A stretch of DNA of 64,000 bases from Sphingopyxis panaciterrulae (lineage in GTDB: Bacteria > Pseudomonadota > Alphaproteobacteria > Sphingomonadales > Sphingomonadaceae). The notes below the pieces were generated by a model. It ran no database searches and was not told the origin of the DNA. It was given only the letters and a program-made list of their open reading frames with translations. Made by a program: the position numbers and the translations under genes. Position 1 is the stretch's first letter. Each line of letters opens with the position of its first letter. The DNA lies in the NCBI RefSeq assembly GCF_014199295.1, contig NZ_JACIJH010000010.1:62001-126000 (forward strand), in the 5' to 3' direction. This document shows positions 1-64,000 of this stretch, piece by piece.

Positions 1-361
1 GATAATCACGGATGCCATATTTGGCGTCATAGGCGTAATCGGCATGGCCGGGGCGATAGGCCTGCGCGATCTCCCCATAATCCTTCGAGCGCTGGTCGAC
101 ATTCTCGATCATCAGGCTGATCGGCGTGCCGGTCGTCTTGCCCTCGAAGACGCCCGACAGGATGCGCACCTGATCGGGCTCCTGCCGCTGCGTCGTGTGG
201 CGCGACTGGCCGGGACGGCGCTTGTCGAGAAAGGGCTGGATGTCGGCCTCCGACAGCGACAGCCGCGGTGGGCAACCGTCGACGACCGCGCCGAGCGCCG
301 GCCCGTGGCTTTCACCCCAGGTCGCGAATCGAAAGACGCGTCCGAAGCTGTTGAAACTCAT
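1..361 (-). CDS. aroC: Chorismate synthase (N-terminal part, cut by window edge)
   Basis: Last step of the shikimate pathway, turning 5-enolpyruvylshikimate 3-phosphate into chorismate with reduced FMN. Only the first 120 residues are in the window. The translation opens [20 protein letters not shown], with the conserved GESHG block, and continues with [11 protein letters not shown] and AYRPGHADY, which are family signature stretches. The ATG (361) overlaps the TGA of the upstream VOC-family gene as ATGA, so translation is probably coupled. It ends a leftward gene group that includes fabI. The rest of the gene lies beyond base 1. Confidence 0.96.
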
Positions 362-732
362 GCGCGCGGGGTCCTGTCCATGAATTCGATCCGGTTGCCG
401 AAAGGGTCTTCGGTGAAGAAGCGATGGCGACCGTCGATGATGCTGTCATCGTGAGTCGCGAAGCCCGCCGCATCGAGGCGCGCACGCAGCGCGTCGAGCG
501 CGTCGGTCGCGAGCGCGACATGCGCCTTTTTCGCCGCCCGGAAATCCGCCTCCACGCCCAGATGAAGCTGACGGTCGCCGAGCGCGAACCAGCAGCCGCC
601 TCGCGCCGCCATGTCGGGGGGCTTGGGCAATTCGGCGAGCCCGAGCAGCACGCCGAAGAAGGCGCGGACCTGCGCCTCGCCGCCGACGGGCATGGCGATC
701 TGCACATGATCGATGGCCAATGCGAAATCCAT
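358..732 (-). CDS. VOC/glyoxalase-family protein
   Basis: Single vicinal-oxygen-chelate domain of 124 residues. It starts [15 protein letters not shown], the usual beta-alpha-beta opening with a metal-ligand type His (DHVQ). The C-terminal half has [17 protein letters not shown], the DPFGN-IEF pattern typical of glyoxalase and bleomycin-resistance relatives, with a Glu that could be a metal ligand. The reading frame is open further upstream (to 843), but family alignment places the start at the ATG at 732. It overlaps aroC by 4 bases. Substrate is unknown. Confidence 0.85.
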
Positions 733-788
733 TTTCGCGCGATGGCGGGATTCGCGCCGTAATTCAAGCGCCGCGGCGCGTTCCGGGT

Positions 789-1316
789 TCAGCCGAGGCG
801 GGAGAAGGCGGGCGCGTAATCGGCCCGGCCGCGCCCGGGCCATGCCGTGTCCCCAAACATCATCGCCATGAAATGCGGCCCCGCGAAGGGCGAGGCGAAA
901 CGCGCGGCAAGGTCGGGCGAATAGCCGAAGCGCGGGTAATAGGCCGCGTGCCCGAGGACGAAGCTGATCGCCACGCCCTGCGCGCGCAGGTCATCCAGAC
1001 CGGCGCGGATCAGCGTGCCGCCGATCCCCTGCCCCTGCCGTTCGGGCACGACCGATACGGGCGCGAGCCCCGCGGCGGGCAGCGGCGCGCCGTCGGCTTC
1101 GACGTCCATCCGGCTGAACAGCACATGCCCGGCAATCGCGCCACCCGCTTCCGCGACGAGCGAGACCAGCGCGTCGCCGTCGGCCTCCAGCATCCGCACC
1201 AGCTCGGCCTCGCCCTGATAGCCGTGCTCGGTCCCGGCGAAGGCCGAGCGGATGATCGCGTCGATGGCGTCGGCATCCGCCGCCGTGGCGGAACGGATGG
1301 CGAGACCGTCAGGCAA
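789..1316 (-). CDS. GNAT-family N-acetyltransferase (YhbS-like)
   Basis: 175 residues forming one GNAT domain. The acetyl-CoA pyrophosphate-binding loop is visible as VPERQGQGIGGTLI (the Q/RxxGxG/A motif). HAAYYPRFGYSP in the C-terminal part is typical of the YhbS-like branch. The start is a TTG (1316) lying inside the last codons of fabI, an 8-base overlap; no ATG further in would keep the first strand (LAIRSATAADADAI). Probably translated together with fabI. The acceptor substrate cannot be told from the sequence. Confidence 0.85.
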   Translation of the reverse strand: MPDGLAIRSATAADADAIDAIIRSAFAGTEHGYQGEAELVRMLEADGDALVSLVAEAGGAIAGHVLFSRMDVEADGAPLPAAGLAPVSVVPERQGQGIGGTLIRAGLDDLRAQGVAISFVLGHAAYYPRFGYSPDLAARFASPFAGPHFMAMMFGDTAWPGRGRADYAPAFSRLG

Positions 1317-2136
1317 GCGCGATATCCGGCGCGTCTTCCTGCTTCATGCCGACGGTGTGATAGCCCGCGTCGACATGGTGGGTTTCGCCGGTCACGCCGC
1401 TCGCGAGATCGCTCAGCAGATAGAGGGCCGAGCCGCCGACATCGTCGATGGTGACGTTGCGGCGCAGCGGGGCGTTATGCTCGTTCCATTTGAGGATCAG
1501 GCGAAAGTCGCCGATTCCGCTCGCCGCCAGCGTCTTGATCGGCCCGGCCGAGATGGCGTTCACGCGCACCCCCTGCGGGCCGTAATCGTTGGCGAGATAT
1601 TTGACGCTGGTTTCGAGCGCCGACTTGGCGACGCCCATGACGTTATAATGCGGGATGACCTTCTCCGCGCCATAATAGCTGAGCGTCAGCAGCGAGCCGC
1701 CGCCCTGGCCCGTTTCGGGGTCGACGGGCGTCATCATCGCCGACGCCCGCTTCGCCACCGCAGTGAAGCTGTAGACGCTGATGTTCATCGTCATCAGGAA
1801 ATCGTCGAGTCCGATGTCGGCATAGTGGCCGCGCAAGGCTTCCTTGTTGGTGTAGCCGATCGCGTGGACCACGAAGTCGATCGTCGGCCAGCGCGCCGCG
1901 AGCGTCGCGAAGGCCTGGTCGAGATTCGCCATGTCGGACACGTCGCAATCGATCAGGACATCGCAACCCAGCTCGTCGGCGAGCGGCTTCACCCGCTTCA
2001 GCATCACCTCGCCTTGATAGCTGATGGCGAGTTCGGCGCCCGCGCCGTGCAGCGCCTTCGCAATGCCCCAGGCGAGCGATTTGTCGTTCGCGAGGCCCAT
2101 GATCAGCCCGCGCTTGCCCTTCATCAGACCCGTCAT
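1309..2136 (-). CDS. fabI: Enoyl-[acyl-carrier-protein] reductase (NADH), FabI type
   Basis: Reduces trans-2-enoyl-ACP in the last step of each fatty-acid elongation cycle, in the cytoplasm. The 275-residue protein has the divergent SDR cofactor loop seen in FabI (GLANDKSLAWGIAKAL), the CDVSD segment, and the Y-x6-K catalytic pair in YNVMGVAKSALE. The C-terminal part has VRVNAISAGPIKTLAASGIGDF, which is characteristic of FabI rather than other SDRs. An alternative start is Met5. Its ATG overlaps the stop of the BrkB-like gene (ATGA), and the GNAT gene starts inside its end. Confidence 0.97.
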   Translation of the reverse strand: MTGLMKGKRGLIMGLANDKSLAWGIAKALHGAGAELAISYQGEVMLKRVKPLADELGCDVLIDCDVSDMANLDQAFATLAARWPTIDFVVHAIGYTNKEALRGHYADIGLDDFLMTMNISVYSFTAVAKRASAMMTPVDPETGQGGGSLLTLSYYGAEKVIPHYNVMGVAKSALETSVKYLANDYGPQGVRVNAISAGPIKTLAASGIGDFRLILKWNEHNAPLRRNVTIDDVGGSALYLLSDLASGVTGETHHVDAGYHTVGMKQEDAPDIALA

Positions 2137-3218
2137 TCGTCTTCTCCGGTCTTGGTGTCGTCGACCATGATGTCGTCCACGCGCCCAATAGCGTTATGTC
2201 CCAAATCCTCAACCTCGACGAGCGCGGCGTTGAGTTCGGCACCGATCACCATACCCAATCCGACGAGGTAGAAAAAGAAAAGCGCGACCATGACCCCGGC
2301 CAGACTGCCGTAAGTCGCGTCATAGCTGAGCAGGCTGGCCAGCAAAGGCGGAAGCGCCAGAGTGACCCCGATCCACCACAGGGTGGTGAACAGCGCGCCC
2401 GGCCATTTCGGGCATTTCTTCTGCCGGCGATATTTGGCGGGGGTGAGCGAATAGAAGAGCAGGTAGATGGCGAGGAACAGTCCGGCGCCCGACACGATTC
2501 GCGACAGCGCAACCGCGCCCGCCGACTGGAATTGCGCGGGCAACACGCGCGTCACGAACTGTTCGACGCCGACGATCAGCACCTGCATGCTGAACGACAG
2601 CAGCATCAGCACCACCGCGCCGCTGATGATGCCGATCGACAGCAGCCGGTAATGAAAGAAGCCGCGGCTGAAGTGGGTGCCATAGGCGCGGCGCAATATG
2701 TCGCGGATCGTCTCGACGAGGCTGCCAACGGTCCACAGGGCGACGAGCGCGCCGAGCCACAGGAAAATCCCCGTTCGCGCCGACATCACCTCGCGGATCG
2801 GCCCCGCCAGCGCCCGCGCGACCGTCGGCGGCATGATCGAGAAAACCGCGTCGATCGCCGCCTCTCCCCCCGCGCTGCCGCCGAACAGGCTGAGCGCGGC
2901 GGCAAGCAGGATGAAGAAGGGGAAGAGCGCGATCAGCGCCAAATAGGCGAGATTGCCGGCGTGGATGAAACCGTCGGTATAGGTGCCGACGATCACGCGG
3001 CGGATGATGTGGAAGGCGCGGGTTCCCGGCCCCAGCGTCTCGCGCCCGCGATCGAGGACGCCCTGCGCCGCGGCTTTCAGGTGCAGCCGCTTGGCGCGCT
3101 CGGCGCGCGCCTCGGGCGAGTGCGGCGAATGGCCTTCGGCGAGAAATTCCTTGCCGACTTCCTCGGCAACTTCGCGTTCGAGCGCGGCGGCAGCTTTCTT
3201 CTCGGCGCGATCAGCCAC
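2133..3218 (-). CDS. YihY/BrkB-family inner-membrane protein
   Basis: 361 residues with a charged, Lys/Arg/Glu-rich N-terminal 60 residues, then several hydrophobic helices. The first is around LAYLALIALFPFFILLAAAL, and later ones fall near residues 150, 200, 245 and 310. The motif with TDGFIHAGNLAYLALIALFPF is typical of the YihY/virulence factor BrkB family, once annotated as ribonuclease BN. The function of the family is not settled. The start is GTG (3218), just after the dnaJ-like stop. It overlaps fabI by 4 bases, so it is part of the same transcript. Confidence 0.88.
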   Translation of the reverse strand: MADRAEKKAAAALEREVAEEVGKEFLAEGHSPHSPEARAERAKRLHLKAAAQGVLDRGRETLGPGTRAFHIIRRVIVGTYTDGFIHAGNLAYLALIALFPFFILLAAALSLFGGSAGGEAAIDAVFSIMPPTVARALAGPIREVMSARTGIFLWLGALVALWTVGSLVETIRDILRRAYGTHFSRGFFHYRLLSIGIISGAVVLMLLSFSMQVLIVGVEQFVTRVLPAQFQSAGAVALSRIVSGAGLFLAIYLLFYSLTPAKYRRQKKCPKWPGALFTTLWWIGVTLALPPLLASLLSYDATYGSLAGVMVALFFFYLVGLGMVIGAELNAALVEVEDLGHNAIGRVDDIMVDDTKTGEDE

Positions 3219-3221
3219 GCA

Positions 3222-4145
3222 TCACACGCCGAGATCGGCCCGCACGGGGCGCGTGTCGGTCCAATCGTCGACCAGCCGGGCGAGCGACGCATCGTCGTTC
3301 GGCAGATCGACCATCAGCCGCACGAGCTGGTCGCCGCGCCCGCCGCCCTTTTGGCTGAAACCCTTGCCCTTGAGCCGCATCACCTTGCCCGAGGTCGAGC
3401 CGGCGGGCACCGACAGCATCACCGGCCCGTCGACCGTCGGCACCTTGACCTTCGCGCCCTTCACCGCCTCGTTCAGCGTGACCGGCAGGTCGAGACGGAT
3501 GTTGGCGCCCTCGCGCTCGAAGAAGGGGTGGTCCTTGACGGTGATGGTGACGATGCCGTCGCCATGGCCGCCCGGCCCCGGCTGCCCCTTGCCCGCGAGG
3601 CGCATCTGGGTGCCGGTCTCGACCCCGGCGGGGAGCTTGAGATCGATGGTCTTGCCGTCGGCCAGCGTGATGCGCTGCATCGCCTGAGTCGCCGCGTCGA
3701 CGAAGGACACAGCGAGGCGATAGGCGACGTTGGCACCCTTTTGCGGCGCCGCGCCGCGCCCGCCGAAACCGCCGAACGGACTGCCGCCGCCGGCGCCGCG
3801 GCCGCCGAACAACCCTTCGAAGATGTCGCCGAAATCCGCGCCCTCGCCGCCGAAACCACCCTGCGCTCCGCCGCGCGGGTCGCCGCGGAAACCACCGCTG
3901 CCATAACCGAAGGGCATGGCCGGATTGCCGTCGGCGTCGATCTCGCCGCGGTCGAACTGCGCGCGTTTTTCCTTGTCGGAGAGAAGGTCATAGGCCTTGG
4001 TGACGTCGGAGAATTTCTCCGCCGCCTTCGGATTCTCCTTGTTCCGGTCGGGATGCAACTGCTTGGCGAGCTTGCGGTACGCCGACTTGATCTCCGCTTC
4101 GCTCGCATTCTTCGCGACGCCGAGGGTGGAATAGGGATCTGCCAT
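3222..4145 (-). CDS. DnaJ/CbpA-type J-domain co-chaperone without zinc finger
   Basis: 307 residues: J domain at 1-70 with HPD at residues 31-33, a Gly/Phe-rich linker at about 75-135 (GGFGGEGADFGDIFEGLFGG) and the two beta-rich substrate-binding domains of DnaJ at about 140-300 (KLPAGVETGTQMRLAGKGQPG). The four CxxCxGxG zinc repeats of true DnaJ are absent, which matches the CbpA/DjlA-like type II class. By family it stimulates DnaK ATPase and hands over unfolded clients. It is first in the leftward fabI-aroC group and divergent from pdxH, with a repeat element (4242-4367) in the shared upstream space. Confidence 0.9.
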   Translation of the reverse strand: MADPYSTLGVAKNASEAEIKSAYRKLAKQLHPDRNKENPKAAEKFSDVTKAYDLLSDKEKRAQFDRGEIDADGNPAMPFGYGSGGFRGDPRGGAQGGFGGEGADFGDIFEGLFGGRGAGGGSPFGGFGGRGAAPQKGANVAYRLAVSFVDAATQAMQRITLADGKTIDLKLPAGVETGTQMRLAGKGQPGPGGHGDGIVTITVKDHPFFEREGANIRLDLPVTLNEAVKGAKVKVPTVDGPVMLSVPAGSTSGKVMRLKGKGFSQKGGGRGDQLVRLMVDLPNDDASLARLVDDWTDTRPVRADLGV

Positions 4146-4241
4146 GGGTCTCCTGTAGCCCGATAAGATGTTGACCGGAAAGGCCCGATTGCGCGCGCGA
4201 TGTGGGAATGTCCGGCGGGGCGGTCAAGTTCCGCCCAATCT

Positions 4242-4367
4242 CCCCTCCCCTTCAGGGGAGGACAGCGAAACTTGGCAGCTTGCTGCCTAGTTGCAGCGGG
4301 TGGGGGCCGACGGCCTTGCGCGAAGCCGACAGGCCCCACCCCAACCCCTCCCCTGAAGGGGAGGGGC
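4242..4367. repeat. Palindrome-ended repeat, copy A (126 bp, short form)
   Basis: Both ends are GC-rich palindromes, CCCCTCCCCTTCAGGGGAGG on the left and an inverted partner with TGAA in its loop on the right (4345-4367). Inside are the shared core CAGCGAAACTTGGCAGCTTG, a TGCTGCC hairpin arm, and a degenerate GGGGGCC/GGCCCC arm pair. It has the same length and order of parts as copies at 39631 and 41298. It sits in the divergent space between the dnaJ-like gene and pdxH, 45 bases before the pdxH start. Confidence 0.85.
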
Positions 4368-4411
4368 TTATCGCTTGCTCGTTCGGGGCGCGCCGCATTA
4401 GAAGCGCGCGC

Positions 4412-4993
4412 ATGACGACCACCGACCCCTTCGCCCTGTTCGATGCCTGGTTCGCCGAAGCGCGCGCCAGCGAGCCCAATGATTCGAACGCGATGGCGCT
4501 CGCCACCGCGACGCCGGACGGCCGCCCCTCGCTGCGCATGGTGCTGCTGAAGGGGCATGGGCCGGACGGGTTCGTCTTCTACACCAATCTCGACAGCCGC
4601 AAGGGCGGCGAGCTGGCCGCGAACCCGCAGGTCGCGCTGCTGTTCCACTGGAAGTCGCTGCGGCGCCAGATCCGTATCGAGGGGCCGGTCGCGCCGGTCG
4701 CCGACAGCGTCGCCGACGCCTATTTCGCGACGCGCAGCCGCGACAGCCAGCTCGGCGCCTGGGCGAGCGACCAGTCGCGGCCGCTCGAGTCCCGCGCGAC
4801 CTTCGAGGCGCGCTTCGCCGGGATGCAGGCGCGTTTCGAGGGGCGGGACGTGCCGCGCCCGCCGCGCTGGTCGGGCTGGCGCGTGACCCCCGAGCGCATC
4901 GAATATTGGCAGGACCGCGCCCACCGTCTCCACGAACGCACCCTGTTCGTCCGCGACGGCGAGGACTGGACGAAAGGATATCTCTATCCATGA
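4412..4993 (+). CDS. pdxH: Pyridoxamine/pyridoxine 5'-phosphate oxidase
   Basis: FMN enzyme that makes pyridoxal 5'-phosphate, the active vitamin B6. The 193 residues include ATATPDGRPSLRMVLLKGHG and FVFYTNLDSRKGGELAANP (FMN and phosphate contacts), LGAWASDQSRPLESR, and the C-terminal PPRWSGWRVTPERIEYWQDR with RLHERTLF, all diagnostic for PdxH. The frame is open from 4202 across the repeat, but family length and the MTTTDPFALFDAWFAEA opening set the ATG at 4412. Its TGA overlaps the ATG of the next gene (ATGA). Confidence 0.96.
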   Translation: MTTTDPFALFDAWFAEARASEPNDSNAMALATATPDGRPSLRMVLLKGHGPDGFVFYTNLDSRKGGELAANPQVALLFHWKSLRRQIRIEGPVAPVADSVADAYFATRSRDSQLGAWASDQSRPLESRATFEARFAGMQARFEGRDVPRPPRWSGWRVTPERIEYWQDRAHRLHERTLFVRDGEDWTKGYLYP

Positions 4994-5805
4994 GTTGGCG
5001 CCGCCTTCCCATCACGCAGGTCGACGCCTTTGCCGACCGCCCCTTCACCGGAAATCCCGCCGCGGTGATGCCGCTCGACGAATGGCTGAGCGATGCGATG
5101 CTGCTGAACATCGCGGCCGAGAACAATTTGTCCGAAACCGCCTTTCTGCTTCCCGACGAGGACAGCGAGGCCGATTACGAGCTGCGCTGGTTTACCCCGG
5201 CGACCGAGATCGCGCTGTGCGGCCATGCGACGCTCGCTTCGGGCCATGTCCTGCTGACCGCGGCGCCGTGGCGCGACGCGATGGTCTTTCGCACCCGCGA
5301 GGCAGGGATGCTGCGCGTCGCGCGCGACGGCGAGGACGGCTATCGCATGGCGCTTCCCGCCTATCCTCCGGAGCCGAAACCCCTGCTCGAGATCGCCAGC
5401 GCAGTCGGCGGGTCGCCGGTGGAGACGCTGTGGCACCCCGGCCGCTATGCGCTGCTCGTCTATGACAGCGCCGCCGCGGTGCGGGCGCTGGCGCCCGACA
5501 TGGCGGCGCTGCGCGCGCTCGGCAATATCCAGGCGATCGCGACCGCGCCGGGCGACGGCGACCCGTCGGGCGCCGATGTCGTCAGCCGCGTCTTCGTGCC
5601 CGGCGCCGGGGTCGATGAGGACCCGGTCACCGGATCGGCGCATTGCGTGCTCACCCCTTATTGGACCGCCCGCCTCGGCCGCGATCGCTTCGCCGCCTTT
5701 CAGGCCAGCGCGCGCGGCGGCCATGTCGGCTGCCGGCTGGATGGGGATAGGGTGGAATTATCGGGGACGTGCGTCACGACGCTGACGGGCGAGTTTCTGC
5801 TGTAG
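4990..5805 (+). CDS. PhzF-family isomerase-like protein
   Basis: 271 residues of the PhzF/diaminopimelate-epimerase fold. The opening TQVDAFADRPFTGNPAAVMPL and the block NLSETAFLLP, containing the Glu that acts as general acid/base in PhzF, are present. So are LRWFTPATEIALCGHATLAS and the C-terminal DPVTGSAHCVLTPYW. No phenazine genes are nearby, so its substrate is unknown; most family members are uncharacterised. It is translationally coupled to pdxH by a 4-base overlap. Confidence 0.9.
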   Translation: MSWRRLPITQVDAFADRPFTGNPAAVMPLDEWLSDAMLLNIAAENNLSETAFLLPDEDSEADYELRWFTPATEIALCGHATLASGHVLLTAAPWRDAMVFRTREAGMLRVARDGEDGYRMALPAYPPEPKPLLEIASAVGGSPVETLWHPGRYALLVYDSAAAVRALAPDMAALRALGNIQAIATAPGDGDPSGADVVSRVFVPGAGVDEDPVTGSAHCVLTPYWTARLGRDRFAAFQASARGGHVGCRLDGDRVELSGTCVTTLTGEFLL

Positions 5806-5814
5806 CCATGCCAT

Positions 5815-5990
5815 CCCTCCCCCTTGATGGGGGAGGCAGCGAGACTTGGCGGCTCGCCGCCTAGTCGCAGCAGAGGGGGTGCGGCCGCGGCCTGAAGCGA
5901 GCGATGCAAGGACGCACCATCACCCCCATCCAACTGCGCCTAATCGCTTCGCGATAAGGCTTCGTATCCTTCCCCCATCAAGGGGGAAGG
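5815..5990. repeat. Palindrome-ended repeat, copy B (176 bp, long form without gene)
   Basis: Left end 5815-5836 (CCCTCCCCCTTGATGGGGGA...) and right end 5968-5990 are inverted partners with loops TTGAT and ATCAA. The core GAGACTTGGCGGCTCGCCGC is followed by AGTCGCAGCAGAGGGGGTGC and then CGGCCTGAAGCGA. This last stretch matches the start region of the DUF559 gene in copy D (GCGACATGAAGCGG), with the ATG changed to CTG. The right half carries TAATCGCTTCGCGATAAGGC, a further hairpin. It fills the space between the convergent phzF-like and serine hydrolase genes. Confidence 0.85.
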
Positions 5991-5998
5991 TAAAGCTA

Positions 5999-7156
5999 TC
6001 AAAGCGCGCCCTGCAGATCCGCGAGATGGCGGCGCAGTTCGGGGAACTGGTCATCCTTCGTGATCCCCAGCCGCACGATCGTCACGCGCTGCGACGGCGA
6101 GACGATGATATATTGGCCCTGGTGGCCGATGCAGGCGAACAGGTCGTTGGGGCCGCGGTCGGGCCACAGCGCTGGGGTCACCCCGGCCGGGCGCGACCGG
6201 TTGAGCCAGATGTGGCCGCCATATCCGGCATCGTTCGCCGACGGGGTCAGCATGAAGCGCATCCAGCTTTCGGGAAGCAGACGCTGGCCGTTCACCACGC
6301 CGTGATGGCGCAGGAACTCGCCGAACTTAGCATAGTCGCGCGCGGTCGCGTGCATGATCGAGCCGCCGATCATCGTGCCCTTCGCGTCGAACTCGGGGGT
6401 CAGGCTGGTCATGCCGAGCGGCTCGATCAGCCGGCCGGCGATGAAATCGCGCATCGCCTCGCGCCGCGCTTCGGAGTTCGGCGACGGGGTGAGCGTGTCG
6501 GCGAGGATATCGGACAGGATGACGCTCGTCGCCGAACTATAGTTGAAGACCTCGCCCGGCCGCGCCACCGCCGGTTTCGCTTCGGCAAAGCCCGCCATGT
6601 CCTGCGCGCCGCCTCCGAACAACATGGTCACCGTGTCGCTCGCCCAGACGGGATCGCCCTCCTCGACATGATCGAGGCCCGACGCCATGTGCAGCAGGTC
6701 GCGCAGCCGGATCGCGCCGCGCGGATCGCCGCTGCGTTGCCACGCGGCGACCGGGGCCGGTCCGTCGAGCGACAGCCGTCCGTCGGCGACCATGAAGCCA
6801 GCGAGCACCGCGGTGATGCTCTTGGCCATCGACCAGCTTATCAGTTTGGAATCGGGGCCAAAGCCCGCGCCATAGCGTTCGTAGATCAGTTTGCCATCGC
6901 GCAGCACGAGCAGCGCGCGCGTCTCGCCGACGGCGTCCGCATCGGTGAACAGCGCATCGGCCCGTGCCTTGACCGCGGGATCGAGCGCGGGGAGCGGGCG
7001 CGGCGCGTCGCCGGCGCGCGCGTCGGCGATCGACAGGCCGAGCCGCGGCGCGGGGGTCGCGGGCGCCATGGCCCCCTGCCCCGCCGCCTGCGACAGCGAC
7101 CAGAGGCCGAGCGCCGCGACGATGCCACTTGCCAGCAAGGCCTTTTTGGTGATCAT
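5999..7156 (-). CDS. Serine hydrolase, class C beta-lactamase / penicillin-binding fold
   Basis: 385 residues with an N-terminal signal segment (about 1-25, ITKKALLASGIVAALGLWSL). The catalytic SxxK is SMAK at residues 109-112, a second-motif YSS is in VFNYSSATSVI, and the third-motif region is represented by HQGQYIIVSP, where the usual KTG-type triad is replaced by HQG. This arrangement is seen in esterase/EstB-like and 6-aminohexanoate hydrolase-like members, so real beta-lactamase activity is not implied. Exported to the periplasm. It is divergent from the small membrane protein at 7165, 8 bases apart. Confidence 0.88.
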   Translation of the reverse strand: MITKKALLASGIVAALGLWSLSQAAGQGAMAPATPAPRLGLSIADARAGDAPRPLPALDPAVKARADALFTDADAVGETRALLVLRDGKLIYERYGAGFGPDSKLISWSMAKSITAVLAGFMVADGRLSLDGPAPVAAWQRSGDPRGAIRLRDLLHMASGLDHVEEGDPVWASDTVTMLFGGGAQDMAGFAEAKPAVARPGEVFNYSSATSVILSDILADTLTPSPNSEARREAMRDFIAGRLIEPLGMTSLTPEFDAKGTMIGGSIMHATARDYAKFGEFLRHHGVVNGQRLLPESWMRFMLTPSANDAGYGGHIWLNRSRPAGVTPALWPDRGPNDLFACIGHQGQYIIVSPSQRVTIVRLGITKDDQFPELRRHLADLQGAL

Positions 7157-7164
7157 GACGCCCC

Positions 7165-7581
7165 ATGCCTAACACCAACCCGCCCGGCCCGGCAACGGCA
7201 GAACCGGCGGCCCCGTCGCCGGCAGGCGATGCCGCGCCGGAGCGTCCCGCGCCGCGGCGGCCGAGCCGCTGGAGCGGCTGCCTGCCGTGGGCGATCCTGC
7301 TGCTGGTGCTGCTGCTCGGCCTGCTGATCTGGAAATTTCCCGATTTCAAGGCGCAGGCCGAGGTCGGATCGGCCTATGCCGCGCGCGTCGGCTGCTCGTG
7401 CCGCTATGTGCAGGGGCGCAGCCTCGAAAGCTGCCAGACCGACTTCGAGCCGGGCATGGACATGGTGTCGATCAGCGAGGATCCCGCGACGAAGACGATC
7501 ACCGGCAGCGTCCCGCTGCTCGCTTCGCGCAGCGCCCATTATGCGGGCGCCAGCGGCTGCCTGCTCGATCCCGCTAATTAA
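7165..7581 (+). CDS. Single-pass membrane protein with Cys-rich periplasmic part, unknown function
   Basis: 138 residues. A Pro/Ala-rich cytoplasmic N-terminus (1-40) is followed by one strong membrane helix, PWAILLLVLLLGLLIW, and an exported domain with four cysteines: CSC in VGCSCRYVQGRSLESCQTDF and one in SGCLLDPAN. The cysteines could form disulphides. I do not recognise a named family. It starts 8 bases from the divergent serine hydrolase, so shared regulation or function is possible. It converges with a small membrane protein, with which it overlaps by 4 bases. Confidence 0.75.
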   Translation: MPNTNPPGPATAEPAAPSPAGDAAPERPAPRRPSRWSGCLPWAILLLVLLLGLLIWKFPDFKAQAEVGSAYAARVGCSCRYVQGRSLESCQTDFEPGMDMVSISEDPATKTITGSVPLLASRSAHYAGASGCLLDPAN

Positions 7582-7823
7582 CGCTCGATCGTTCGCGTCG
7601 CCAGCGCCAGCCCCGCCGGAACGCCGAAGACGAGCAGCCATACCACCGCCTCCTCGCCCAGCCCGTATCCGGCATGGACGACGCCGACGACCAGATTGCC
7701 GAGCGAGATCAGCAGCCACAGCCACAGAAAGCGCCGCGTGGCAGCCCCTGGATCGCGCATCGCGAAGCGCAGTCCGATCAGCAACGCGATGCCGACAATC
7801 AGCATGATCGCGGTATGCGACAT
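7578..7823 (-). CDS. Small two/three-helix membrane protein, unknown
   Basis: 81 residues, almost entirely hydrophobic: helices near residues 5-22, 33-52 and 60-76, with basic residues in the loops (RFAMRDPGAATRR). No family recognised. It lies directly downstream of the LtrA-like gene on the same strand (15 bases between them), so it is probably in one transcript with it. The 3' end overlaps the convergent gene by 4 bases. Confidence 0.65.
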   Translation of the reverse strand: MSHTAIMLIVGIALLIGLRFAMRDPGAATRRFLWLWLLISLGNLVVGVVHAGYGLGEEAVVWLLVFGVPAGLALATRTIER

Positions 7824-7838
7824 GTCCCTGTCCTCCCC

Positions 7839-9083
7839 CTATGTATCGGAACCGGCGGCCGGATCGACGCCGAACAGGCGGCCCAGCCCCGGTGTCCAGC
7901 GCCGCCAGCCGCCGTGGAACGACCCCCATTCCCAGACGGCAGTGAAGACCAGCACCGCGAACAGCGCAAGGCCCAGCGTCAGCGGCTGCCAGTGGCCCAG
8001 CCACGCCCAGGCCCCGACGCCGAGCAGCCCGACGCTGCCCAACATGTGCGAAAAAGGCGGCAGCGGCCGGTCGGTCGTGGCCTTTTTGAACGCCATGTTG
8101 CCGATCAGGAACAGCAACGGCCCGCCGACCGAAACGGCGAGCATCGCGGGCGCGATGTGACCCTGTGGATGCGCGAGCAGCATCTCGTCGGCGACCGCCG
8201 AGACGACGAGCCCCGCGATGATCGGGATATGCCAATAGGTATAGGCGTTGCGCGCGAGCAGCCCGGCCTGATCGCTTGCCTCGATCACCTGGCTGCCGCG
8301 GCGCGCGCCGGTGTCGAAATAGAGCCACCATAGCGCCGCCGAGCCGAGGAAGCAGGTCGCGAAGGCGAGCCAGCGAAGGCCATCCTGCGGCAGCGTCGCA
8401 AAGGTCGCGCCGGTCACCAGCACCCCTTCGCCGAGCGAGATGATGACGAACAGCGCGCAGCGTTCGGCCATATGCCCGCCGGCGATCTCCCAGTCGGCGC
8501 CGGTCGAGCGCCCGAGGCCGGGAGTGCGGAAGAAGGCGAGCGGCCCCGCATAGTCGATCAGCAACGCGGCCGCCCACAGCAGCATCCGCATCTGCGCATC
8601 GACGAAACACCCTGCGACCCACAGCGGCAGCGACAGGCACAGCCAGAAAACAATGCGCAGGAAGCTGCGCGCTCGCGCCGGATGCACGCCCCAGCTTGCC
8701 CAGACCATATAGAGCGACCGGCCGATCTGTATCGTGCAATAGGCGGCGGCGAACATCCAGCCGCGCACCCCGAAGGCGTAGGGAATCGCGCTCGACAGCA
8801 CGAGCCCGGCAAGCATCAGCAGGATCAGCATCAGCCGGACATTGGCGCGTTCGGGATCGAGCCAGTTGGCGACCCAGGTGGTATAGATCCAAACCCACCA
8901 TACCGCGAAGAGCAGGATCAGCGTCTGGAGCGCCCCCGTCCAGCCCAGATGCTCGAGCAGCCCGTGCGACAATTGGGTGATCGCGAAGACGAAGACGAGG
9001 TCGAAGAAGAGTTCGATATAGGTGACCGGCGCGTGGCCATGCTCGCCGCGGGTGCGAAACAGTCCGGTCGTCGATCGCGCCAT
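7839..9083 (-). CDS. Low-temperature-requirement A (LtrA) family membrane protein
   Basis: 414 residues with about ten to twelve hydrophobic helices. The opening VTYIELFFDLVFVFAITQLS is the hallmark of the LtrA family, and FFRTPGLGRS and HYWHIPII-like segments (YTYWHIPIIAGLVVSA) are also typical. The family is named from a Listeria mutant unable to grow in the cold; its biochemical role is unknown. The start is the ATG at 9083, which has a G-rich Shine-Dalgarno-like tract just before it; an upstream in-frame Met at 9173 would lie in the hydrolase gene. Confidence 0.88.
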   Translation of the reverse strand: MARSTTGLFRTRGEHGHAPVTYIELFFDLVFVFAITQLSHGLLEHLGWTGALQTLILLFAVWWVWIYTTWVANWLDPERANVRLMLILLMLAGLVLSSAIPYAFGVRGWMFAAAYCTIQIGRSLYMVWASWGVHPARARSFLRIVFWLCLSLPLWVAGCFVDAQMRMLLWAAALLIDYAGPLAFFRTPGLGRSTGADWEIAGGHMAERCALFVIISLGEGVLVTGATFATLPQDGLRWLAFATCFLGSAALWWLYFDTGARRGSQVIEASDQAGLLARNAYTYWHIPIIAGLVVSAVADEMLLAHPQGHIAPAMLAVSVGGPLLFLIGNMAFKKATTDRPLPPFSHMLGSVGLLGVGAWAWLGHWQPLTLGLALFAVLVFTAVWEWGSFHGGWRRWTPGLGRLFGVDPAAGSDT

Positions 9084-9103
9084 ACGCCCCCCCTTGTCGG
9101 TCG

Positions 9104-10039
9104 TCAGGCGGGAGCGGCGGTCCTTTCCAGGAACGCATCCATCGCCGCATTGACCTTGTCGGGCGCTTCCCACGGCACGAAATGGCCGCAGCCCGGCACC
9201 TCGACGATCGTCGCATTGGGGACCAGTTCGCTCAATCCGTCAAGATTGCTTGGCGGCAGCGCAACATCGTCGAGCGCCCAGACGACCAGCGTCGGGATCG
9301 TGAGCTGCGGAAAAGGCACCGCCGGCGGCTCGGCATAGGGGGCGTCCATGGGCGGCACCTCCATCGGCGAGCCGCGATACCAGTTGACCATCGCGCGGCA
9401 GGCGTCGCGATCCTCCCAGTCCTTGAGCAGCCGGGCGATCTCGTCGGGCGGCTGGACGCCGCCGCTCGGCACGCGCCCGGCAAAGGCGTGGGCGAGCAAT
9501 CCGGCGATTCCCTGCTCCTCGATCAGCGCGTCGCTCGCGGGGTCGCGGAAGACGCGGATATACTGGCTCGCCTCGCGCTGCTGCGGGGTCGAGGCGAGCA
9601 GGCGTTGAAAGATCGCGGGATGCGGCGCATTGGCGATCACCGCGCGCGTCACGCGGCCCGCCCATGCGGGGTGCAGCCCGCCAGGCTGACCGCCAAGCGC
9701 GACGCCCCAGGCAATCGCCCCGCCCCAGTCGTGGCCGACGATGGTGAAGTCCCCGATATCCAGCGCGTCGGCGAGCGCGAAGATGTCGGCGATTAGCTTG
9801 TCGGGCGTATAGGATTCGGCATCCTGCGGCTTCGACGAGCCCCGATAGCCGCGCTGGTCGGGCGCGATGCAGCGAAAGCGGTCCGAAAAATGCGGAAGCT
9901 GGTGCCGCCAGGTGCGGTGCGATTCGGGAAAGCCGTGAAGAAAGATCAGCGCGGGAGCGTCCTTCGGCCCCATGTCGACGACATCGAGTTCGACCCCTGT
10001 CGAAAGAGCCACCCGCCGCTGCTCGAAATCGCCCGTCAT
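9104..10039 (-). CDS. Alpha/beta hydrolase, epoxide hydrolase / haloalkane dehalogenase type
   Basis: 311 residues. The oxyanion region is LIFLHGFPESHRTWRHQLP and the nucleophile elbow is GHDWGG, with Asp as nucleophile, which points to epoxide hydrolases or dehalogenases rather than serine esterases. DQRGYRGSSKP, WALDDVALP (acid loop) and GCGHFVPWEAPD (catalytic His) complete the triad. The substrate is not predictable. It lies upstream of the LtrA-like gene in the same direction, 20 bases apart. Confidence 0.9.
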   Translation of the reverse strand: MTGDFEQRRVALSTGVELDVVDMGPKDAPALIFLHGFPESHRTWRHQLPHFSDRFRCIAPDQRGYRGSSKPQDAESYTPDKLIADIFALADALDIGDFTIVGHDWGGAIAWGVALGGQPGGLHPAWAGRVTRAVIANAPHPAIFQRLLASTPQQREASQYIRVFRDPASDALIEEQGIAGLLAHAFAGRVPSGGVQPPDEIARLLKDWEDRDACRAMVNWYRGSPMEVPPMDAPYAEPPAVPFPQLTIPTLVVWALDDVALPPSNLDGLSELVPNATIVEVPGCGHFVPWEAPDKVNAAMDAFLERTAAPA

Positions 10040-10112
10040 CGTCCGCTCCTTCGGTTTCGTTTCGAAACCAGAATGGCCGCAAAGATCCGAACCGACAAGC
10101 CTGTCAGTTCGA

Positions 10113-11000
10113 TCAGGGGTAGGCCGGCGTCTTCGGCATTCCGGGCAGCGGGATATATTCCTCGCTATCGCCGGGAACGAGCGGGAATTTACGATCCTTC
10201 CAGTCCTGCTTGGCCTGATTGATCCGGTCGCGCGACGAGCTGACGAAATTCCACCACAGATGACGCGGGGTCGTGAACGCCTCGCCGCCGAGCAGCATCA
10301 CCCGGGCATCGCTGGCCGCGCGCAGCGTCATCGCCTCGCCGGGTTTGAGGATATAGAGGCTGTAGCGTTCGAGCGCCTCGCCATCGAGAGTCGCATCGCC
10401 GAGCGCGACGACGACCGCGCGCTCGTCGGCCTCGGCCTCGATCGGGATCGACGCGCCGGCGTTCATCAATATGTCGGCATAGATGGTCGCGGCGTGCTGG
10501 GTGATCGGCGAGGTCGCGCCCCACAGGCTGCCCATGATGACACGCGCCGACACGCCCGTGTCCTCGACCAGCGGCAGATCTTCCTTGGCGACATGCTCGA
10601 ACGCCGGGTCGATCTCTTCCTTGCCGTCGGGCAGCGCGAGCCAGGTCTGCATGCCCGAGATCGCCGATCCGGTCGCGCGCTCGGCCGCCGGGGTGCGCTC
10701 CGAATGGACGATGCCGCGGCCCGCGGTCATCAAATTGCACGCGCCGGGGCGGATCGTCGCATAGGTGCCCAGATTGTCGCGATGGTCGATCGCGCCTTCG
10801 AACAAATAGGTCACGGTGGCGAGGTTGATGTGCGGATGCGGCCGCACGTCCATCCCCTGCCCGATGTCGAAATGCGCTGGCCCGAACTGGTCGACGAAGA
10901 TGAAGGGGCCGACCATCGTCCGCTCCTTGTCGGGCAAGGTCCGCCGCACGTCGAAGGCACCGATATCGTGGGTCGAGGGGGTGATCACCTGCATCGTCAT
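10113..11000 (-). CDS. Pirin-family bicupin protein
   Basis: 295 residues. The N-terminal cupin has VGPFIFVDQFGPAHFD and RPHPHINLATVTYLFEG, with metal-binding His residues, followed by GRGIVHSERTP; the C-terminal pirin domain ends in a FVSSSRDRINQAKQDW segment. Family members act as iron-dependent redox sensors or quercetinases; the role here is unknown. The frame runs open to 12365, but the pirin domain begins at the ATG at 11000. Its ATG overlaps the stop of the BolA gene (ATGA), suggesting coupled expression of two redox/iron-linked proteins. Confidence 0.93.
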   Translation of the reverse strand: MTMQVITPSTHDIGAFDVRRTLPDKERTMVGPFIFVDQFGPAHFDIGQGMDVRPHPHINLATVTYLFEGAIDHRDNLGTYATIRPGACNLMTAGRGIVHSERTPAAERATGSAISGMQTWLALPDGKEEIDPAFEHVAKEDLPLVEDTGVSARVIMGSLWGATSPITQHAATIYADILMNAGASIPIEAEADERAVVVALGDATLDGEALERYSLYILKPGEAMTLRAASDARVMLLGGEAFTTPRHLWWNFVSSSRDRINQAKQDWKDRKFPLVPGDSEEYIPLPGMPKTPAYP

Positions 11001-11275
11001 TCTCCTGGTGCCAGCGCCTTGATCGCAAGCGCGTGGACGCGCTGACCCGGCAGGTCGCCGAGCGCCCTGTTCACCATCCGCTGGCGCGCGACGCGATTCT
11101 GCCCCGCGAAGCCCGCCCACTCGATCGTCAGGCTGAAATGCGATTCGCCGCTGCCGTCGTCGCCGGCATGGCCGTGATGCTGCGCACTGTCGTTGCTGAG
11201 GGTAAAATCCGCATCGGGAAAAGCGGCGGAAAGCAGCCCTTCCATCTCGCGTTGCACTGGACCTTTTTCGCTCAT
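10997..11275 (-). CDS. BolA-family protein
   Basis: 92 residues. The BolA fold is visible in SHFSLTIEWAGFAGQNRVAR and RQRMVNRALGDL, plus the C-terminal VHALAIKALAPGE, with HHGHAGDDGSGESHF ahead of it. BolA proteins partner monothiol glutaredoxins in iron-sulphur handling. The start MSEKGPVQREMEG at 11275 fits family length; the frame is open further upstream. It is divergent from a J-domain protein 28 bases away, a gene order I know from other alphaproteobacteria (BolA, J-protein, cobS, cobT). Confidence 0.92.
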   Translation of the reverse strand: MSEKGPVQREMEGLLSAAFPDADFTLSNDSAQHHGHAGDDGSGESHFSLTIEWAGFAGQNRVARQRMVNRALGDLPGQRVHALAIKALAPGE

Positions 11276-11303
11276 GCCCCCATGTTGGGGAGGAAAGAAC
11301 AGC

Positions 11304-11894
11304 ATGACAAGCCCCCGATCCCATCGTTTCCACGGCCGCGTTCCGCGCGAAGCCGCTTGCGCCGTTCCGGGCTGCCGCGAGCCCGGCGAATTTCGCGCGC
11401 CCGCCACCGCCCACCGCTCGCCCGACGGTCCGCCGCCCTGGCGCTGGCTGTGTCTCGACCATGTCCGCGAATTCAACAGCGGCTATAATTTCTTCGAAGG
11501 CATGAACGCCGACCAGATCCTCGCCGCCCAGTCGCCCACCGCAGGCTGGGAGACCGAAAGCCGCGCCTTTCGCGCCACGGGCAGCGCCGACCTGCCGCCG
11601 CGCTGGGCCGATTTCCGCGACCCGATGGATGCGCTCGGCGCCCGCTTCCGGCAGCGCATGGATCAGGCACGGCGCGAGGCGGCCGACCCGCGCTTCACTC
11701 GCGACGAACATCGCGCGATGGAGGTGCTGGGGCTGGAGGGGAAGTCCGACCGTTCGGCGCTGCGCCGCCGCTACAGCGAGCTGGTGCGCAAATATCACCC
11801 CGATCGCAACGGCGGCGACCGCAGCCACGAGACGCGGCTCGGCGAGGTCGTCGCAGCCTATCAGCTTTTGCGGAAGAGCCGGGTCTTCGCATAG
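11304..11894 (+). CDS. J-domain protein with N-terminal Cys/His cluster
   Basis: 196 residues. Residues about 16-55 contain CAVPGCREPGEF and WRWLCLDHVREFNSGYNFF, four Cys and a His that could bind zinc. The C-terminal 65 residues are a J domain with the HPD tripeptide in RKYHPDRNGGD. The start at 11304 has AGGAAAG just before it; an upstream in-frame Met at 11193 would run into bolA. By family it recruits DnaK to a specific client. Its conserved place beside bolA and cobS suggests a role in metal-centre or chelatase assembly, which is only inference. Confidence 0.88.
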   Translation: MTSPRSHRFHGRVPREAACAVPGCREPGEFRAPATAHRSPDGPPPWRWLCLDHVREFNSGYNFFEGMNADQILAAQSPTAGWETESRAFRATGSADLPPRWADFRDPMDALGARFRQRMDQARREAADPRFTRDEHRAMEVLGLEGKSDRSALRRRYSELVRKYHPDRNGGDRSHETRLGEVVAAYQLLRKSRVFA

Positions 11895-11906
11895 GGAGAG
11901 GGACAG

Positions 11907-12344
11907 ATGAGCGATCTCGACGACAGGCGCATCGAAACCGTCCGCCGCCACATGGCGCTGGAGATCACGCACGACTGGGACGGCGTTCTCGCGACCTTCG
12001 ACCACCCGCGCTACGAGCTTCTGGGACCCGGCACCATCTTCGACGGCGAAGCGGCGGTGCGATCCTATTTCGCCTCGTCGCGCGAGCCCTTTCCCGATCA
12101 GGCGAACGAGATCATCGCGATCGCGGCCGATGCGGACACCGATACGGTGCTCGTCGAATTCTGGCTGACGGGCACGCATCTGGGGCCGCTCCGGCTCGGA
12201 CTGCGCACGATCGAGCCGACCGGCAAGGCGTTCCGCATCCGCATGGCGGCGAGCTTCGAATTCGCCCCAGGCAGCGACAGGATCGCCTGCGAGCGGCCCT
12301 ATTACGACCAGTCGGCGGTGATGAAGGCGCTGGATATCTTCTGA
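11907..12344 (+). CDS. SnoaL/NTF2-like polyketide cyclase-fold protein
   Basis: 145 residues of the NTF2-like cone fold. IETVRRHMALEITHDWDGVLATF gives the opening helices; HPRYELLGPGTIFDGEAAVR and YFASSREPFPD follow, then paired strands (VLVEFWLTGTHLG) and FRIRMAASFEF. Close to SnoaL-like ester cyclases and steroid isomerase relatives; no catalytic assignment is possible from this. It starts 12 bases after the J-domain gene, probably cotranscribed. Confidence 0.8.
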   Translation: MSDLDDRRIETVRRHMALEITHDWDGVLATFDHPRYELLGPGTIFDGEAAVRSYFASSREPFPDQANEIIAIAADADTDTVLVEFWLTGTHLGPLRLGLRTIEPTGKAFRIRMAASFEFAPGSDRIACERPYYDQSAVMKALDIF

Positions 12345-12401
12345 ATAAGGCGTTGCAAGCCGCAACCCATGGCGATACCGCGCTAGCCGAACTCTCCCAC
12401 T

Positions 12402-12580
12402 CCCTCTCCCCTTGGGGGAGAGGGTTGCGAAGACTTGGCAGCGTGCTGCCTAGTCGAAGCTGGGTGAGGGGTATGCGAGCCCCTGGCTCGCGCGAAGCTG
12501 TGCTTCGCCCACCCTCATCCAACTTCGCCTAGCCGGCCAGCCGGCAAGGCTGCGTATCCTTCCCCCCTCAAGGGAGAAGG
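12402..12580. repeat. Palindrome-ended repeat, copy C (179 bp, long form without gene)
   Basis: Left palindrome 12402-12424 and right palindrome 12558-12580 (CCTTCCCCCCTCAAGGGAGA...) are diverged versions of those in copy B. The core GAAGACTTGGCAGCGTGCTG and CTAGTCGAAGCTGGGTGAGG is recognisable, and the right half ends CGTATCCTTCCCC as in copy B. It fills most of the 254-base gap between the SnoaL-like gene and cobS, ending 18 bases before the cobS start. Confidence 0.8.
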
Positions 12581-12598
12581 TTTGAAAGGCGACGAACG

Positions 12599-13588
12599 AT
12601 GACCGATATTCCGAACAGCCTCCCCGACCATCACGGCTCGACGCTTCTCGCCGCGCCCGACACCGAGGTCGATGCGCGCGAGGTCTTCGGGGTCGATATC
12701 GACATGAAAGTGCCGGCGTTCAGCGAGGCCGACGAGCGCGTACCCGACCTCGACCCGGCCTATGTCTTCGACGGCGACACGACGCTCGCCATCCTCGCGG
12801 GCTTCAAGTTCAACCGCCGCGTCATGGTGCAGGGCTATCACGGCACCGGCAAGTCGACGCATATCGAGCAGGTCGCCGCGCGGCTGAAATGGCCGTGCAT
12901 CCGCGTCAACCTCGACGCGCATATCAGCCGCATCGACCTCGTCGGCCGCGACGCGATCGTCCTCAGGGACGGGCAGCAGGTCACCGAATTTCGAGAAGGT
13001 CTGCTTCCCTGGGCGCTGCAAACCCCCACGGCCTTGGTCTTCGACGAATATGACGCGGGGCGCCCCGACGTGATGTTCGTGATCCAGCGCGTCCTGGAAG
13101 CGGAGGGCAAGCTGACCCTGCTCGACCAGAACCGCGTCATCCGACCGAATCCGCATTTCCGCCTGTTCTCGACCGCGAACACCGTCGGCCTCGGCGACAC
13201 GAGCGGCCTCTATCACGGCACGCAGCAGATCAACCAGGGGCAGATGGACCGCTGGAACATCGTCGTGACGCTGAATTACCTGCCCGCGGCGACCGAGAGC
13301 GCAATCATCCTCGCTAAGGTGCCGGCCGCCGACGATGCGACGGTCGCCAATATGGTCAAGGTCGCCGACCTGACCCGCCAGGGCTTCATCAACGGCGACA
13401 TCTCGACCGTCATGTCGCCGCGCACGGTCATCAGCTGGGCGCAGAACGCCGCGATCTTCAACAACCTCGGCTTCGCCTTCCGCCTGTCCTTCCTCAACAA
13501 GTGCGACGAGGCCGAACGGATGATCGTCGCCGAATATTATCAGCGCGTATTCGGCGAGGACCTGCCCGAGGGGATCGTCGGCAAGTGA
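12599..13588 (+). CDS. cobS: Cobaltochelatase AAA+ subunit CobS
   Basis: 329 residues. AAA+ ATPase with Walker [10 protein letters not shown], Walker [12 protein letters not shown], and sensor-like [13 protein letters not shown]. The N-terminal block [20 protein letters not shown] is typical of CobS. With CobT and CobN it inserts cobalt into hydrogenobyrinic acid a,c-diamide in aerobic cobalamin synthesis, acting as the MgATP motor. No cobN or other cobalamin gene is present in this window. cobT lies 1.7 kb downstream, separated by a DUF559 gene and a lipoprotein hydrolase. Confidence 0.94.
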
Positions 13589-13607
13589 GGCCTGCGCGCC
13601 CTTTCCC

Positions 13608-14062
13608 CCTCCCCCTCGATGGGGGAGGCAGCGAGACTTACGCGCTTGCGCGTTAGTCGCAGCGGAGGGGGTGCGGTCGCGACATGAAGCGGATACCTCC
13701 CGATGGCGCCACGGCGCGGAGCCGGTCGCTACGTGCAAACATGACCGATGCGGAACGAAAAGTCTGGGCGCTACTGCGCTCGGCCTTCCCCGAATGGCGC
13801 TTCCGCAGGCAAGTCCCCTTCCACCAATATATCGCCGACTTCGCTAGTCATCGGGCGCGGCTGGTGCTTGAAATCGACGGCGGTCAGCATGGCGAAGCAA
13901 GCGATGCGCCGAGAACGGCTATCATCGAAGCCAATGGCTATCGTGTACTTCGCTTCTGGAACAACGAGGTACTGACGAACATCGAAGGCGTTACGGGCCG
14001 ACTGGCGGCAGTTTTGAACGAGCGCTCACCCCCACCCAACCCTCCCCCATCAAGGGGGAGGG
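13608..14062. mobile_element. Palindrome-ended repeat, copy D (455 bp) carrying a DUF559 gene
   Basis: Left palindrome 13608-13628 and right palindrome 14040-14062 are inverted partners like those of copies A-C, E and F. The usual core follows the left end (CAGCGAGACTTACGCGCTTG, AGTCGCAGCGGAGGGGGTGC). From there the other copies go straight to their right half. Here a complete DUF559 coding sequence starts, and it runs through the right palindrome. This is the only copy with a gene. I infer it is the full-length form and the others are internally deleted or related non-coding forms; transposition has not been shown. Confidence 0.6.
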
Positions 14063-14085
14063 CTAGTCAGACATCCACGCCGTGA
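13684..14085 (+). CDS. DUF559-domain protein (Vsr-like endonuclease fold) inside a repeat element
   Basis: 133 residues. MTDAERKVWALLRSAFPEWR, FRRQVPFHQYIADFASHRAR, LVLEIDGGQHGE and IEANGYRVLRFWNNEVLTN are the signature blocks of DUF559, a family related to the very-short-patch-repair nuclease. The candidate catalytic acids are the Asp of IADF and the Glu/Asp of LEIDGGQH. No activity is proven for the family. The first 20 residues (MKRIPPDGATARSRSLRANM) are an extension. The last 19 (from SPPPNPPPSRGR) are encoded by the element's right-hand palindrome and the flanking DNA. Its TGA overlaps the GTG start of the next gene. Confidence 0.88.
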   Translation: MKRIPPDGATARSRSLRANMTDAERKVWALLRSAFPEWRFRRQVPFHQYIADFASHRARLVLEIDGGQHGEASDAPRTAIIEANGYRVLRFWNNEVLTNIEGVTGRLAAVLNERSPPPNPPPSRGRASQTSTP

Positions 14086-15278
14086 ACAAATTCGCCACCG
14101 CGCTCCTTGCGCCGTTCGCCGCGCTCGCCCTCGCCGGCTGCTTCCCGACCGTCGATTACGGCGACGTCCGCCATTCGGCCTATGTCGCCGAGCCGCGCTG
14201 TACGCCGCAGCCCGACGCGCCGGTCGATGCGGCGGCGCTGCCGCTCTTCTTCGTCACCAGCCGACTGCCCGATTGCCGCGAGCCCGAGATCCACCTGCTC
14301 GGTCATCGCGGCGACCGGGTGCGCTACGGTCGTTTCGCCGAGCCGCGCGACGAAACGATCGGCGGCAAGACGCGCTTCCGCACCCCGCTCGCGCTGCAGG
14401 CCGAGAGCGACTGGTGGGGCGCGCTGCAAGCCGAAGCCGGCCGGAAACAGGGCCGCGTGCTCCTCTATGTCCACGGCTATCGCGAGAGTTTCGAGACGAC
14501 GACCAAGGACGCCGCGCAGATCGCGCGCATGACCGGCTTCGACGGCCCGGTGATCGCCTATAGCTGGCCATCGCAGCACAAGGTGCTGAGCTACGCCGTC
14601 GACGAAACCAACATGTATCACGACGTCCGCAATTTCCGTGCCTTCCTGAAGGCGCTCGCCGAACAGCCGTGGGTGACCGAGGTGGTGATCGTCGCCCATT
14701 CGCTCGGCGCGCGTCTCGTCGTCCCGGCCATCGCCTATGTCGATCGCGCCGCGGCCGGATCGGACAGCCGCAACATATCCAACATCATCCTCGCCTCGCC
14801 CGACATCGACCGCGAGACGTTCGAGCGCGACATTTCCGCCGACGTGCTGGCCGAGGCCAAGGTCGCCCGCGCGCGGCGCATCACCGCCTATGTCTCGCTG
14901 AAGGACAAGGCGCTCGCCGCCTCGCGCGCGATCCACGGCTATCCGCGGCTCGGCTCGCCCTATTGCTTCGACAGCTTCGTGGCGGACGATCTGAAGGCGC
15001 GGGGCTTGCCCGTGCGCTGCTATGCCCATGCGATTCCGGGATTGACCATCGTCGACACCACCGACGTGTCGCGCGGATCGACCGGGCATAGCAATTTCCT
15101 GCGCAGCGCGGTCGTCTGCCGCGATTTCGTCGACGTCGTCGCGGGCAGGCTGGTCCGGCCCGAGCGCGTCCCTGTCGCGCCGCTGCACCACGTCTTCCGC
15201 TTGCTTCCCAATCCTGCAGCGCCCAAGGACAGCGACGACATTATCTGCCAGCGAAACAGCGATACCGAAGCGCCATGA
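14082..15278 (+). CDS. Lipoprotein alpha/beta hydrolase (DUF900-like)
   Basis: 398 residues starting at GTG 14082. The signal peptide ends in the lipobox LALAGC, so it should be a lipid-anchored envelope protein. The hydrolase core shows [20 protein letters not shown] (oxyanion), [15 protein letters not shown] and [15 protein letters not shown] with nucleophile Ser in AHSLG. The late HSNFLRS gives the likely catalytic His. DUF900 proteins are uncharacterised esterase-like enzymes. The gene overlaps the DUF559 gene upstream (GTGA) and cobT downstream (ATGA). Confidence 0.85.
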
Positions 15279-17098
15279 GCAACCCCTCTCCCCTCGACGA
15301 TCTGAAGACCGCGCTGTCGAGCGTCGCGCGCGCGGTGACGCGCGATCCCGAGGTCGAGGTCGGCTTCACGGCCGATGCGCCGGCCCAGATCGGCAAGGCG
15401 ATCAAGGTACCGACCCCGTCGCGCACCCTGCCCGCCGATCAGGTCGCCGAGGCGCGCGGCTTTGCCGACGCCTATGCGCTGCGCATGAAGCATCACAGCG
15501 AAAAGCTCCACGCCGCGGCGCGCCCCGGCGAGCCGATCGCTGCCGCCGCCTTCGACGCGATGGAGCGGGCGCGGATCGAGGCGCTGGGCGCGCGCAACAT
15601 GGCAGGGATGCGCGCTAATCTGTCGGCCAGCCTTCAGATGCGGATGCGCAGCGACCCGATCAGCCGCGCGCAGGACCGGGACGACGTGCCCGTGTCGACC
15701 GCGCTCGAACTGCTACTGCGCGAGGCGCTGACCGGCGAGCCGGCGCCACAGGGGACCGAGAGCGGCCTGTCGCTGGTGCGCGAATGGATCACGGGCGACG
15801 CCGGCGCCGATCTGACCGCGCTGTCGATGCTGCTCGACGACCAGGCCGCCTTTGCCGAGACCGCGAAGCTGGCGCTGCGCCACCTCGACCTGATCCAGGG
15901 CGACGAGCCGATCGAGGAAGGCGCCGAGGACGGCGGCGACGAGGAGGAAGCGGAGGCCGAGGAGGCGCCCGACCAGCAGGAAAGCGAAGAAGGCGGCGCC
16001 GGCGAATCGCAGGTCGACGCGCGGGCCGAGATGGACGGCGAACAGGCCGACGACGGCGACACCGATCCCGACGCGCAGGAGATGGAGGCCGACGGCGAGC
16101 CCGAAATGGGCGGCGAAGGCGACGAGGGGATGCTCCCGGTGCGCCCCAACCGCCTGCCGACCGACGTGCCCGATTTCAACTATATCCGTTTCACCGAAAA
16201 GCATGACGAGATCGTCGCGGCGACCGAACTCTGCGACGCCGACGAACTCACCCGGCTGCGCGCCTATCTCGATCAGCAGATGGCGCATCTGCAGGGCGCG
16301 GTGACCAAGCTTGCCAACCGCCTCCAGCGCCGGCTGATGGCGCAGCAGAACCGTGCGTGGGATTTCGATCAGGAGGAAGGCCAGCTCGACGCCGCCCGCC
16401 TCGCGCGGGTCGTCGTCTCGCCCGGTCATTCACTGAGCTACAAGATCGAGCGCGACACCGACTTCCGCGACACCGTCGTCACCCTGCTGATCGACAACAG
16501 CGGCTCGATGCGCGGGCGGCCGATCAGCATCGCCGCGATCAGCGCCGACATCCTCGCGCGCACGCTCGAACGCTGCGGGGTCAAGACCGAAATCCTCGGC
16601 TTCACCACCCGCACATGGAAGGGCGGGCAGAGCCGCGAGGACTGGCTCGCCGCCGGCCGTCCGCCGCACCCCGGCCGCCTCAACGACCTGCGCCACATCA
16701 TCTACAAGCCCGCCGACGAACCCTATCGCCGCGCGCGCCGCTCGCTGGGGCTGATGATGCGCGAGGGGCTGCTCAAGGAGAATATCGACGGCGAGGCGTT
16801 GATGTGGGCGCACAGCCGCATCGTCAACCGCCCCGAGGAACGCCGCATCCTGATGGTCATCTCCGACGGCGCGCCGGTCGACGACAGCACGCTGTCGGTC
16901 AACCACGGCGCCTATCTCGACCAGCATCTGCGCCAGGTCATCGAGTGGATCGAAAACCGCTCGCCGGTCGAGCTGTGCGCGATCGGCATCGGCCACGACG
17001 TGACGCGCTACTACAGCCGCGCGGTGACGATCATGGACGCCGAGCAGCTCGGCGGCACGATGGTCGAGCAGTTGGCGGGGTTGTTCGACGTGGATTGA
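15275..17098 (+). CDS. cobT: Cobaltochelatase subunit CobT
   Basis: 607 residues. Residues about 205-290 are extremely acidic (runs of Asp/Glu such as [20 protein letters not shown]), as in other CobT proteins. The C-terminal third is a von Willebrand A domain with a complete MIDAS motif DNSGSMRG and a later [11 protein letters not shown]. It forms a two-ring complex with CobS that activates CobN for cobalt insertion. The ATG overlaps the stop of the lipoprotein hydrolase by 4 bases. CobN is not in the window, so whether this pair serves cobalamin synthesis here cannot be decided. Confidence 0.94.
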
Positions 17099-17432
17099 GC
17101 GCTGGCTTCGTTGGAGTATCGAGATTGTAGCGTTCTTTACCTAGCCATTTGGGGTTTGAGTAAACTGCCATCGTCATTGCGAGCGAAACGAAGCAATCCA
17201 GAGCCCGCGTAAACCGCTCTGGATTGCTTCGTTTCGCTCGCAATGACGATGGTTTACACTTCTACCACGCCCCGCGTGACAACCCCCTGCCCCCTCGTTA
17301 CAAACCTGTCCCGATGCAGCAGGGACTCGCGGCCTGACGACGAGAGCCGTTGCAGCGACATCGTGCTGAGGGGTCGCCGGCATGACTTGGGGCCGCACCG
17401 GGGTGGTGCGTGGCTGAGGGGGCGACTGGCAT
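17099..17432. other. 334-base gene-free interval between cobT and the ThDP enzyme
   Basis: Holds the 37-bp perfect inverted repeat described separately at 17168-17252, and close to the next gene a small hairpin (CGCACC at 17394-17399, GGTGCG at 17405-17410). A GAGGGGG tract (17416-17422) lies 10 bases before the downstream ATG at 17433 and is the likely ribosome site. No convincing reading frame is seen in either strand. Confidence 0.6.
17168..17252. repeat. CATTGCGAGCGAA-type inverted repeat, 37-bp perfect arms
   Basis: Left arm 17168-17204 (begins CCATCGTCATTGCGAGCGAA) and right arm 17216-17252 are exact reverse complements over 37 bp, around an 11-base loop. The flanks GTAAAC and GTTTAC extend it imperfectly. 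The same family recurs at 20588. In RNA it would be a very stable hairpin, and could stop transcription from cobT. Similar repeats are, to my knowledge, widespread in alphaproteobacterial genomes. Confidence 0.9.
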
Positions 17433-19079
17433 ATGACAAAAGCATCGGACCTGTTCATCGAATGCCTGGAGCAAGAGGGCGTCGAATATATCTTCGGCGT
17501 GCCGGGCGAGGAGAATCTGGATTTTCTCGACAGCCTGTCGCGGTCGAAGACGATCAGGCTGATCCTGACCCGGCACGAGCAGGGCGCGGGCTTCATGGCC
17601 GCGACCTATGGTCGGCATACCGGCAAGACCGGCGTGTGCCTCGCGACGTTGGGGCCGGGCGCGACGAATTTCGTCACCGCGGCCGCCTATGCGCAATTGG
17701 GCGGCATGCCGATGATGATGATCACCGGGCAGAAACCGATCAAGAAATCGAAGCAGGGCCGCTTCCAGATCCTCGACGTCGTGCGGATGATGGGGCCGAT
17801 CACCAAATATACCCACCAGATGGCGAGCAGCGACAATATCCCCAGCCGGGTGCGTGAGGCCTTCCGCCTCGCCGAGGAGGAAAAGCCCGGCGCGGTGCAT
17901 ATCGAGCTGCCCGAGGATATCGCCGACGAGCAGACCGATTCCGTCCCGTTGAAACGCAGCCATTCGCGGCGGCCGACCGCCGACGTCAAGTCGATCCGCG
18001 AGGCCGTGAAGACGCTGGAAAAGGCCAGATCGCCCGTGCTCGTCATCGGCGCCGGCGCGAACCGCACCATGACCAGCCGGATGCTGCTGCAATTCATCGA
18101 AAAAACCGGCATCCCCTTCCTGACGACGCAGCTTGGCAAGGGGGTGATCGACGAGCGCCACCCCAAATTCCTCGGCTGCGCGGCGCTCAGCGCGGGCGAT
18201 TTCGTCCACCGCGCGGTCGAGGCGTCGGACTGCATCGTCAACATCGGCCACGACGTCATCGAAAAGCCGCCCTTCTTCATGAAGGCGGGCGGGCCGACGG
18301 TCATCCATGTCTCGACCAAGACCGCCGAGGTCGATCCCGTCTATTTCCCCGACATCGAGGTGATCGGCGACATCGCCAACGCGATCTGGCAGATCAAGGA
18401 GGACATCGTCCCCAACGGCGGCTGGAAGTTCGACCATATGCTCGCCTATCGCAGGGCCGAGGTCGACCACACCGCGCCGCTCGCCGCCGACGCGCGCTTC
18501 CCGATCTTTCCGCCGCATCTGGTGCACCAGGTGCGGGACGCGATGCCCGACGATGCGATCATCTGTCTCGACAATGGCGTCTACAAGATCTGGTTCGCGC
18601 GCGGCTATACCGCCTATCGCCCCAACACGGTACTGCTCGACAACGCGCTCGCGTCGATGGGCGCCGGGCTGCCCAGCGCGATGATGTCGGCGATGCTCTA
18701 CCCGGAGCGCAAGGTCATGGCGATCTGCGGCGACGGCGGCTTCATGATGAACAGCCAGGAGATGGAGACCGCGGTGCGGCTGGGGCTGAACCTGACCGTG
18801 CTAATTCTCAACGACAACAGCTATGGCATGATCCGCTGGAAACAGGCGAACATGGGGTTCAAGGACTGGGGGCTGACCTATGGCAACCCCGATTTCGTCA
18901 AATATGCCGAAAGCTATGGCGCCAGCGGCTACCGCGTCGAAAGCGCCGCGCATCTGACGGAACTTCTGGCCCAAACGCGCGATACGCCGGGGGTGCACCT
19001 GATCGACTGCCCGGTCGATTATTCGGAGAACGACCAGATTTTGAACATCGACATCAAGCGGTTGTCGAAGGAGTTGTAG
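17433..19079 (+). CDS. Thiamine-diphosphate enzyme, acetolactate synthase large-subunit type
   Basis: 548 residues in the order of the ALS/POX family. The N-terminal PYR domain has the catalytic Glu in LTRHEQGAGFMAATYGR (residue 49). The middle domain has VLVIGAGANRTM, and the C-terminal PP domain binds ThDP-Mg through GDGGFMMNSQEMETA and LNDNSYGMIRWKQ. By family it condenses pyruvate to acetolactate. No small regulatory subunit is next to it, so a catabolic or alternative 2-oxoacid role is possible. An aldehyde dehydrogenase follows 61 bases downstream in the same direction. Confidence 0.88.
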   Translation: MTKASDLFIECLEQEGVEYIFGVPGEENLDFLDSLSRSKTIRLILTRHEQGAGFMAATYGRHTGKTGVCLATLGPGATNFVTAAAYAQLGGMPMMMITGQKPIKKSKQGRFQILDVVRMMGPITKYTHQMASSDNIPSRVREAFRLAEEEKPGAVHIELPEDIADEQTDSVPLKRSHSRRPTADVKSIREAVKTLEKARSPVLVIGAGANRTMTSRMLLQFIEKTGIPFLTTQLGKGVIDERHPKFLGCAALSAGDFVHRAVEASDCIVNIGHDVIEKPPFFMKAGGPTVIHVSTKTAEVDPVYFPDIEVIGDIANAIWQIKEDIVPNGGWKFDHMLAYRRAEVDHTAPLAADARFPIFPPHLVHQVRDAMPDDAIICLDNGVYKIWFARGYTAYRPNTVLLDNALASMGAGLPSAMMSAMLYPERKVMAICGDGGFMMNSQEMETAVRLGLNLTVLILNDNSYGMIRWKQANMGFKDWGLTYGNPDFVKYAESYGASGYRVESAAHLTELLAQTRDTPGVHLIDCPVDYSENDQILNIDIKRLSKEL

Positions 19080-19101
19080 GATCGCGTCGGGCCGCTCTGG
19101 G

Positions 19102-19119
19102 TCCCCGCTTTCGCGGGGA
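19102..19119. repeat. Short TCCCCGC/GCGGGGA hairpin
   Basis: 7-bp arms (19102-19108 and 19113-19119) around TTTC, between the ThDP enzyme and the aldehyde dehydrogenase. Resembles the small REP-like hairpins scattered through sphingomonad genomes. It lies about 22 bases before the GTG start of the next gene, so it could also affect its translation. Confidence 0.55.
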
Positions 19120-19140
19120 TAACAGCCTTGGAGAATAATT

Positions 19141-20574
19141 GTGAAGTTGAAGGACGTCTACCCGCTCTACCTCAACAACAAGGCGGCGCAGCCCAACACC
19201 GACCTCGCGGTGACCGACAAGTTCACCGGCGAGGTCGCCTTCCGCACCGCGCTCGCGACCCCCGACGTCATCGACGAAGCGATCGCCGGCACCGTCCGCG
19301 CTGCCGAGCCGATGGCGCGGCTCGCGAGCTTCGAGAAGCAGGATGTGCTGAACCATTGCGTCGGGCGCTTCCGCGAACGCTTCGACGAACTCGCCTATGC
19401 GCTGTGCGTCGAGGCGGGGAAGCCGATCGCCGACAGCGAAGGCGAGGTCACGCGGCTGATCGATACCTTCCGCATCGCCGCCGAGGAGGCCGTGCGCAAC
19501 TATGGCGAGGTGCAGCCGCTCGACATCTCGGCGCGGGCCAAGGGCTATATGGGGATGTGGAAGCGGGTGCCGATCGGGCCGTGCAGCTTCATCTCGCCGT
19601 TCAATTTCCCGCTCAACCTCGCCGCGCACAAGATCGCGCCGGCGATCGCGATGGGCTGTCCCTTCGTGATGAAACCCGCGTCGATGACGCCGCTGGGCGC
19701 GATCATCATGGGCGAAGTGCTCGCCGAATGCGACATATTGCCGGAAGGCGCTTTTTCGATCCTGCCCGCGACGCGCGAGGGCGCCGACCTGTTCACCACC
19801 GACGAGCGGCTAAAATTGCTGAGCTTCACCGGCTCCCCCGCGGTCGGCTGGGATCTCAAGGCCAAGGCCGGGAAGAAGAAGGTCATCCTCGAACTCGGCG
19901 GCAATGCCGCCGTGATCGTCGACAAGGATGCCGATCTCGACCATGCGCTCGCGCGGATCATCTTCGGCGCCTTCTATCAGTCGGGGCAGTCGTGCATCGG
20001 GGTGCAGCGGATCATCATCCACGCCGACATCTACGACCGGTTCCGCGACATGCTGGTCGAAAAGACGAAGACGCTGGTCGCGGGCGATCCCAAGGACCGC
20101 AAGACCTTCATCGGCCCGATGATCTCCGAAAAGGAAGCCGCGCGGCTCGACGGCTGGATTCAGGAGGCGGTCGCGGACAGCGCGAAGCTGCTCGTCGGCG
20201 GCAAGCGCGAGGGGGCCATGCTCGAAGCGACGCTGCTCGAAGATGTCGACCGCGGCGCCAAGGCCTATCGCGAGGAAGCCTTCGGCCCGCTCGCCATCCT
20301 GTCGAAATTCACCGACTGGGACGATGCGCTCGCCGAGATCAACGACAGCAAGTTCGGGCTCCAAGCCGGCCTTTTCACCCGCGACCTGCATCAGGTGCTG
20401 GCGGCATGGGACGAGCTGGAGGTCGGCGGCATCGTCGTCAACGACATCTCCTCCTACCGCGTCGACAACATGCCCTATGGCGGGGTCAAGGATTCGGGGC
20501 TCGGCCGCGAGGGCATCCGCTTCGCGATGGAGGACATGAGCGAAATCCGGAATCTGGTGATAAGGCGGGTCTGA
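19141..20574 (+). CDS. NAD(P)-dependent aldehyde dehydrogenase family protein
   Basis: 477 residues, start GTG at 19141. Catalytic residues are in place: Asn155 in ISPFNFPLN, Glu251 in ILELGGNAAV and Cys285 in GQSCIGVQR. The C-terminal NDISSYRVDNMPYGGVKDSG is typical of the phosphorylated- or sulfo-aldehyde branch (GAPN, lactaldehyde, sulfolactaldehyde dehydrogenases) rather than betaine-aldehyde enzymes. It follows the ThDP enzyme at 61 bases, suggesting that one makes and the other oxidises a related aldehyde or 2-oxo compound. The physiological substrate is unknown. Confidence 0.92.
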   Translation: MKLKDVYPLYLNNKAAQPNTDLAVTDKFTGEVAFRTALATPDVIDEAIAGTVRAAEPMARLASFEKQDVLNHCVGRFRERFDELAYALCVEAGKPIADSEGEVTRLIDTFRIAAEEAVRNYGEVQPLDISARAKGYMGMWKRVPIGPCSFISPFNFPLNLAAHKIAPAIAMGCPFVMKPASMTPLGAIIMGEVLAECDILPEGAFSILPATREGADLFTTDERLKLLSFTGSPAVGWDLKAKAGKKKVILELGGNAAVIVDKDADLDHALARIIFGAFYQSGQSCIGVQRIIIHADIYDRFRDMLVEKTKTLVAGDPKDRKTFIGPMISEKEAARLDGWIQEAVADSAKLLVGGKREGAMLEATLLEDVDRGAKAYREEAFGPLAILSKFTDWDDALAEINDSKFGLQAGLFTRDLHQVLAAWDELEVGGIVVNDISSYRVDNMPYGGVKDSGLGREGIRFAMEDMSEIRNLVIRRV

Positions 20575-20587
20575 CCGAAAGAAGCCC

Positions 20588-20680
20588 GTCATTGCGGGGA
20601 GCGCAGCGACGAAATAATCTCCAAGCCATCGTCATCGACGGACGAAAGCTGGAGATTGCTTCGCTCCGCTCGCAATGACG
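20588..20680. repeat. CATTGCGAGCG-type repeat, degenerate copy
   Basis: Right arm (20648-20680) has GGAGATTGCTTCGCTCCGCT then CGCAATGACG. The left arm begins CGTCATTGCGGGGAGCGCAG and pairs imperfectly. It is the same family as the perfect copy at 17168. It lies right after the aldehyde dehydrogenase stop and may end its transcript. Confidence 0.75.
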
Positions 20681-20698
20681 AATTCGGTCCATCGTCAC

Positions 20699-20731
20699 CG
20701 AACCGCCATCGAACCGTCGCCGAACCGTCTT
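20699..20731. promoter_or_regulatory. Three CGAACCGYC direct repeats phased at 11 bp
   Basis: CGAACCGCCAT, CGAACCGTCGC and CGAACCGTCTT follow each other without gap, so GAACCG falls at 20700, 20711 and 20722. A spacing of one helical turn is how OmpR/PhoB-type response regulators bind tandem half-sites. The array lies 75-107 bases before the LpxH-like start and directly before TTCACTTTGAT, a possible weak promoter element. The regulator is unknown; this is a prediction. Confidence 0.5.
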
Positions 20732-20805
20732 CACTTTGATTCGCAGGATGTAACAAAAGCCGTGTCTAGGCCGGAACAGCCGCAAGCTGCCTTCAGGAGT
20801 GCGAC

Positions 20806-21687
20806 ATGGCCTCGATCTCGACGCTGCCCATACCGGCCCGCTTTCCCGATCCCTTCACGACCGAGCCGCATGTGCCCGAACGCGTCGTCGGCAAGCGCCG
20901 CAGCTATCGCGCCGTGTGGGTCAGCGACATCCACCTCGGCACCCGCGGCTGCAATGCCAATCTGCTGATCGACTTCTTCGATCACGTCGATTGCGAGACG
21001 CTCTATCTGGTCGGCGACATCATCGACGGCTGGCGGCTCAAGAAACGGCATTTCTGGCCGCCCGAACACAACGACGTCGTCTGGCGCGTGCTGAAGCGCG
21101 CCAAGCGCGGCACCCGTGTCGTCTATGTCCCCGGCAATCACGACGAGATGGTCAAGCCCTTCGACGGCTTCGATTTCGGCGGGGTCGAGATCCGCCGCGA
21201 GGCGATCCACGAAACCGCCGATGGCCGGGCGCTGCTGGTCGTCCACGGCGACGAGTTCGACGCGGTGATGCTCGCCCACCGCTGGCTCGCCTTCGTCGGC
21301 GACGCCGCCTACACCGCGCTGATGAAGGCAAATGTGGTGGTGAACGCCATCCGCAGCCGCCTCGGCCTGCCCTATTGGTCACTGTCGCTCGTCGCCAAGC
21401 ACAAGGTCAAGAACGCCGTCCAGTTCATCGGCCACTATGAGGAAGTCGTCGCCCACGCGGCGCGATCGCGCGGGGTCGATGGGGTCGTGTGCGGCCATAT
21501 CCACAGCGCCGAAATGCGCGCGATCGACGGGGTGGACTATTACAACGACGGCGACTGGGTCGAAGGCTGCACGGCGCTGGTCGAACATCACGACGGCACG
21601 ATGGAAGTCCTGCACTGGGCCGAAGAGGTCGCAGCGCGCGCGGCGCCGGCGGCGCTGGACCTTCCCGCGCCGGCGCGCGCGGCATGA
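20806..21687 (+). CDS. UDP-2,3-diacylglucosamine diphosphatase-like metallophosphoesterase
   Basis: 293 residues. All five calcineurin-type metal motifs are present in order: VSDIHLG, VGDIIDGW, PGNHDE, VVHGDEFD and VCGHIHSAEM. This arrangement, with the NDGDWVEGCTALVE ending, is that of the LpxH family, which hydrolyses UDP-2,3-diacylglucosamine to lipid X in lipid A synthesis at the inner membrane. A few homologues act on other envelope precursors, so the symbol is left open. ATG at 20806 has AGGAG upstream. It overlaps the next glycosyltransferase gene (ATGA). Confidence 0.88.
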   Translation: MASISTLPIPARFPDPFTTEPHVPERVVGKRRSYRAVWVSDIHLGTRGCNANLLIDFFDHVDCETLYLVGDIIDGWRLKKRHFWPPEHNDVVWRVLKRAKRGTRVVYVPGNHDEMVKPFDGFDFGGVEIRREAIHETADGRALLVVHGDEFDAVMLAHRWLAFVGDAAYTALMKANVVVNAIRSRLGLPYWSLSLVAKHKVKNAVQFIGHYEEVVAHAARSRGVDGVVCGHIHSAEMRAIDGVDYYNDGDWVEGCTALVEHHDGTMEVLHWAEEVAARAAPAALDLPAPARAA

Positions 21688-22772
21688 GAATCCTGATTGT
21701 CAGCGACGCCTGGGAGCCGCAGGTCAACGGTGTCGTCCGCACGCTGCAAGCGACAATCGCCGAATTGCGCGCTGCGGGTCACGAGGTCGCAGTGATCTCG
21801 CCCGACCTGTTCCGTTCGATCCCCTGCCCCACCTATGGCGAAATCCGCCTGGCCTTCGCGGGGTGGCGTGCCGTCGGCCGGCATATCCGCGCCTTCGCGC
21901 CGCAAGCGATCCATATTTCGACCGAGGGCCCGCTCGGCCTCGCCGCGCGGCGCTGGTGTCTGAAGACCGGCTTTCCCTTTACCACCGCCTATCACACGCG
22001 CTTTCCGGACTATGTCGCGGCACGAATGCCCGTGTCGCCGTCGCTGGTCTGGCGCTTCATCCGCTGGTTCCATCGGCCGGCACGACACATCATGGTCGCA
22101 ACCCCCTCACTGCGGCAGGAGCTCGCCGATCAGGGGCTGGAACAGACGATGCTGTGGGAGCGCGGGGTCGACCATGCGCTCTTCCGTCCCGACCGCGCAC
22201 CCCATCCTGCGTTCGCCGACTTGCCCCGCCCCATTCAACTCTATGTGGGGCGCGTCGCGGTCGAGAAGAATATCGAGGCTTTCCTCGACGCCAGCCATCC
22301 CGGCACCAAGGTGATCGTCGGCGACGGCCCGGCGCTCACCGACCTTGGGGCGCGCTATCCCGCTGCGGTCTTCCTCGGCAAGCTCGGCGGCGAGAGGCTC
22401 GCCGCCGCCTATGCCGGCGCCGACGTCTTCGTCTTCCCGAGCCGCACCGATACCTTCGGACTCGTCGTCATCGAGGCGCTGTCCTGCGGCACGCCGGTCG
22501 CCGCCTATCCCGTGCCGGGACCGGGCGACATCGTGACCGGCGAAGCGGGCGCGCTCGACGATGATTTGGGCGCGGCAATCGCACGCGCCCTTCTGCGCGA
22601 CCGCGCCGACGCCGCCGCACTGGGCGCACGCTATAGCTGGTCGGCCTGCACCGCGCAGTTTCTGGAAGCCCTGACGTTCGTGCGGGGCGGCACGCCCTCC
22701 CCCGAAGGGGAAGGGGAAGGGGTGCCGCCATCAGAACGCCTTGCGCCACTCCAACTCGATATAGCGGCCTAG
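21684..22772 (+). CDS. GT4-family glycosyltransferase (mannosyltransferase-like)
   Basis: 362 residues of the GT-B fold. The N-terminal half has VSDAWEPQVNGVVRTLQATI, the opening of the GT4 mannosyl/glucosyl transferases acting on lipids. The C-terminal half has LYVGRVAVEKNIEAFLDA and the donor-site VFVFPSRTDTFGLVVIEALS. Coupled to the LpxH-like gene by ATGA, so it probably glycosylates an envelope lipid. Odd: the last about 28 residues (from GGTPSPEGEGEG) are read through a GC-rich hairpin repeat and over the end of the convergent TonB-receptor gene, a 42-base overlap. Confidence 0.88.
   Translation: MRILIVSDAWEPQVNGVVRTLQATIAELRAAGHEVAVISPDLFRSIPCPTYGEIRLAFAGWRAVGRHIRAFAPQAIHISTEGPLGLAARRWCLKTGFPFTTAYHTRFPDYVAARMPVSPSLVWRFIRWFHRPARHIMVATPSLRQELADQGLEQTMLWERGVDHALFRPDRAPHPAFADLPRPIQLYVGRVAVEKNIEAFLDASHPGTKVIVGDGPALTDLGARYPAAVFLGKLGGERLAAAYAGADVFVFPSRTDTFGLVVIEALSCGTPVAAYPVPGPGDIVTGEAGALDDDLGAAIARALLRDRADAAALGARYSWSACTAQFLEALTFVRGGTPSPEGEGEGVPPSERLAPLQLDIAA
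22689..22726. terminator. GC-rich hairpin in the convergent overlap, possible bidirectional terminator
   Basis: GGCACGCCCTCCCC (from 22689) can pair with GGGGTGCC (to 22726) and the intervening GGGGAAGGGGAA block. It resembles a fragment of the palindromic ends of the DUF559-linked repeats. It lies between the glycosyltransferase and the TonB-receptor genes but is inside the first one's coding frame. No T-run follows. Confidence 0.4.
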
Positions 22773-25241
22773 CGAATCGGTATAGCCGGGCTGGTAGTTC
22801 AGCGGCACGACCCCGCTCGCGTCGGTCACCTTGCGCTGTGCGTCGAACAGATTGTTGACCGACAAGCGCAGGCGCGAGTTCTTGAGGAACGACAGGTCGT
22901 CCGTCAGTTTCGGCATCTGGTTGAAGTCCGCGAAGATGCGCAGGTTGAACGTTGCCAGATCGTGGAATTTCAAGTCGCCGTTGGCGCCCCCGACGATGGT
23001 GCTGCCGCTGTCGTACTTGGCGCTGACGCGGGTCCCGAACCCCTTGTAGAAGACGCCGCCGTTGAGCTCGACGAGGTGGCGGTTGCTGCCGCCGCCGCTC
23101 CCCGTCGCCGAGCCGTTCAGCAGGTCGAGTTCGGGAACGCCGGGACCGATCAGCACTTTGTCGGTCAGCTTGATCGTGTGGTAGAGCGAGACCTGCCAGC
23201 GGCCGCCCTGCTGGCCGCCGCCGAAGCGCCCGCCGCCCCGGCCGAAGCCGCGCCCGCCGCCGCGCCGCGGCCGCTCGGCAGCAGGAGGCGGGGCCGCCTG
23301 CTCGCCGCTCTTCGCGCCGCCTTCGGGCGGCGGGGGAGCATCATCACCCGGAGGCGGGGCATCGCCACGCGGCGGAGCGCCGGCGCCCGACCGGCGCGCG
23401 CCGCGCCCGCGGCCTTCGCCGCCGGCTCCCGGCTCTGGCTGGCCGAAACTCTTGCTGAAATTGACGCCCCAGCGAATCTGCGAATTGACCGCGCGGTCGA
23501 AATTGACCGGCCGCTGGTCGATCGCGATCAGATTGCCGGCACCATCGCGGGTCACGCGGTCGGGAAAGGCCGCTTCGATCTCCGGCGTCAGCAACGGCAG
23601 GCTGTTCGCCGTATCGTCGCTGCGATTGTGATTATAATCGATCGAGAAGCGCAGCCCATCGACCATCGGCACCTCCCAATTGAGGCCGAACTTGAGGTCG
23701 CGCCGCTGCTCGGCACGCAGGAAGGGATTGCCGCCGGTCGTGGTGGCGATCTGCACCGTCTGGCCGGTCGCGAAGTCGTAATAGGTTACCCCCGACGTCA
23801 CCAGCGGCGCTGCGCCTAGCTGGGTCACGCTGGGCGCAGCCTCGTCACTCTTGAAGCTCGCGATCAGCGACAGATTGCCGGTCAGCCCCCAATTCGCGGT
23901 CGCGCCCCAGCTCGTGAGCGCCGAAAAATCGCTCGGCCGCTCGGCCTGGGCGTTGAGGGTCAGCGACAGCCGGCCGATGTTGCCGACATCATAGTCGGGA
24001 TCGAGCAGCGGCACGGTCAGCGAGCCAAAGACGCTCGGCGTGTCGCGGCCGAGGTCGGTCGTCGTGATGTCGCCGGCGCGCAGCGAGCGGCTGTCGTAGC
24101 GCAGGCCGGTGTAGCCGCCGGTGATCGAGGCGCGGATCGGCCCCGCCCAGCCTTCGGTGACGCTACCCGAGATATTGGCGTTGGTACCGAAACTCTGCTG
24201 GCTGCTGTCGAAGCGGTCGCGCGTCCCATCATCCTGTTCGGTGAAGGTGCGCTGGTCGGCGTCGGCATAATTGCCCGTCAGCGACCAGCGCCAGTCGCCG
24301 AGCATGCCGTTGAGGCTGGCCGAGCCCTCCCAATTCTGGGTGCGGCTCTCGCGGCGCAGCGCCGCGCCGACACCATCTTCGCCGAGCCCCAGCAAGGCCA
24401 GGCTGTCTGTCTGATCGAAGCGCAGGCTGGCCTGCACGTCGGTCACCTTGTCGAGGTTCCGGACGATCGTGCCCTCGATCATATATTGATCGCTTGCCGG
24501 CGAAAGGCTGCGCGCTGACGCTTCGGCGGCGCGGGCCGGGTCGTCGTAGGCGAGGTCGCGCTCGCTTTCGAGGAGCATCGTCTGATGCTCCCAACTCGCG
24601 TTGAGGTTGAGCCGGCCAGTATCGCCGATCGCGATGAAGGAGGGTTCGAGCTCGCTCTTGAACTGGCCGCCCTGCGTCGGCACCCCGGCCTCCGCCTCGG
24701 CAGATATCTGCCGAAAATCGGGCTTGAGCACGAAATTGACGACGCGCTCGGTCGCGGCATAGCCATATTGCAGCGCGACCTCTTCAGGGAAAATCTCGAC
24801 CTTGGCGATCGCTTCGGGCGGGATATTGCGCACCGCGCCAAAGCCCGAGATGCGCCGGCCGTTGACCAGAATCACCGGGCGCCCACCCCCGCGACCACGC
24901 CCCGAGCGCGTCTGCGGTTCGAGCGCTTCGAGCAGTTCCTCGATCGACGACACGCCGTAGCTGGCGACCGCGGCCTCGTCGAGTTCGGCCTCGGGCGCGA
25001 AATCGGTGTCGAGCTGTCCCGCGAGCCGGGTGCCGGTGACGACGATCTCGTCGTCGTCATATTCGTCTTCGTCCTCAGCCGGCGCCGCCGCTTCGCCGCC
25101 GGCGGCGGGCTGTTCGGTCGTCGCGGCGGCGGTCACTGCGACCGGCGGCGGCAGAGCTTCGGCCATTGCCGGCAGCGCCGACGACGCAGCCGTCGCCAGC
25201 AGGGCGGCGCGCACCGAAAGAGAGAGGCGAGTCTTGTTCAT
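22731..25241 (-). CDS. TonB-dependent outer-membrane receptor with Gly/Arg/Pro-rich insert
   Basis: 836 residues. Signal peptide at 1-27 (LLATAASSALPAMAEA), an acidic linker, then DDEIVVTGTRL, a TonB-box-like segment. The plug domain includes SIEELLEALEPQTRSGRGRG and RPVILVNGRRISGFGAVRNI. The remaining about 600 residues are amphipathic barrel strands, ending in aromatic-rich YIELEWRKAF with the C-terminal Phe expected of outer-membrane barrels. A stretch of about 80 residues coded at 23195-23430 is almost only Gly, Arg, Pro, Ala and Asp. The transported substrate is unknown. Start chosen at MNKTRLSLS (25241). Confidence 0.92.
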   Translation of the reverse strand: MNKTRLSLSVRAALLATAASSALPAMAEALPPPVAVTAAATTEQPAAGGEAAAPAEDEDEYDDDEIVVTGTRLAGQLDTDFAPEAELDEAAVASYGVSSIEELLEALEPQTRSGRGRGGGRPVILVNGRRISGFGAVRNIPPEAIAKVEIFPEEVALQYGYAATERVVNFVLKPDFRQISAEAEAGVPTQGGQFKSELEPSFIAIGDTGRLNLNASWEHQTMLLESERDLAYDDPARAAEASARSLSPASDQYMIEGTIVRNLDKVTDVQASLRFDQTDSLALLGLGEDGVGAALRRESRTQNWEGSASLNGMLGDWRWSLTGNYADADQRTFTEQDDGTRDRFDSSQQSFGTNANISGSVTEGWAGPIRASITGGYTGLRYDSRSLRAGDITTTDLGRDTPSVFGSLTVPLLDPDYDVGNIGRLSLTLNAQAERPSDFSALTSWGATANWGLTGNLSLIASFKSDEAAPSVTQLGAAPLVTSGVTYYDFATGQTVQIATTTGGNPFLRAEQRRDLKFGLNWEVPMVDGLRFSIDYNHNRSDDTANSLPLLTPEIEAAFPDRVTRDGAGNLIAIDQRPVNFDRAVNSQIRWGVNFSKSFGQPEPGAGGEGRGRGARRSGAGAPPRGDAPPPGDDAPPPPEGGAKSGEQAAPPPAAERPRRGGGRGFGRGGGRFGGGQQGGRWQVSLYHTIKLTDKVLIGPGVPELDLLNGSATGSGGGSNRHLVELNGGVFYKGFGTRVSAKYDSGSTIVGGANGDLKFHDLATFNLRIFADFNQMPKLTDDLSFLKNSRLRLSVNNLFDAQRKVTDASGVVPLNYQPGYTDSLGRYIELEWRKAF

Positions 25242-25437
25242 GGGAGGGAGAAGCCTTCTATTCTTATATCGTCGTCGGTTTCTTAACGGGATCGACTGAA
25301 TGCGGCCTGACGCCGCTCTTTTCTTGGGGTTCATCTGGTCGCAATTTGTCGCAACAATATGGCAGCGCCAGCAATGCTCGACCAACGACCCACCGCGACC
25401 GCTGGACAGCAGACGCCGGCCTCTTTATCGGCCACCC

Positions 25438-27024
25438 ATGCCGACTCCAGTCCCCGCGCCCGCCCCCGAATCCATCCTGATCGTCGACTTCGGCAGTCAG
25501 GTCACCCAGCTCATCGCCCGCCGCGTCCGCGAGGCTGGCGTCTATAGCGAGATCGTGCCGTTCAGCGGCGCCGAGGCGGCGCTCGAGCGGATGCAGCCCA
25601 AGGGGGTGATCCTGTCGGGTTCGCCCGCCTCGGTGCCCGCAGCCGGCAGCCCGCGCGCACCGCAGTCGGTGTTCGAAAGCGGCCTTCCGATCCTCGGCAT
25701 CTGTTATGGCCAGCAGGTGATGAGCCAGCAACTCGGCGGACAGGTCGAACCCGGCGGTACCGATGGCGAGCGCGACGGCGAATTCGGCCGCGCCTTCCTG
25801 ACGGTCACCGAACCCTGCGTGCTGTTCGACGGCCTGTGGAAGGTCGGCGAGCGGCATCAGGTGTGGATGAGCCACGGCGACCGCGTCACCCAATTCGCAC
25901 CCGGTTTCCGTATCGTCGCGATCAGCGACGGCGCTCCCTTTGCGCTGATCGCCGACGACGAACGCCGCTATTACGGCACCCAGTTCCACCCCGAGGTCGT
26001 CCACACCCCCGACGGCGCCAGACTGATCGCGAACTTCGTCCGCCACGTCTGCGGCTGTTCAGACGACTGGACGATGGCCGAGTTCCGCGCGACCAAGATC
26101 GCCGAAATCCGCGCGCAGGTCGGCGACCGGCGCGTGCTCTGCGGCCTGTCGGGCGGGGTCGACAGCGCGGTCGCCGCGGTGCTGATCCACGAGGCGATCG
26201 GCGAGCAACTCACCTGCGTCTTCGTCGACCACGGCCTCTTACGCCTCAACGAGCGCGAGCAGGTCGAGCGGCTGTTCCGCGACCATTACAACATCCCGCT
26301 GGTGGTCGTGGACGCCGAGGAACGCTTCATGGCAGGCCTCGCCGGCGTCACCGACCCCGAGAAGAAGCGCAAGTTCATCGGCGGCGAATTCATCAATGTG
26401 TTCGAGGAAGAAGCGAAAAAGCTCGGCGGCGCCGACTTCCTGGCACAGGGCACCCTCTACCCCGACGTGATCGAAAGCGTGTCCTTCACCGGCGGCCCGA
26501 GCGTGACGATCAAGAGCCACCACAATGTCGGCGGCCTCCCCGAACGCATGAACATGAAGCTCGTCGAGCCGCTGCGCGAGCTGTTCAAGGACGAAGTCCG
26601 CCTGCTCGGCAAGGAGCTAGGCCTCCCCGACATCTTCGTCGGCCGCCACCCTTTCCCCGGCCCCGGCCTCGCGATCCGCATTCCTGGCGAGGTGTCGAAG
26701 GAGCGCTGCGACATCCTGCGCAAGGCCGATGCGGTCTATCTTGAGGAAATCCGCAGCGCCGGCCTCTACGACGCGATCTGGCAGGCGTTTGCGGTACTGC
26801 TTCCCGTCAAGACCGTTGGCGTAATGGGCGACGGACGCACCTACGACCATGTCTGCGCGCTGCGCGCCGTCACCTCGACCGACGGCATGACCGCCGACAT
26901 CTATCCCTTCGACGCGAACTTCCTGTCGCGCTGCGCGACCCGGATCATCAACGAGGTGCAGGGCATCAACCGCGTCGTCTACGACTATACGTCGAAACCG
27001 CCGGGGACGATCGAGTGGGAGTGA
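25438..27024 (+). CDS. guaA: GMP synthase (glutamine-hydrolysing)
   Basis: Converts XMP to GMP. 528 residues: class I amidotransferase domain at 1-200 with the catalytic Cys89 in [10 protein letters not shown] and His/Glu in [13 protein letters not shown]-loop ATPase domain with [15 protein letters not shown]-terminal dimerisation domain ending in [10 protein letters not shown], the conserved GuaA tail. ATG at 25438 gives [19 protein letters not shown]; the frame is open further upstream, but that part lies in the divergent regulatory space before the TonB-receptor gene. Confidence 0.97.
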
Positions 27025-27027
27025 GCG

Positions 27028-27420
27028 ATGACAATCGCGTATATCACCATCGGCACCAACGATATGGCGCGGTCGCGGCTCTATTATGATGCCATCGTGC
27101 CGCATCTCGGCGGACGGCTGGAGGTCGACTATGGCGACCAGGCTCGCTGCTATGCGATGCGCGGCGGACAACGCATCTGGATCGGCAAGCCGAACGACGG
27201 GTTGGCGGCGGTTCCCGGCAACGGAATCATGCCGGGTTTTCTGTGCGAAAGCCAGGCGGCGGTGGATGCGGCTCATGCCGCAGCCTTGGCGCATGGCGGC
27301 ACCAACGAAGGCAATCCCGGTCCACGCCCCCTCTACGGACCGGATTTCTATGGCGCCTATGCCCGCGACCCCGAAGGCAACAAGATGAGCTTCGTCTGTT
27401 TCGGAGTATCGCAAAGCTGA
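27028..27420 (+). CDS. VOC-family protein
   Basis: 130 residues. Single glyoxalase-like domain: YITIGTNDMARSRLYYDAIV at the start and AYARDPEGNKMSFVCF at the end, the DPEGNK-SF pattern of small VOC dioxygenase/lyase-like proteins. It follows the guaA stop by 3 bases, so it is very likely cotranscribed with it. The substrate is unknown. Confidence 0.85.
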   Translation: MTIAYITIGTNDMARSRLYYDAIVPHLGGRLEVDYGDQARCYAMRGGQRIWIGKPNDGLAAVPGNGIMPGFLCESQAAVDAAHAAALAHGGTNEGNPGPRPLYGPDFYGAYARDPEGNKMSFVCFGVSQS

Positions 27421-27465
27421 GTCGGCGCCGTTATTCTCCCGCAATTCCATTGTGAGGAGAGGCTG

Positions 27466-27984
27466 ATGAAACGCATCAAAACCCAAGTCTCGGGCGGCTG
27501 CCAGTGCGGCGCGGTGCGCTATCATGCGAGCGCGATGCTCGACAATGCCCATCTCTGCCATTGCCGCATGTGCCAGAAGGCGGTCGGCAATCTGTTCGCC
27601 GCGCTCGTCGCCGCGCCACGCGACGCGCTCGTCTGGACGCGCGGAGAGCCGGCGGTCTTTCATAGTTCGACGCATGTCGCACGGGGGTTCTGCCGCGATT
27701 GCGGGACGCCGCTTTTCTTCGATTATGTCGAAGGCGAACGCGTCAACCTGACCATCGGGTCGCTCGACGAACCGGCGCGCTTCCCGCCGGTCGGCCAGGT
27801 CGGGATCGAGGCGCGCATGCCTTGGCTCGGCGGTCTCGCCGCGCTTCCCGGCGACCGAACGACCGAAGAGACGGCGCCGGACGATGCCGCCGCGATCCGT
27901 GCGAACAACCGCCAGCATCCCGATCACGACACCGAGAACTGGCCGGTCGGCGGCCGAAGGAAGAAACCGGGAACATCGCGCTAG
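27466..27984 (+). CDS. GFA-family (CENP-V/Gfa) zinc protein
   Basis: 172 residues. Zinc-ligand cysteines are seen in GGCQCGAVRYH, HLCHCRMCQKAVGN and GFCRDCGTPLFFDY, the exact layout of the GFA domain. The founding member was thought to bind glutathione and formaldehyde; most members have no known role. The C-terminal 45 residues are polar and probably flexible. A GAGGAGAGG tract precedes the ATG. It is third in the guaA group. Confidence 0.9.
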   Translation: MKRIKTQVSGGCQCGAVRYHASAMLDNAHLCHCRMCQKAVGNLFAALVAAPRDALVWTRGEPAVFHSSTHVARGFCRDCGTPLFFDYVEGERVNLTIGSLDEPARFPPVGQVGIEARMPWLGGLAALPGDRTTEETAPDDAAAIRANNRQHPDHDTENWPVGGRRKKPGTSR

Positions 27985-28017
27985 GCCCCCCGCACGCCCC
28001 CTGCTACACCGCCCGCC

Positions 28018-30828
28018 ATGTCCGATAAGAATCATCTCTATCTGGTCGATGGCTCCAGCTATATCTTCCGCGCCTATCACCGCCTGCCGCCGCTGACGAA
28101 CCCGAGCGGGGTGCCGGTCGGCGCGGTCTATGGCTACACCACGATGCTGTGGAAACTGGCGAAGGAACTGCACGAAGCCGACGGGCCGACCCACCTCGCG
28201 GTCATCCTCGACCATTCGAGCGAATCCTTCCGCAACCAGATCTACGACCAGTACAAGGCGAATCGGCCCGAGCCGCCCGAGGATCTGATCCCGCAATTCC
28301 CGCTGATCCGCGATGCGACGCGCGCCTTTTCACTGCCTTGCATCGAAATGGAGGGCTTCGAGGCCGACGACCTGATCGCCAGCTATACCGAGGCTGCGGT
28401 GCGCGAGGGCTGGGACGTCACCATCGTTTCGTCGGACAAGGATCTGATGCAGCTCATCCGCGAAGGCGACGGCGTGCCGCAGGTCGACATGCTCGACACG
28501 ATGAAGAATGTCCGGCTCGGCATCGAAGCGGTGCAGGAGAAGTTCGGCGTCGGCCCCGCACTGGTCGGCGACATCCTCGCGCTGATGGGCGACAGCGTCG
28601 ACAATGTGCCGGGCGTGCGCGGCGTCGGGCCGAAGACCGCGACCAAGCTGATCCTTGAATATGGCGACCTGCAAAAGACGCTGGTGGGCGCGGCGACGAT
28701 GAAGCCGTCGAAGCTGCGCGACAATCTGATCGAGCATGCCGAGATGGCGCGGCTGTCGCGCATTCTGGTCGAGCTGAAGCGCGACTGCCCCCTGCCGGAC
28801 CCGCTCGATGCGTTGCGGCTGGACGCGATTCCCCCCGAACCGCTCAAGGCGTTCCTCGACGCGCATGGCTTCCGCTCGCTGTCGGCGAAGCTCGACGTCG
28901 GGGCAGCGCCGGGTGGCCCGCCGACCCCGCCGCGCGCGGGCGAGGCGCCGGCCGCCGCACCCGCCGTCCCGTCGACCCCGGCGCTGCCCCCGATGCCGGG
29001 GATCGACCGATCGTTATACGAGACGGTGACGACGATCGAGGCGCTCGACCGCTGGATCGAAGCGGCGCGCACCGCGCATGTCGTCGCGGTCGACACCGAG
29101 ACCGCGAGCCTCGACAGCGTCACCGGCGACCTCGTCGGTGTCAGCCTGTCGACCGGGCCGGGCAAGGCTTGCTATATCCCGCTCGGCCACGGCGGCACCG
29201 ACATGTTCGCCGAAAAGCCCGACCAGATTCCGATGGGCGATGCGCTCGGCCGCCTTCACGCGCTGTTCGCCGACGAAGCAGTGCTGAAGGTCGGGCACAA
29301 CCTCAAATATGACATCGGCGTGCTCGCGCAGCACGGGCTGAGCATCGCGCCTTATGACGACACGCTGGTGATGAGCTTCGCACTCGACGCGGGCAAGCAT
29401 CAGCACGGGCTCGACGAGCTGGCGAAGCTCCACCTCGACCATGTCTGCCTGACCTTCAAGGAGATGTGCGGCACCGGCAAGTCGCAGATCAGCTTCGCCG
29501 AAGTGCCGCTCGACCGCGCGACCGAATATGCCGCCGAGGATGCCGAGGTTGCGTGGCGGCTCTGGAAACTGCTGAAGCTGCGCCTGCCGATCGAAGGCGG
29601 GACCCGCATCTACGAGATGGTCGACCGCCCGCTCGTCGCCACGGTCGAGACGATGGAGCGCGCCGGAATCATGGTCAACCGCGACTATCTGGCACGGCTG
29701 TCGGGCGAGTTCGCGAACGACATGCTGCGCATGGAGGGCGAGATACACGGGCTCGCGGGCCAGCCCTTCGCCATCGGCAGCCCCAAGCAGCTCGGCGAGA
29801 TATTGTTCGACAAGCTGGGGCTCAAGGGCGGGCGCAAGGGCAAGTCGGGGGTGTGGTCGACCGACCAGACCGAGCTCGAGCGGCTCGAGCGCGACGGCGT
29901 GCCGATCGCGAGGCTGATATTGGAATGGCGGCAGCTCGCGAAGCTGAAATCGACCTATACCGACGCGCTGCAGGAACAGATCAACGCGGTGACGGGGCGC
30001 GTCCATACCAGCTACAGCCTTGTCGGCGCGCAGACGGGGCGCCTGTCCTCGACCGACCCCAATCTTCAGAATATCCCGATCCGTACCGAGGTGGGGCGGC
30101 AGATTCGCGACGCTTTCATCGCCGCGCCGGGCCATGTGCTGATGGCGGCGGACTATAGCCAGATCGAGCTGCGGCTCGCCGCGCATATGGCCGACGTGCC
30201 CGAGCTCAAGGAAGCCTTCGCGCAGGGGCAGGACATTCACGCCGCGACCGCGATCGAGTTGTTCGGAGAGGTCAACCGCGACACCCGCGGGCGCGCCAAG
30301 ACGGTCAATTTCTCGATCCTCTACGGCATCTCGCGCTGGGGTCTCGCGGGCCGACTGGAGATCACGCCCGACGAGGCGCAGGCGCTGATCGCGCGCTATT
30401 TCGAGCGCTTTCCGGGCATTTCGGACTACATCACCGACACGCTCGAAGGCGCGCGCGCGAAGGGCTATACCGAGACCTTGTTCGGGCGGAAGACCTGGTT
30501 CCCGCGCATCAAGGCGGCGAGCCAGCACGAACGGCAGGGCAGCGAGCGCGCCGCGATCAACGCGCCGATCCAGGGCACCAGCGCCGATCTGATCAAGCGC
30601 GCGATGGCACGGATGCCCGCGGCGCTCGCCGACGCCGGACTGTCCGATGTGGCGATGCTGCTCCAGGTCCACGACGAACTCGTCTTCGAGGCGCCCGAGG
30701 GGCAGGCCGAAGCCGCGGGCGAGGTCATCCGCCGCGTGATGATGGGCGCCGCCGAGCCGGTGCTGAAGCTGTCGGTGCCGCTGGAGGTCGAGATCGGCAT
30801 CGGCAAAAGCTGGGGCGAGGCGCATTGA
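28018..30828 (+). CDS. polA: DNA polymerase I
   Basis: 936 residues. The 5'-3' exonuclease domain (1-290) starts with YLVDGSSYIFRAYHRLPP and has EGFEADDLIASY and ALMGDSVDNVPGVRGVGPKT. After a Pro/Ala-rich linker, the 3'-5' exonuclease domain at about 345-530 keeps its acidic pair in VAVDTETASLD, so proofreading looks intact. The polymerase domain has the motifs MAADYSQIELRLAAH, RGRAKTVNFSILYG and LLQVHDELVFE. It acts in Okazaki-fragment processing and repair. Its stop overlaps a TTG start of the next gene. Confidence 0.97.
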   Translation: MSDKNHLYLVDGSSYIFRAYHRLPPLTNPSGVPVGAVYGYTTMLWKLAKELHEADGPTHLAVILDHSSESFRNQIYDQYKANRPEPPEDLIPQFPLIRDATRAFSLPCIEMEGFEADDLIASYTEAAVREGWDVTIVSSDKDLMQLIREGDGVPQVDMLDTMKNVRLGIEAVQEKFGVGPALVGDILALMGDSVDNVPGVRGVGPKTATKLILEYGDLQKTLVGAATMKPSKLRDNLIEHAEMARLSRILVELKRDCPLPDPLDALRLDAIPPEPLKAFLDAHGFRSLSAKLDVGAAPGGPPTPPRAGEAPAAAPAVPSTPALPPMPGIDRSLYETVTTIEALDRWIEAARTAHVVAVDTETASLDSVTGDLVGVSLSTGPGKACYIPLGHGGTDMFAEKPDQIPMGDALGRLHALFADEAVLKVGHNLKYDIGVLAQHGLSIAPYDDTLVMSFALDAGKHQHGLDELAKLHLDHVCLTFKEMCGTGKSQISFAEVPLDRATEYAAEDAEVAWRLWKLLKLRLPIEGGTRIYEMVDRPLVATVETMERAGIMVNRDYLARLSGEFANDMLRMEGEIHGLAGQPFAIGSPKQLGEILFDKLGLKGGRKGKSGVWSTDQTELERLERDGVPIARLILEWRQLAKLKSTYTDALQEQINAVTGRVHTSYSLVGAQTGRLSSTDPNLQNIPIRTEVGRQIRDAFIAAPGHVLMAADYSQIELRLAAHMADVPELKEAFAQGQDIHAATAIELFGEVNRDTRGRAKTVNFSILYGISRWGLAGRLEITPDEAQALIARYFERFPGISDYITDTLEGARAKGYTETLFGRKTWFPRIKAASQHERQGSERAAINAPIQGTSADLIKRAMARMPAALADAGLSDVAMLLQVHDELVFEAPEGQAEAAGEVIRRVMMGAAEPVLKLSVPLEVEIGIGKSWGEAH

Positions 30829-31325
30829 TCGCTGTGCTACTGCTGCTCGCCGCGGACCCGGTGACCCCACCCGCTTTGCCGCCCGCGGCCGAGACCCCTG
30901 CGCCCCAAACGCCCATGCCCGTCGCCGACGCCGATCTGCGCGAATATGCCGCCATCGTCGGGCGCAAGGCGGTCGGCAAGCCGGTCAACGGCCCGTTCGG
31001 CACCGCCGACAAGGTGCTGGTGCTGATCCGCGACGACAAGGGCTATCCCGCCGTCGGCGCGAGTTTCGGCTTTCCGGTGCGCGATTCGCTGCCACCGCCG
31101 CCCGCCGGCGCGCTCGCGGTCGTGCGGCTGCACCAGCAGCCCGGCCCGGTCGTCCCCGGCCCCACCGACGATGATCGCGCCTTTGTCGCCACTACCAGAC
31201 TGCCGCTGTTCGTGATCGGCGAATGGGCACGCCCGGCGCCGATGTGGGAACTCGCATGGCTGGACGGCGCGGTGCGGATGCGACGGATCGGCGAGGTTGG
31301 CGAAATCGGCCCCTGGCAGGATTAG
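30825..31325 (+). CDS. Short secreted or membrane-associated protein, unknown
   Basis: 166 residues, start TTG at 30825 overlapping the polA TGA (TTGA). The N-terminus MIAVLLLLAADPVTPPALPP looks like a short signal segment followed by a Pro-rich linker. The domain from residue 40 (LREYAAIVGRKAVGKPVNGP, KVLVLIRDDKGYPAVGASFG) resembles a small alpha/beta fold, but I recognise no family. The position after polA suggests only co-transcription. Confidence 0.65.
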   Translation: MIAVLLLLAADPVTPPALPPAAETPAPQTPMPVADADLREYAAIVGRKAVGKPVNGPFGTADKVLVLIRDDKGYPAVGASFGFPVRDSLPPPPAGALAVVRLHQQPGPVVPGPTDDDRAFVATTRLPLFVIGEWARPAPMWELAWLDGAVRMRRIGEVGEIGPWQD

Positions 31326-31328
31326 CCT

Positions 31329-31943
31329 TCAGGGCCGAGGCCCGTAGCGATTGTCTCCCGCCGTGCCTGCACGCACGAGTTCGATCGCGAGCCACAGCAT
31401 CGCGAGGCCCGCCACGATGGCCGGCCAGTCAGGACCGGGCATCGCCGCCTGCAGCCTTGCGGGAAAGGCGAAGACATCGCCGATCCCCTCGGGCGGCGTC
31501 TGGCGCGCTTCGGCCATCCAGCGTGCCATCGCCTTCGCCATCGCCTCTGTCCTCCGTGCCTGGTCGAGCCCGACGGCGACGACGGCGAACGGCAGGATCA
31601 GCGACCACCAGCCGCTCCGATCCCGGTCGTGCAGGCGGCGCGCCACTGCGGTCACGAGCAGCAGGGCACCGATCAGATGGAGCACCAGGTTGACGGTGCC
31701 GATGATCGCGACGCTTTCGAAGAAATGGGCATCGAGGGACGCCGTCCGGATCGCCCCCTGCCCACCCGAAAGGTCGACCGAGGGAAAGCTCAGGATCATC
31801 TGGACGATGAATTGAAGGGTGACGAGCGGGCCGAAGACGAGCGCGCTGAATAGCCAGAATTGCATCCGGTTGTCGCGGCCGCGGGCTGCGAACAGCCCCG
31901 CGAAGCCGCGCCGGAAAATCCGTCCGATCGAAACGTCAGCCAC
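31329..31943 (-). CDS. DUF805-type inner-membrane protein
   Basis: 204 residues, start GTG at 31943. The DUF805 signature is clear: RRGFAGLFAARGRDNRMQFW at the N-terminus, then ARRLHDRDRSGWWSLILPF and the terminal GDNRYGPRP. Four membrane helices at about 25-48, 78-98, 112-128 and 172-190; an insert of about 45 residues between the last two is longer than usual for the family. Function unknown. It converges with the gene at 30825 and is divergent from the CDP-alcohol transferase. Confidence 0.85.
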   Translation of the reverse strand: MADVSIGRIFRRGFAGLFAARGRDNRMQFWLFSALVFGPLVTLQFIVQMILSFPSVDLSGGQGAIRTASLDAHFFESVAIIGTVNLVLHLIGALLLVTAVARRLHDRDRSGWWSLILPFAVVAVGLDQARRTEAMAKAMARWMAEARQTPPEGIGDVFAFPARLQAAMPGPDWPAIVAGLAMLWLAIELVRAGTAGDNRYGPRP

Positions 31944-32069
31944 ACCCCTCTCCCCCTGCCGGACAACTTAGCGACCAGTCCGTGAAGTGCAAACTGCGAG
32001 GACTCGGCACCCGGGGGCCAGCCGAGTTTGGTGGATGTGCAGCCTTTCCTTGCCCGGCTTTCGCGCCTA

Positions 32070-32113
32070 TGACCACAGCGTGACGTCTGGCTGACACAGA
32101 TGTGACGGCAGCG
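32070..32113. promoter_or_regulatory. Four TGAC direct repeats phased at exactly 11 bp (Pho-box-like)
   Basis: TGAC starts at 32070, 32081, 32092 and 32103, giving the contiguous 11-mers TGACCACAGCG, TGACGTCTGGC, TGACACAGATG and TGACGGCAGCG. On the minus strand each unit reads GTCA, close to the CTGTCAT half-site of PhoB boxes, which also repeat every 11 bp. The array ends 13 bases before the CDP-alcohol transferase ATG and 127 bases from the divergent DUF805 gene. Binding by a PhoB/OmpR-class regulator is inferred, not shown. Confidence 0.55.
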
Positions 32114-32126
32114 ACGAAAGCCACGC

Positions 32127-32804
32127 ATGACCCAACACCCGATCCAGGCCACCCAGGCGCCGACGCGCATCCAGCAGAATATCCTCGCACGTAGCGAGCG
32201 GCGCGTCCTCAATTGGCTGTGCGAGCGCCTGCCGGCCTGGGTGACCCCCGACCAGCTCACCACGCTCGGCTTCTTCGGCGCGGTGCTCGTCGCGGCAGGC
32301 TATATGTTGAGCTGGATCGACGATGAATGGCTCGGCCTATCGCTCGCGGGCTATATCGTCAACTGGTTCGGCGACTCGCTCGATGGCAGCCTCGCGCGCT
32401 GGCGGCGGATCGAGCGGCCGGCTTATGGCTATTTTGTCGATCACAGTGTCGACGGACTGGCAATCGTGCTGATCGTCGGCGGGATCGGCGCAAGCCCCTA
32501 TTTCCGGCTCGACGTCGCGCTGTTCGGCGCGGTCGGCTATCTGCTGCTGGCGATCCATACCTTCCTGTCGGCGAAGGTGCTCGGCGAGTTCCGCCTGTCC
32601 TATATGGCGGGCGGGCCGACCGAACTCAGGCTGATGCTGATGGCGATGACGATGATCATGCCGCTGGTCGGCGGCGGCACCGTTCTGGGCACCGATTTTT
32701 CGGCTTTCGATATCTTCGGCCTTGTCGTCGCGAGCATCCTGACGACGTTGTACGTCGTCCAGAGCCTCGCGACCGCCCGCCTTCTCGCTCGGCGCGGCGG
32801 CTGA
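32127..32804 (+). CDS. CDP-alcohol phosphatidyltransferase family protein
   Basis: 225 residues with about six membrane helices. The catalytic signature is DGSLARWRRIERPAYGYFVD followed by HSVD: D-G-x2-A-R, then G-x3-D-x3-D, with nine residues between AR and G instead of the usual eight. It transfers a phosphatidyl or similar group from CDP to an alcohol in the inner membrane; the acceptor is not predictable. The 11-bp phased repeat array lies immediately upstream, which could tie its expression to an envelope or phosphate signal. Confidence 0.88.
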   Translation: MTQHPIQATQAPTRIQQNILARSERRVLNWLCERLPAWVTPDQLTTLGFFGAVLVAAGYMLSWIDDEWLGLSLAGYIVNWFGDSLDGSLARWRRIERPAYGYFVDHSVDGLAIVLIVGGIGASPYFRLDVALFGAVGYLLLAIHTFLSAKVLGEFRLSYMAGGPTELRLMLMAMTMIMPLVGGGTVLGTDFSAFDIFGLVVASILTTLYVVQSLATARLLARRGG

Positions 32805-32805
32805 T

Positions 32806-33696
32806 CTACCCCCGCACTCGCGCCATCGGATAGGTGCCGAGCAGGCGCAGCGACTTGGTCTGGAAGTCCAGTTCCTCGAGCGCCCGGTCGACCGTTTCCT
32901 CGCCCGGCGCGCCGACGATGTCGGCATAGAAAGTCGTCGCGGCGAAGCTGCCGCCGACCTGATAGCTTTCCAGCTTGGTCATGTTGACGCCGTTGGTCGC
33001 GAAACCCCCGAGCGCCTTGTAGAGCGCGGCGGGGATATTCTTCACCTCGAAGATGAAGGTCGTCATCAGCGGCACGCCCGCCGGCGGCACAGCCAGCGGT
33101 TCGCGCGCGAGAACGACGAAGCGCGTCATATTGTGGTCGGCGTCCTCCATGCCGGTGCCGTGCAGCGTCAGCCCATAAAGATCGGCGGCGTGCGGCGGCG
33201 CGAGCGCGGCGAGCCCGACCTCGTCGCTGTCGGCGACCCACGCCGCGGCGCCCGCGGTATCGCTGTGCGCGACGGGAGAGATATGGTTCGCGCGCAGCCA
33301 GCCCCGGCACTGGCCGAGCGCCTGCTCGTGGCTCATCGCGCGCGTCACCGGCCCGAGGTCCCGGCTCATCAGCCCATAGCGGATCGGCAGGAAATGCTCG
33401 CCGACGATCGACAGGCCGGATTCGGGCAGCAGGAAATGGATGTCGGCGACGCGGCCGTGCAGGCTGTTCTCTATCGGGATGATCGCGCGGTCGACGCGCC
33501 CGTCGCGCACCGCCTCGATCGCGTCCTCGAACGCATAGCAAGGCAGCGGTAACGCGTGCGGATCATATTCGCGCGCGGCCAGATCGCTGTTGGCGCCGGG
33601 TGCGCCCTGAAAGGCGAGGCCGCGCGCCGGATCGGCGAGCGCCGCCGTTTTCATCGTGTCGACCAGTCGCTGTGCCGAAGCCGAATAGCTGCCCAT
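32806..33696 (-). CDS. pheA: Prephenate dehydratase with ACT domain
   Basis: 296 residues. Converts prephenate to phenylpyruvate in phenylalanine synthesis. The periplasmic-binding-like catalytic part has LAFQGAPGANSDLAAREYDP, IIPIENSLHGRVADIHFLL and AHSDTAGAAAWVADS. The C-terminal ACT domain with KALGGFATNGVNMTKLESYQ contains the LES-type motif of phenylalanine feedback sites. No chorismate mutase domain is fused to it. Start taken at the ATG at 33696; an alternative Met is 14 codons upstream. Confidence 0.95.
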   Translation of the reverse strand: MGSYSASAQRLVDTMKTAALADPARGLAFQGAPGANSDLAAREYDPHALPLPCYAFEDAIEAVRDGRVDRAIIPIENSLHGRVADIHFLLPESGLSIVGEHFLPIRYGLMSRDLGPVTRAMSHEQALGQCRGWLRANHISPVAHSDTAGAAAWVADSDEVGLAALAPPHAADLYGLTLHGTGMEDADHNMTRFVVLAREPLAVPPAGVPLMTTFIFEVKNIPAALYKALGGFATNGVNMTKLESYQVGGSFAATTFYADIVGAPGEETVDRALEELDFQTKSLRLLGTYPMARVRG

Positions 33697-33861
33697 GTCC
33701 GCCTTTCCAAGATGCGCCGCGGCGCATAGCGGGGCCATGCTTCGGGCGCAACCGCGCCGATCGGACGTTCATCCCTTGCGCCGCCGCGCGTGCCCCAGTA
33801 AGGGAGCGCCAAACCTATCAAGCGCTCCGACGAGCGGGCGCCAGCGAACGGGGCTGCAAGC

Positions 33862-34533
33862 ATGGACAATCGCAACAACACTATTGCCGGATGGGTGCTC
33901 TTCGCCGGCATTTGCGCGCTGGGCCTGACGATCGGCTCGGGCATGCTGTTCGCGAGTCACAATCCCGAAAAGCCCGGCTATCCGATCGAGGATGCCGAGG
34001 CTGGCGCCGGCGGCGGCGAATCGGCCGTGCCGCTCGCCAATCTGCTCGCCGCCGCCGACCCGGCGAAGGGCGAGACGGTGTTCGCGAAGTGCGCCGCGTG
34101 CCACACGATCAATTCGGGCGGCGCCAACGGCATCGGCCCTAACCTCTTTGGCACGCTGGGCGAGGAAATCGGCCACGGCAAGCACGGCTTCGCCTTCTCC
34201 TCGGTCCTCGCGGGCATGGGCGGAAGCTGGGACTTCGAAAAGATGGACAAGTGGCTGACCAGCCCGCGCAAGTTCGCGCCCGGCACCAAAATGTCCTTCG
34301 CCGGCCTGTCGAATCCCGAGGATCGCGCCAATCTGATCGTCTATCTGAACGCGCAGGGTTCGAACCTGCCGCTGCCCGCCCCCGAAGCCGCCCCGGCGGC
34401 CGAAGGCGACGCAGCCGCGGCTCCGGCCGAGGGCGATGCGGCGGCGGCTCCGGCCGAAGGCGCCGCTCCGGCCGCCGATGCTGCGGCCCCTGCGGAAGGC
34501 GCCGATCCGGCCCCGGCCGTAGCCAAGAAATAA
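33862..34533 (+). CDS. Membrane-anchored c-type cytochrome with Ala/Pro/Glu-rich tail
   Basis: 223 residues. The N-terminal uncleaved anchor (10-31, WVLFAGICALGLTIGSGMLF) is followed by a class I cytochrome domain at about 65-168 with heme motif CAACH (77-81) and axial Met144 in GTKMSFAG. This is the plan of CycM-like cytochrome c552, which carries electrons from the bc1 complex to cytochrome oxidase. The last about 50 residues are imperfect repeats of GDAAAAPAE-like units, tandem also at DNA level (34400-34490). The stop overlaps the next gene's ATG by one base. Confidence 0.92.
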   Translation: MDNRNNTIAGWVLFAGICALGLTIGSGMLFASHNPEKPGYPIEDAEAGAGGGESAVPLANLLAAADPAKGETVFAKCAACHTINSGGANGIGPNLFGTLGEEIGHGKHGFAFSSVLAGMGGSWDFEKMDKWLTSPRKFAPGTKMSFAGLSNPEDRANLIVYLNAQGSNLPLPAPEAAPAAEGDAAAAPAEGDAAAAPAEGAAPAADAAAPAEGADPAPAVAKK

Positions 34534-34967
34534 TGCGTCTCGCGCCCGTCCTGCTGGCGGGCGCGCTGGCCCTCGCCGGCTGCGGCCAGCCGCAGCCTCC
34601 CGCCGAGACGGCGCCTTCGGGCGCTTCGGCCGCGGATGACGTCGCCCCGGCAATCGAGCCGACCGCAGCGATGGGCGAACAGGTCTTCCGGCGCTGTGTC
34701 GCCTGCCACACGATCGACAAGGGCGGCCGCAATGGCATCGGCCCGAATCTTCACGGCATCGTCGGCCGCGCGGTCGCCGCGCACGACGGCTTCTCCTATT
34801 CGGGCGCGATGAAGGCCAAGGGCGGGGTCTGGGACGAGGCGGCGCTCGACGCCTATCTCGCCGATCCGATGAAGACGGTGCCGGGCACCCGCATGGCGTT
34901 CGCGGGCGTCATCGACCCCGCGGACCGCAAGGCGCTGATCCTGTATCTGAAGCAGCAGTCGGAGTGA
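34533..34967 (+). CDS. Lipoprotein c-type cytochrome
   Basis: 144 residues. The signal peptide ends in the lipobox LALAGC (Cys17), then a short linker and a class I cytochrome domain with heme motif CVACH (55-59) and axial Met in GTRMAFAG. Its domain is clearly homologous to that of the upstream gene (both have HTI, NGIGPNL, and F-S/A-G blocks), so the pair probably arose by duplication with two different membrane anchors. Coupled to the upstream cytochrome by TAATG. Electron partner unknown. Confidence 0.92.
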   Translation: MRLAPVLLAGALALAGCGQPQPPAETAPSGASAADDVAPAIEPTAAMGEQVFRRCVACHTIDKGGRNGIGPNLHGIVGRAVAAHDGFSYSGAMKAKGGVWDEAALDAYLADPMKTVPGTRMAFAGVIDPADRKALILYLKQQSE

Positions 34968-34972
34968 GGTGC

Positions 34973-34994
34973 CCCCTCCTCTTCGCAGGAGGGG
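34973..34994. terminator. Bidirectional hairpin between convergent genes
   Basis: CCCCTCCT (34973-34980), loop CTTCGC and AGGAGGGG (34987-34994) form an 8-bp perfect stem between the cytochrome stop and the LOG-family stop. No T-run on either side, so factor-independent termination is only moderately likely. Confidence 0.5.
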
Positions 34995-35006
34995 CCTGAA
35001 CGACCG

Positions 35007-35876
35007 TCAATCCTCGGCATTCTCGTAGAAATGCTGGATGATGCTCCACGCTTCCTCCGCCGTCTCGACGAAGGTGAAGAGGTCGAGGTCGCGGGCGCTG
35101 ACCACGCCTTCCTCGACCAGCGCATCGAAATTGACAACGCGGTTCCAGAATTCCTTGCCGAACATCAGCACCGGGATCGGCTTGATCTTGCCGGTCTGGA
35201 TCAGGGTCAGCAGCTCGAACGTCTCGTCGAAGGTGCCGAAGCCGCCGGGGAAGACGCACACCGCGCGGGCGCGGAGCAGGAAGTGCATCTTGCGCAGAGC
35301 GAAATAGTGGAACTGAAAGCTCAGCGACGGGGTAACGTAGCGATTCGGCGCCTGTTCGTGCGGCAGCACGATGTTGAGCCCGATCGACTCGCGTCCCTCG
35401 TCGGCGGCGCCGCGGTTCGCCGCCTCCATGATCGACGGCCCGCCGCCCGAACAGACGACGAAGTGGCGGCATCCCTTGTCGTCGCACGGCACCTGACTCG
35501 CGAGCCGCGCGAGCTGGCGCGCCTCGTCATAATATTTGGCCTTAGCCTTCAGCCGCCGCGCGATGTTGCGCGCCGCATCATCGGTCGCCGCCGCCTCGAG
35601 CCCGTCAGCGGTGTCGGCTTCGGGAATGCGCGCCGAACCATAGATGACCAGGGTCGATTCGATCTTCGCTTCCTCGAGCAGTAACTCGGGCTTGAGCAGT
35701 TCGAGCTGGAAGCGAACCGGACGCAGATCGTCGCGCAGCAGGAAGTCGGTGTCCTGAAAGGCAAGCCGATAGGCGGCGCTGGCGGTCTGCGGAGTGGTGG
35801 TCGCCTGCTTGGCGAACTGCGCGTCGTCCTTGGCCTTGTGGAAACGCGAGCGATGCGGTTGCTTTTCTGCTGTCAT
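35007..35876 (-). CDS. LOG-family protein (lysine decarboxylase-like, cytokinin riboside phosphoribohydrolase type)
   Basis: 289 residues. Diagnostic motifs: VCSGGGPSIMEAANRGAADE and VFPGGFGTFDETFELLTLIQ (the PGGxGTxxE motif), with YGSARIPEADT at the start of the Rossmann core. Family members release free bases from nucleotide 5'-monophosphates; none decarboxylates lysine despite older names. It carries an N-terminal extension of about 75 residues compared with short LOG proteins. Start taken at Met 35876; the frame is open 12 codons further upstream. Confidence 0.9.
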   Translation of the reverse strand: MTAEKQPHRSRFHKAKDDAQFAKQATTTPQTASAAYRLAFQDTDFLLRDDLRPVRFQLELLKPELLLEEAKIESTLVIYGSARIPEADTADGLEAAATDDAARNIARRLKAKAKYYDEARQLARLASQVPCDDKGCRHFVVCSGGGPSIMEAANRGAADEGRESIGLNIVLPHEQAPNRYVTPSLSFQFHYFALRKMHFLLRARAVCVFPGGFGTFDETFELLTLIQTGKIKPIPVLMFGKEFWNRVVNFDALVEEGVVSARDLDLFTFVETAEEAWSIIQHFYENAED

Positions 35877-35913
35877 TAGCGAGCGGCTAGCCGCTTCGCG
35901 CGACTTTGCCAAG

Positions 35914-36615
35914 TCAGCGGCAGTATCCGTTGCCGCTCATGTCGAGATGGAAATGATTATAGTGGGCGGCGTTGTAATCGGGGCTCAGCACCGTGCCGAA
36001 CCGGCGGCAGGCCGATTTGTGCAGGGCGCGCAGGAATTGCTGCGAGCTCTGGTCGCCGTGCCAGCCGCCGTCGAGCATGATCCGCCGCCCGTCGGCGAGC
36101 ACGAAGCCCGCGACGTCGACCGCGTTCGACGTCGCATGCTGCGACAGCCGGCCCGAGCGCCCGCCATAGATGTTGCGGCAGCTATAGGTGCCATAGGTTT
36201 CGACCTTGACCACTTCGGTGCGGAAATAGAGCCGGGCCGCAGGGCGCACCGCATATTCGACCCACGCCGCGAAATTGCGCGCGAGCGGACAGGTCATCGG
36301 GCCGAGGTTGGTCACCGGGGTGCCGATGTCGAGCAGCTTCACCGAATCGATCGACGAACAGCCGCCGCCATGATCCTCGTTCGGCAGCGGGGTGAATTTC
36401 ACTCCGGCCTGCCGCAGATCGACCGCGCATTGCCGGGCTGCGGCGCTGGTGAAGGAGGGCGCGCCCGTCGTCTGCGGCCGCTGCGCCGTCGCCCCGCCCG
36501 AGCGCTTGGTCCCGCCGCCTTTCATCGCATCCGGCGTACCGAAACACGCCGACAGCGCCAGCGCCGCGGCGGCCGTGAGGAGCATCCGGGGCTGGAGGAA
36601 GATCGGCATCGGCAT
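35914..36615 (-). CDS. Extensin-like C-terminal domain lipoprotein
   Basis: 233 residues. Signal peptide with lipobox ALSAC (Cys24), a polar linker, then an extensin-like (DUF882/M15-related) domain. ARQCAVDLRQAGVKFTPLP opens it, and possible metal ligands lie in RLSQHATSNAVDVAGF and the terminal YNHFHLDMSGNGYC. This looks like a D,D-peptidase-type zinc fold, so a murein role is plausible but unproven. Its upstream space has a CtrA-like TTAA-N7-TAAA sequence at 36640-36654. Confidence 0.88.
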   Translation of the reverse strand: MPMPIFLQPRMLLTAAAALALSACFGTPDAMKGGGTKRSGGATAQRPQTTGAPSFTSAAARQCAVDLRQAGVKFTPLPNEDHGGGCSSIDSVKLLDIGTPVTNLGPMTCPLARNFAAWVEYAVRPAARLYFRTEVVKVETYGTYSCRNIYGGRSGRLSQHATSNAVDVAGFVLADGRRIMLDGGWHGDQSSQQFLRALHKSACRRFGTVLSPDYNAAHYNHFHLDMSGNGYCR

Positions 36616-36701
36616 GGCGTCAATTTACCGACACATTGGTTAACGAGCTGTAAACCATCGGTGCGACCAGCCGAAAACTTCGCGCGGCGGACGATATTCG
36701 T

Positions 36702-36729
36702 TTGACACTTACCCGGCCATCCTTAAACG
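36702..36729 (+). promoter_or_regulatory. Candidate promoter for serC
   Basis: TTGACA at 36702-36707 is a perfect -35 hexamer. The -10 is weak (TAAACG at 36724-36729, 16-base spacer). It lies about 55 bases before the serC start, and no other gene is near. An AAGGAGAG Shine-Dalgarno tract (36773-36780) precedes the start codon. Confidence 0.4.
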
Positions 36730-36783
36730 CAGCGCCGGGCCACGCGGTCCCAACGCCGCGCGAGCTCTCTGCAAGGAGAGACT

Positions 36784-37914
36784 ATGATGAGTGAAGTGCC
36801 GACGCCACAGGTGCGCCCGACGCGCCCCTATTTTTCTTCCGGTCCCTGCGCCAAGCCGCCGGTCTGGTCCCCCGAAAAACTGAACACCGAATCGCTGGGC
36901 CGCTCGCACCGCGCGAAGATCGGCAAGACGCGCCTCGCCTATTGCATCGACCTGATGCGCGAGATGCTGCGGCTGCCCGACACGCATCGCATCGGCATCG
37001 TTCCGGGTTCGGACACTGGCGCCTTCGAGATGGCGATGTGGACGATGCTGGGCGCCCGCCCGGTCACGACGCTGGCGTGGGAGAGCTTCGGTGAAGGTTG
37101 GGTCACCGATGCCGCCAAGCAGCTCAAGCTCGATCCGACGGTCATCCGCGCCGATTACGGCCAGCTTCCCGACCTGAGCCGGATCGACTGGTCGAACGAC
37201 GTCCTCTTCACCTGGAACGGCACCACCAGCGGCGTGCGCGTGCCGGATGGCGACTGGATCGCCGCCGACCGCGCCGGCCTGTGCTTCGCCGACGCAACCT
37301 CGGCCGTGTTCGCCTATGACCTGCCGTGGGACAAGATCGACGTCGCGACCTTCAGCTGGCAGAAGGTGCTCGGCGGCGAAGGCGCGCACGGCGTGCTGAT
37401 CCTCGGCCCGCGCGCGGTCGAGCGGCTCGAAAGCCACACCCCCGCCTGGCCGCTCCCCAAGGTCTTCCGCCTCACCAAGGGCGGCAAGCTGGTCGAGGGC
37501 GTGTTCAAGGGCGAGACGATCAACACCCCGTCGATGCTCGCGGTCGAGGATGCGATCTTCGCGCTCGAATGGGCTAAGTCGCTGGGCGGGCTCGACGGCC
37601 TGAAGGCGCGCAGCGATGCGAACGCCGCGGCGCTCGACAGGATCGTCGCGGAGCGCGAGTGGCTGAGCCACCTCGCCGCCGATCCCGCGAGCCGGTCGAA
37701 GACTTCGGTCTGCCTGTCGGTCGCCGGCGCGGATGCGGATTTCATCAAGACATTCGCCGGGCTGCTCGAAGCCGAGGGCGCGGCCTATGACATCGCGGGT
37801 TATCGCGACGCCCCGCCGGGCCTGCGCATCTGGTGCGGCGCGACGGTCGACACCGCCGACATCGAAGCGCTCGGGCCGTGGCTCGACTGGGCTTACGCCA
37901 GCCTTTCGGCCTGA
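36784..37914 (+). CDS. serC: Phosphoserine aminotransferase
   Basis: PLP enzyme that makes 3-phosphoserine from 3-phosphohydroxypyruvate and glutamate. 376 residues; the PLP-binding Lys194 is in [48 protein letters not shown] and [14 protein letters not shown] are typical of the alphaproteobacterial SerC subclass. Strong ribosome site AAGGAGAG upstream; two successive ATG codons (36784 and 36787) are possible starts. It is followed by serA, with a long inverted repeat between. Confidence 0.95.
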
Positions 37915-37927
37915 CGCTCCCTCATTT

Positions 37928-38013
37928 CCGTTCGCCCTGAGCCTGTCGAAGGGCCGCCCTTTTTTCCGACGTCCAAAAGAAGAACTGTCCTTCGACAGGC
38001 TCAGGACGAACGG
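37928..38013. repeat. CCTGAGCCTGTCGAAGG inverted repeat between serC and serA
   Basis: Arms 37928-37952 and 37989-38013 are reverse complements over 25 bp with a single mismatch (GCCC against the partner of GTCC). The 36-base middle includes TTTTTT. The unit matches a repeat I know from many sphingomonad genomes. The right arm ends 20 bases before the serA ATG, so pairing could affect serA translation or act as a terminator for serC. Confidence 0.85.
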
Positions 38014-38033
38014 AGCTTTTGAAAGCTATCGAA

Positions 38034-39620
38034 ATGACCCAACCCAAAGTCCTCATCAGCGACAAGATGGACCCCAAAGCCGCCGCGATCTTCAAGGAAC
38101 GCGGAGTGCAGGTCGACGAGATCACCGGCAAGACCAAGGACGAGTTGATCGCGATCATCGGCGATTATGACGGCCTCGCGATCCGCTCGGCGACGAAAGT
38201 CACCCCCGACGTCCTCGCCGCTGCAACCAACCTCAAGGTCGTCGGGCGCGCCGGCATCGGGGTCGACAATGTCGACATTCCCGAAGCGTCGAAGAAGGGC
38301 GTCATCGTGATGAACACGCCCTTCGGCAACTCGATCACCACCGCCGAACATGCGATCGCGATGATGTTCGCGCTCGCCCGCCAGATCCCCGAAGCCAATG
38401 CGCTGACGCAGGCGGGCAAATGGCCGAAGAACGACTTCATGGGCGTCGAGCTGACCTCGAAGACGCTCGGTCTGATCGGCTGCGGCAATATCGGCAGCAT
38501 CGTCGCCGAGCGCGCGCTCGGCCTGCGCATGAAGGTCGTCGCCTTCGACCCCTTCCTGACGCCCGAACGCGCGATCGAACTGGGCGTCGAAAAGGCCGAC
38601 CTCGACACGCTGCTCGCCAAGGCCGATTTCATCACGCTGCACACGCCGCTGACCGACCAGACGCGGAATATTCTGTCGAAGGAAAATCTCGCCAAGACCA
38701 AGAAGGGCGTGCGGATCATCAACTGCGCGCGCGGCGGCCTGGTCGACGAGGCAGCGCTGAAGGAGGCGCTCGATTCGGGGCATGTCGCAGGCGCGGCGCT
38801 CGACGTGTTCGCGCAGGAGCCGCCGGCGGCCGACCATCCGCTGTTCGGCACCCCGAACTTCATCTGCACCCCGCACCTCGGCGCCTCGACCGACGAAGCG
38901 CAGGTCAATGTCGCCATCCAGGTCGCCGAACAGATCAGCGACTATCTGCTGACCGGCGGCATCACCAACGCGCTCAACGTCCCCAGCCTGTCGGCCGAGG
39001 AAGCGCCGAAGCTGCGCCCCTATATGAGCCTCGCCGAAAAGCTCGGCAGCCTCGTCGGCCAGCTCGCGCACGACAATCTGACCACCATCTCGGTCGAGGT
39101 CGAGGGGTCGGCGGCCGAGCTCAACATCAAGCCGATCACCGCCGCGGTGCTGACCGGCCTGATGCGCCGCTATTCGGACAGCGTGAACATGGTCAACGCG
39201 CCGCATCTGGCGCGCGAGCGCGGGCTCGATATCCGCGAGGTGCGCCACGACCGCGAGGGCGATTATCACACGCTGGTCCGCGTCACCGTGGCGACCGAGG
39301 CGGGCGACCGCTCGGTCGCGGGGACACTGTTCGGCAACAACGAGCCGCGGCTGGTCGAGATGTTCGGGATCAAGGTCGAAGCCGATCTCGCCGGCGACAT
39401 GCTCTATATCGTCAACGAGGACGCGCCGGGCTTCATCGGCCGCATCGGTGGCGCGCTGGGTGATGCGGGGCTCAACATCGGCACTTTCCACCTCGGCCGC
39501 CGTGCCGCGGGGGGCGAAGCGGTGCTGCTGCTCAGCCTCGATTCGCCGATGCCCGAGCCGCTGCTGTGGCAGGTCTGCCAGCTTCCCGGCGTTAAGACGG
39601 TGAAGGGGCTGAAGTTTTAA
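38034..39620 (+). CDS. serA: D-3-phosphoglycerate dehydrogenase, long form
   Basis: First step of serine synthesis. 528 residues: substrate/NAD domains at 1-310 with VVGRAGIGVDNVDI, nucleotide-binding GLIGCGNIGSIVAERA, RIINCARGGLVDE (Arg) and the catalytic His in ICTPHLGASTDEA; an allosteric intervening domain at about 320-450 (LVGQLAHDNLTTISVEVEGS); and a C-terminal ACT domain at 455-528. This is the long form found in actinobacteria and alphaproteobacteria. ATG 38034 is preferred; a TTG five codons upstream is also in frame. Confidence 0.96.
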   Translation: MTQPKVLISDKMDPKAAAIFKERGVQVDEITGKTKDELIAIIGDYDGLAIRSATKVTPDVLAAATNLKVVGRAGIGVDNVDIPEASKKGVIVMNTPFGNSITTAEHAIAMMFALARQIPEANALTQAGKWPKNDFMGVELTSKTLGLIGCGNIGSIVAERALGLRMKVVAFDPFLTPERAIELGVEKADLDTLLAKADFITLHTPLTDQTRNILSKENLAKTKKGVRIINCARGGLVDEAALKEALDSGHVAGAALDVFAQEPPAADHPLFGTPNFICTPHLGASTDEAQVNVAIQVAEQISDYLLTGGITNALNVPSLSAEEAPKLRPYMSLAEKLGSLVGQLAHDNLTTISVEVEGSAAELNIKPITAAVLTGLMRRYSDSVNMVNAPHLARERGLDIREVRHDREGDYHTLVRVTVATEAGDRSVAGTLFGNNEPRLVEMFGIKVEADLAGDMLYIVNEDAPGFIGRIGGALGDAGLNIGTFHLGRRAAGGEAVLLLSLDSPMPEPLLWQVCQLPGVKTVKGLKF

Positions 39621-39630
39621 ACCACGACAC

Positions 39631-39756
39631 GCCCTCCCCTTCAGGGGAGGGCAGCGAGACTTGCGAACTTGTTCGCTAGTCGCAGCGGGTGGGGGCCATC
39701 GGCCTTGCGCAAGGCCGATGGCCCCCACCCCAACCCCTCCCCTGAAGGGGAGGGGC
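39631..39756. repeat. Palindrome-ended repeat, copy E (126 bp, short form)
   Basis: Left palindrome 39631-39652, right palindrome 39734-39756, core CAGCGAGACTTGCGAACTTG and TAGTCGCAGCGGG. The centre 39687-39730 is a perfect 44-bp palindrome (left half starts GGGTGGGGGCCATCGGCCTT). Same length and architecture as copies A and F. It lies between serA and hisZ, ending 40 bases before the hisZ start. Confidence 0.9.
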
Positions 39757-39795
39757 TTTCACAAGCCCATATCACGGGCTAGGAGAGCCACCGCC

Positions 39796-40911
39796 ATGAC
39801 CAAGGCCCCCGCCCTGCTGCCCGAAGGGCTCCGCGACCGCCTGCCCGCGCAGGCGGAGGCGGCGTCGCGCGTCACGCGCGCGCTCGTCGATGCGATGCGG
39901 TCGCACGGCTACGGCCGCGTCGCGCCGCCGCTCGCCGAATTTCGCGAGACGCTGGGCGGCGACGACGAGCGCTCGGCGCGCGACCTCTTGCGCTTCACCG
40001 ATCCGGTGTCACAGCGCACCCTCGCGCTGCGCCCCGACATCACGCGGCAGGTCGGCCGCATCGCCACCTCGCTCCTCGCGCAGGCATCGCGCCCGCTGCG
40101 TCTCTGCTACGCCGGGCAGGTTGTCAAACTGCGTGCGAGCCAGCTCCGCCCGGCGCGCGAGATGCTCCAGGTCGGCGCCGAGCTGATCGGCAGCGACAGC
40201 GTCGCCGCGGCGCGCGAGATCGTGACCGTCGCGATCGACGCGCTGGAGGCGGCGGGGATCGGCCGCGTCACCTTCGACTTCACCCTCCCCGACGTCGTCG
40301 ACCTGCTCGCGAGCGGGCCGCTGCCGGTCGCGGGCGACGTCGCAGCCCTGCGCGACGCGCTCGACGCCAAGGACGCCGGTGCGCTGACCCGGCTCGGCGC
40401 CGAAACCTATCTGCCGCTGCTGCGCGCGACCGGGCCGTTCGACCGGGCGATCGCCGATCTGCGCGCCTTCGACGTCGCGGGCGTGCTCGCCGGGCGCCTC
40501 GACGCGATCGAGGCGATCGCCGCCCCGGTGCGCGAGCGCGTCGACCTGACCCTCGACCCGACCGAACGCCACGGCTTCGCCTATCAGAGCTGGTTCGGCT
40601 TCTCGATCTTCGTCCCCGGCCAGGGCGCGCATATCGGGCTGGGCGGCAGCTATGCAATCCCGGTCGGCGGCGGGCGGGAGGAACCCGCGGTCGGCTTTTC
40701 GCTCTATCCCGACCCGCTCATCGACGAAGGGCTGGCGGAGGAGGACGAGCGCGAGCGCCGCATCTTCCTGCCCCCCGGCCACGACCCCGCGCTCACCGCC
40801 AGCCTGCGCGCCGACGGTTGGCGGACGGTCGCGGCGCTGACCGACGCCGACGAAGCGGCGCGGCTGGGCTGCGGTTGGGTGCTGGGACCGGACGGGCCGG
40901 TCGAGGCCTAG
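39796..40911 (+). CDS. hisZ: ATP phosphoribosyltransferase regulatory subunit
   Basis: 371 residues of a class II aminoacyl-tRNA-synthetase-like fold that has lost synthetase function. LLPEGLRDRLPAQAEAASRV opens it; LLRFTDPVSQRTLALRPDIT and REMLQVGAELIGSDSVAAAR are the HisRS-like motif 2 and following block. HisZ pairs with the short form of HisG in the first step of histidine synthesis. hisG itself is not in the window. Start ATG 39796 with GGAGAG upstream; the frame is open back across repeat E. Confidence 0.9.
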   Translation: MTKAPALLPEGLRDRLPAQAEAASRVTRALVDAMRSHGYGRVAPPLAEFRETLGGDDERSARDLLRFTDPVSQRTLALRPDITRQVGRIATSLLAQASRPLRLCYAGQVVKLRASQLRPAREMLQVGAELIGSDSVAAAREIVTVAIDALEAAGIGRVTFDFTLPDVVDLLASGPLPVAGDVAALRDALDAKDAGALTRLGAETYLPLLRATGPFDRAIADLRAFDVAGVLAGRLDAIEAIAAPVRERVDLTLDPTERHGFAYQSWFGFSIFVPGQGAHIGLGGSYAIPVGGGREEPAVGFSLYPDPLIDEGLAEEDERERRIFLPPGHDPALTASLRADGWRTVAALTDADEAARLGCGWVLGPDGPVEA

Positions 40912-41285
40912 AAATCCGAAACGCCGAAGCGCGGCACGCCCTTGTTCGCGCCCGGCGGATCGAGCACGCTCACATCGAGTTCGAGCGGCTCGCCGATCCA
41001 GTGCGCGAGACTCGTATGATCGGCAAGGTCATCGTCGGTAAGCGGGTGGACAAGCGCGCGAAGCCCCGCCTTTTCGATCATCGCGATCACCGCCGGAACC
41101 GCGGCGCCCAGGAAATGCACCTCATATTGCGCGATCGGATGCGGACCGACGGGCGCGTCGATCATCGGGCCGACGAGCAGGATCGCCGGGTCGCGGCTGA
41201 ATTCTTCGCGCAGCGCAGCAGCGGCGGTGCGCTCTTGCGCGTCGTAATAGATATGAGCGTGGTAGGGGGCGTCGGCTTCGTTCAT
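40908..41285 (-). CDS. DOPA 4,5-dioxygenase family protein
   Basis: 125 residues. HAHIYYDAQERTAAAALREE, VGPMIDAPVGPHPIAQYEVH and HTSLAHWIGEPLELDV are the blocks of the DOPA-dioxygenase family, with the His residues thought to bind iron. The physiological substrate in bacteria is unknown. The ATG at 41285 is well supported. The gene converges on hisZ with a 4-base overlap, and repeat copy F lies just upstream. Confidence 0.88.
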   Translation of the reverse strand: MNEADAPYHAHIYYDAQERTAAAALREEFSRDPAILLVGPMIDAPVGPHPIAQYEVHFLGAAVPAVIAMIEKAGLRALVHPLTDDDLADHTSLAHWIGEPLELDVSVLDPPGANKGVPRFGVSDF

Positions 41286-41297
41286 GCATTTTCTCCT

Positions 41298-41423
41298 CCC
41301 TCCCCTTCAGGGGAGGGCAGCGAGACTTGCCAGCTTGCTGGCTTAGTCGCAGCGGGTGGGGGCCATCGGCCTTGCACAAGGCCGATGGCCCCCACCCCAA
41401 CCCCTCCCCTAAAGGGGAGGGGC
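41298..41423. repeat. Palindrome-ended repeat, copy F (126 bp, short form)
   Basis: Left palindrome 41298-41317 and right palindrome 41401-41423, core CAGCGAGACTTGCCAGCTTG and TTAGTCGCAGCGGGTGGGGG. The inner GGGGGCCATCGGCCTTGCAC palindrome differs from copy E by one base at the centre. It occupies the divergent space between the DOPA-dioxygenase-like gene and purA. Confidence 0.9.
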
Positions 41424-41530
41424 CTGAATCGCCAGCCATCTCCCGCCTTCATCGCGCCGACCCTTGCCTCCGCGGCCAAATCCGCTAAGGCCGCGCGGGC
41501 CTCGGAGCCCGCACACAGCAGGACAGCATC

Positions 41531-42820
41531 ATGGCAAATGTTACCGTCATCGGGTCGCAATGGGGCGACGAGGGCAAGGGCAAGATCGTCGACTGGCTGG
41601 CCAGCCGCGCCGACGCGGTCGTCCGTTTCCAGGGCGGTCATAATGCCGGCCATACGCTCGTCGTCGGCAACCAGACCTACAAGCTGTCGCTGCTCCCCTC
41701 CGGCATCGTCACCGGCACCTTGTCGATCATCGGCAACGGCGTCGTCCTCGATCCATGGGCGCTGCGCGACGAGATCACCAAGCTGCGCGGCCAGGGCGTC
41801 GAGATCAATCCCGACAATTTCGCCATCGCCGACAATTGCGCGCTGATCCTGCCCTTTCACCGCGACCTCGACGCGTTGCGCGAGACCGCCGCGGGCGCCG
41901 GCAAGATCGGCACCACCGGGCGCGGCATCGGCCCCGCCTATGAGGACAAGGTCGGCCGCCGCGCGATCCGCGTCTGCGACCTCGCCCACCTCGACCATCT
42001 CGAGCCGCAGATCGACCGCCTGACCGCGCATCACGACGCGCTGCGCGCCGGTTTCGGCGAGCCGCCGATCGACCGCGAGCGCCTGCTCACCGACCTCGCC
42101 GAGATCGCCGACTATGTGCTCGACTATGCGCAGCCGGTGTGGAAGCGGCTGAAGAAGGTGCGCAAAGCCGGCGCGCGCATCCTGTTCGAGGGCGCGCAGG
42201 GCGTGCTGCTCGACATCGATCACGGCACCTATCCCTTTGTCACCAGCTCGAACACCGTCAGCGGCACCGCGGCGGCGGGATCCGGCCTCGGCCCGTCGGC
42301 GGTCGGCTTCGTGCTCGGCATCGCCAAGGCTTATACGACGCGCGTCGGCAGCGGCCCCTTCCCGACCGAACTCGACGACGAAACCGGCCAGCAGCTCGGC
42401 GAGCGCGGGCACGAATTCGGCACCGTCACCGGCCGCAAGCGCCGCTGCGGCTGGTTCGACGCGGTGCTGGTGCGGCAGAGCTGCGCCGTGTCGGGCGTCA
42501 CCGGCATTGCGCTGACCAAGCTCGACGTTCTCGACGGGTTCGAGAAGGTGCGCATCTGCACCGGCTATCGCCTGCGCGGCAAAATCCTCGACTATTTCCC
42601 CAGCCACGCCGCCGATCAGGCCGCGGTCGAACCGATTTACGAGGAAATGGACGGCTGGAGCGAATCGACCGCGGGCGCGCGCAGCTATGCCGACCTGCCC
42701 GCGCAGGCGATCAAATATATCCAGCGCGTGCAGGAGCTGATCGAAACCCCGATCGCGCTGGTTTCGACCAGCCCCGAGCGCGAGGATACGATCCTGATCC
42801 GCGATCCGTTCAGCGACTGA
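41531..42820 (+). CDS. purA: Adenylosuccinate synthetase
   Basis: 429 residues. Joins IMP and aspartate using GTP in AMP synthesis. Begins [20 protein letters not shown] (the phosphate-binding loop of PurA), followed by [14 protein letters not shown], the [16 protein letters not shown] block, and the C-terminal [14 protein letters not shown]. All substrate-contacting signatures are intact and the length is standard. Upstream lies repeat copy F, then about 100 bases likely to hold its promoter. Confidence 0.97.
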
Positions 42821-42836
42821 GACCCCTGACCCGCGC

Positions 42837-44006
42837 TTACGTGGTCGACAACCGGATCGAATCGATCGCGGTCGCCGCGTCGCGATCGGCAGCCTGCGGC
42901 CGGCCGACGATGGCGAATTCGGGATAGTCGCACATCACCGGCGCCGCGGCATCGAAGCGGACGACATGGTCCTTGCCCGGCGCCCGCGACCGCTCGAACG
43001 CCACCGCCCCCTTGCCGCGGCAGGCGAGACTGAACCCGAAGCTGTCGAGGCCGTTCAGTGCATCGACCCCTTCGACGCGGACCTCGAGCCGCGGCTGCGC
43101 CCCTTCGCGCAGCATGGTCATCGTATGCGCGATGACCGGCGCGCCCATGCCGTTCCACCGGATCTGCAACTGACCGGCATCGGACCGCGGGACGATCATG
43201 ACCGAAATGCCCGGGCGGCTGGCGAGCGACCATTCGAAGGGCAGGACATTGTCGCGATCGCGCGACGTCAGGGCGGCGAACCTCGAGAAATCGGGATCAT
43301 AGATCAACGTGCCCGCGCTTCCCGAGGGGTTGGCGGCCATGGCGATACGCACCGCCTCTCCCTGCCTTCCCGCCCGCACCATGGCGTCGAGCGACGTTTT
43401 CAGATCCGACCGGCTCAGCGTCATGCCCTTGGCCAGCATCTTGTCGAGCAACTGGATGCGCGCATCCAGCAATGCCGGATTGCCGAGCGCGCCCGCATAG
43501 GCGAAATAATGCCTGCGCCATGCCGGTTGCTTGTCGAGACGTTCGATCAACAGGTCCGCGGCCTGCGGATAGACTTCGATCTGCGCCAGCACCGCGACGA
43601 TGTTCGACGTCAGCTTGCCACGGCGCAGAAGCGCGTCGGCACGCATCACCGCCTCGCGCGGATCGCCGTCGCGCAGCGTCTCCACGATCAGATTCTGCTG
43701 GCTGGGCGTGTCGCGCCAGCCGAGCGCCTTGATCGTGTCGATGAAGGTTTCGCGGCGCGCGGGATCGAGGTCGCCCCGCGATTCGACGGCGAAGAGCAGG
43801 TTGAGAACCGGCTGGTTCAGCGGCCGCCGCGCAAGGATGCTGCGCGCCTGGGCAGCAGTGGCGGGCGGGATGTCGACGTTTTCGATCGCGGTCAACGCCC
43901 AGCCGGGCTGCGCGGCGATCCGCTCGGCGCGCTGCTGCGCGAAGGCGAACAAGGTGAACGCCAGCAGCGCGACGAAAAACAGCCCCGACGCGATGATACG
44001 TGCCAT
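42837..44006 (-). CDS. Membrane-anchored helical-repeat (TPR-like) protein of the polysaccharide locus
   Basis: 389 residues. One N-terminal membrane helix (IIASGLFFVALLAFTLFAFA), then an alpha-helical region of about 200 residues that looks TPR-like (ARSILARRPLNQPVLNLLFA, ADLLIERLDKQPAWRRHYFA). The C-terminal 150 residues are beta-rich (FEWSLASRPGISVMIVPRSD). No named family is certain. It begins 5 bases after the O-antigen ligase gene stops, so both are likely in one transcript and may work on the same polymer. Start set at MARIIASG (44006). Confidence 0.75.
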   Translation of the reverse strand: MARIIASGLFFVALLAFTLFAFAQQRAERIAAQPGWALTAIENVDIPPATAAQARSILARRPLNQPVLNLLFAVESRGDLDPARRETFIDTIKALGWRDTPSQQNLIVETLRDGDPREAVMRADALLRRGKLTSNIVAVLAQIEVYPQAADLLIERLDKQPAWRRHYFAYAGALGNPALLDARIQLLDKMLAKGMTLSRSDLKTSLDAMVRAGRQGEAVRIAMAANPSGSAGTLIYDPDFSRFAALTSRDRDNVLPFEWSLASRPGISVMIVPRSDAGQLQIRWNGMGAPVIAHTMTMLREGAQPRLEVRVEGVDALNGLDSFGFSLACRGKGAVAFERSRAPGKDHVVRFDAAAPVMCDYPEFAIVGRPQAADRDAATAIDSIRLSTT

Positions 44007-44010
44007 GATC

Positions 44011-45303
44011 CTATCCCTCCGCGCCGACATCGTTCGCGCGGACCCGCACCCGCTTTTTCCCCGAGGGATCCGAATAGAAAAGCACGATAAGAATCGCGAA
44101 AAGGACGATCCCGGCGGGGGTTCGCAGCGGATAATCGACGATCGAGTGCAAAGCGATCAGGCCGATAGAAAGCCCGGCCGGAATGGCATAGGTGCCGCCG
44201 CTCGCCGGATTACGCACCAGCCCGATTCCCCGCACAACCAGCGCAGCGGCAAATAACGCGAGAACCAGTATCCCCGGAATCCCCGTTTCGATCAGCAGCC
44301 CCAGATATTCGTCGTGCGGGCTGTTGACATAATAGATGCTCACCTGATCGAGCGGCTCGCGCGCGGCATAGGCGGACACGAAGCTGCCGAGGCCGCTGCC
44401 CCACGGAAAATATTGTCCGACGAGCGGCCAGCTATTGTGCCAGATTTCGCTACGGCCATTTTCGGCCACATCGTTGAAGCGCGCGAGGGCATTGGCGACG
44501 ACCGTGCTGAAACTGAAGAAATAGATCATGGCCGCCAGAACGACCGCCGCCCCGGCGAAAACCCACAGGCGCGGCTTGCGCGGGCCGCGAAGGAAATAGA
44601 GGCCGATTGACGCGAAAAGACCGAGCAGCGTCAGCCCGAGCGCGGCGCGCGAAATAGTGCCGATGACCGCGGCGAGCAGGGTGATCGTCAGGACGGCCGA
44701 CCAGGCGATCGCCGATTGCCGCGACGGGGCGCGGGCGTTGACGAAGGCGATACTGAAGACCGCGGTGATCGCGAGCACCACCCCTTCGTGGTTGCGATTG
44801 GCGAAGAAGCCGATCAAATTGCCCCGGTGCGCGCTGTTATAGAAGTTGAGGGCACCGCCGGCGCTGCCGACCTGGATCACGCCGACGAGAACAGAGAGGA
44901 CGACGAGCGCCAGGAACAGGCCGACGCATCGTTCCCGGCCACGATCGTCAAGAAGCGACGCCGCGAAAAAGGCGGCATAGGGCGGCAAGAGCATCAGCAA
45001 GGCGAGCCACGTCGTCGCCGGGGTCAAGCTGAGCGGATGCGATTGCCCTTCGGTGCCCACCAGGGCGAAGACGGCCTTCGGAACCTCGCGGCCGGGCAGC
45101 GCGTCCCACAATCCCGGCGGAAGCGGAATGAGTTGCAGCAGCGGCACCAGAGGGATCAGGAACAGCGCGATGCGCAGCAGCATCGGCAACTTCCAAACCG
45201 CGCCCCAGGCCCCCGCGGCGAGCGCAACCGACAAGCTGGCCGAAGCCGCCACGCAGATCAGGAAGATGCGCGGACTCGCGTCGCCCGAACTGCCGCCGAG
45301 CAC
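44011..45303 (-). CDS. O-antigen ligase / polymerase family (Wzy-like) membrane protein
   Basis: At least 430 residues with about eleven membrane helices. The large periplasmic loop and PF04932-type block are seen around SRAALGLTLLGLFASIGLYF and YFPWGSGLGSFVSAYA, then YYVNSPHDEYLGLLIETGIP with the conserved His and Glu. It joins or ligates lipid-linked glycans in the periplasm. Odd: the first canonical start (GTG 45303) falls inside what looks like the first helix. The frame continues upstream as ANEILLCLLFASAFVLGG but has only CTG or ATT codons as starts (for example CTG at 45352-45354). The true N-terminus is therefore unsure. Confidence 0.88.
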   Translation of the reverse strand: MLGGSSGDASPRIFLICVAASASLSVALAAGAWGAVWKLPMLLRIALFLIPLVPLLQLIPLPPGLWDALPGREVPKAVFALVGTEGQSHPLSLTPATTWLALLMLLPPYAAFFAASLLDDRGRERCVGLFLALVVLSVLVGVIQVGSAGGALNFYNSAHRGNLIGFFANRNHEGVVLAITAVFSIAFVNARAPSRQSAIAWSAVLTITLLAAVIGTISRAALGLTLLGLFASIGLYFLRGPRKPRLWVFAGAAVVLAAMIYFFSFSTVVANALARFNDVAENGRSEIWHNSWPLVGQYFPWGSGLGSFVSAYAAREPLDQVSIYYVNSPHDEYLGLLIETGIPGILVLALFAAALVVRGIGLVRNPASGGTYAIPAGLSIGLIALHSIVDYPLRTPAGIVLFAILIVLFYSDPSGKKRVRVRANDVGAEG

Positions 45304-45708
45304 GAAGGCGCTGGCGAAGAGAAGACAGAGCAGGATTTCATTGGCGCGGACCAGCGACGCCGAAGCCGCCGCGCCCGCTCGAGCTTGCGTGGAAATGGCT
45401 GATCTCTCCCGATTGTCGGCCCTATCGGCGATAAAGTTCGATGCGGGAATTGCCCATGGCAGTCAAGGCGCTCTTACCCCCTCTGCCTCCGTTTTCGACC
45501 TGGGGGTGCTGGAACAGGCGCGGCGTACGCATCCCGTCCGAGCGCGTTTCGAACGGTCGCGCAGGCGCGGCTTTTCATCGCCAAAGCTCTGGTCTACAGC
45601 GCAAAATGGCGCAACGCTCTCCGCTCTGCCCGAAGGAGAGCCAGCACAGGCTGGCCCACCAATGGGCTTTCTGCAATGCAGCCATCAGTGACTCCGAAGG
45701 CATTTTCA
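45304..45708. other. 405-base interval between divergent O-antigen ligase and pssD-like genes
   Basis: The first about 60 bases probably code for the N-terminus of the O-antigen ligase on the minus strand. The rest should contain divergent promoters, but I see no clear -35/-10 pair. Bases 45540-45700 read as weak open frames in several phases with no recognisable protein, and could be a remnant of something lost. GAAGGAGAGCC (45642-45652) is not followed by a start at usual spacing. Confidence 0.4.
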
Positions 45709-46158
45709 ATGAAACGCAAGATATTGGTGGTGGCCTCGGCCGGCGGTCATTGGCATCAGGCCTGCCAGATCACCGAAGCGTTGCCCGCAGAGGATCTGTT
45801 CTTCGTGACCACGATGGACGAACTACCACAAATGGACGGCAAGGCGCCGTTCGCGATCGTCGCTGATTGCAACAAGAATACGCCGTTCCGCTTTCTGCTG
45901 TGCATCGGCCAGGCGGTATCGTGCCTGCTGCGGCAACGGCCGGACGTGGTGATTTCGACGGGCGCGCTTCCCGGCTTCGCTTTTATTATGATAGCGCATT
46001 TCCTCAGGATCAGGACGATCTGGATCGACAGCGTGGCCAATGCGGAGGAGCCATCGCTTGCGGGGCAGAAAGCCCGCAGATTTTCCACGCTGTGGCTGTC
46101 GCAGTGGAAACATGTCGCCGATCAGGTCGGCGGCCGGTTCGAAGGATCGGTGCTGTGA
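45709..46158 (+). CDS. PssD/Alg14-like glycosyltransferase subunit
   Basis: 149 residues. Membrane-associated acceptor half of a split GT-B transferase. KILVVASAGGHWHQACQITE is the Alg14/PssD glycine-rich start, with DVVISTGALPGFAFIMIAHF and TIWIDSVANAEEPSLAGQKA following. In Rhizobium, PssD and PssE together add a glucuronic acid to the polysaccharide repeat unit. It overlaps the PssE-like gene (GTGA), as expected for two subunits of one enzyme. Start ATG 45709. Confidence 0.88.
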   Translation: MKRKILVVASAGGHWHQACQITEALPAEDLFFVTTMDELPQMDGKAPFAIVADCNKNTPFRFLLCIGQAVSCLLRQRPDVVISTGALPGFAFIMIAHFLRIRTIWIDSVANAEEPSLAGQKARRFSTLWLSQWKHVADQVGGRFEGSVL

Positions 46159-46625
46159 TCTTCGTAACCGTCGGAACGCAACTGCCCTTTCCGCGCCTGA
46201 TGGGATGGGTCGATGCCATCGCCGCCCGCAACGCTCTCGATGTTTTTGCGCAAACGGCGGAACCCAATGGGGCATACCGCCAGATCCGTCACCAGCCCTT
46301 CGTGACGCCCCAGGAATATGACAGCATCATCGCTGACACCCGCCTGATCGTGGGTCATGCCGGCATCGGGACGATTCTAACTGCAAAGCAGAAGAATCTC
46401 CCCCTCATCATCGTTCCCCGGCGCGCAGACCGGGGCGAGCACCGCAACGATCATCAACTCGCTACGGCGCGCAATTTAACGGGGCATAGGGGCGTGCATG
46501 TCGCACAAAGCGAGAGCGAACTGGAAGCCTATCTGATAGCCCCGACGCTCGAATCGGCCTTTATCGAAGCGACGCCGGCCAAAATCGCGTTGCAGACCTT
46601 CGTTCGCGACTGGATTTACCGGTAG
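46155..46625 (+). CDS. PssE/Alg13-like glycosyltransferase subunit
   Basis: 156 residues, start GTG 46155 overlapping the previous stop. IFVTVGTQLPFPRLMGWVDA opens the donor-binding half of the split GT-B enzyme. ADTRLIVGHAGIGTILTAKQ and LPLIIVPRRADRGEHRNDHQ are the nucleotide-sugar site also seen in Alg13 and the MurG C-terminal domain. Works with the upstream subunit, by analogy as a glucuronosyltransferase; the donor cannot be proven from sequence. Confidence 0.88.
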   Translation: MIFVTVGTQLPFPRLMGWVDAIAARNALDVFAQTAEPNGAYRQIRHQPFVTPQEYDSIIADTRLIVGHAGIGTILTAKQKNLPLIIVPRRADRGEHRNDHQLATARNLTGHRGVHVAQSESELEAYLIAPTLESAFIEATPAKIALQTFVRDWIYR

Positions 46626-46706
46626 CGGCAATAATTCTCATCGATCATCGGATGTTCAGGCTCGGACTCACAAACTGACGATCCAACCGAGACCCCACAA
46701 TTAGGC

Positions 46707-46712
46707 AGGAGG
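46707..46712 (+). promoter_or_regulatory. Shine-Dalgarno sequence deciding a TTG start
   Basis: AGGAGG 9 bases before the TTG at 46722. It supports that TTG as start of the secreted lyase-like protein, since no ATG or GTG before the signal segment is in frame. Confidence 0.7.
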
Positions 46713-46721
46713 ACGACGGAG

Positions 46722-48236
46722 TTGAAGATCGTACCCGCCATCGTCGGCTTGAGCCTGATCACGCTCGGCCTGTTTGGCTCATCGCGCTTCTTCACGCCAG
46801 AAAGTGTCTGGGGCGGAGAAAGCGCCTATGCCACAACCGGCTCGACGACGCCGATTTCCTGCCGGGAAAGGGCGCGAACCGCAAGCCGGACCGAAGAGAC
46901 CCCGTTTCTTGATCTGGATTTTGCGCATCGCCGTTACGCTTATGATGGACAAAGCGTGGCACTTTCGGCGCTCTTCGAGGTACCGCCGAAACTACGGTCC
47001 GAAAGCGACGTGCATAACGGCATAAAATTCGGCAAGGGAGGACTGCAGCGCCCCTTGCGCCTCAAACGAGCGATCAGCGAGGAGTTGATCCGCCGGGGAG
47101 AGGCGACCATCGAACTGGATATCGTCCAGACAGCCGTCGACACGCCACAGACGATATTCGACTTCAACGCAGCCGTCGGCCCGGATTCAAACAGAATCTC
47201 GCTCAACCGGCGATCGGCGCGAGACCCCCGCGACTGGCTTGGCGGCGTCTTGCAGATGAACGTCTACAACGGTGGTGGCACGCCGAAACTCGACCTCAAG
47301 AACGGTCCCTCGACCCCCGACGAACTTCGCAACCGGATCGTCACTGTTCGTGCCACTGTCAAGAATGGCGACTATCGCCTTCAGGATCGCAATTCCGGCG
47401 AAGTCAGCCGTGCTGTTGACCTCCGCATTCCCCACCTGAACAACCTCTATCTGGGTGGCGACCATCGCGGCAAACAGATGCTGCAAGGCTATATCCGGGC
47501 TATCCGCATCTATCGGCAGGCAATTCCGGCGACCTTTTCCACCGTCAGAACGGACACCCATCAGACCTTGGGCAACAATGACTTCGCGGTCGAGGGGGAG
47601 GAAGGGACTTTGTGCTTCGTGCAGGGAACTCGTCAGGAACGCCAGATTTCGTTCAACATCGGTCCCGGCGACCAATGGCGAGGAGATCTTGCGAATGGCC
47701 ATGACTATTCCGAACGATCGGAATTCCGGCAGACCGATACGATGAAGAGGGGCGTGACCTATTGGAATGCCTTCGATTTCGTAGTGGACCATTTTGCGCG
47801 GGGTTCGGCGAAGACCGACTTCGCGATCCTCGCCCAATATCACGCAGGCAAATCATCGATCCCCTCGCCCTGGCTACGGCTGGACTTGAGCGACCTGTCG
47901 ACGGGAGGCAAAACAGTTCGCTTCTCCGTCGCTAGGGGAGACAGGAAAGGCAAGCGTGGACAGAGCGTTTCCGCACACATCCCCGATTTCAAGCCCGGCC
48001 GATTTTACCATGTCGTCATCGAAACCAAAGCCAATCCTGTCGATGGTTTCGCCCGCATCTGGGTCGACGGCAAGCTGCTGCTGGAGGAAAAGGGAGCCAT
48101 TGGCTATGCTGATGCGCCCGGAGCCGGCTATTTTCGTTTCGGTATCTACCGGACCCAAGGGACGTTGGGAACAACCATGGTGCGTTTCCGGAACGTGACG
48201 GGAACCACGACCCGCGATCTGTCAGATCGGATTTAG
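46722..48236 (+). CDS. Secreted polysaccharide-lyase-like protein with two jelly-roll domains
   Basis: 504 residues, TTG start. Signal or anchor segment at 1-22 (IVPAIVGLSLITLGLFG). Residues about 60-280 look like a LamG/concanavalin-type domain (YLGGDHRGKQMLQGYIRAIR). Residues about 290-495 resemble the heparin-lyase-like Polysacc_lyase family: HDYSERSEFRQTD, TYWNAFDFVVDH, FAILAQYHAGKSSIPSPWLR and GYFRFGIYRTQGTLG. By family it would cleave uronate-containing chains by beta-elimination. It sits among the assembly genes of the polymer, so it may trim or release it. No biochemical proof; catalytic residues not assigned. Confidence 0.72.
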   Translation: MKIVPAIVGLSLITLGLFGSSRFFTPESVWGGESAYATTGSTTPISCRERARTASRTEETPFLDLDFAHRRYAYDGQSVALSALFEVPPKLRSESDVHNGIKFGKGGLQRPLRLKRAISEELIRRGEATIELDIVQTAVDTPQTIFDFNAAVGPDSNRISLNRRSARDPRDWLGGVLQMNVYNGGGTPKLDLKNGPSTPDELRNRIVTVRATVKNGDYRLQDRNSGEVSRAVDLRIPHLNNLYLGGDHRGKQMLQGYIRAIRIYRQAIPATFSTVRTDTHQTLGNNDFAVEGEEGTLCFVQGTRQERQISFNIGPGDQWRGDLANGHDYSERSEFRQTDTMKRGVTYWNAFDFVVDHFARGSAKTDFAILAQYHAGKSSIPSPWLRLDLSDLSTGGKTVRFSVARGDRKGKRGQSVSAHIPDFKPGRFYHVVIETKANPVDGFARIWVDGKLLLEEKGAIGYADAPGAGYFRFGIYRTQGTLGTTMVRFRNVTGTTTRDLSDRI

Positions 48237-48400
48237 GAGACCTGCGCCCAGCAAAGCCAAACCGCTCCTGGCCAATCGGAGGTTGCGCTACCTGACGCTC
48301 CCCCTCTTGGAAAGCCCATAGAATCGGCAATACACGCTCATGTCTCTGCCCTCCCGCACACAGGTCTCCCAGGTCTGCCCCCCGAACCGGCGACAGCCGC

Positions 48401-49693
48401 CTATGACAGATCGGCATTCAACTCCGGCTGTTCCGCCGCATCGGCCTTGTTCGCAGACGGTGGGCAGTCATGACGATAGGTGCGGGAGAATGCCGACCAC
48501 CAAAGCAGCATGGCTGCGGCGGTTGTGCCAACCTGCGCCCATATCACTGCCCCGATGTCGCCCCAATAGGCGGCGGCGACAACGGCAAGCAGCGTCATCG
48601 GGACCGAGACGAACCTAACCGCCAGAGCAGCCCCTGTGCGCCCCATAGCGCGCATCGCATTGGCAGCTGTGAAATTCACCGCTTGCAGCGGAATGATCAT
48701 GGCCATGACATGCAGGACCGGTTGACCATAGGTCCATGATTCAGCCAGAATGGCGCGCCCAAGCCAATCCGGCATATTGGCGACCAATTGCGTCAGGCCG
48801 AGGAGGCCAAAGCCACTGATGGCTGCGATGCGGATCGCCTCTTTCTTCAAGGTCGCTGGGCGCCGTCCCCAGACGCGGACGAGATAGGGAACGACAGCCG
48901 TCACCAGACCAACGCTCAAGACATTGATAGGCGCCATGACGATCTGCGCTCCGCGATAGGCAGCATTCCCTTCGAGTCCGATAAACAGCGCAACGACGTA
49001 TATAATGCTCTGCTGGGACACCGAAACCAGCCCGCGGTCGAAAAGCAGGTTCCGCATCGCATTTTTCTGTTCACACAGCCAGGCTGCGATAGCGGACCAT
49101 CGCGGCCGGGCTGTCCGCAGCAATGGCAGAGTGCAGAAAGCTGCCGCGACGCCGGATCCCACCCATATTGTCGTCACCTCTCCAAGCGAGGATCGGGAGT
49201 CCGACACAAAGAAGAAGCCCAGAACGATGAAAGCTAGCCAAAGCGCGTCAGTCACCAGAGCCAATTCGATGCGACGGGTCGCAAAGCCGATATAGCGGAT
49301 CGTGTCCTGAACCGTCAGGCCGACCATCCCGACCGCAAGCGGAACAAGACCCACGCCGACCGGCCCCCTGAGCAACGCGGCGACGCCCAGCAAAATCATG
49401 CCCGCGCCTAGGCCGACGACGGCGGCAACGACTAGGTTGATCGCACCATTCGCATTCGCCCGCCCCGCATCGGCAAGAAGAAGCACCTCTCCGGTGACAG
49501 CACGCGCGGATAGGACGACCAGCAGATATGTCGCAAAGACGATCCCGAACGCACCAAAATCGCCAGCGGATAATATATGCGCCGCCGCAATCGACGCGGC
49601 GAGGTTGGAAAGGCTCGACAGCGCCTGATCGATACTGAACAAACCAACGCGAAACATAGATTTCGCCGCGGTCCTGACAGATTGATATTTCAT
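48401..49693 (-). CDS. Wzx-type oligosaccharide flippase (MOP superfamily)
   Basis: 430 residues with about twelve hydrophobic helices spread through the length. The opening FSIDQALSSLSNLAASIAAA and HILSAGDFGAFGIVFATYLL resemble the first two helices of polysaccharide-type MOP exporters. It would flip the undecaprenyl-linked repeat unit to the periplasm. The polar C-terminal 25 residues are probably cytoplasmic. It follows the HPr-kinase-like gene on the minus strand, 67 bases apart. Confidence 0.82.
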   Translation of the reverse strand: MKYQSVRTAAKSMFRVGLFSIDQALSSLSNLAASIAAAHILSAGDFGAFGIVFATYLLVVLSARAVTGEVLLLADAGRANANGAINLVVAAVVGLGAGMILLGVAALLRGPVGVGLVPLAVGMVGLTVQDTIRYIGFATRRIELALVTDALWLAFIVLGFFFVSDSRSSLGEVTTIWVGSGVAAAFCTLPLLRTARPRWSAIAAWLCEQKNAMRNLLFDRGLVSVSQQSIIYVVALFIGLEGNAAYRGAQIVMAPINVLSVGLVTAVVPYLVRVWGRRPATLKKEAIRIAAISGFGLLGLTQLVANMPDWLGRAILAESWTYGQPVLHVMAMIIPLQAVNFTAANAMRAMGRTGAALAVRFVSVPMTLLAVVAAAYWGDIGAVIWAQVGTTAAAMLLWWSAFSRTYRHDCPPSANKADAAEQPELNADLS

Positions 49694-49760
49694 CCGCGGT
49701 TCGCCTTGGCCACCACCGATCCACTGGGCGCGTCAACTGGACTCGCCATTGCCTGCGATC

Positions 49761-50885
49761 CTAGTCGATTCGCGCCAAAACCGCTTGCAGCAAATCTGCG
49801 GGCTGCGCCTTGAAGGGCACGTCCAGCAATCTCGGCTGCGCACGAACATGATCGAGGCCATCCCTGACGATGTCGGCAACGGAATCCAACTCCGATGCTA
49901 TAGTCATATCGAAGCCGAATCCCTCGTCCCGCGACCCCACACTCGTCGAGGCAGCGAGTAGATTGCCGAGCATGCCCAATTCATATTGCATCACGTGCGA
50001 CATCTGCAGAGCCAAATCTTCGGTCGATACAGAATGATCGGAAAACTCCATTCCTCCCGTCCGTCTCAGGAAAAAGGCATGCGTCACGCCCGCCGACGCG
50101 GCGCCGCGACCGGCCCCCAGAAACTCTTCCGCCTGCACGCGGCGACGGACGCTTTTTTTCCCCATCAACCCCTGCCGTATCTGCCACTGCGCCTTGTCGA
50201 AAATAGACCGTCGTCCCATCAGCGCATTGCGCAGTCGATCTTCGCCTTCCAGATTATAGGGATAGATTTGCATCCGGAACGGGGTACGGTACACGTTCCC
50301 CTTCCGGTCGAGGATAGCCTGATCGTCGGAAATAAAACGCCAGCTTTCTGACGAATTGAGAAGCTGCAGGAGGCTGGACGTCTTACCGACACCGCCCCAG
50401 GCCATCAACAAAACGGTCCGCTGGCCATCGGTACAAGCGCTCGCATGGCAATAGGTCTGGCCATGGGCGAGTTGATAGAGTTGCGAGGTCTGGTTGAAGA
50501 TCGAATAGTAAAATCTTTTTGATATTCTTCCCCATACATTATTATATGCGTGATCCACGGGCTTCAACAACGCCGATATGCCCGGCTTTCCCAATAGGTC
50601 GACCCGGCAACCGACGGTCACGTGCATCCGGCCGGCCTCCATCGAGATCAGGCTGGGTAGATATTTGTCGTCGATATAAATCCAGCCTTTGCCGACGCGA
50701 TAGGCACCGACATAGACGCTTTCGCCCGATGGAATATTTATGTTCCCGAATTCGTAGACTGCATCTGCCGGGCTATCGCTTTCGCACAGCATTTGCGCGG
50801 GAATTTCTTCGCGCACCGCGCCCGCCAAGGGGCCGTCGCCGCGCAACTCGAACATCAAGTTTCCAAGGCGGAAACATATTTTCAT
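49761..50885 (-). CDS. HPr-kinase-like P-loop protein of the polysaccharide locus
   Basis: 374 residues. The central domain has a Walker A-like loop in MAWGGVGKTSSLLQLL (Lys168) and RFISDDQAIL with an acidic pair (Asp187, Asp188), the layout of HprK and of HprK-related kinases found near exopolysaccharide and lasso-peptide genes. The first 130 residues are beta-rich and unassigned. No PTS protein HPr is encoded nearby, so its phosphate acceptor is unknown. Its ATG overlaps the stop of the polymerase gene (ATGA), so the two are made together. Confidence 0.75.
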   Translation of the reverse strand: MKICFRLGNLMFELRGDGPLAGAVREEIPAQMLCESDSPADAVYEFGNINIPSGESVYVGAYRVGKGWIYIDDKYLPSLISMEAGRMHVTVGCRVDLLGKPGISALLKPVDHAYNNVWGRISKRFYYSIFNQTSQLYQLAHGQTYCHASACTDGQRTVLLMAWGGVGKTSSLLQLLNSSESWRFISDDQAILDRKGNVYRTPFRMQIYPYNLEGEDRLRNALMGRRSIFDKAQWQIRQGLMGKKSVRRRVQAEEFLGAGRGAASAGVTHAFFLRRTGGMEFSDHSVSTEDLALQMSHVMQYELGMLGNLLAASTSVGSRDEGFGFDMTIASELDSVADIVRDGLDHVRAQPRLLDVPFKAQPADLLQAVLARID

Positions 50886-52381
50886 ACAAAATCCTTCCGA
50901 GAGAATCCTTGTTCCGCAGCCGGCATAACCCGGCCCGGTCGTTGCCCTCTGACCTTTTGCATGGCGCCCCTCCGTGCGTTTCGCCCGCGCCTTATCGAAG
51001 GAAGAAGATGCCTTGTGCGAGCTAGCGCAAAAGCGCCGAAGACATAGAAGAGCGGCCCCGTAAGCTCATCGCCCAACGCGGCGGCAGCTGACGAGATGAT
51101 GAGGATGCCGAACATCGAGACGAAAAGGAATGCGTCTTCTGGCGTTCGAGTAACCATCATCACCCGAAATCCGGCGCCGAGCAGGATCATCACCGTTAGT
51201 ATAAAGAAGAATAATCCGGCATATCCCGTTTCGGCGAAGATTTTCGGCCAGAAAGTGTCGAGAAGATAAGTGTCGTTTTCCTTGTTGGCGCCCCAGCGGC
51301 CATAAACCCCGTAAGTGAAATATAAGCTGCTGTATCCATCGGTTCGTGACCCCTGGCTTCCGAAGGTCGATGTTCCGGAGCCGATGGGCATCATATCGTT
51401 GGCGATATCGAAGCTCGCACGATAGAGAACGCGCCGGACTTCGTCGCTCCCCTGCTCGCCTGTATAATAGGAGATGCGTTGAAAAACCTGGTCGCCCGCT
51501 GCCGAAGTGAGGACGGACCCAACCGCAGCAATGCCGACCAGCGCCGCCACCGCCTTCGTTAGCGCATCGCTCCGAACGAATAGAAGAACGAACAGCATCA
51601 GCGCAAAGCAGCCGACGATGATCTCCTTCACCGACACATGGATAATCAGCATCAGGAAGATATAGATCGCAACACCCAATCGGGCGGGTGTAAAACGCTT
51701 TGCCAAGCGCGTGAGGGATGCGAGGAATCCAAAGAGTGCGACCTGCGCGCTCGCCACAGCGTGATGGAAAAAACCTTCGGGCCGATAAAAGGGGCCACGC
51801 ACACCCAAACGATTGCCGTCGAAATCAATGCCGCTGCCAAGGGCATCTCGAATGACCTGGATCGAATCCACACAGGCGACGAAAATGAGCGCCTGCAAAA
51901 TGAGTCCGATCGCTCTTTCACTTCGCCCCTTTGCGACACTGTTGGCGGCAAGCGCATAGGCTCCAAAGAACAGCACGAAAAACTTTATATCCAGTGCAAA
52001 CCCCAAGTATAGAGGATATTTCCCCCGCTCGGTGGAGAATGGATGAAGGTAACTCGATGCGAGAATAATCGCCACGTATACGATAAAATAGATTATAAAT
52101 CTAAGTCCTTTGGAACTTTTCCCTAACGCCACGATAGCATAAGGGGCAAAAATCCCTAGGCAGGCCACCAACATTTCGTCCGCCAGCGTCGATTCATTCT
52201 CCGTGCGAAAAAATCCATAAACAAGCCGACCGATTAAGAACAGGGCAACAATCACGCCCAGAGCATCGGACGCTGACGAATCCTTGCGAGGCGCTCCGCG
52301 GACTGGCGTCGACTGTCCGGACAAGGCGAAAGATCGTCGGGCGAGCAAAAGCTTCTCGTCTAATTTCCTGGCGGCCGGCAT
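50882..52381 (-). CDS. Second Wzy-like polysaccharide polymerase (O-antigen polymerase type)
   Basis: 499 residues with about eleven membrane helices. Typical polymerase features are the large periplasmic loop after helix 8-9 with MPIGSGTSTFGSQGSRTDGY and the late DTFWPKIFAETGYAGLFFFI, matching the conserved E-x-G segment of O-antigen polymerases. The cytoplasmic N-terminus is charged and long (40 residues). It would polymerise the repeat unit in the periplasm. A second ligase/polymerase lies at 44011, so the two probably have different jobs. Confidence 0.82.
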   Translation of the reverse strand: MPAARKLDEKLLLARRSFALSGQSTPVRGAPRKDSSASDALGVIVALFLIGRLVYGFFRTENESTLADEMLVACLGIFAPYAIVALGKSSKGLRFIIYFIVYVAIILASSYLHPFSTERGKYPLYLGFALDIKFFVLFFGAYALAANSVAKGRSERAIGLILQALIFVACVDSIQVIRDALGSGIDFDGNRLGVRGPFYRPEGFFHHAVASAQVALFGFLASLTRLAKRFTPARLGVAIYIFLMLIIHVSVKEIIVGCFALMLFVLLFVRSDALTKAVAALVGIAAVGSVLTSAAGDQVFQRISYYTGEQGSDEVRRVLYRASFDIANDMMPIGSGTSTFGSQGSRTDGYSSLYFTYGVYGRWGANKENDTYLLDTFWPKIFAETGYAGLFFFILTVMILLGAGFRVMMVTRTPEDAFLFVSMFGILIISSAAAALGDELTGPLFYVFGAFALARTRHLLPSIRRGRNARRGAMQKVRGQRPGRVMPAAEQGFSRKDFV

Positions 52382-52537
52382 CGGCGGAGTGGGGTCGCCT
52401 AGCAGGCAGCCCCAGCGTGGACAAGAGCCCTACTCCGCGCCCTGCGGCCAAGGGATGCAGAGCGGCGACGAAGCAGGGCTTTCCGCCTTGCAGCAAAATA
52501 GCGCGACAGCTATGCGTGCGCCTCGACAGGATGCCGC

Positions 52538-52543
52538 AAGGAG
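52538..52543 (+). promoter_or_regulatory. Shine-Dalgarno sequence deciding a TTG start
   Basis: AAGGAG with 9 bases to the TTG at 52553. This fits the family start of the glycosyltransferase (DRQISVVILLANG) better than any later ATG. Confidence 0.65.
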
Positions 52544-52552
52544 CCCCCTCCC

Positions 52553-53653
52553 TTGTCTGACAGACAGATATCTGTAGTAATTCTTTTAGCCAATGGATCA
52601 CATGCAAAGGGTGGAATTGAAAAGTACGCCTTTTACCTGATAAATCAGATTGAAGAAAATCATGAAAACATAAAAATTACTGAAACCATCTCCCGTAAGG
52701 ACTTGCCAGGCCTTCTGAAGCATATAAGCATTATACCATGCTTCATTAGGTTTTGTTCGTTTATATTTTCGAAACGCGTGGATATTATCCATGTAAACTT
52801 GGCCCCCAGAGGGTCGACGTTCCGTAAAATTCCCTATATTTTCGTTTCTAAATTAACGAGGAAAAAAATCATCCTCCATCTCCATGGTGGAGGATATGAG
52901 GATTTTTTCGACAAACGCTCCTGCATTGTTCGGCATATAATTAAATTTTTGTTCGAGAGCGCTGACAAGGTTGTCATTTTGAATGACAATAGCCGGGAGT
53001 TTGTGACGATCAAGATCGGCCTCCTTCCGGAGAGAGTCGTTGCTTTGGGGAACGGTGTCCCCGCGGCGACGGAAATGGCTGCCCCATGGCATGTCATTCC
53101 AACGATCTGCTTCATGGGGCGGCTCATACCGATCAAAGGCATCGACATTCTCCTAGAAGCGTTCGGATTGCTGAAACAGCGCGGGATCGATTTCAGGGCA
53201 GTCATCGGAGGCGATGGAGATATCGATGTCTTTCAGCGCCTCGCCCATGGGCTGGGCCTAGACGATGAAGTCGAATTTCTTGGCTGGCTGAATGGGCAGG
53301 AGGTCACGCGCCAGTATAGTATGGCAGACATATTCGTCCTTTCATCACGGGTAGAGAATCAGCCCATGGCGATTCTGGAAGCCATGGCCCATCGCCTTCC
53401 GGTAGTCGCAACGGATGTCGGCGCCGTCTCTTCGCAAGTGATCGATGGAACAACGGGCCTGGTCATCGCTCCTGGAGACGCAAAAATTCTTGCAGATGCA
53501 CTCGAACGCCTGTGCCGAGACCCCGCGCTGCGACGTACGATGGGCGAAGCCGGCTACGACCGATGGCAGGCCCATTTTTCTATCGCGACAGCAGCAACAC
53601 GCATGGTCGATCTTTATCACGAGCTTGTAACCGAAAGCGGTCGCCAACCATAA
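52553..53653 (+). CDS. GT4-family glycosyltransferase with mosaic base composition
   Basis: 366 residues, TTG start. N-terminal Rossmann half (1-160): VVILLANGSHAKGGIEKYAF and IILHLHGGGYEDFF. C-terminal half: PTICFMGRLIPIKGIDILLE and the donor-site block FVLSSRVENQPMAILEAMAH, as in GT4 retaining transferases. It probably adds one sugar of the polymer repeat. The first about 490 bases are AT-rich (16 of 60 G+C at 52621-52680; 19 of 60 at 52741-52800) with AGA, AGG, ATA and TTA codons. From about 53040 the composition returns to the local norm (34 of 60 at 53161-53220). Confidence 0.88.
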   Translation: MSDRQISVVILLANGSHAKGGIEKYAFYLINQIEENHENIKITETISRKDLPGLLKHISIIPCFIRFCSFIFSKRVDIIHVNLAPRGSTFRKIPYIFVSKLTRKKIILHLHGGGYEDFFDKRSCIVRHIIKFLFESADKVVILNDNSREFVTIKIGLLPERVVALGNGVPAATEMAAPWHVIPTICFMGRLIPIKGIDILLEAFGLLKQRGIDFRAVIGGDGDIDVFQRLAHGLGLDDEVEFLGWLNGQEVTRQYSMADIFVLSSRVENQPMAILEAMAHRLPVVATDVGAVSSQVIDGTTGLVIAPGDAKILADALERLCRDPALRRTMGEAGYDRWQAHFSIATAATRMVDLYHELVTESGRQP

Positions 53654-53733
53654 GCGTTACCCTGGCTCGCGAAGTCTTTCCGTGCCAGTCTTCTTTCGAC
53701 CGACACCATCCGAAGACCAAGAGGAATCGCTGA

Positions 53734-54369
53734 ATGAGACAACATAATCTAAACAACTCATTTCGACAAAAGCGTATGCGGCGATTCCAAATGTTGATCG
53801 AGCCTGCGCGTAAAGATGCAATGAAGATACTCGACATTGGCGGGACCGCGGACTTCTGGCGCGCTCTACCAGGGCTTTACCGCGACCCGAACGTTTCGAT
53901 CACGGTCGTGAACTTGGGCACAGAGGAACGCCGAGACGAGAACATCCATGTCGTCGACGGCGATGCCTGCGCTTTACCGTTCGACGATAATTCCTTCGAC
54001 ATCGTTCATTCGAATAGCGTCATCGAGCACGTCGGACATTGGCGTGAAATGGAACAAATGGCTAAAGAGGTGCGCCGTCTCGCCCCACAATATTTCGTGC
54101 AAACTCCAAACGTCTGGTTCCCTGTCGAACCCCATTTCAAGTTGCCATTCGTTCACTGGCTTCCTGAGCAGACGCGCTCTATGATCGTTCAAGCCACCCG
54201 GCGTTCGCGCAAATTCCGCGACGCCGGCGAAGCCACACGCTATGTGCAACGCATATCTCTACTCAGCGCAACGCAGTTGCAATGCCTGTTTCCCGATGCC
54301 CATATTTGGCGGGAACGGGTACTAGGCTTGACCAAATCATTGGTGGCAGAACGCTTCCCCACTGCGTGA
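53734..54369 (+). CDS. Class I SAM-dependent methyltransferase
   Basis: 211 residues. The SAM-binding motif I is KILDIGGTADFW; motif II-like VVNLGTEERRDENIHVVDGD and the acidic post-motif DACALPFDDNSFDIVHSNSV follow, with IEHVGHW as in methyltransferase-11 proteins. It may methylate a sugar of the polymer or its lipid carrier; this is only inferred from position. Base composition is intermediate between the AT-rich stretch and the genome core. Confidence 0.85.
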   Translation: MRQHNLNNSFRQKRMRRFQMLIEPARKDAMKILDIGGTADFWRALPGLYRDPNVSITVVNLGTEERRDENIHVVDGDACALPFDDNSFDIVHSNSVIEHVGHWREMEQMAKEVRRLAPQYFVQTPNVWFPVEPHFKLPFVHWLPEQTRSMIVQATRRSRKFRDAGEATRYVQRISLLSATQLQCLFPDAHIWRERVLGLTKSLVAERFPTA

Positions 54370-54431
54370 AGCAGCGCGAACCAAGCGCAGCCCCCCTTAT
54401 CGCTCTCTTTCCGTGACCGGAGATTCACGAT

Positions 54432-56651
54432 CTACTCGTACGAATATTGATAGGCGTAGTCGTAGCCGTAGCCGGCTTCCTTGATGTCGAATTTCGTCAG
54501 TAACACGCCGATGATGTTGGCACCGCCCTGCGCGAGGCGCTGGAGCGAGTTGCGTGCGTGGCTCGCCTGGTTTTTCGCTGCTTCCATCACGAAGATGCAG
54601 CCTTCGGCCATCGCCCCGATTTCGACCGCATCCGCCAGCCCCAGGGTCGGCGGGCTGTCGATCAGCAGCACGTCATAGCCTTTCTCAAGCTCTTCGATCA
54701 CGCTGCGGGCCGAAGCGCCAGCCAGCAGTTCCGCAGGATTGGGGGGAGTGCCGCCGCTGGGGATGAAGAAGACGCCATCATATTTCGATGTCTGGACGAC
54801 CTCGGCCGCCGTCTTGTTCCGCGTCAGTAGATCCGACATGCCCGCGCCATTCTTGACCCCGAACTTGTTGTGCTGATTGGGTCGCCGCAGATCGAGGTCG
54901 ATCACCAGCACCTTCTTGCCGATCCGGCTCAGCGCGATGGCGGTCGCGAAACAACAAGAGGATTTGCCCTCGCCCTGCTTGGCGCTGGTGAACATCAGGC
55001 TGCGCGGCAGGCCGTGCGACGACACCAACATCAGCGACGAGCGCAGCGACGAGAAGGTCTCCGACATCAGGCTCTTCGGATCGAGGACCTCCTGCTCGAT
55101 CGCAAAACCCTCCTGCATCTTCGGAATGGCGCCAAGTGACGGCAAGCCGAGCTTGCGGCCGACATCGTCGGGGGTGCGGATCACGTTGAACAACTGCTCG
55201 CGGCCGATGACGAACAGCGCGGCGAACAACAGACCGGCGAGCAGCGCCAGCGCCATGTTGAAGACGATGCTCGGCTTGATAGGTTCGAGCGGGCGGTCGG
55301 CACGGTCGACGATCGACACATTGTTCGCCTGGACGCCGGCTTCGGCGTTGAGTTCATTATATCTCGTGTTGAGCAGATCGTAGAGTTTGCGCGCGTTGCT
55401 CGTGTTGCGCTTCAGGATGCCCAACTGCACCGACTGATTCTGTTCGTTAAGGGTATCGCTCTTCAATTGCGCGATCTGCGCGTCGAGTGCCTGCTCCTGC
55501 GCCAGCGCGGTCTGGTAAGCGCCACGCAGCGTCTGCTGGATTCCCGAGGCAATCGTCGCGATCTGGCGATCGAGTTCGTCAAGCCGGGCCCGGGCCTGCT
55601 TCACCGTCGGAAAATCTTCTTTCCGGCGTTGCAGCTCCTGCTCATATTCCGCCTGCACCATCGCCTTTTGCTGCAACAGATTCTGGATCGCCAGATTGTT
55701 CAACACCTCGGGCAGTGTCATCACGTTGCGGCCATCGGCGGTTTCCCATTTCTGCTGGGCTTCGATGCGCCGCGCGACCGCCTCCGCATAATCCTGGTTG
55801 AGCTTGACCAGCGTCGCCGTCACCAACGACTTGGGCGCCGTCGATCCGTCGCTGTCCATTCCCGCGGCGTTGCTCGCGTCGATGATGCGGGTACGCCGTG
55901 CATAGTCGAGCGCCTCGCGTTCCGAATCCGCCAGACGGATCGCCGCTTCGTCGAGCTGCTGCTTCAGAAACTCGCGCGCATAGGAGGAGGTGTCGAATTT
56001 CCGTTGCAGATTGTTGCGAATATAGTTTTGCGCGAAACTGTTGGCGACCCGCGCTGCCAGATCGGCATCGGCGCTGTCGAACGAAATCGACGCGATGCGC
56101 GAATCCACCGGCAGCGATACGGTGAGATTTTCCTTCAGCGTATACAGGACCAATTCGCGCTGCGCCTGCTCGGGCGATAACGAACTCGATGCCATCGAAT
56201 CAGGATCGACGGCCATCGATTCCAGAAACTCGGGATTGTTGAAAAGCTTGAGATCCTCGGCCACCGTCTGCGCGAGCGACCGGCTACGGATCACGTCCAT
56301 CTGCGTCTTGAGGAAGCGGTCGGAGTCCTGGATCGCCGCCGACGCGTTGGCATCCTCCGTGCCCAGAACTTTCGCCGCCTCCTGATCGATCTGCACGGTA
56401 GAGGTAGCGCGAAAGATGGGGGTCGAAAGGATCGTGATAACGACGCCGATCAACAGCATGCCGACGACAATTCCGGCGATCCAAAAACGCGAGCGATAGA
56501 TCGCGGCCCAGATCGCGGCGAAATCGAGCGAAAACACCGAATCCTCGCTGTAGTCGCCGTCCGCGTCGGCGGGCCATACCGGTTGCGCGACGCTGCTGCC
56601 GTTCTGGCTCATGCTGACATTTCGATCCATATTCGGGTGTTTGCCATTCAT
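54432..56651 (-). CDS. Polysaccharide co-polymerase / tyrosine autokinase (Wzc/ExoP type)
   Basis: 739 residues. Membrane helices at about 58-76 and 463-482 enclose a long periplasmic coiled-coil Wzz region. The cytoplasmic BY-kinase domain has Walker A TSAKQGEGKSS (555-565), Walker A' VLVIDLDLRRP (581-591) and Walker B VLLIDSPP (661-668). The tail 728-738 is YGYDYAYQYSY, six Tyr at alternate positions, the autophosphorylation cluster. It controls chain length and couples polymerisation to export. A linked Wzb-type tyrosine phosphatase is not seen. It is translated after the Wza-like gene, 5 bases downstream. Confidence 0.95.
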   Translation of the reverse strand: MNGKHPNMDRNVSMSQNGSSVAQPVWPADADGDYSEDSVFSLDFAAIWAAIYRSRFWIAGIVVGMLLIGVVITILSTPIFRATSTVQIDQEAAKVLGTEDANASAAIQDSDRFLKTQMDVIRSRSLAQTVAEDLKLFNNPEFLESMAVDPDSMASSSLSPEQAQRELVLYTLKENLTVSLPVDSRIASISFDSADADLAARVANSFAQNYIRNNLQRKFDTSSYAREFLKQQLDEAAIRLADSEREALDYARRTRIIDASNAAGMDSDGSTAPKSLVTATLVKLNQDYAEAVARRIEAQQKWETADGRNVMTLPEVLNNLAIQNLLQQKAMVQAEYEQELQRRKEDFPTVKQARARLDELDRQIATIASGIQQTLRGAYQTALAQEQALDAQIAQLKSDTLNEQNQSVQLGILKRNTSNARKLYDLLNTRYNELNAEAGVQANNVSIVDRADRPLEPIKPSIVFNMALALLAGLLFAALFVIGREQLFNVIRTPDDVGRKLGLPSLGAIPKMQEGFAIEQEVLDPKSLMSETFSSLRSSLMLVSSHGLPRSLMFTSAKQGEGKSSCCFATAIALSRIGKKVLVIDLDLRRPNQHNKFGVKNGAGMSDLLTRNKTAAEVVQTSKYDGVFFIPSGGTPPNPAELLAGASARSVIEELEKGYDVLLIDSPPTLGLADAVEIGAMAEGCIFVMEAAKNQASHARNSLQRLAQGGANIIGVLLTKFDIKEAGYGYDYAYQYSYE

Positions 56652-56656
56652 GTCAA

Positions 56657-57358
56657 TTATCGATCGAGACGAACGAAGACCGTGCTCAACAGCGGCGACA
56701 GTTGCAGGAAGTCACGGAAAAGCTGCTTGGCAAAGCTGTTTCCGACGACGACGATGTCGCCGCCGAGAATCTCGGGATTCGGCGCCCGGCCGACCCGGAT
56801 ATCGTCCAGGTTGAACTGCGCCGCATAGACGCCGTCGTCCTTGCGCCGGAACACGATGACCTCGCCCAGCTTGGCGGTCTGCGTCGGTCCTTCGGACAGG
56901 GCCATGGCCTGCAGCAAGGTGGTCGGGCCCTGAAGCGGGAAGACGCCAGGCTTGTTGACCGCGCCCTCCACCGTCACATTCTGCGACGCCGACGTCGACA
57001 CGATGGTCGAAACCTGCGGATCGACCAAATAGCGCTCGCCCAGTCGCTCGGCGATGGCGTTGGACAATTCGGTACTCGTCTTGCCCGAAACGGACACCTG
57101 CCCGATCAATGGAAACAGGATGTTGCCGCTGGCATCGACGGGTACTTCCTCCAGCGACAGGTCGGGCTCCTGGAAAACGGTGATTTTGAGCACGTCGAGC
57201 GGCCCGATCCGATATTCGGACGGCGCGGTCTGGTTCGATGGCGCAGGAATGATCTCATAAGCCTGATCCCCGCTCGGGAGGCCTGTCGAGGCACAGCCCG
57301 GCAAGGCGAGGCAAATCGCGGCAAGGGCTGTTTTCCTTCGCAAAATTCGAATCTCCAT
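56657..57358 (-). CDS. Wza/GumB-type outer-membrane polysaccharide export lipoprotein
   Basis: 233 residues. Signal peptide with lipobox LALPGC (Cys22). The poly-export domain begins YRIGPLDVLKITVFQEPDLS with GNILFPLIGQVSVSGKT, followed by a SLBB domain (VTVEGAVNKPGVFPLQGPTT). It forms the outer-membrane channel together with the Wzc-like protein encoded directly downstream. The ATG at 57358 gives the normal signal peptide; an open frame continues 12 codons upstream. Confidence 0.93.
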   Translation of the reverse strand: MEIRILRRKTALAAICLALPGCASTGLPSGDQAYEIIPAPSNQTAPSEYRIGPLDVLKITVFQEPDLSLEEVPVDASGNILFPLIGQVSVSGKTSTELSNAIAERLGERYLVDPQVSTIVSTSASQNVTVEGAVNKPGVFPLQGPTTLLQAMALSEGPTQTAKLGEVIVFRRKDDGVYAAQFNLDDIRVGRAPNPEILGGDIVVVGNSFAKQLFRDFLQLSPLLSTVFVRLDR

Positions 57359-57649
57359 CGTCAGGCGACCGCTCTTAACATCCGGCGAGGGCATTGCAAC
57401 AATCCCATGGCGCGGAGTAGCGATAAGGAACGCCCCTTCTTATTGATGAACGTCCAGTCTTGTCTTGCGAAAGCTTTCAGCCGGTTCCCATTTTCAATAA
57501 TAACGACGCTATCCCCAGAATAAGGGCTCAACAGGCCGGCTGGCACTTGCGGCGATCTGAAGCAAAGCGACCGCCCGCGCCTCTGTTTTGAGGCGACCGG
57601 AGCCGCCGCCGCGATCATATGAGCGGCGCTCTTCGGCGCGCCGCGCCGA

Positions 57650-58666
57650 TCAGCAGCAATAATAGTCGCGATACCAGGCGACGAACTCCGCCACCCCCTG
57701 CTCGACGCCGGTTTGCGGGACATAGCCCGTCAGCCGTTCGAGCAGCGTGCTGTCGGCCCAGGTATCGACGACGTCGCCGGGCTGCATCGGCAGCATATTG
57801 CGCTGCGCCGGCCGGCCGAGCGCTGCTTCGACCGCGGCGATGAAATCCATCAGTTTCGTCGGCCGGCCGCCGCCGATATTGACGACGCGCCAGGGCGCAA
57901 CCGGCGACAGGCTGTCGCCCTTCGCGATATCGGCCACCGACGCCGGCCGCTCGGGCACCGCGTCGATCAGCAGCCGGATCGCATGCACCAGATCGCCGAC
58001 ATAGGTGAAGTCGCGCGACAGATTGCCCTGATTATAGACATCGATCGGCCGCCCAGTGAGGATCGCGTCGACGAATTTGAACAGCGCCATGTCGGGCCGC
58101 CCCCACGGCCCATAGACGGTGAAGAAGCGGAACATCGTCGTCGGGATGTTCCAGAGATGGGCATAGCTGTGCGCCATCGCCTCGCTCGCCTTTTTCGTCG
58201 CGGCGTAGAAGGAAACCGGCAGGTCGGCCTTGTCGGTTTCGCGAAAGGGCATCGCCTCGTTCGCGCCATAGACCGAGGAGGTCGACGCCATCAGCAGATG
58301 CGTCACACCGTGGCGCCGCGCGGCTTCGAGCACGTGAAAGCCGCCGACCAAATTGCTCTGGACATAGGAGGCGGGCTCGTCGAGCGAATAGCGAACCCCC
58401 GCCTGCCCGGCGAGATGCACGATGATATCGGGCGCAAGCGCATCGACCGCCCCATCGAAGGCCGCGCGATCCTCCAGCATCGCCTCGACCGCCCGAAAAC
58501 GGGCGTTCTGGAGGAGATTCTGGTGGCGCCGGCGCTTGAGCTGGGGGTCGTAATAGTCGGTCATCCCATCGTAGCCGACGATCTCGACGCCTTCGTCCAG
58601 AAGATGCTTCGCCAGATGATAGCCGATGAAGCCCGCCGTCCCGGTAATGAAGACCTTGCCACCCAC
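57650..58666 (-). CDS. NAD-dependent epimerase, UDP-glucuronate 4-epimerase type
   Basis: About 338 residues of the extended SDR family. NAD-binding [20 protein letters not shown], catalytic Ser in MASTSSVYG and Tyr/Lys in [36 protein letters not shown] is the block seen in UDP-GlcA 4-epimerases (CapI/LspL), which make UDP-galacturonate. GTG 58666 follows an AGAAAGGGG ribosome site; a TTG at 58693 is also in frame. It would supply a uronic acid to the polymer assembled by the neighbouring genes. Confidence 0.88.
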
Positions 58667-58740
58667 GCGCGGCGCCCCTTTCTCTCTATTCAAAGCGCGC
58701 GCCCTAACTCCTCGCTCGCTGCCAAGCCGTTAACGCCCGT

Positions 58741-59547
58741 TCAGGCCGCCTGCTCGGCCAGCCGCGCTTCATCCTGCGCAAAGAGGAACCACCGGCGGTC
58801 GCCCTCGATCCCCAGCGCCGCCAACGTCCCGCTGCGAAAGGCACCGACGTCTATGCCGATGCGATTGCTCTGCTCGTCGGGTTCCGCGGTGATGCTGTGA
58901 CCATGGACGATCATCTTGCCATGATCGCTCGCATCCTCCAGAAATTCCTCGCGGATCCAGCGCAGATCGGTCAACGCCTGCTTGTCGAGCGGCACGCCGG
59001 GCCGGATGCCGGCGTGGACGAAGGCATACTCGCCGATCTCGACCACATCCTCGCCCATGCCAAGGAATTGAACATGCGCCTCCGGTACGAGGTGCGGCAG
59101 CCGCTCGGCGACCTCCTCGAAGGTGGCGGCCGCATAGCTCGCACCATCCCGCCAATAGCTGCGTACGGTGGCATCGCCGCCGATGCGCATGAAATAGCGC
59201 ACGCGGCGGACATCGCCGGTCAGCGCTGCGAGAAAACATTCCTCATGATTGCCGATCAGCAGCCGGGTGTCGGGAAATTCGCGGTGCAAATTCATCGCCC
59301 GCTCGACCACTTCGGCCGATTGCGGGCCGCGGTCGACAAGGTCGCCAAGCAGGATCAGCGTCATCTGCGCCGGCCCGCGCGCGGCATGATCGGCGCGGAT
59401 CCGCTCGATCAACTGCGCGAACAGGTCGTCACGACCGTGAATGTCGCCGATCGCATAAACTCGCCGGCCCGGCGGCACCGAATAATCGGGTCGGATTTCG
59501 GGCTCCGGCTTGTTCTTGCGTTTCCAGAAACTGGAGAGAGAAACCAT
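58741..59547 (-). CDS. PPP-family metallophosphoesterase (serine/threonine phosphatase-like)
   Basis: 268 residues. The PPP metal motifs are complete: VYAIGDIHGRDDLF, LILLGDLVDRGPQS and LLIGNHEECF, with later IVHGHSITAEP and FVHAGIRPGV. Bacterial members dephosphorylate phospho-Ser/Thr/Tyr proteins or Ap4A. Its place in a locus with a tyrosine autokinase and no Wzb suggests, but does not show, that it acts on the kinase. It is divergent from wecB. Confidence 0.88.
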   Translation of the reverse strand: MVSLSSFWKRKNKPEPEIRPDYSVPPGRRVYAIGDIHGRDDLFAQLIERIRADHAARGPAQMTLILLGDLVDRGPQSAEVVERAMNLHREFPDTRLLIGNHEECFLAALTGDVRRVRYFMRIGGDATVRSYWRDGASYAAATFEEVAERLPHLVPEAHVQFLGMGEDVVEIGEYAFVHAGIRPGVPLDKQALTDLRWIREEFLEDASDHGKMIVHGHSITAEPDEQSNRIGIDVGAFRSGTLAALGIEGDRRWFLFAQDEARLAEQAA

Positions 59548-59706
59548 TACCTCGTCACTCGACTGTCATCGCCCGTCGGTCGGCGGGACCGATCCATCGG
59601 CCCCTACCCCCCCGACGTTGCACTGGCAATATAGGCCCGGCACGCCGAAAAGTTGCAACGCGGCTTCTAGCAACGGCATTTTTACAGCCGATGAACGGAA
59701 CCGACT

Positions 59707-59735
59707 TTAAGGGTGTCGCAAGTTTTCACCCTTAA
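59707..59735. promoter_or_regulatory. TTAAGGGTG / CACCCTTAA hyphenated palindrome before wecB
   Basis: Perfect 9-bp arms at 59707-59715 and 59727-59735 around 11 bases. The right arm overlaps TTAA-N7-TTAG (59732-59746), similar to the CtrA box TTAA-N7-TTAA. It lies about 63 bases before the wecB start, in the 250-base space divergent with the phosphatase gene. Operator or hairpin cannot be separated by sequence alone. Confidence 0.4.
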
Positions 59736-59797
59736 CCTGCCGTTAGTCACCGATTTTCAGCGGCAGACGCCGGCACGGCGCAGGAGAGACATTCGAA

Positions 59798-60913
59798 ATG
59801 AAGGTTATGACGGTTTTCGGCACCCGGCCGGAAGCGATCAAGATGTTCCCCGTCGTCCATGCCCTGCGTGATCAGCCCGACGTCGATGCCCGCGTCTGCG
59901 TCACGGCACAGCATCGCGAGATGCTCGATCAGGTGCTGCATATCGCGCGCATCACTCCCGATATCGACCTCGACGTCATGCAGCCCGACCAGACGCTCGA
60001 CGCGCTGCTCGCGCGCCTCGTCACCGGATTGGGCGAGACTTTCGATACCGAGCGACCCGACCGGGTGCTCGTCCACGGCGACACGCTAACGACGATGGCG
60101 GCGACGCTCGCTGCCTATTTCCGCAAGATTCCCGTCGGCCATGTCGAGGCGGGCCTTCGCAGCGGCAACATCTATCACCCCTGGCCCGAAGAGGTGAACC
60201 GCAAGGTCGCGGGCGCGATCGCCGATCTGCATTTCGCGCCGACCGAAACCGCCGCCGCCGCGCTGCGCGCCGAAAATGTGCCCGCCGACCGCATCCATAT
60301 CACCGGCAACACGGTGATCGACGCGCTGCTCGCAACACAGGCGCGGATCGCCGGGGAGCCGGCGCTCGCCGCCGGGCTCGACCCGCTGGTCGGGCGCTTC
60401 GCGGATCAGCGCATCGTCGCGGTCACCTCGCACCGGCGCGAGAATTTCGGCGAGGGCATGAAGGCGATCGCCGACGCCATCGCCGCGACCGCCGAGCGTC
60501 CCGATATCGCGGTGATCTTTCCCGTCCACCCCAACCCACATGTCCGCAGCATCATGACGCCGATCCTCGGCGACCTTCCCAACGTCGCGTTGATCGACCC
60601 TCTCGACTATCCGCATTTCGTGCGGCTGCTCGGCGAAAGCGACCTCGTCCTCACCGACAGCGGCGGGGTGCAGGAGGAAGCACCTGCGCTCGGCAAGCCC
60701 GTGCTTGTGATGCGCGAGACGACCGAACGGCCCGAAGGCATTGCGGCGGGCACCGCCCGGCTGGTCGGAACCGACAAAAATCGCATTGTTTCCGAAATCT
60801 TCAGTCTTTTGGACGATGACGATTCCTATTCCGCCATGGCGCGCGCGCACAATCCGTTCGGCGACGGCACGGCGGCCCGGAAGATTGCGGAGATCGTTGC
60901 GCGTGCCCATTGA
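59798..60913 (+). CDS. wecB: UDP-N-acetylglucosamine 2-epimerase (non-hydrolysing)
   Basis: 371 residues. MKVMTVFGTRPEAIKMFPVV is the WecB start. GLRSGNIYHPWPEEVNRKVA, VTSHRRENFGEGMKAI and LTDSGGVQEEAPALGKPVLV are the conserved active-site and UDP-binding blocks. It makes UDP-ManNAc, used at once by wecC downstream, which overlaps it by 11 bases. Together they supply UDP-N-acetylmannosaminuronic acid for a surface polysaccharide. Confidence 0.95.
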   Translation: MKVMTVFGTRPEAIKMFPVVHALRDQPDVDARVCVTAQHREMLDQVLHIARITPDIDLDVMQPDQTLDALLARLVTGLGETFDTERPDRVLVHGDTLTTMAATLAAYFRKIPVGHVEAGLRSGNIYHPWPEEVNRKVAGAIADLHFAPTETAAAALRAENVPADRIHITGNTVIDALLATQARIAGEPALAAGLDPLVGRFADQRIVAVTSHRRENFGEGMKAIADAIAATAERPDIAVIFPVHPNPHVRSIMTPILGDLPNVALIDPLDYPHFVRLLGESDLVLTDSGGVQEEAPALGKPVLVMRETTERPEGIAAGTARLVGTDKNRIVSEIFSLLDDDDSYSAMARAHNPFGDGTAARKIAEIVARAH

Positions 60914-62195
60914 TACCGACCAGCAAGTCACCGTCCTCGGCCTCGGCTATATCGGCCTGCCCACCGCCGCGCTGATCGCACGCTCGGGCTGCCGCGTCAC
61001 CGGCGTCGACGTCAGCCACAAGGTCGTCGATACGATCAACAGCGGCAAGGTGCATATCGAGGAGGTCGATCTCGACGGCCTCGTCCAGGGCGTCGTCGCC
61101 CGCGGCGCGCTGACCGCGTCCACCGAGGTCGCACTGGCCGACACCTTCGTCATCGCCGTTCCGACCCCGCACGACGAGGCGCACCGCCCCGATGTCAGTC
61201 ACGTCCTGTCGGCCGCACGCGCCATCGCACCGGTGCTGGTGCCCGGCAATCTGGTGATCCTCGAATCGACCTCTCCGGTCGGCACGACCGAAAAGGTCGC
61301 GGCGGAAATCGCCGCGCTGCGCCCCGACCTCAAGGTTCCGGGCACCTGCACCGGTGCCGCCGACATCTTCATCGCCCATTGCCCCGAGCGGGTGCTGCCG
61401 GGGCGCATCCTGGTCGAACTGGTCGACAACGACCGCTGCATCGGCGGTATCACCCCGCGCTGCGCGCGCCGGGCGATGACCTTCTATCGCCAGTTCGTGC
61501 GCGGCGCCTGCGTCACCACCTCGGCGCGCGCCGCCGAAATGGTGAAGCTGGTCGAGAACAGCTATCGCGACGTCAACATCGCCTTCGCCAACGAATTGTC
61601 GATGATGGCCGAACATCTGGGCGTCGACATCTGGGAAGTGATCCGCCTCGCCAACCGCCACCCGCGCGTCAACATCCTCCAGCCCGGCCCCGGCGTCGGT
61701 GGCCATTGCATCGCGGTCGACCCCTGGTTCCTCGTCCACGGCGCACCCGACCACAGCCGGCTGATCCGCACCGCGCGCGAGGTCAATCTCGCCAAGACCG
61801 CGCATGTCATCGGCGGCGCCGAAATGCTGGTGTCGCAGCATCCCGATGCGCGCGTCGCCTGCCTCGGCCTCGCCTTCAAGCCCAATATCGACGATTTCCG
61901 CGAAAGTCCCGCGGTCGAAGTCGCCGCCGCACTCGCCCGCCGCTTCGGCAAGCAGATCGACATCGTCGAGCCCTATGCGCGCGGCCTGCCGATGGAGTTC
62001 GCGGGCACCGGCGCCCAATTGATCGACCTCGACACCGCGCTCGCCACATGCGAGCTGCTGATCGTGCTCGTCGACCATGATCTGTTCAAGTCGATCCCGC
62101 TCGAAGAACGTGCCGGCAAGATCGTCTATGACACGCGCGGCCTGTGGCTCGACCAGCCACTTCCCCAGGCGTCCGGACTGCGCAGCGCGGCCTGA
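60903..62195 (+). CDS. wecC: UDP-N-acetyl-D-mannosamine dehydrogenase
   Basis: 430 residues from GTG 60903, inside the end of wecB. NAD-binding VTVLGLGYIGLPTAALIARS; catalytic Cys in GPGVGGHCIAVDPWFL; ESTSPVGTTEKVA and IAHCPERVLPGRILVELVDN, which separate WecC from UDP-glucose dehydrogenases. It oxidises UDP-ManNAc twice to UDP-ManNAcA. The 11-base overlap with wecB suggests coupled translation. Confidence 0.94.
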   Translation: MPIDTDQQVTVLGLGYIGLPTAALIARSGCRVTGVDVSHKVVDTINSGKVHIEEVDLDGLVQGVVARGALTASTEVALADTFVIAVPTPHDEAHRPDVSHVLSAARAIAPVLVPGNLVILESTSPVGTTEKVAAEIAALRPDLKVPGTCTGAADIFIAHCPERVLPGRILVELVDNDRCIGGITPRCARRAMTFYRQFVRGACVTTSARAAEMVKLVENSYRDVNIAFANELSMMAEHLGVDIWEVIRLANRHPRVNILQPGPGVGGHCIAVDPWFLVHGAPDHSRLIRTAREVNLAKTAHVIGGAEMLVSQHPDARVACLGLAFKPNIDDFRESPAVEVAAALARRFGKQIDIVEPYARGLPMEFAGTGAQLIDLDTALATCELLIVLVDHDLFKSIPLEERAGKIVYDTRGLWLDQPLPQASGLRSAA

Positions 62196-62272
62196 CCGAT
62201 TCTCCACCAGGCGTTCGATCCGTCTGCCGACCCGACGTTGACGGAACAGGCGAATCCGGTCATGTCGAAGCC

Positions 62273-63079
62273 ATGCTGCTTCGAACCCGCACGCGCATCG
62301 TGGAAAAGCCGTGGGGACGCACCGATGTCCCGGCCGCCTTCGGCGATTTCGAGGGACGTCGGGTCGGCGAGATATGGTTCGAGGACCCGGCCGGCGCCGA
62401 CGCGCCGCTCATGGTCAAATTCCTCTTCACGTCCGAACGGCTGTCGATCCAGGTCCATCCGGACGATGCGACGGCGCAGCGTGTCGGCTATCCGCGCGGG
62501 AAGGAAGAATGCTGGCTGATCCTCTCCGCCGATCCCGACGCCGAGCTCGGCGTCGGACTCAAGGCGAAGAGCGATGCTGAAACGCTGCGGCGCGCGGCGC
62601 GCGACGGCAGCATCGAGGACATGATCGACTGGCGGCATGCCGAGGTGGGCGATTTCGTCTATAATTCGGCGGGAACGATCCACGCCATCGGCCCTGGGCT
62701 GGTCCTTGTCGAGGTGCAGCAGAATGTGGATTGCACCTATCGCCTCTATGATTACGGCCGCCCGCGCGAATTGCATCTCGATGCCGGGCTGGCGGTCGCC
62801 ATGCCGGAGCCGCACAACGACCCGCGCGATACCAGGGTGGACAAATCCGACAATCGCGAACTGGTCGGCGGGCCGCATTTTCATCTGCTGCATCTGTCCG
62901 GGTCCGGCGCGGACGCCCTGTTGCCGCGGGAGAAAAGCCGCTTCAGCTTCGTTCCGCTGTCGGCGGGCTGCACCGCGGCGGGCGAAGAGATAAGGCTGGG
63001 CGAATGCGTGATCCTCGAAGATGCACAAACGATCGCCCTGGCGCCCGATGCCCGCGCGCTGTTGTGCTGGCCGACCTGA
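62273..63079 (+). CDS. manA: Mannose-6-phosphate isomerase, class I, short form
   Basis: 268 residues. Zinc-binding signature SERLSIQVHPDD, KEECWLIL, and the substrate block NSAGTIHAIGPGLVLVEVQQ followed by NVDCTYRLYDYGR. Shorter than the roughly 390-residue enteric enzyme, in line with the compact bicupin forms of alphaproteobacteria. Converts fructose 6-phosphate to mannose 6-phosphate for GDP-mannose. Start ATG 62273; the frame is open upstream into wecC. Confidence 0.9.
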   Translation: MLLRTRTRIVEKPWGRTDVPAAFGDFEGRRVGEIWFEDPAGADAPLMVKFLFTSERLSIQVHPDDATAQRVGYPRGKEECWLILSADPDAELGVGLKAKSDAETLRRAARDGSIEDMIDWRHAEVGDFVYNSAGTIHAIGPGLVLVEVQQNVDCTYRLYDYGRPRELHLDAGLAVAMPEPHNDPRDTRVDKSDNRELVGGPHFHLLHLSGSGADALLPREKSRFSFVPLSAGCTAAGEEIRLGECVILEDAQTIALAPDARALLCWPT

Positions 63080-63118
63080 CCGTTTTTTTCCGCGCAAGAG
63101 ATTAAAGAGATAAAGCCC

Positions 63119-64000
63119 ATGACGACCATCGCCCCCGTCATCCTGTCCGGCGGTTCGGGCACGCGGCTGTGGCCCGTGTCGACCGGCGACGCGCCCAAGC
63201 AGTTCCAGCCGCTGGCCGGCGAAAGCAGCATGTTCCGGCAAACGCTGGCGCGCGCAGCCGATCGCAGCCGCTTTGCCGCCCCCATCATCGTGTGCGGCCG
63301 CGCGCATGTCCGGCACGTCGAGGCCGACCTCGCGGCGGCTGGTATCGGCGACGCCCGGATTCTCGTCGAGCCCGCCGCGCGCAACACCGCGCCCGCCATC
63401 GCGCTCGCCGCGCTGGCCGTCACGCCCGACGCAATCATGCTCGTCATGCCGGCGGATCATGTGATGACCGACGTTCCGGCTTTCCTTGCGGCGATCGACG
63501 CCGTCCTGCCCGCGGTCGAAGCCGGCGCGCTGGCCACTTTCGGCATCGCGCCCTCGCATCCTGAAACGGGCTACGGCTATATCGCCGCGGGCGATCCCTT
63601 GCCGGGCAACCCCTATGTCCATGCTGTTCGCCGCTTCGTGGAAAAGCCTGCGCGTGAGAAGGCCGAGGCGATGCTGGCCGAGGACGGCCATTACTGGAAC
63701 GCCGGCATCTTCCTGATGCGCGCCGACCGGTTCCTGCAGGAACTCGACCGGCAGCAGCCGTCGATCGCAAAGGCATGCGCCGAAGCGATGAATGGCGCCG
63801 AGCAGAAAGACGGGCAGGTCCATCCTGCCCCCGAAGCCTTCCTCGCCAGTCCCGCCGATTCGATCGACTATGCCGTGATGGAAGGCGCTGAAAATGTCGT
63901 CGTCACCCCGGTCGATCCAGGTTGGTCCGACGTCGGCGGCTGGGCGGCGCTTCACGAACTGGGCGAAAAGGACGCCGCCGGCAACGTCGTCATCGGCCAG
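63119..64000 (+). CDS. manC: Mannose-1-phosphate guanylyltransferase (C-terminus beyond window)
   Basis: The first 294 residues are in the window. IAPVILSGGSGTRLWPVSTG is the nucleotidyltransferase signature loop, followed by PKQFQPL, EPAARNTAPAIALAAL, FVEKPAREKAEAML and YWNAGIFLMRADRFLQELD. Makes GDP-mannose from mannose 1-phosphate and GTP. Whether a fused isomerase domain follows cannot be seen. It is 39 bases after manA, which provides its sugar phosphate precursor via a mutase not in the window. Confidence 0.95.
   Translation, partial: MTTIAPVILSGGSGTRLWPVSTGDAPKQFQPLAGESSMFRQTLARAADRSRFAAPIIVCGRAHVRHVEADLAAAGIGDARILVEPAARNTAPAIALAALAVTPDAIMLVMPADHVMTDVPAFLAAIDAVLPAVEAGALATFGIAPSHPETGYGYIAAGDPLPGNPYVHAVRRFVEKPAREKAEAMLAEDGHYWNAGIFLMRADRFLQELDRQQPSIAKACAEAMNGAEQKDGQVHPAPEAFLASPADSIDYAVMEGAENVVVTPVDPGWSDVGGWAALHELGEKDAAGNVVIGQ

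Follow-up and report, generated by a model that had tools for sequence, protein, structure and literature searches.

A DUF559 nuclease gene between inverted palindromes in Sphingopyxis panaciterrulae points to a partnership of DUF559 nucleases with triplex-type REP repeats

The window, by which we mean the whole 64-kb stretch of DNA analysed here (G000:C10:62001-126000, from a draft genome of 4.43 Mb), contains a palindrome-ended unit at 13607-14062, located between a CobS-like gene (12599-13588) and a gene for a DUF900 hydrolase (14082-15278), the latter being followed by a CobT gene (15275-17098). Read on the forward strand, this unit comprises (i) a left terminal palindrome, CCCTCCCCCTCGATGGGGGAGG (13607-13628), which marks the left limit of homology with loci L266 and L269, (ii) a core hairpin (13630-13663) in common with gene-less copies of the repeat, (iii) a gene (13684-14085) for a DUF559 nuclease (PD-(D/E)XK, Vsr-like) of 133 amino acids, (iv) a mirror 'third-strand' tag, ACCCCCACCCAA (14028-14039), which adjoins the right palindrome as in triplex motifs, and (v) the right terminal palindrome itself (14040-14062), which is part of the coded protein tail and beyond which homology with relatives stops at 14064. 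A preliminary description of this DNA had the gene begin right after the core and end in the right palindrome. The start is indeed near the core, but the reading frame begins at 13684, 20 nt past it; likewise, the palindrome is translated in the protein tail, but the frame continues to a stop ending at 14085. A second DUF559 gene of the same genome (L001) also lies between palindromes, which are of another type.

Six copies of one palindrome-ended repeat family lie in the window at the places first reported, and only the copy at 13607 carries a gene. At both ends of every copy the palindromes are inverted and of CTCCC type, with loops that are roughly inverted as well (off by one base in copies 13607 and 41298). 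The gene-less copies, all given on the forward strand, are a REPIN-like inverted palindrome pair of type G at 4242-4366, two further type-G copies at 39631-39755 and 41298-41422, a copy at 5815-5990 of type E, which is also the palindrome type of 13607-14062, and a copy at 12402-12580, the most diverged of the six, with core GCGAAGACTT and an imperfect right palindrome. Genome-wide, 23 matches to the core AGCGARACTT-N4..30-AGTCGCAGC stand against 0 for the reversed control, and the 6-bp stem inside the core varies with compensation, 68/72 pairs being Watson-Crick and 3/72 G-T in a set of 12 distinct arm pairs from seventeen 34-nt cores (six cores of other length were excluded). Rfam gave no family at the gathering threshold, and a known RNA family was rejected on that ground.

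The product of the gene is assigned to DUF559 and to the Vsr-like PD-(D/E)XK nucleases by family profile (Pfam PF04480, E 1.4e-33) as well as by fold. Its AF2 model (mean pLDDT 83.8) matches 3hrl, a putative endonuclease of unknown function (Z 14.4; 38% identity), the catalytic domain of the homing endonuclease I-Bth0305I (Z 11.4; 92 residues) and Vsr (Z 9.7), and the residues invariant among 38 sequences include Q43, D52, E63, D65 and H69. VsrA, a DUF559 protein of Caulobacter, is described as required by cells without the ScmA methylase for their response to DNA damage, and its authors propose a role in mismatch repair (PMC12907096); the family is thus capable of acting on DNA in vivo. An ordinary insertion sequence or MITE was rejected as the nature of the unit at 13607-14062, which has no transposase gene and of which DUF559 is the sole recognised gene. 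Repeats driven by a RAYT were rejected as well, since 49 of the 60 genus genomes, the one analysed here among them, lack Y1_Tnp, the RAYT family, and only 11 have it.

The arrangement at 13607-14062 recurs at most DUF559 genes of the genus. Palindromes were called by a rule blind to sequence (perfect stem of at least 8, loop of 3-8, at most 150 bp from the DUF559 domain), and in a first test they were present on both sides of 48/52 DUF559 domains (one of 53, near an edge, was excluded), versus 30/6486 control windows in the 20-kb stretches around these genes. An enlarged census of 60 genomes of the genus, covering 113 of 173 summed DUF559 matches with the best-scoring preferred, yielded palindromes on both sides at 104/113 loci and on at least one side at 110/113. 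For 69 phylum loci, fetched out of a larger match set, the corresponding figures are 34/69 and 63/69, against 34 and 778 of 7012 control windows. Among named relatives (the best 80 of at least 519 confirmed matches, reduced to 74 by excluding 6 near contig ends; L288 and L323 among the 80 duplicate L258 and L114), palindromes within 180 bp occur on both sides at 53/74 and on at least one side at 66/74, against 55 and 1092 of 8315 control windows. These named loci, again the best 80 of at least 519, span Alpha-, Beta- and Gammaproteobacteria and include metagenome-assembled genomes labelled Terriglobia, Chloroflexi, Gastranaerophilales and Marinimicrobia, labels which may be wrong. DUF559 genes lying mostly outside such repeats had been named at the outset as the outcome that would speak against the proposed link; with the counts of 104/113 in the genus and 53/74 among the named loci, they lie mostly between palindromes. 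Under a stricter, CTCCC-type rule, both sides are still occupied at 98/113 genus, 32/69 phylum and 51/74 named loci (from the best 80 of at least 519). Altogether, 493/574 palindromes flanking DUF559 loci are of CTCCC type, with the common scheme CYYTCYCCC-loop-GGGRGARRG, and DUF559 genes thus lie, as RAYT genes do in REPtrons, between inverted palindromes that belong to a dispersed family.

The two ends of these loci are matched to each other. The left and right ends share one arm type at 92/103 genus loci (mean 22, maximum 37 in 1000 shuffles); where the two loops are equally long, they are more alike as reverse complements in 72 end pairs and as direct copies in 11, and the genus pairs divide into 49 exact reverse complements, 1 exact direct copy and 52 that are non-identical. 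A mirror tag (at least 7/9) accompanies 134/238 palindromes on the inner side versus 24/238 on the outer side; in the window, the right palindrome has it (8/9), but the left one, with only 4/9, has no such tag. At orthologous loci from six contexts, left palindromes are 79-100% identical, a range inflated by the choice of perfect palindromes, and nucleotide identity is 65-82% for the nuclease domain, 49-81% for the spacer and 43-69% for the 40 bp outside.

Palindrome type, in turn, follows DUF559 clade, which suggests that palindrome type and nuclease largely stayed together across sites. The 113 genus loci represent 19 genomic contexts, defined as single-linkage groups in which neighbouring sites may be merged. 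A tree of 45 DUF559 domains requires 7 changes of palindrome type (mean 24.3 in 200 shuffles, none as low), and with one row per context (17 labelled) 7 changes are again required, where shuffled labels need about 10.8 on average and, over five draws, reach so low a number in no more than 1/500. A single DUF559 clade, covering several contexts, corresponds to type H and another to type G; for type E this is only partly so, with contexts 11 and 14 (the window's) inside and context 10 outside, and types A and T are dispersed over several clades. The same type can be present at several contexts, as with type A twice in G052 (L065, L066), and a single genome holds up to 12 DUF559 genes. A loose pattern for the core hairpin is found near 1/11 type-G but 4/6 type-E DUF559 genes.

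The number of genes is related to the number of repeats. Over the 60 genomes of the genus, the number of DUF559 genes rises with that of CTCCCN{3,8}GGGAG (Spearman rho 0.76, or 0.79 per Mb, uncorrected for phylogeny), versus a rho of 0.22 for the reversed-pattern control; the correlation for which the preliminary description had proposed to look is therefore present, with exceptions. The median palindrome number is 27.5 in the 8 genomes lacking DUF559 (reversed-pattern background 11.5) and 104 in the 52 that carry it (background 16), so that repeats are not equally abundant where the gene is missing, which had been a second outcome named as contrary to the link. In 299 phylum genomes, the median log2 palindrome excess is 1.69 for the 77 with strong DUF559 matches (E under 1e-20) versus -0.08 for the rest, and permutation within 16 mixed families gave 0/10000 values as high. 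The exceptions comprise 22/77 strong-DUF559 genomes without palindrome excess and 10/45 palindrome-rich genomes without strong DUF559. The relation extends to individual types: type-G palindromes (CCCTCCCCTTCAGGGGAGGG, up to one mismatch) have a median of 51 in the 10 genomes with known type-G DUF559 versus 5 in the 50 others, a difference with p 0.001 after allowing for other palindromes. Three genomes are rich in type G without a known type-G DUF559 (about 60 of the 173 matches being untyped), namely G029 (92), G031 (66) and the genome analysed here (48), both of whose DUF559 genes are typed and of other types.

The type-G copies of the window resemble one end of such an element. Over its right 60 nt, the copy at 39631-39755 agrees at 48-54 of 60 positions with the 3' ends of nine of the eleven type-G DUF559 elements, the other two being without a scored palindrome pair, versus at most 37 of 60 (mean 27, n=96) for ends of other types, and the 5' ends of the same nine elements match only at 35-38 of 60. 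With the 3' end of element L379, the right 60 nt are 48/60 identical for the copy at 4242, 52/60 for that at 39631 and 50/60 for that at 41298. The three copies are thus best read as MITE-like units which, to judge from sequence, would have their 3' end in common with a DUF559 element that is present in relatives and missing from their own genome. In G038, the same gene-less unit (L380, L381) exists alongside L379, a type-G element that is intact, and a DUF559 copy with a broken frame (L377) lies elsewhere between palindromes that are the same as those of L379. The same genome has, at L378 (G038:C2:1936500-1937500), a type-G pair in which another element, bounded by GGGTCAGGACCC...GGGTCCTGACCC, interrupts the core. 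The gene itself appears to be mostly sessile, and the gene-less repeats to be the dispersed part, since both flanks are shared by 56/56 pairs of DUF559 domains from the genus (among 53 domains) whose nucleotide identity is 80% or more; a frequently hopping DUF559 gene was rejected for the same reason.

A specific, long-lived partnership of DUF559 nucleases with triplex-type REP repeats is well supported by these data. Our preferred reading, to which we assign a probability of roughly two in three (0.68), goes further and proposes a two-part repeat system, made up of a sessile DUF559 gene and dispersed gene-less palindrome pairs, in which the nuclease would recognise and cut and host repair would copy. 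It builds on the association itself, the matched ends, the link between type and clade, the spread across phyla and the shared element ends. The first part would be the gene for a small PD-(D/E)XK DUF559 protein, mostly sessile and placed between two inverted GC-rich palindromes, often with an inner mirror tag, and the second part the dispersed gene-less pairs, some of which have an element end in common with the first. Most likely, DUF559 would recognise the palindrome CYYTCYCCC-loop-GGGRGARRG, perhaps as an extruded hairpin or an intrastrand triplex, and would cut either at the palindrome or at half-sites bearing CTCTCCC, whereupon repair of the break by the host would copy, move or lose repeat units. 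DUF559 cutting that spreads or preserves the repeats is the most likely mechanism, for which we infer the steps of recognition, cutting and repair copying. Counting against this reading are the exceptions given above (22/77 and 10/45 phylum genomes, and the three genomes rich in type G), the 5' match of only 35-38 of 60 for type-G elements, the core near just 1/11 type-G genes, the high raw cross-correlations with a second nuclease family given below, and the other role assigned to VsrA. The suggestion in the preliminary description that the DUF559 protein moves or maintains the repeats thus survives as far as the link between enzyme and repeat is concerned, which both the association and the correlation of gene and palindrome numbers favour, but not in the sense of a hopping gene, as all 56 close pairs share their flanks.

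The history of individual sites is consistent with palindromes acting as ends. The nearest relatives of the window copy (G014, G033 and G045; 75-77% identity in amino acids) are sited between hydrolase and cobT, a site that is empty in the window, where the two genes overlap at 15275-15278; the window's own site, between cobS and hydrolase, is in turn empty in G033 (L214). Empty sites in relatives, which the preliminary description had suggested seeking, thus exist, including reciprocal ones. Homology of the copies in G014 and G045 with the window copy covers 13607-14064, palindrome to palindrome, and the reciprocal empty sites suggest that the unit was either shifted by about 1.2 kb or inserted twice, with the palindromes as ends. 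At 30 orthologous cobS sites, the DUF559 gene is present in 1 (the window's own) and neither core nor gene in 26, and in L197, L212 and L213 the left part (palindrome and core) is present without the gene. The intergenic site before cobS, which in the window holds the copy at 12402-12580, was compared by eye at 30 loci: a CTCCC pair is present in 5 (the window included) and a single palindrome in 1, and 4 hold a pair of CTGAAC...TTCAG type that bears CGTC-like tags; 19 are empty, 13 of these with a native GACTCTCCC equal to the arm motif, and 1 is not comparable. The native GACTCTCCC at empty sites hints, at this one locus, at a possible target site, and no clear target-site duplication was seen by eye in the printed filled and empty sites. 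The site before cobS (window 12345-12598 and L196-L225) is filled by two unrelated repeat families and is, in this respect, hot-spot-like.

An alternative is a homing-type selfish gene, in which case DUF559 would cut the palindromes only for its own copying, and the gene-less repeats would be unmaintained relics or targets. The nearest characterised fold after 3hrl is that of a homing endonuclease, the left part stands without the gene at the cobS site in L197, L212 and L213, and the broken gene copy of G038 lies elsewhere between the same palindromes; all three are in line with homing. We nevertheless regard it as unlikely, given that (i) the 56/56 close pairs share their context, (ii) the repeats far exceed the genes, with 530 palindromes against 12 DUF559 genes in G056, and (iii) the window protein matches just 43/72,556 plasmid and 2/50,697 phage records, for which reason plasmid or phage cargo was likewise rejected as the main nature of DUF559.

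The right palindrome lies wholly within the DUF559 reading frame at 94/106 genus loci that have one, and is therefore at least transcribed with the gene. This, together with the finding that similar palindromes at the 3' ends of genes are read as terminators in an account of Enterobacter 638 (PMC2869309), would suit a passive cassette, in which the palindromes are terminators or mRNA-stabilising hairpins travelling with DUF559 and are dispersed by an unrelated enzyme. A terminator within a reading frame would be odd, however, and a passive cassette predicts neither the link between gene number and palindrome number, nor the type specificity, nor the presence of matched palindromes both ahead of the gene and behind it, so that we consider it quite improbable when set beside the two-part system.

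GIY-YIG nuclease genes, intended as a control, proved to be flanked by a palindrome type of their own. Palindromes occur on both sides at 7 of the 28 best loci (2 of 30 were too short and excluded) and at 14 of 20 chosen loci (within 200 bp, with stems of 7 or more; control 111/2720), the latter mostly having short open frames and, being chosen, not forming a random sample. The CTCCC type is on both sides of 103/113 DUF559 versus 0/48 GIY-YIG loci, a CGTC-resembling type on both sides of 24/48 GIY-YIG versus 0/113 DUF559 loci, and 34/71 palindromes at GIY-YIG loci bear CGTC/GACG tags. Raw cross-correlations, uncorrected for phylogeny, are high (0.64 for DUF559 with the CGTC type, 0.61 for GIY-YIG with CTCCC). 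The partial correlation of DUF559 with CTCCC is 0.51 (p 4e-5), given GIY-YIG and CGTC-type counts, and that of GIY-YIG, counted as all proteins with this domain, with the CGTC-type pattern is 0.37 (p 0.004); the cross terms, at 0.15, are not significant. Genus GIY-YIG genes, mostly short and between inverted palindromes often tagged CGTC/GACG, are found at L153, L155, L158, L160 and L174-L193. In the window, a long inverted repeat with cgtc...gacg ends (cgtcattgcgagcgaaacgaagcaatcc ... reverse) follows cobT at 17171-17254 and is possibly another CGTC-tagged repeat. That DUF559 is a Vsr-like mismatch-repair enzyme and the repeats are recombination-prone spots which it happens to adjoin appears very improbable to us, for although VsrA of Caulobacter is reported as needed for the damage response without ScmA (PMC12907096) and the Vsr fold is matched with Z 9.7, palindromes on both sides occur in only 30/6486 windows of the same DNA, and a second nuclease family of the same genomes, GIY-YIG, has this type on both sides at 0/48 loci.

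With the two-part system as our preferred reading, it is tempting to extend the argument and to speculate, at what we would call even odds, that bacterial REP repeats have three or more unrelated nucleases as their enzymes, namely HUH RAYTs (GTAG), DUF559 (triplex/CTCCC) and GIY-YIG (CGTC). If true, two large enzyme-less classes of repeats would turn out to be a new class of mobile DNA that is free of transposases and depends on endonuclease cutting and host repair, and the nuclease partners would fill gaps in the accounts of triplex motifs (PMC4666352) and CGTC repeats (PMC3733652). DUF559, a widespread family named as being of unknown function, would gain a substrate, and the REP strategy would have arisen with unrelated enzymes. 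No paper linking DUF559 or GIY-YIG nucleases to REP repeats was found among the open-access matches listed, subscription papers and preprints being outside the scope of that search.

When compared with known systems, the nuclease domain is like Vsr and I-Bth0305I in its fold (Z 9.7 and 11.4), and neither of these is known as the partner of a dispersed palindrome family. The repeats flanking GIY-YIG genes resemble CGTC-tagged REPs, by general resemblance and tag and not by the published consensus; the latter are described by Di Nocera et al. (2013; PMC3733652) as apparently without a dedicated transposase. CGTC-tagged REPs, as described there, share with the DUF559 repeats their palindromic nature and differ from them in the palindrome itself.

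The palindromes flanking DUF559 genes, as judged by their letters, belong to the published family of intrastrand triplex motifs. As reported by Holder et al. (2015), these occur in more than 260 genomes, with 23 copies in E. coli K-12, and are associated with genome instability but, in that account, with no mobility gene nearby (PMC4666352). The likeness extends to the same CCCTCTCCC/GGGAGAGGG palindromes, the mirror third strand, the intergenic location and the presence of some inverted pairs; unlike in triplex motifs as published there, DUF559 is here the associated gene. In E. coli K-12 itself, the DUF559 gene ycjD ends within a triplex motif, and a second, inverted motif lies within about 200 bp. 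At this locus (L366, 2908-3261), part of the triplex motif codes the C-terminus of YcjD. The gene is polymorphic in E. coli (present in 3365/5426 genomes); the motif is present at 6/6 chosen ycjD-positive loci, at 5/6 as an inverted pair by the exact pattern, and no motif is seen in the 3.2 kb fetched at five ycjD-negative loci, a stretch which stops short of sapF. The five negative regions have fabI and then the start of an efflux operon, and are not a clean empty site (compare PMC12817139).

The closest parallel is with RAYT/REPIN systems, which are described as comprising a sessile gene, inverted flanking palindromes, dispersed inverted pairs and several types per genome (PMC3116915, PMC3733652). 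As in such a REPtron, the DUF559 gene lies between inverted palindromes and is not self-mobile, the counter-cases being one decayed second copy in G038 and the shifted site of the window copy, and palindrome pairs are dispersed. Unlike in RAYT/REPIN, the enzyme is a PD-(D/E)XK nuclease of DUF559 and not a Y1 (HUH) transposase, and the repeat family is another one. The best reading of the combined analysis is hence that the DUF559 system would work like REP/RAYT, but with an unrelated enzyme.
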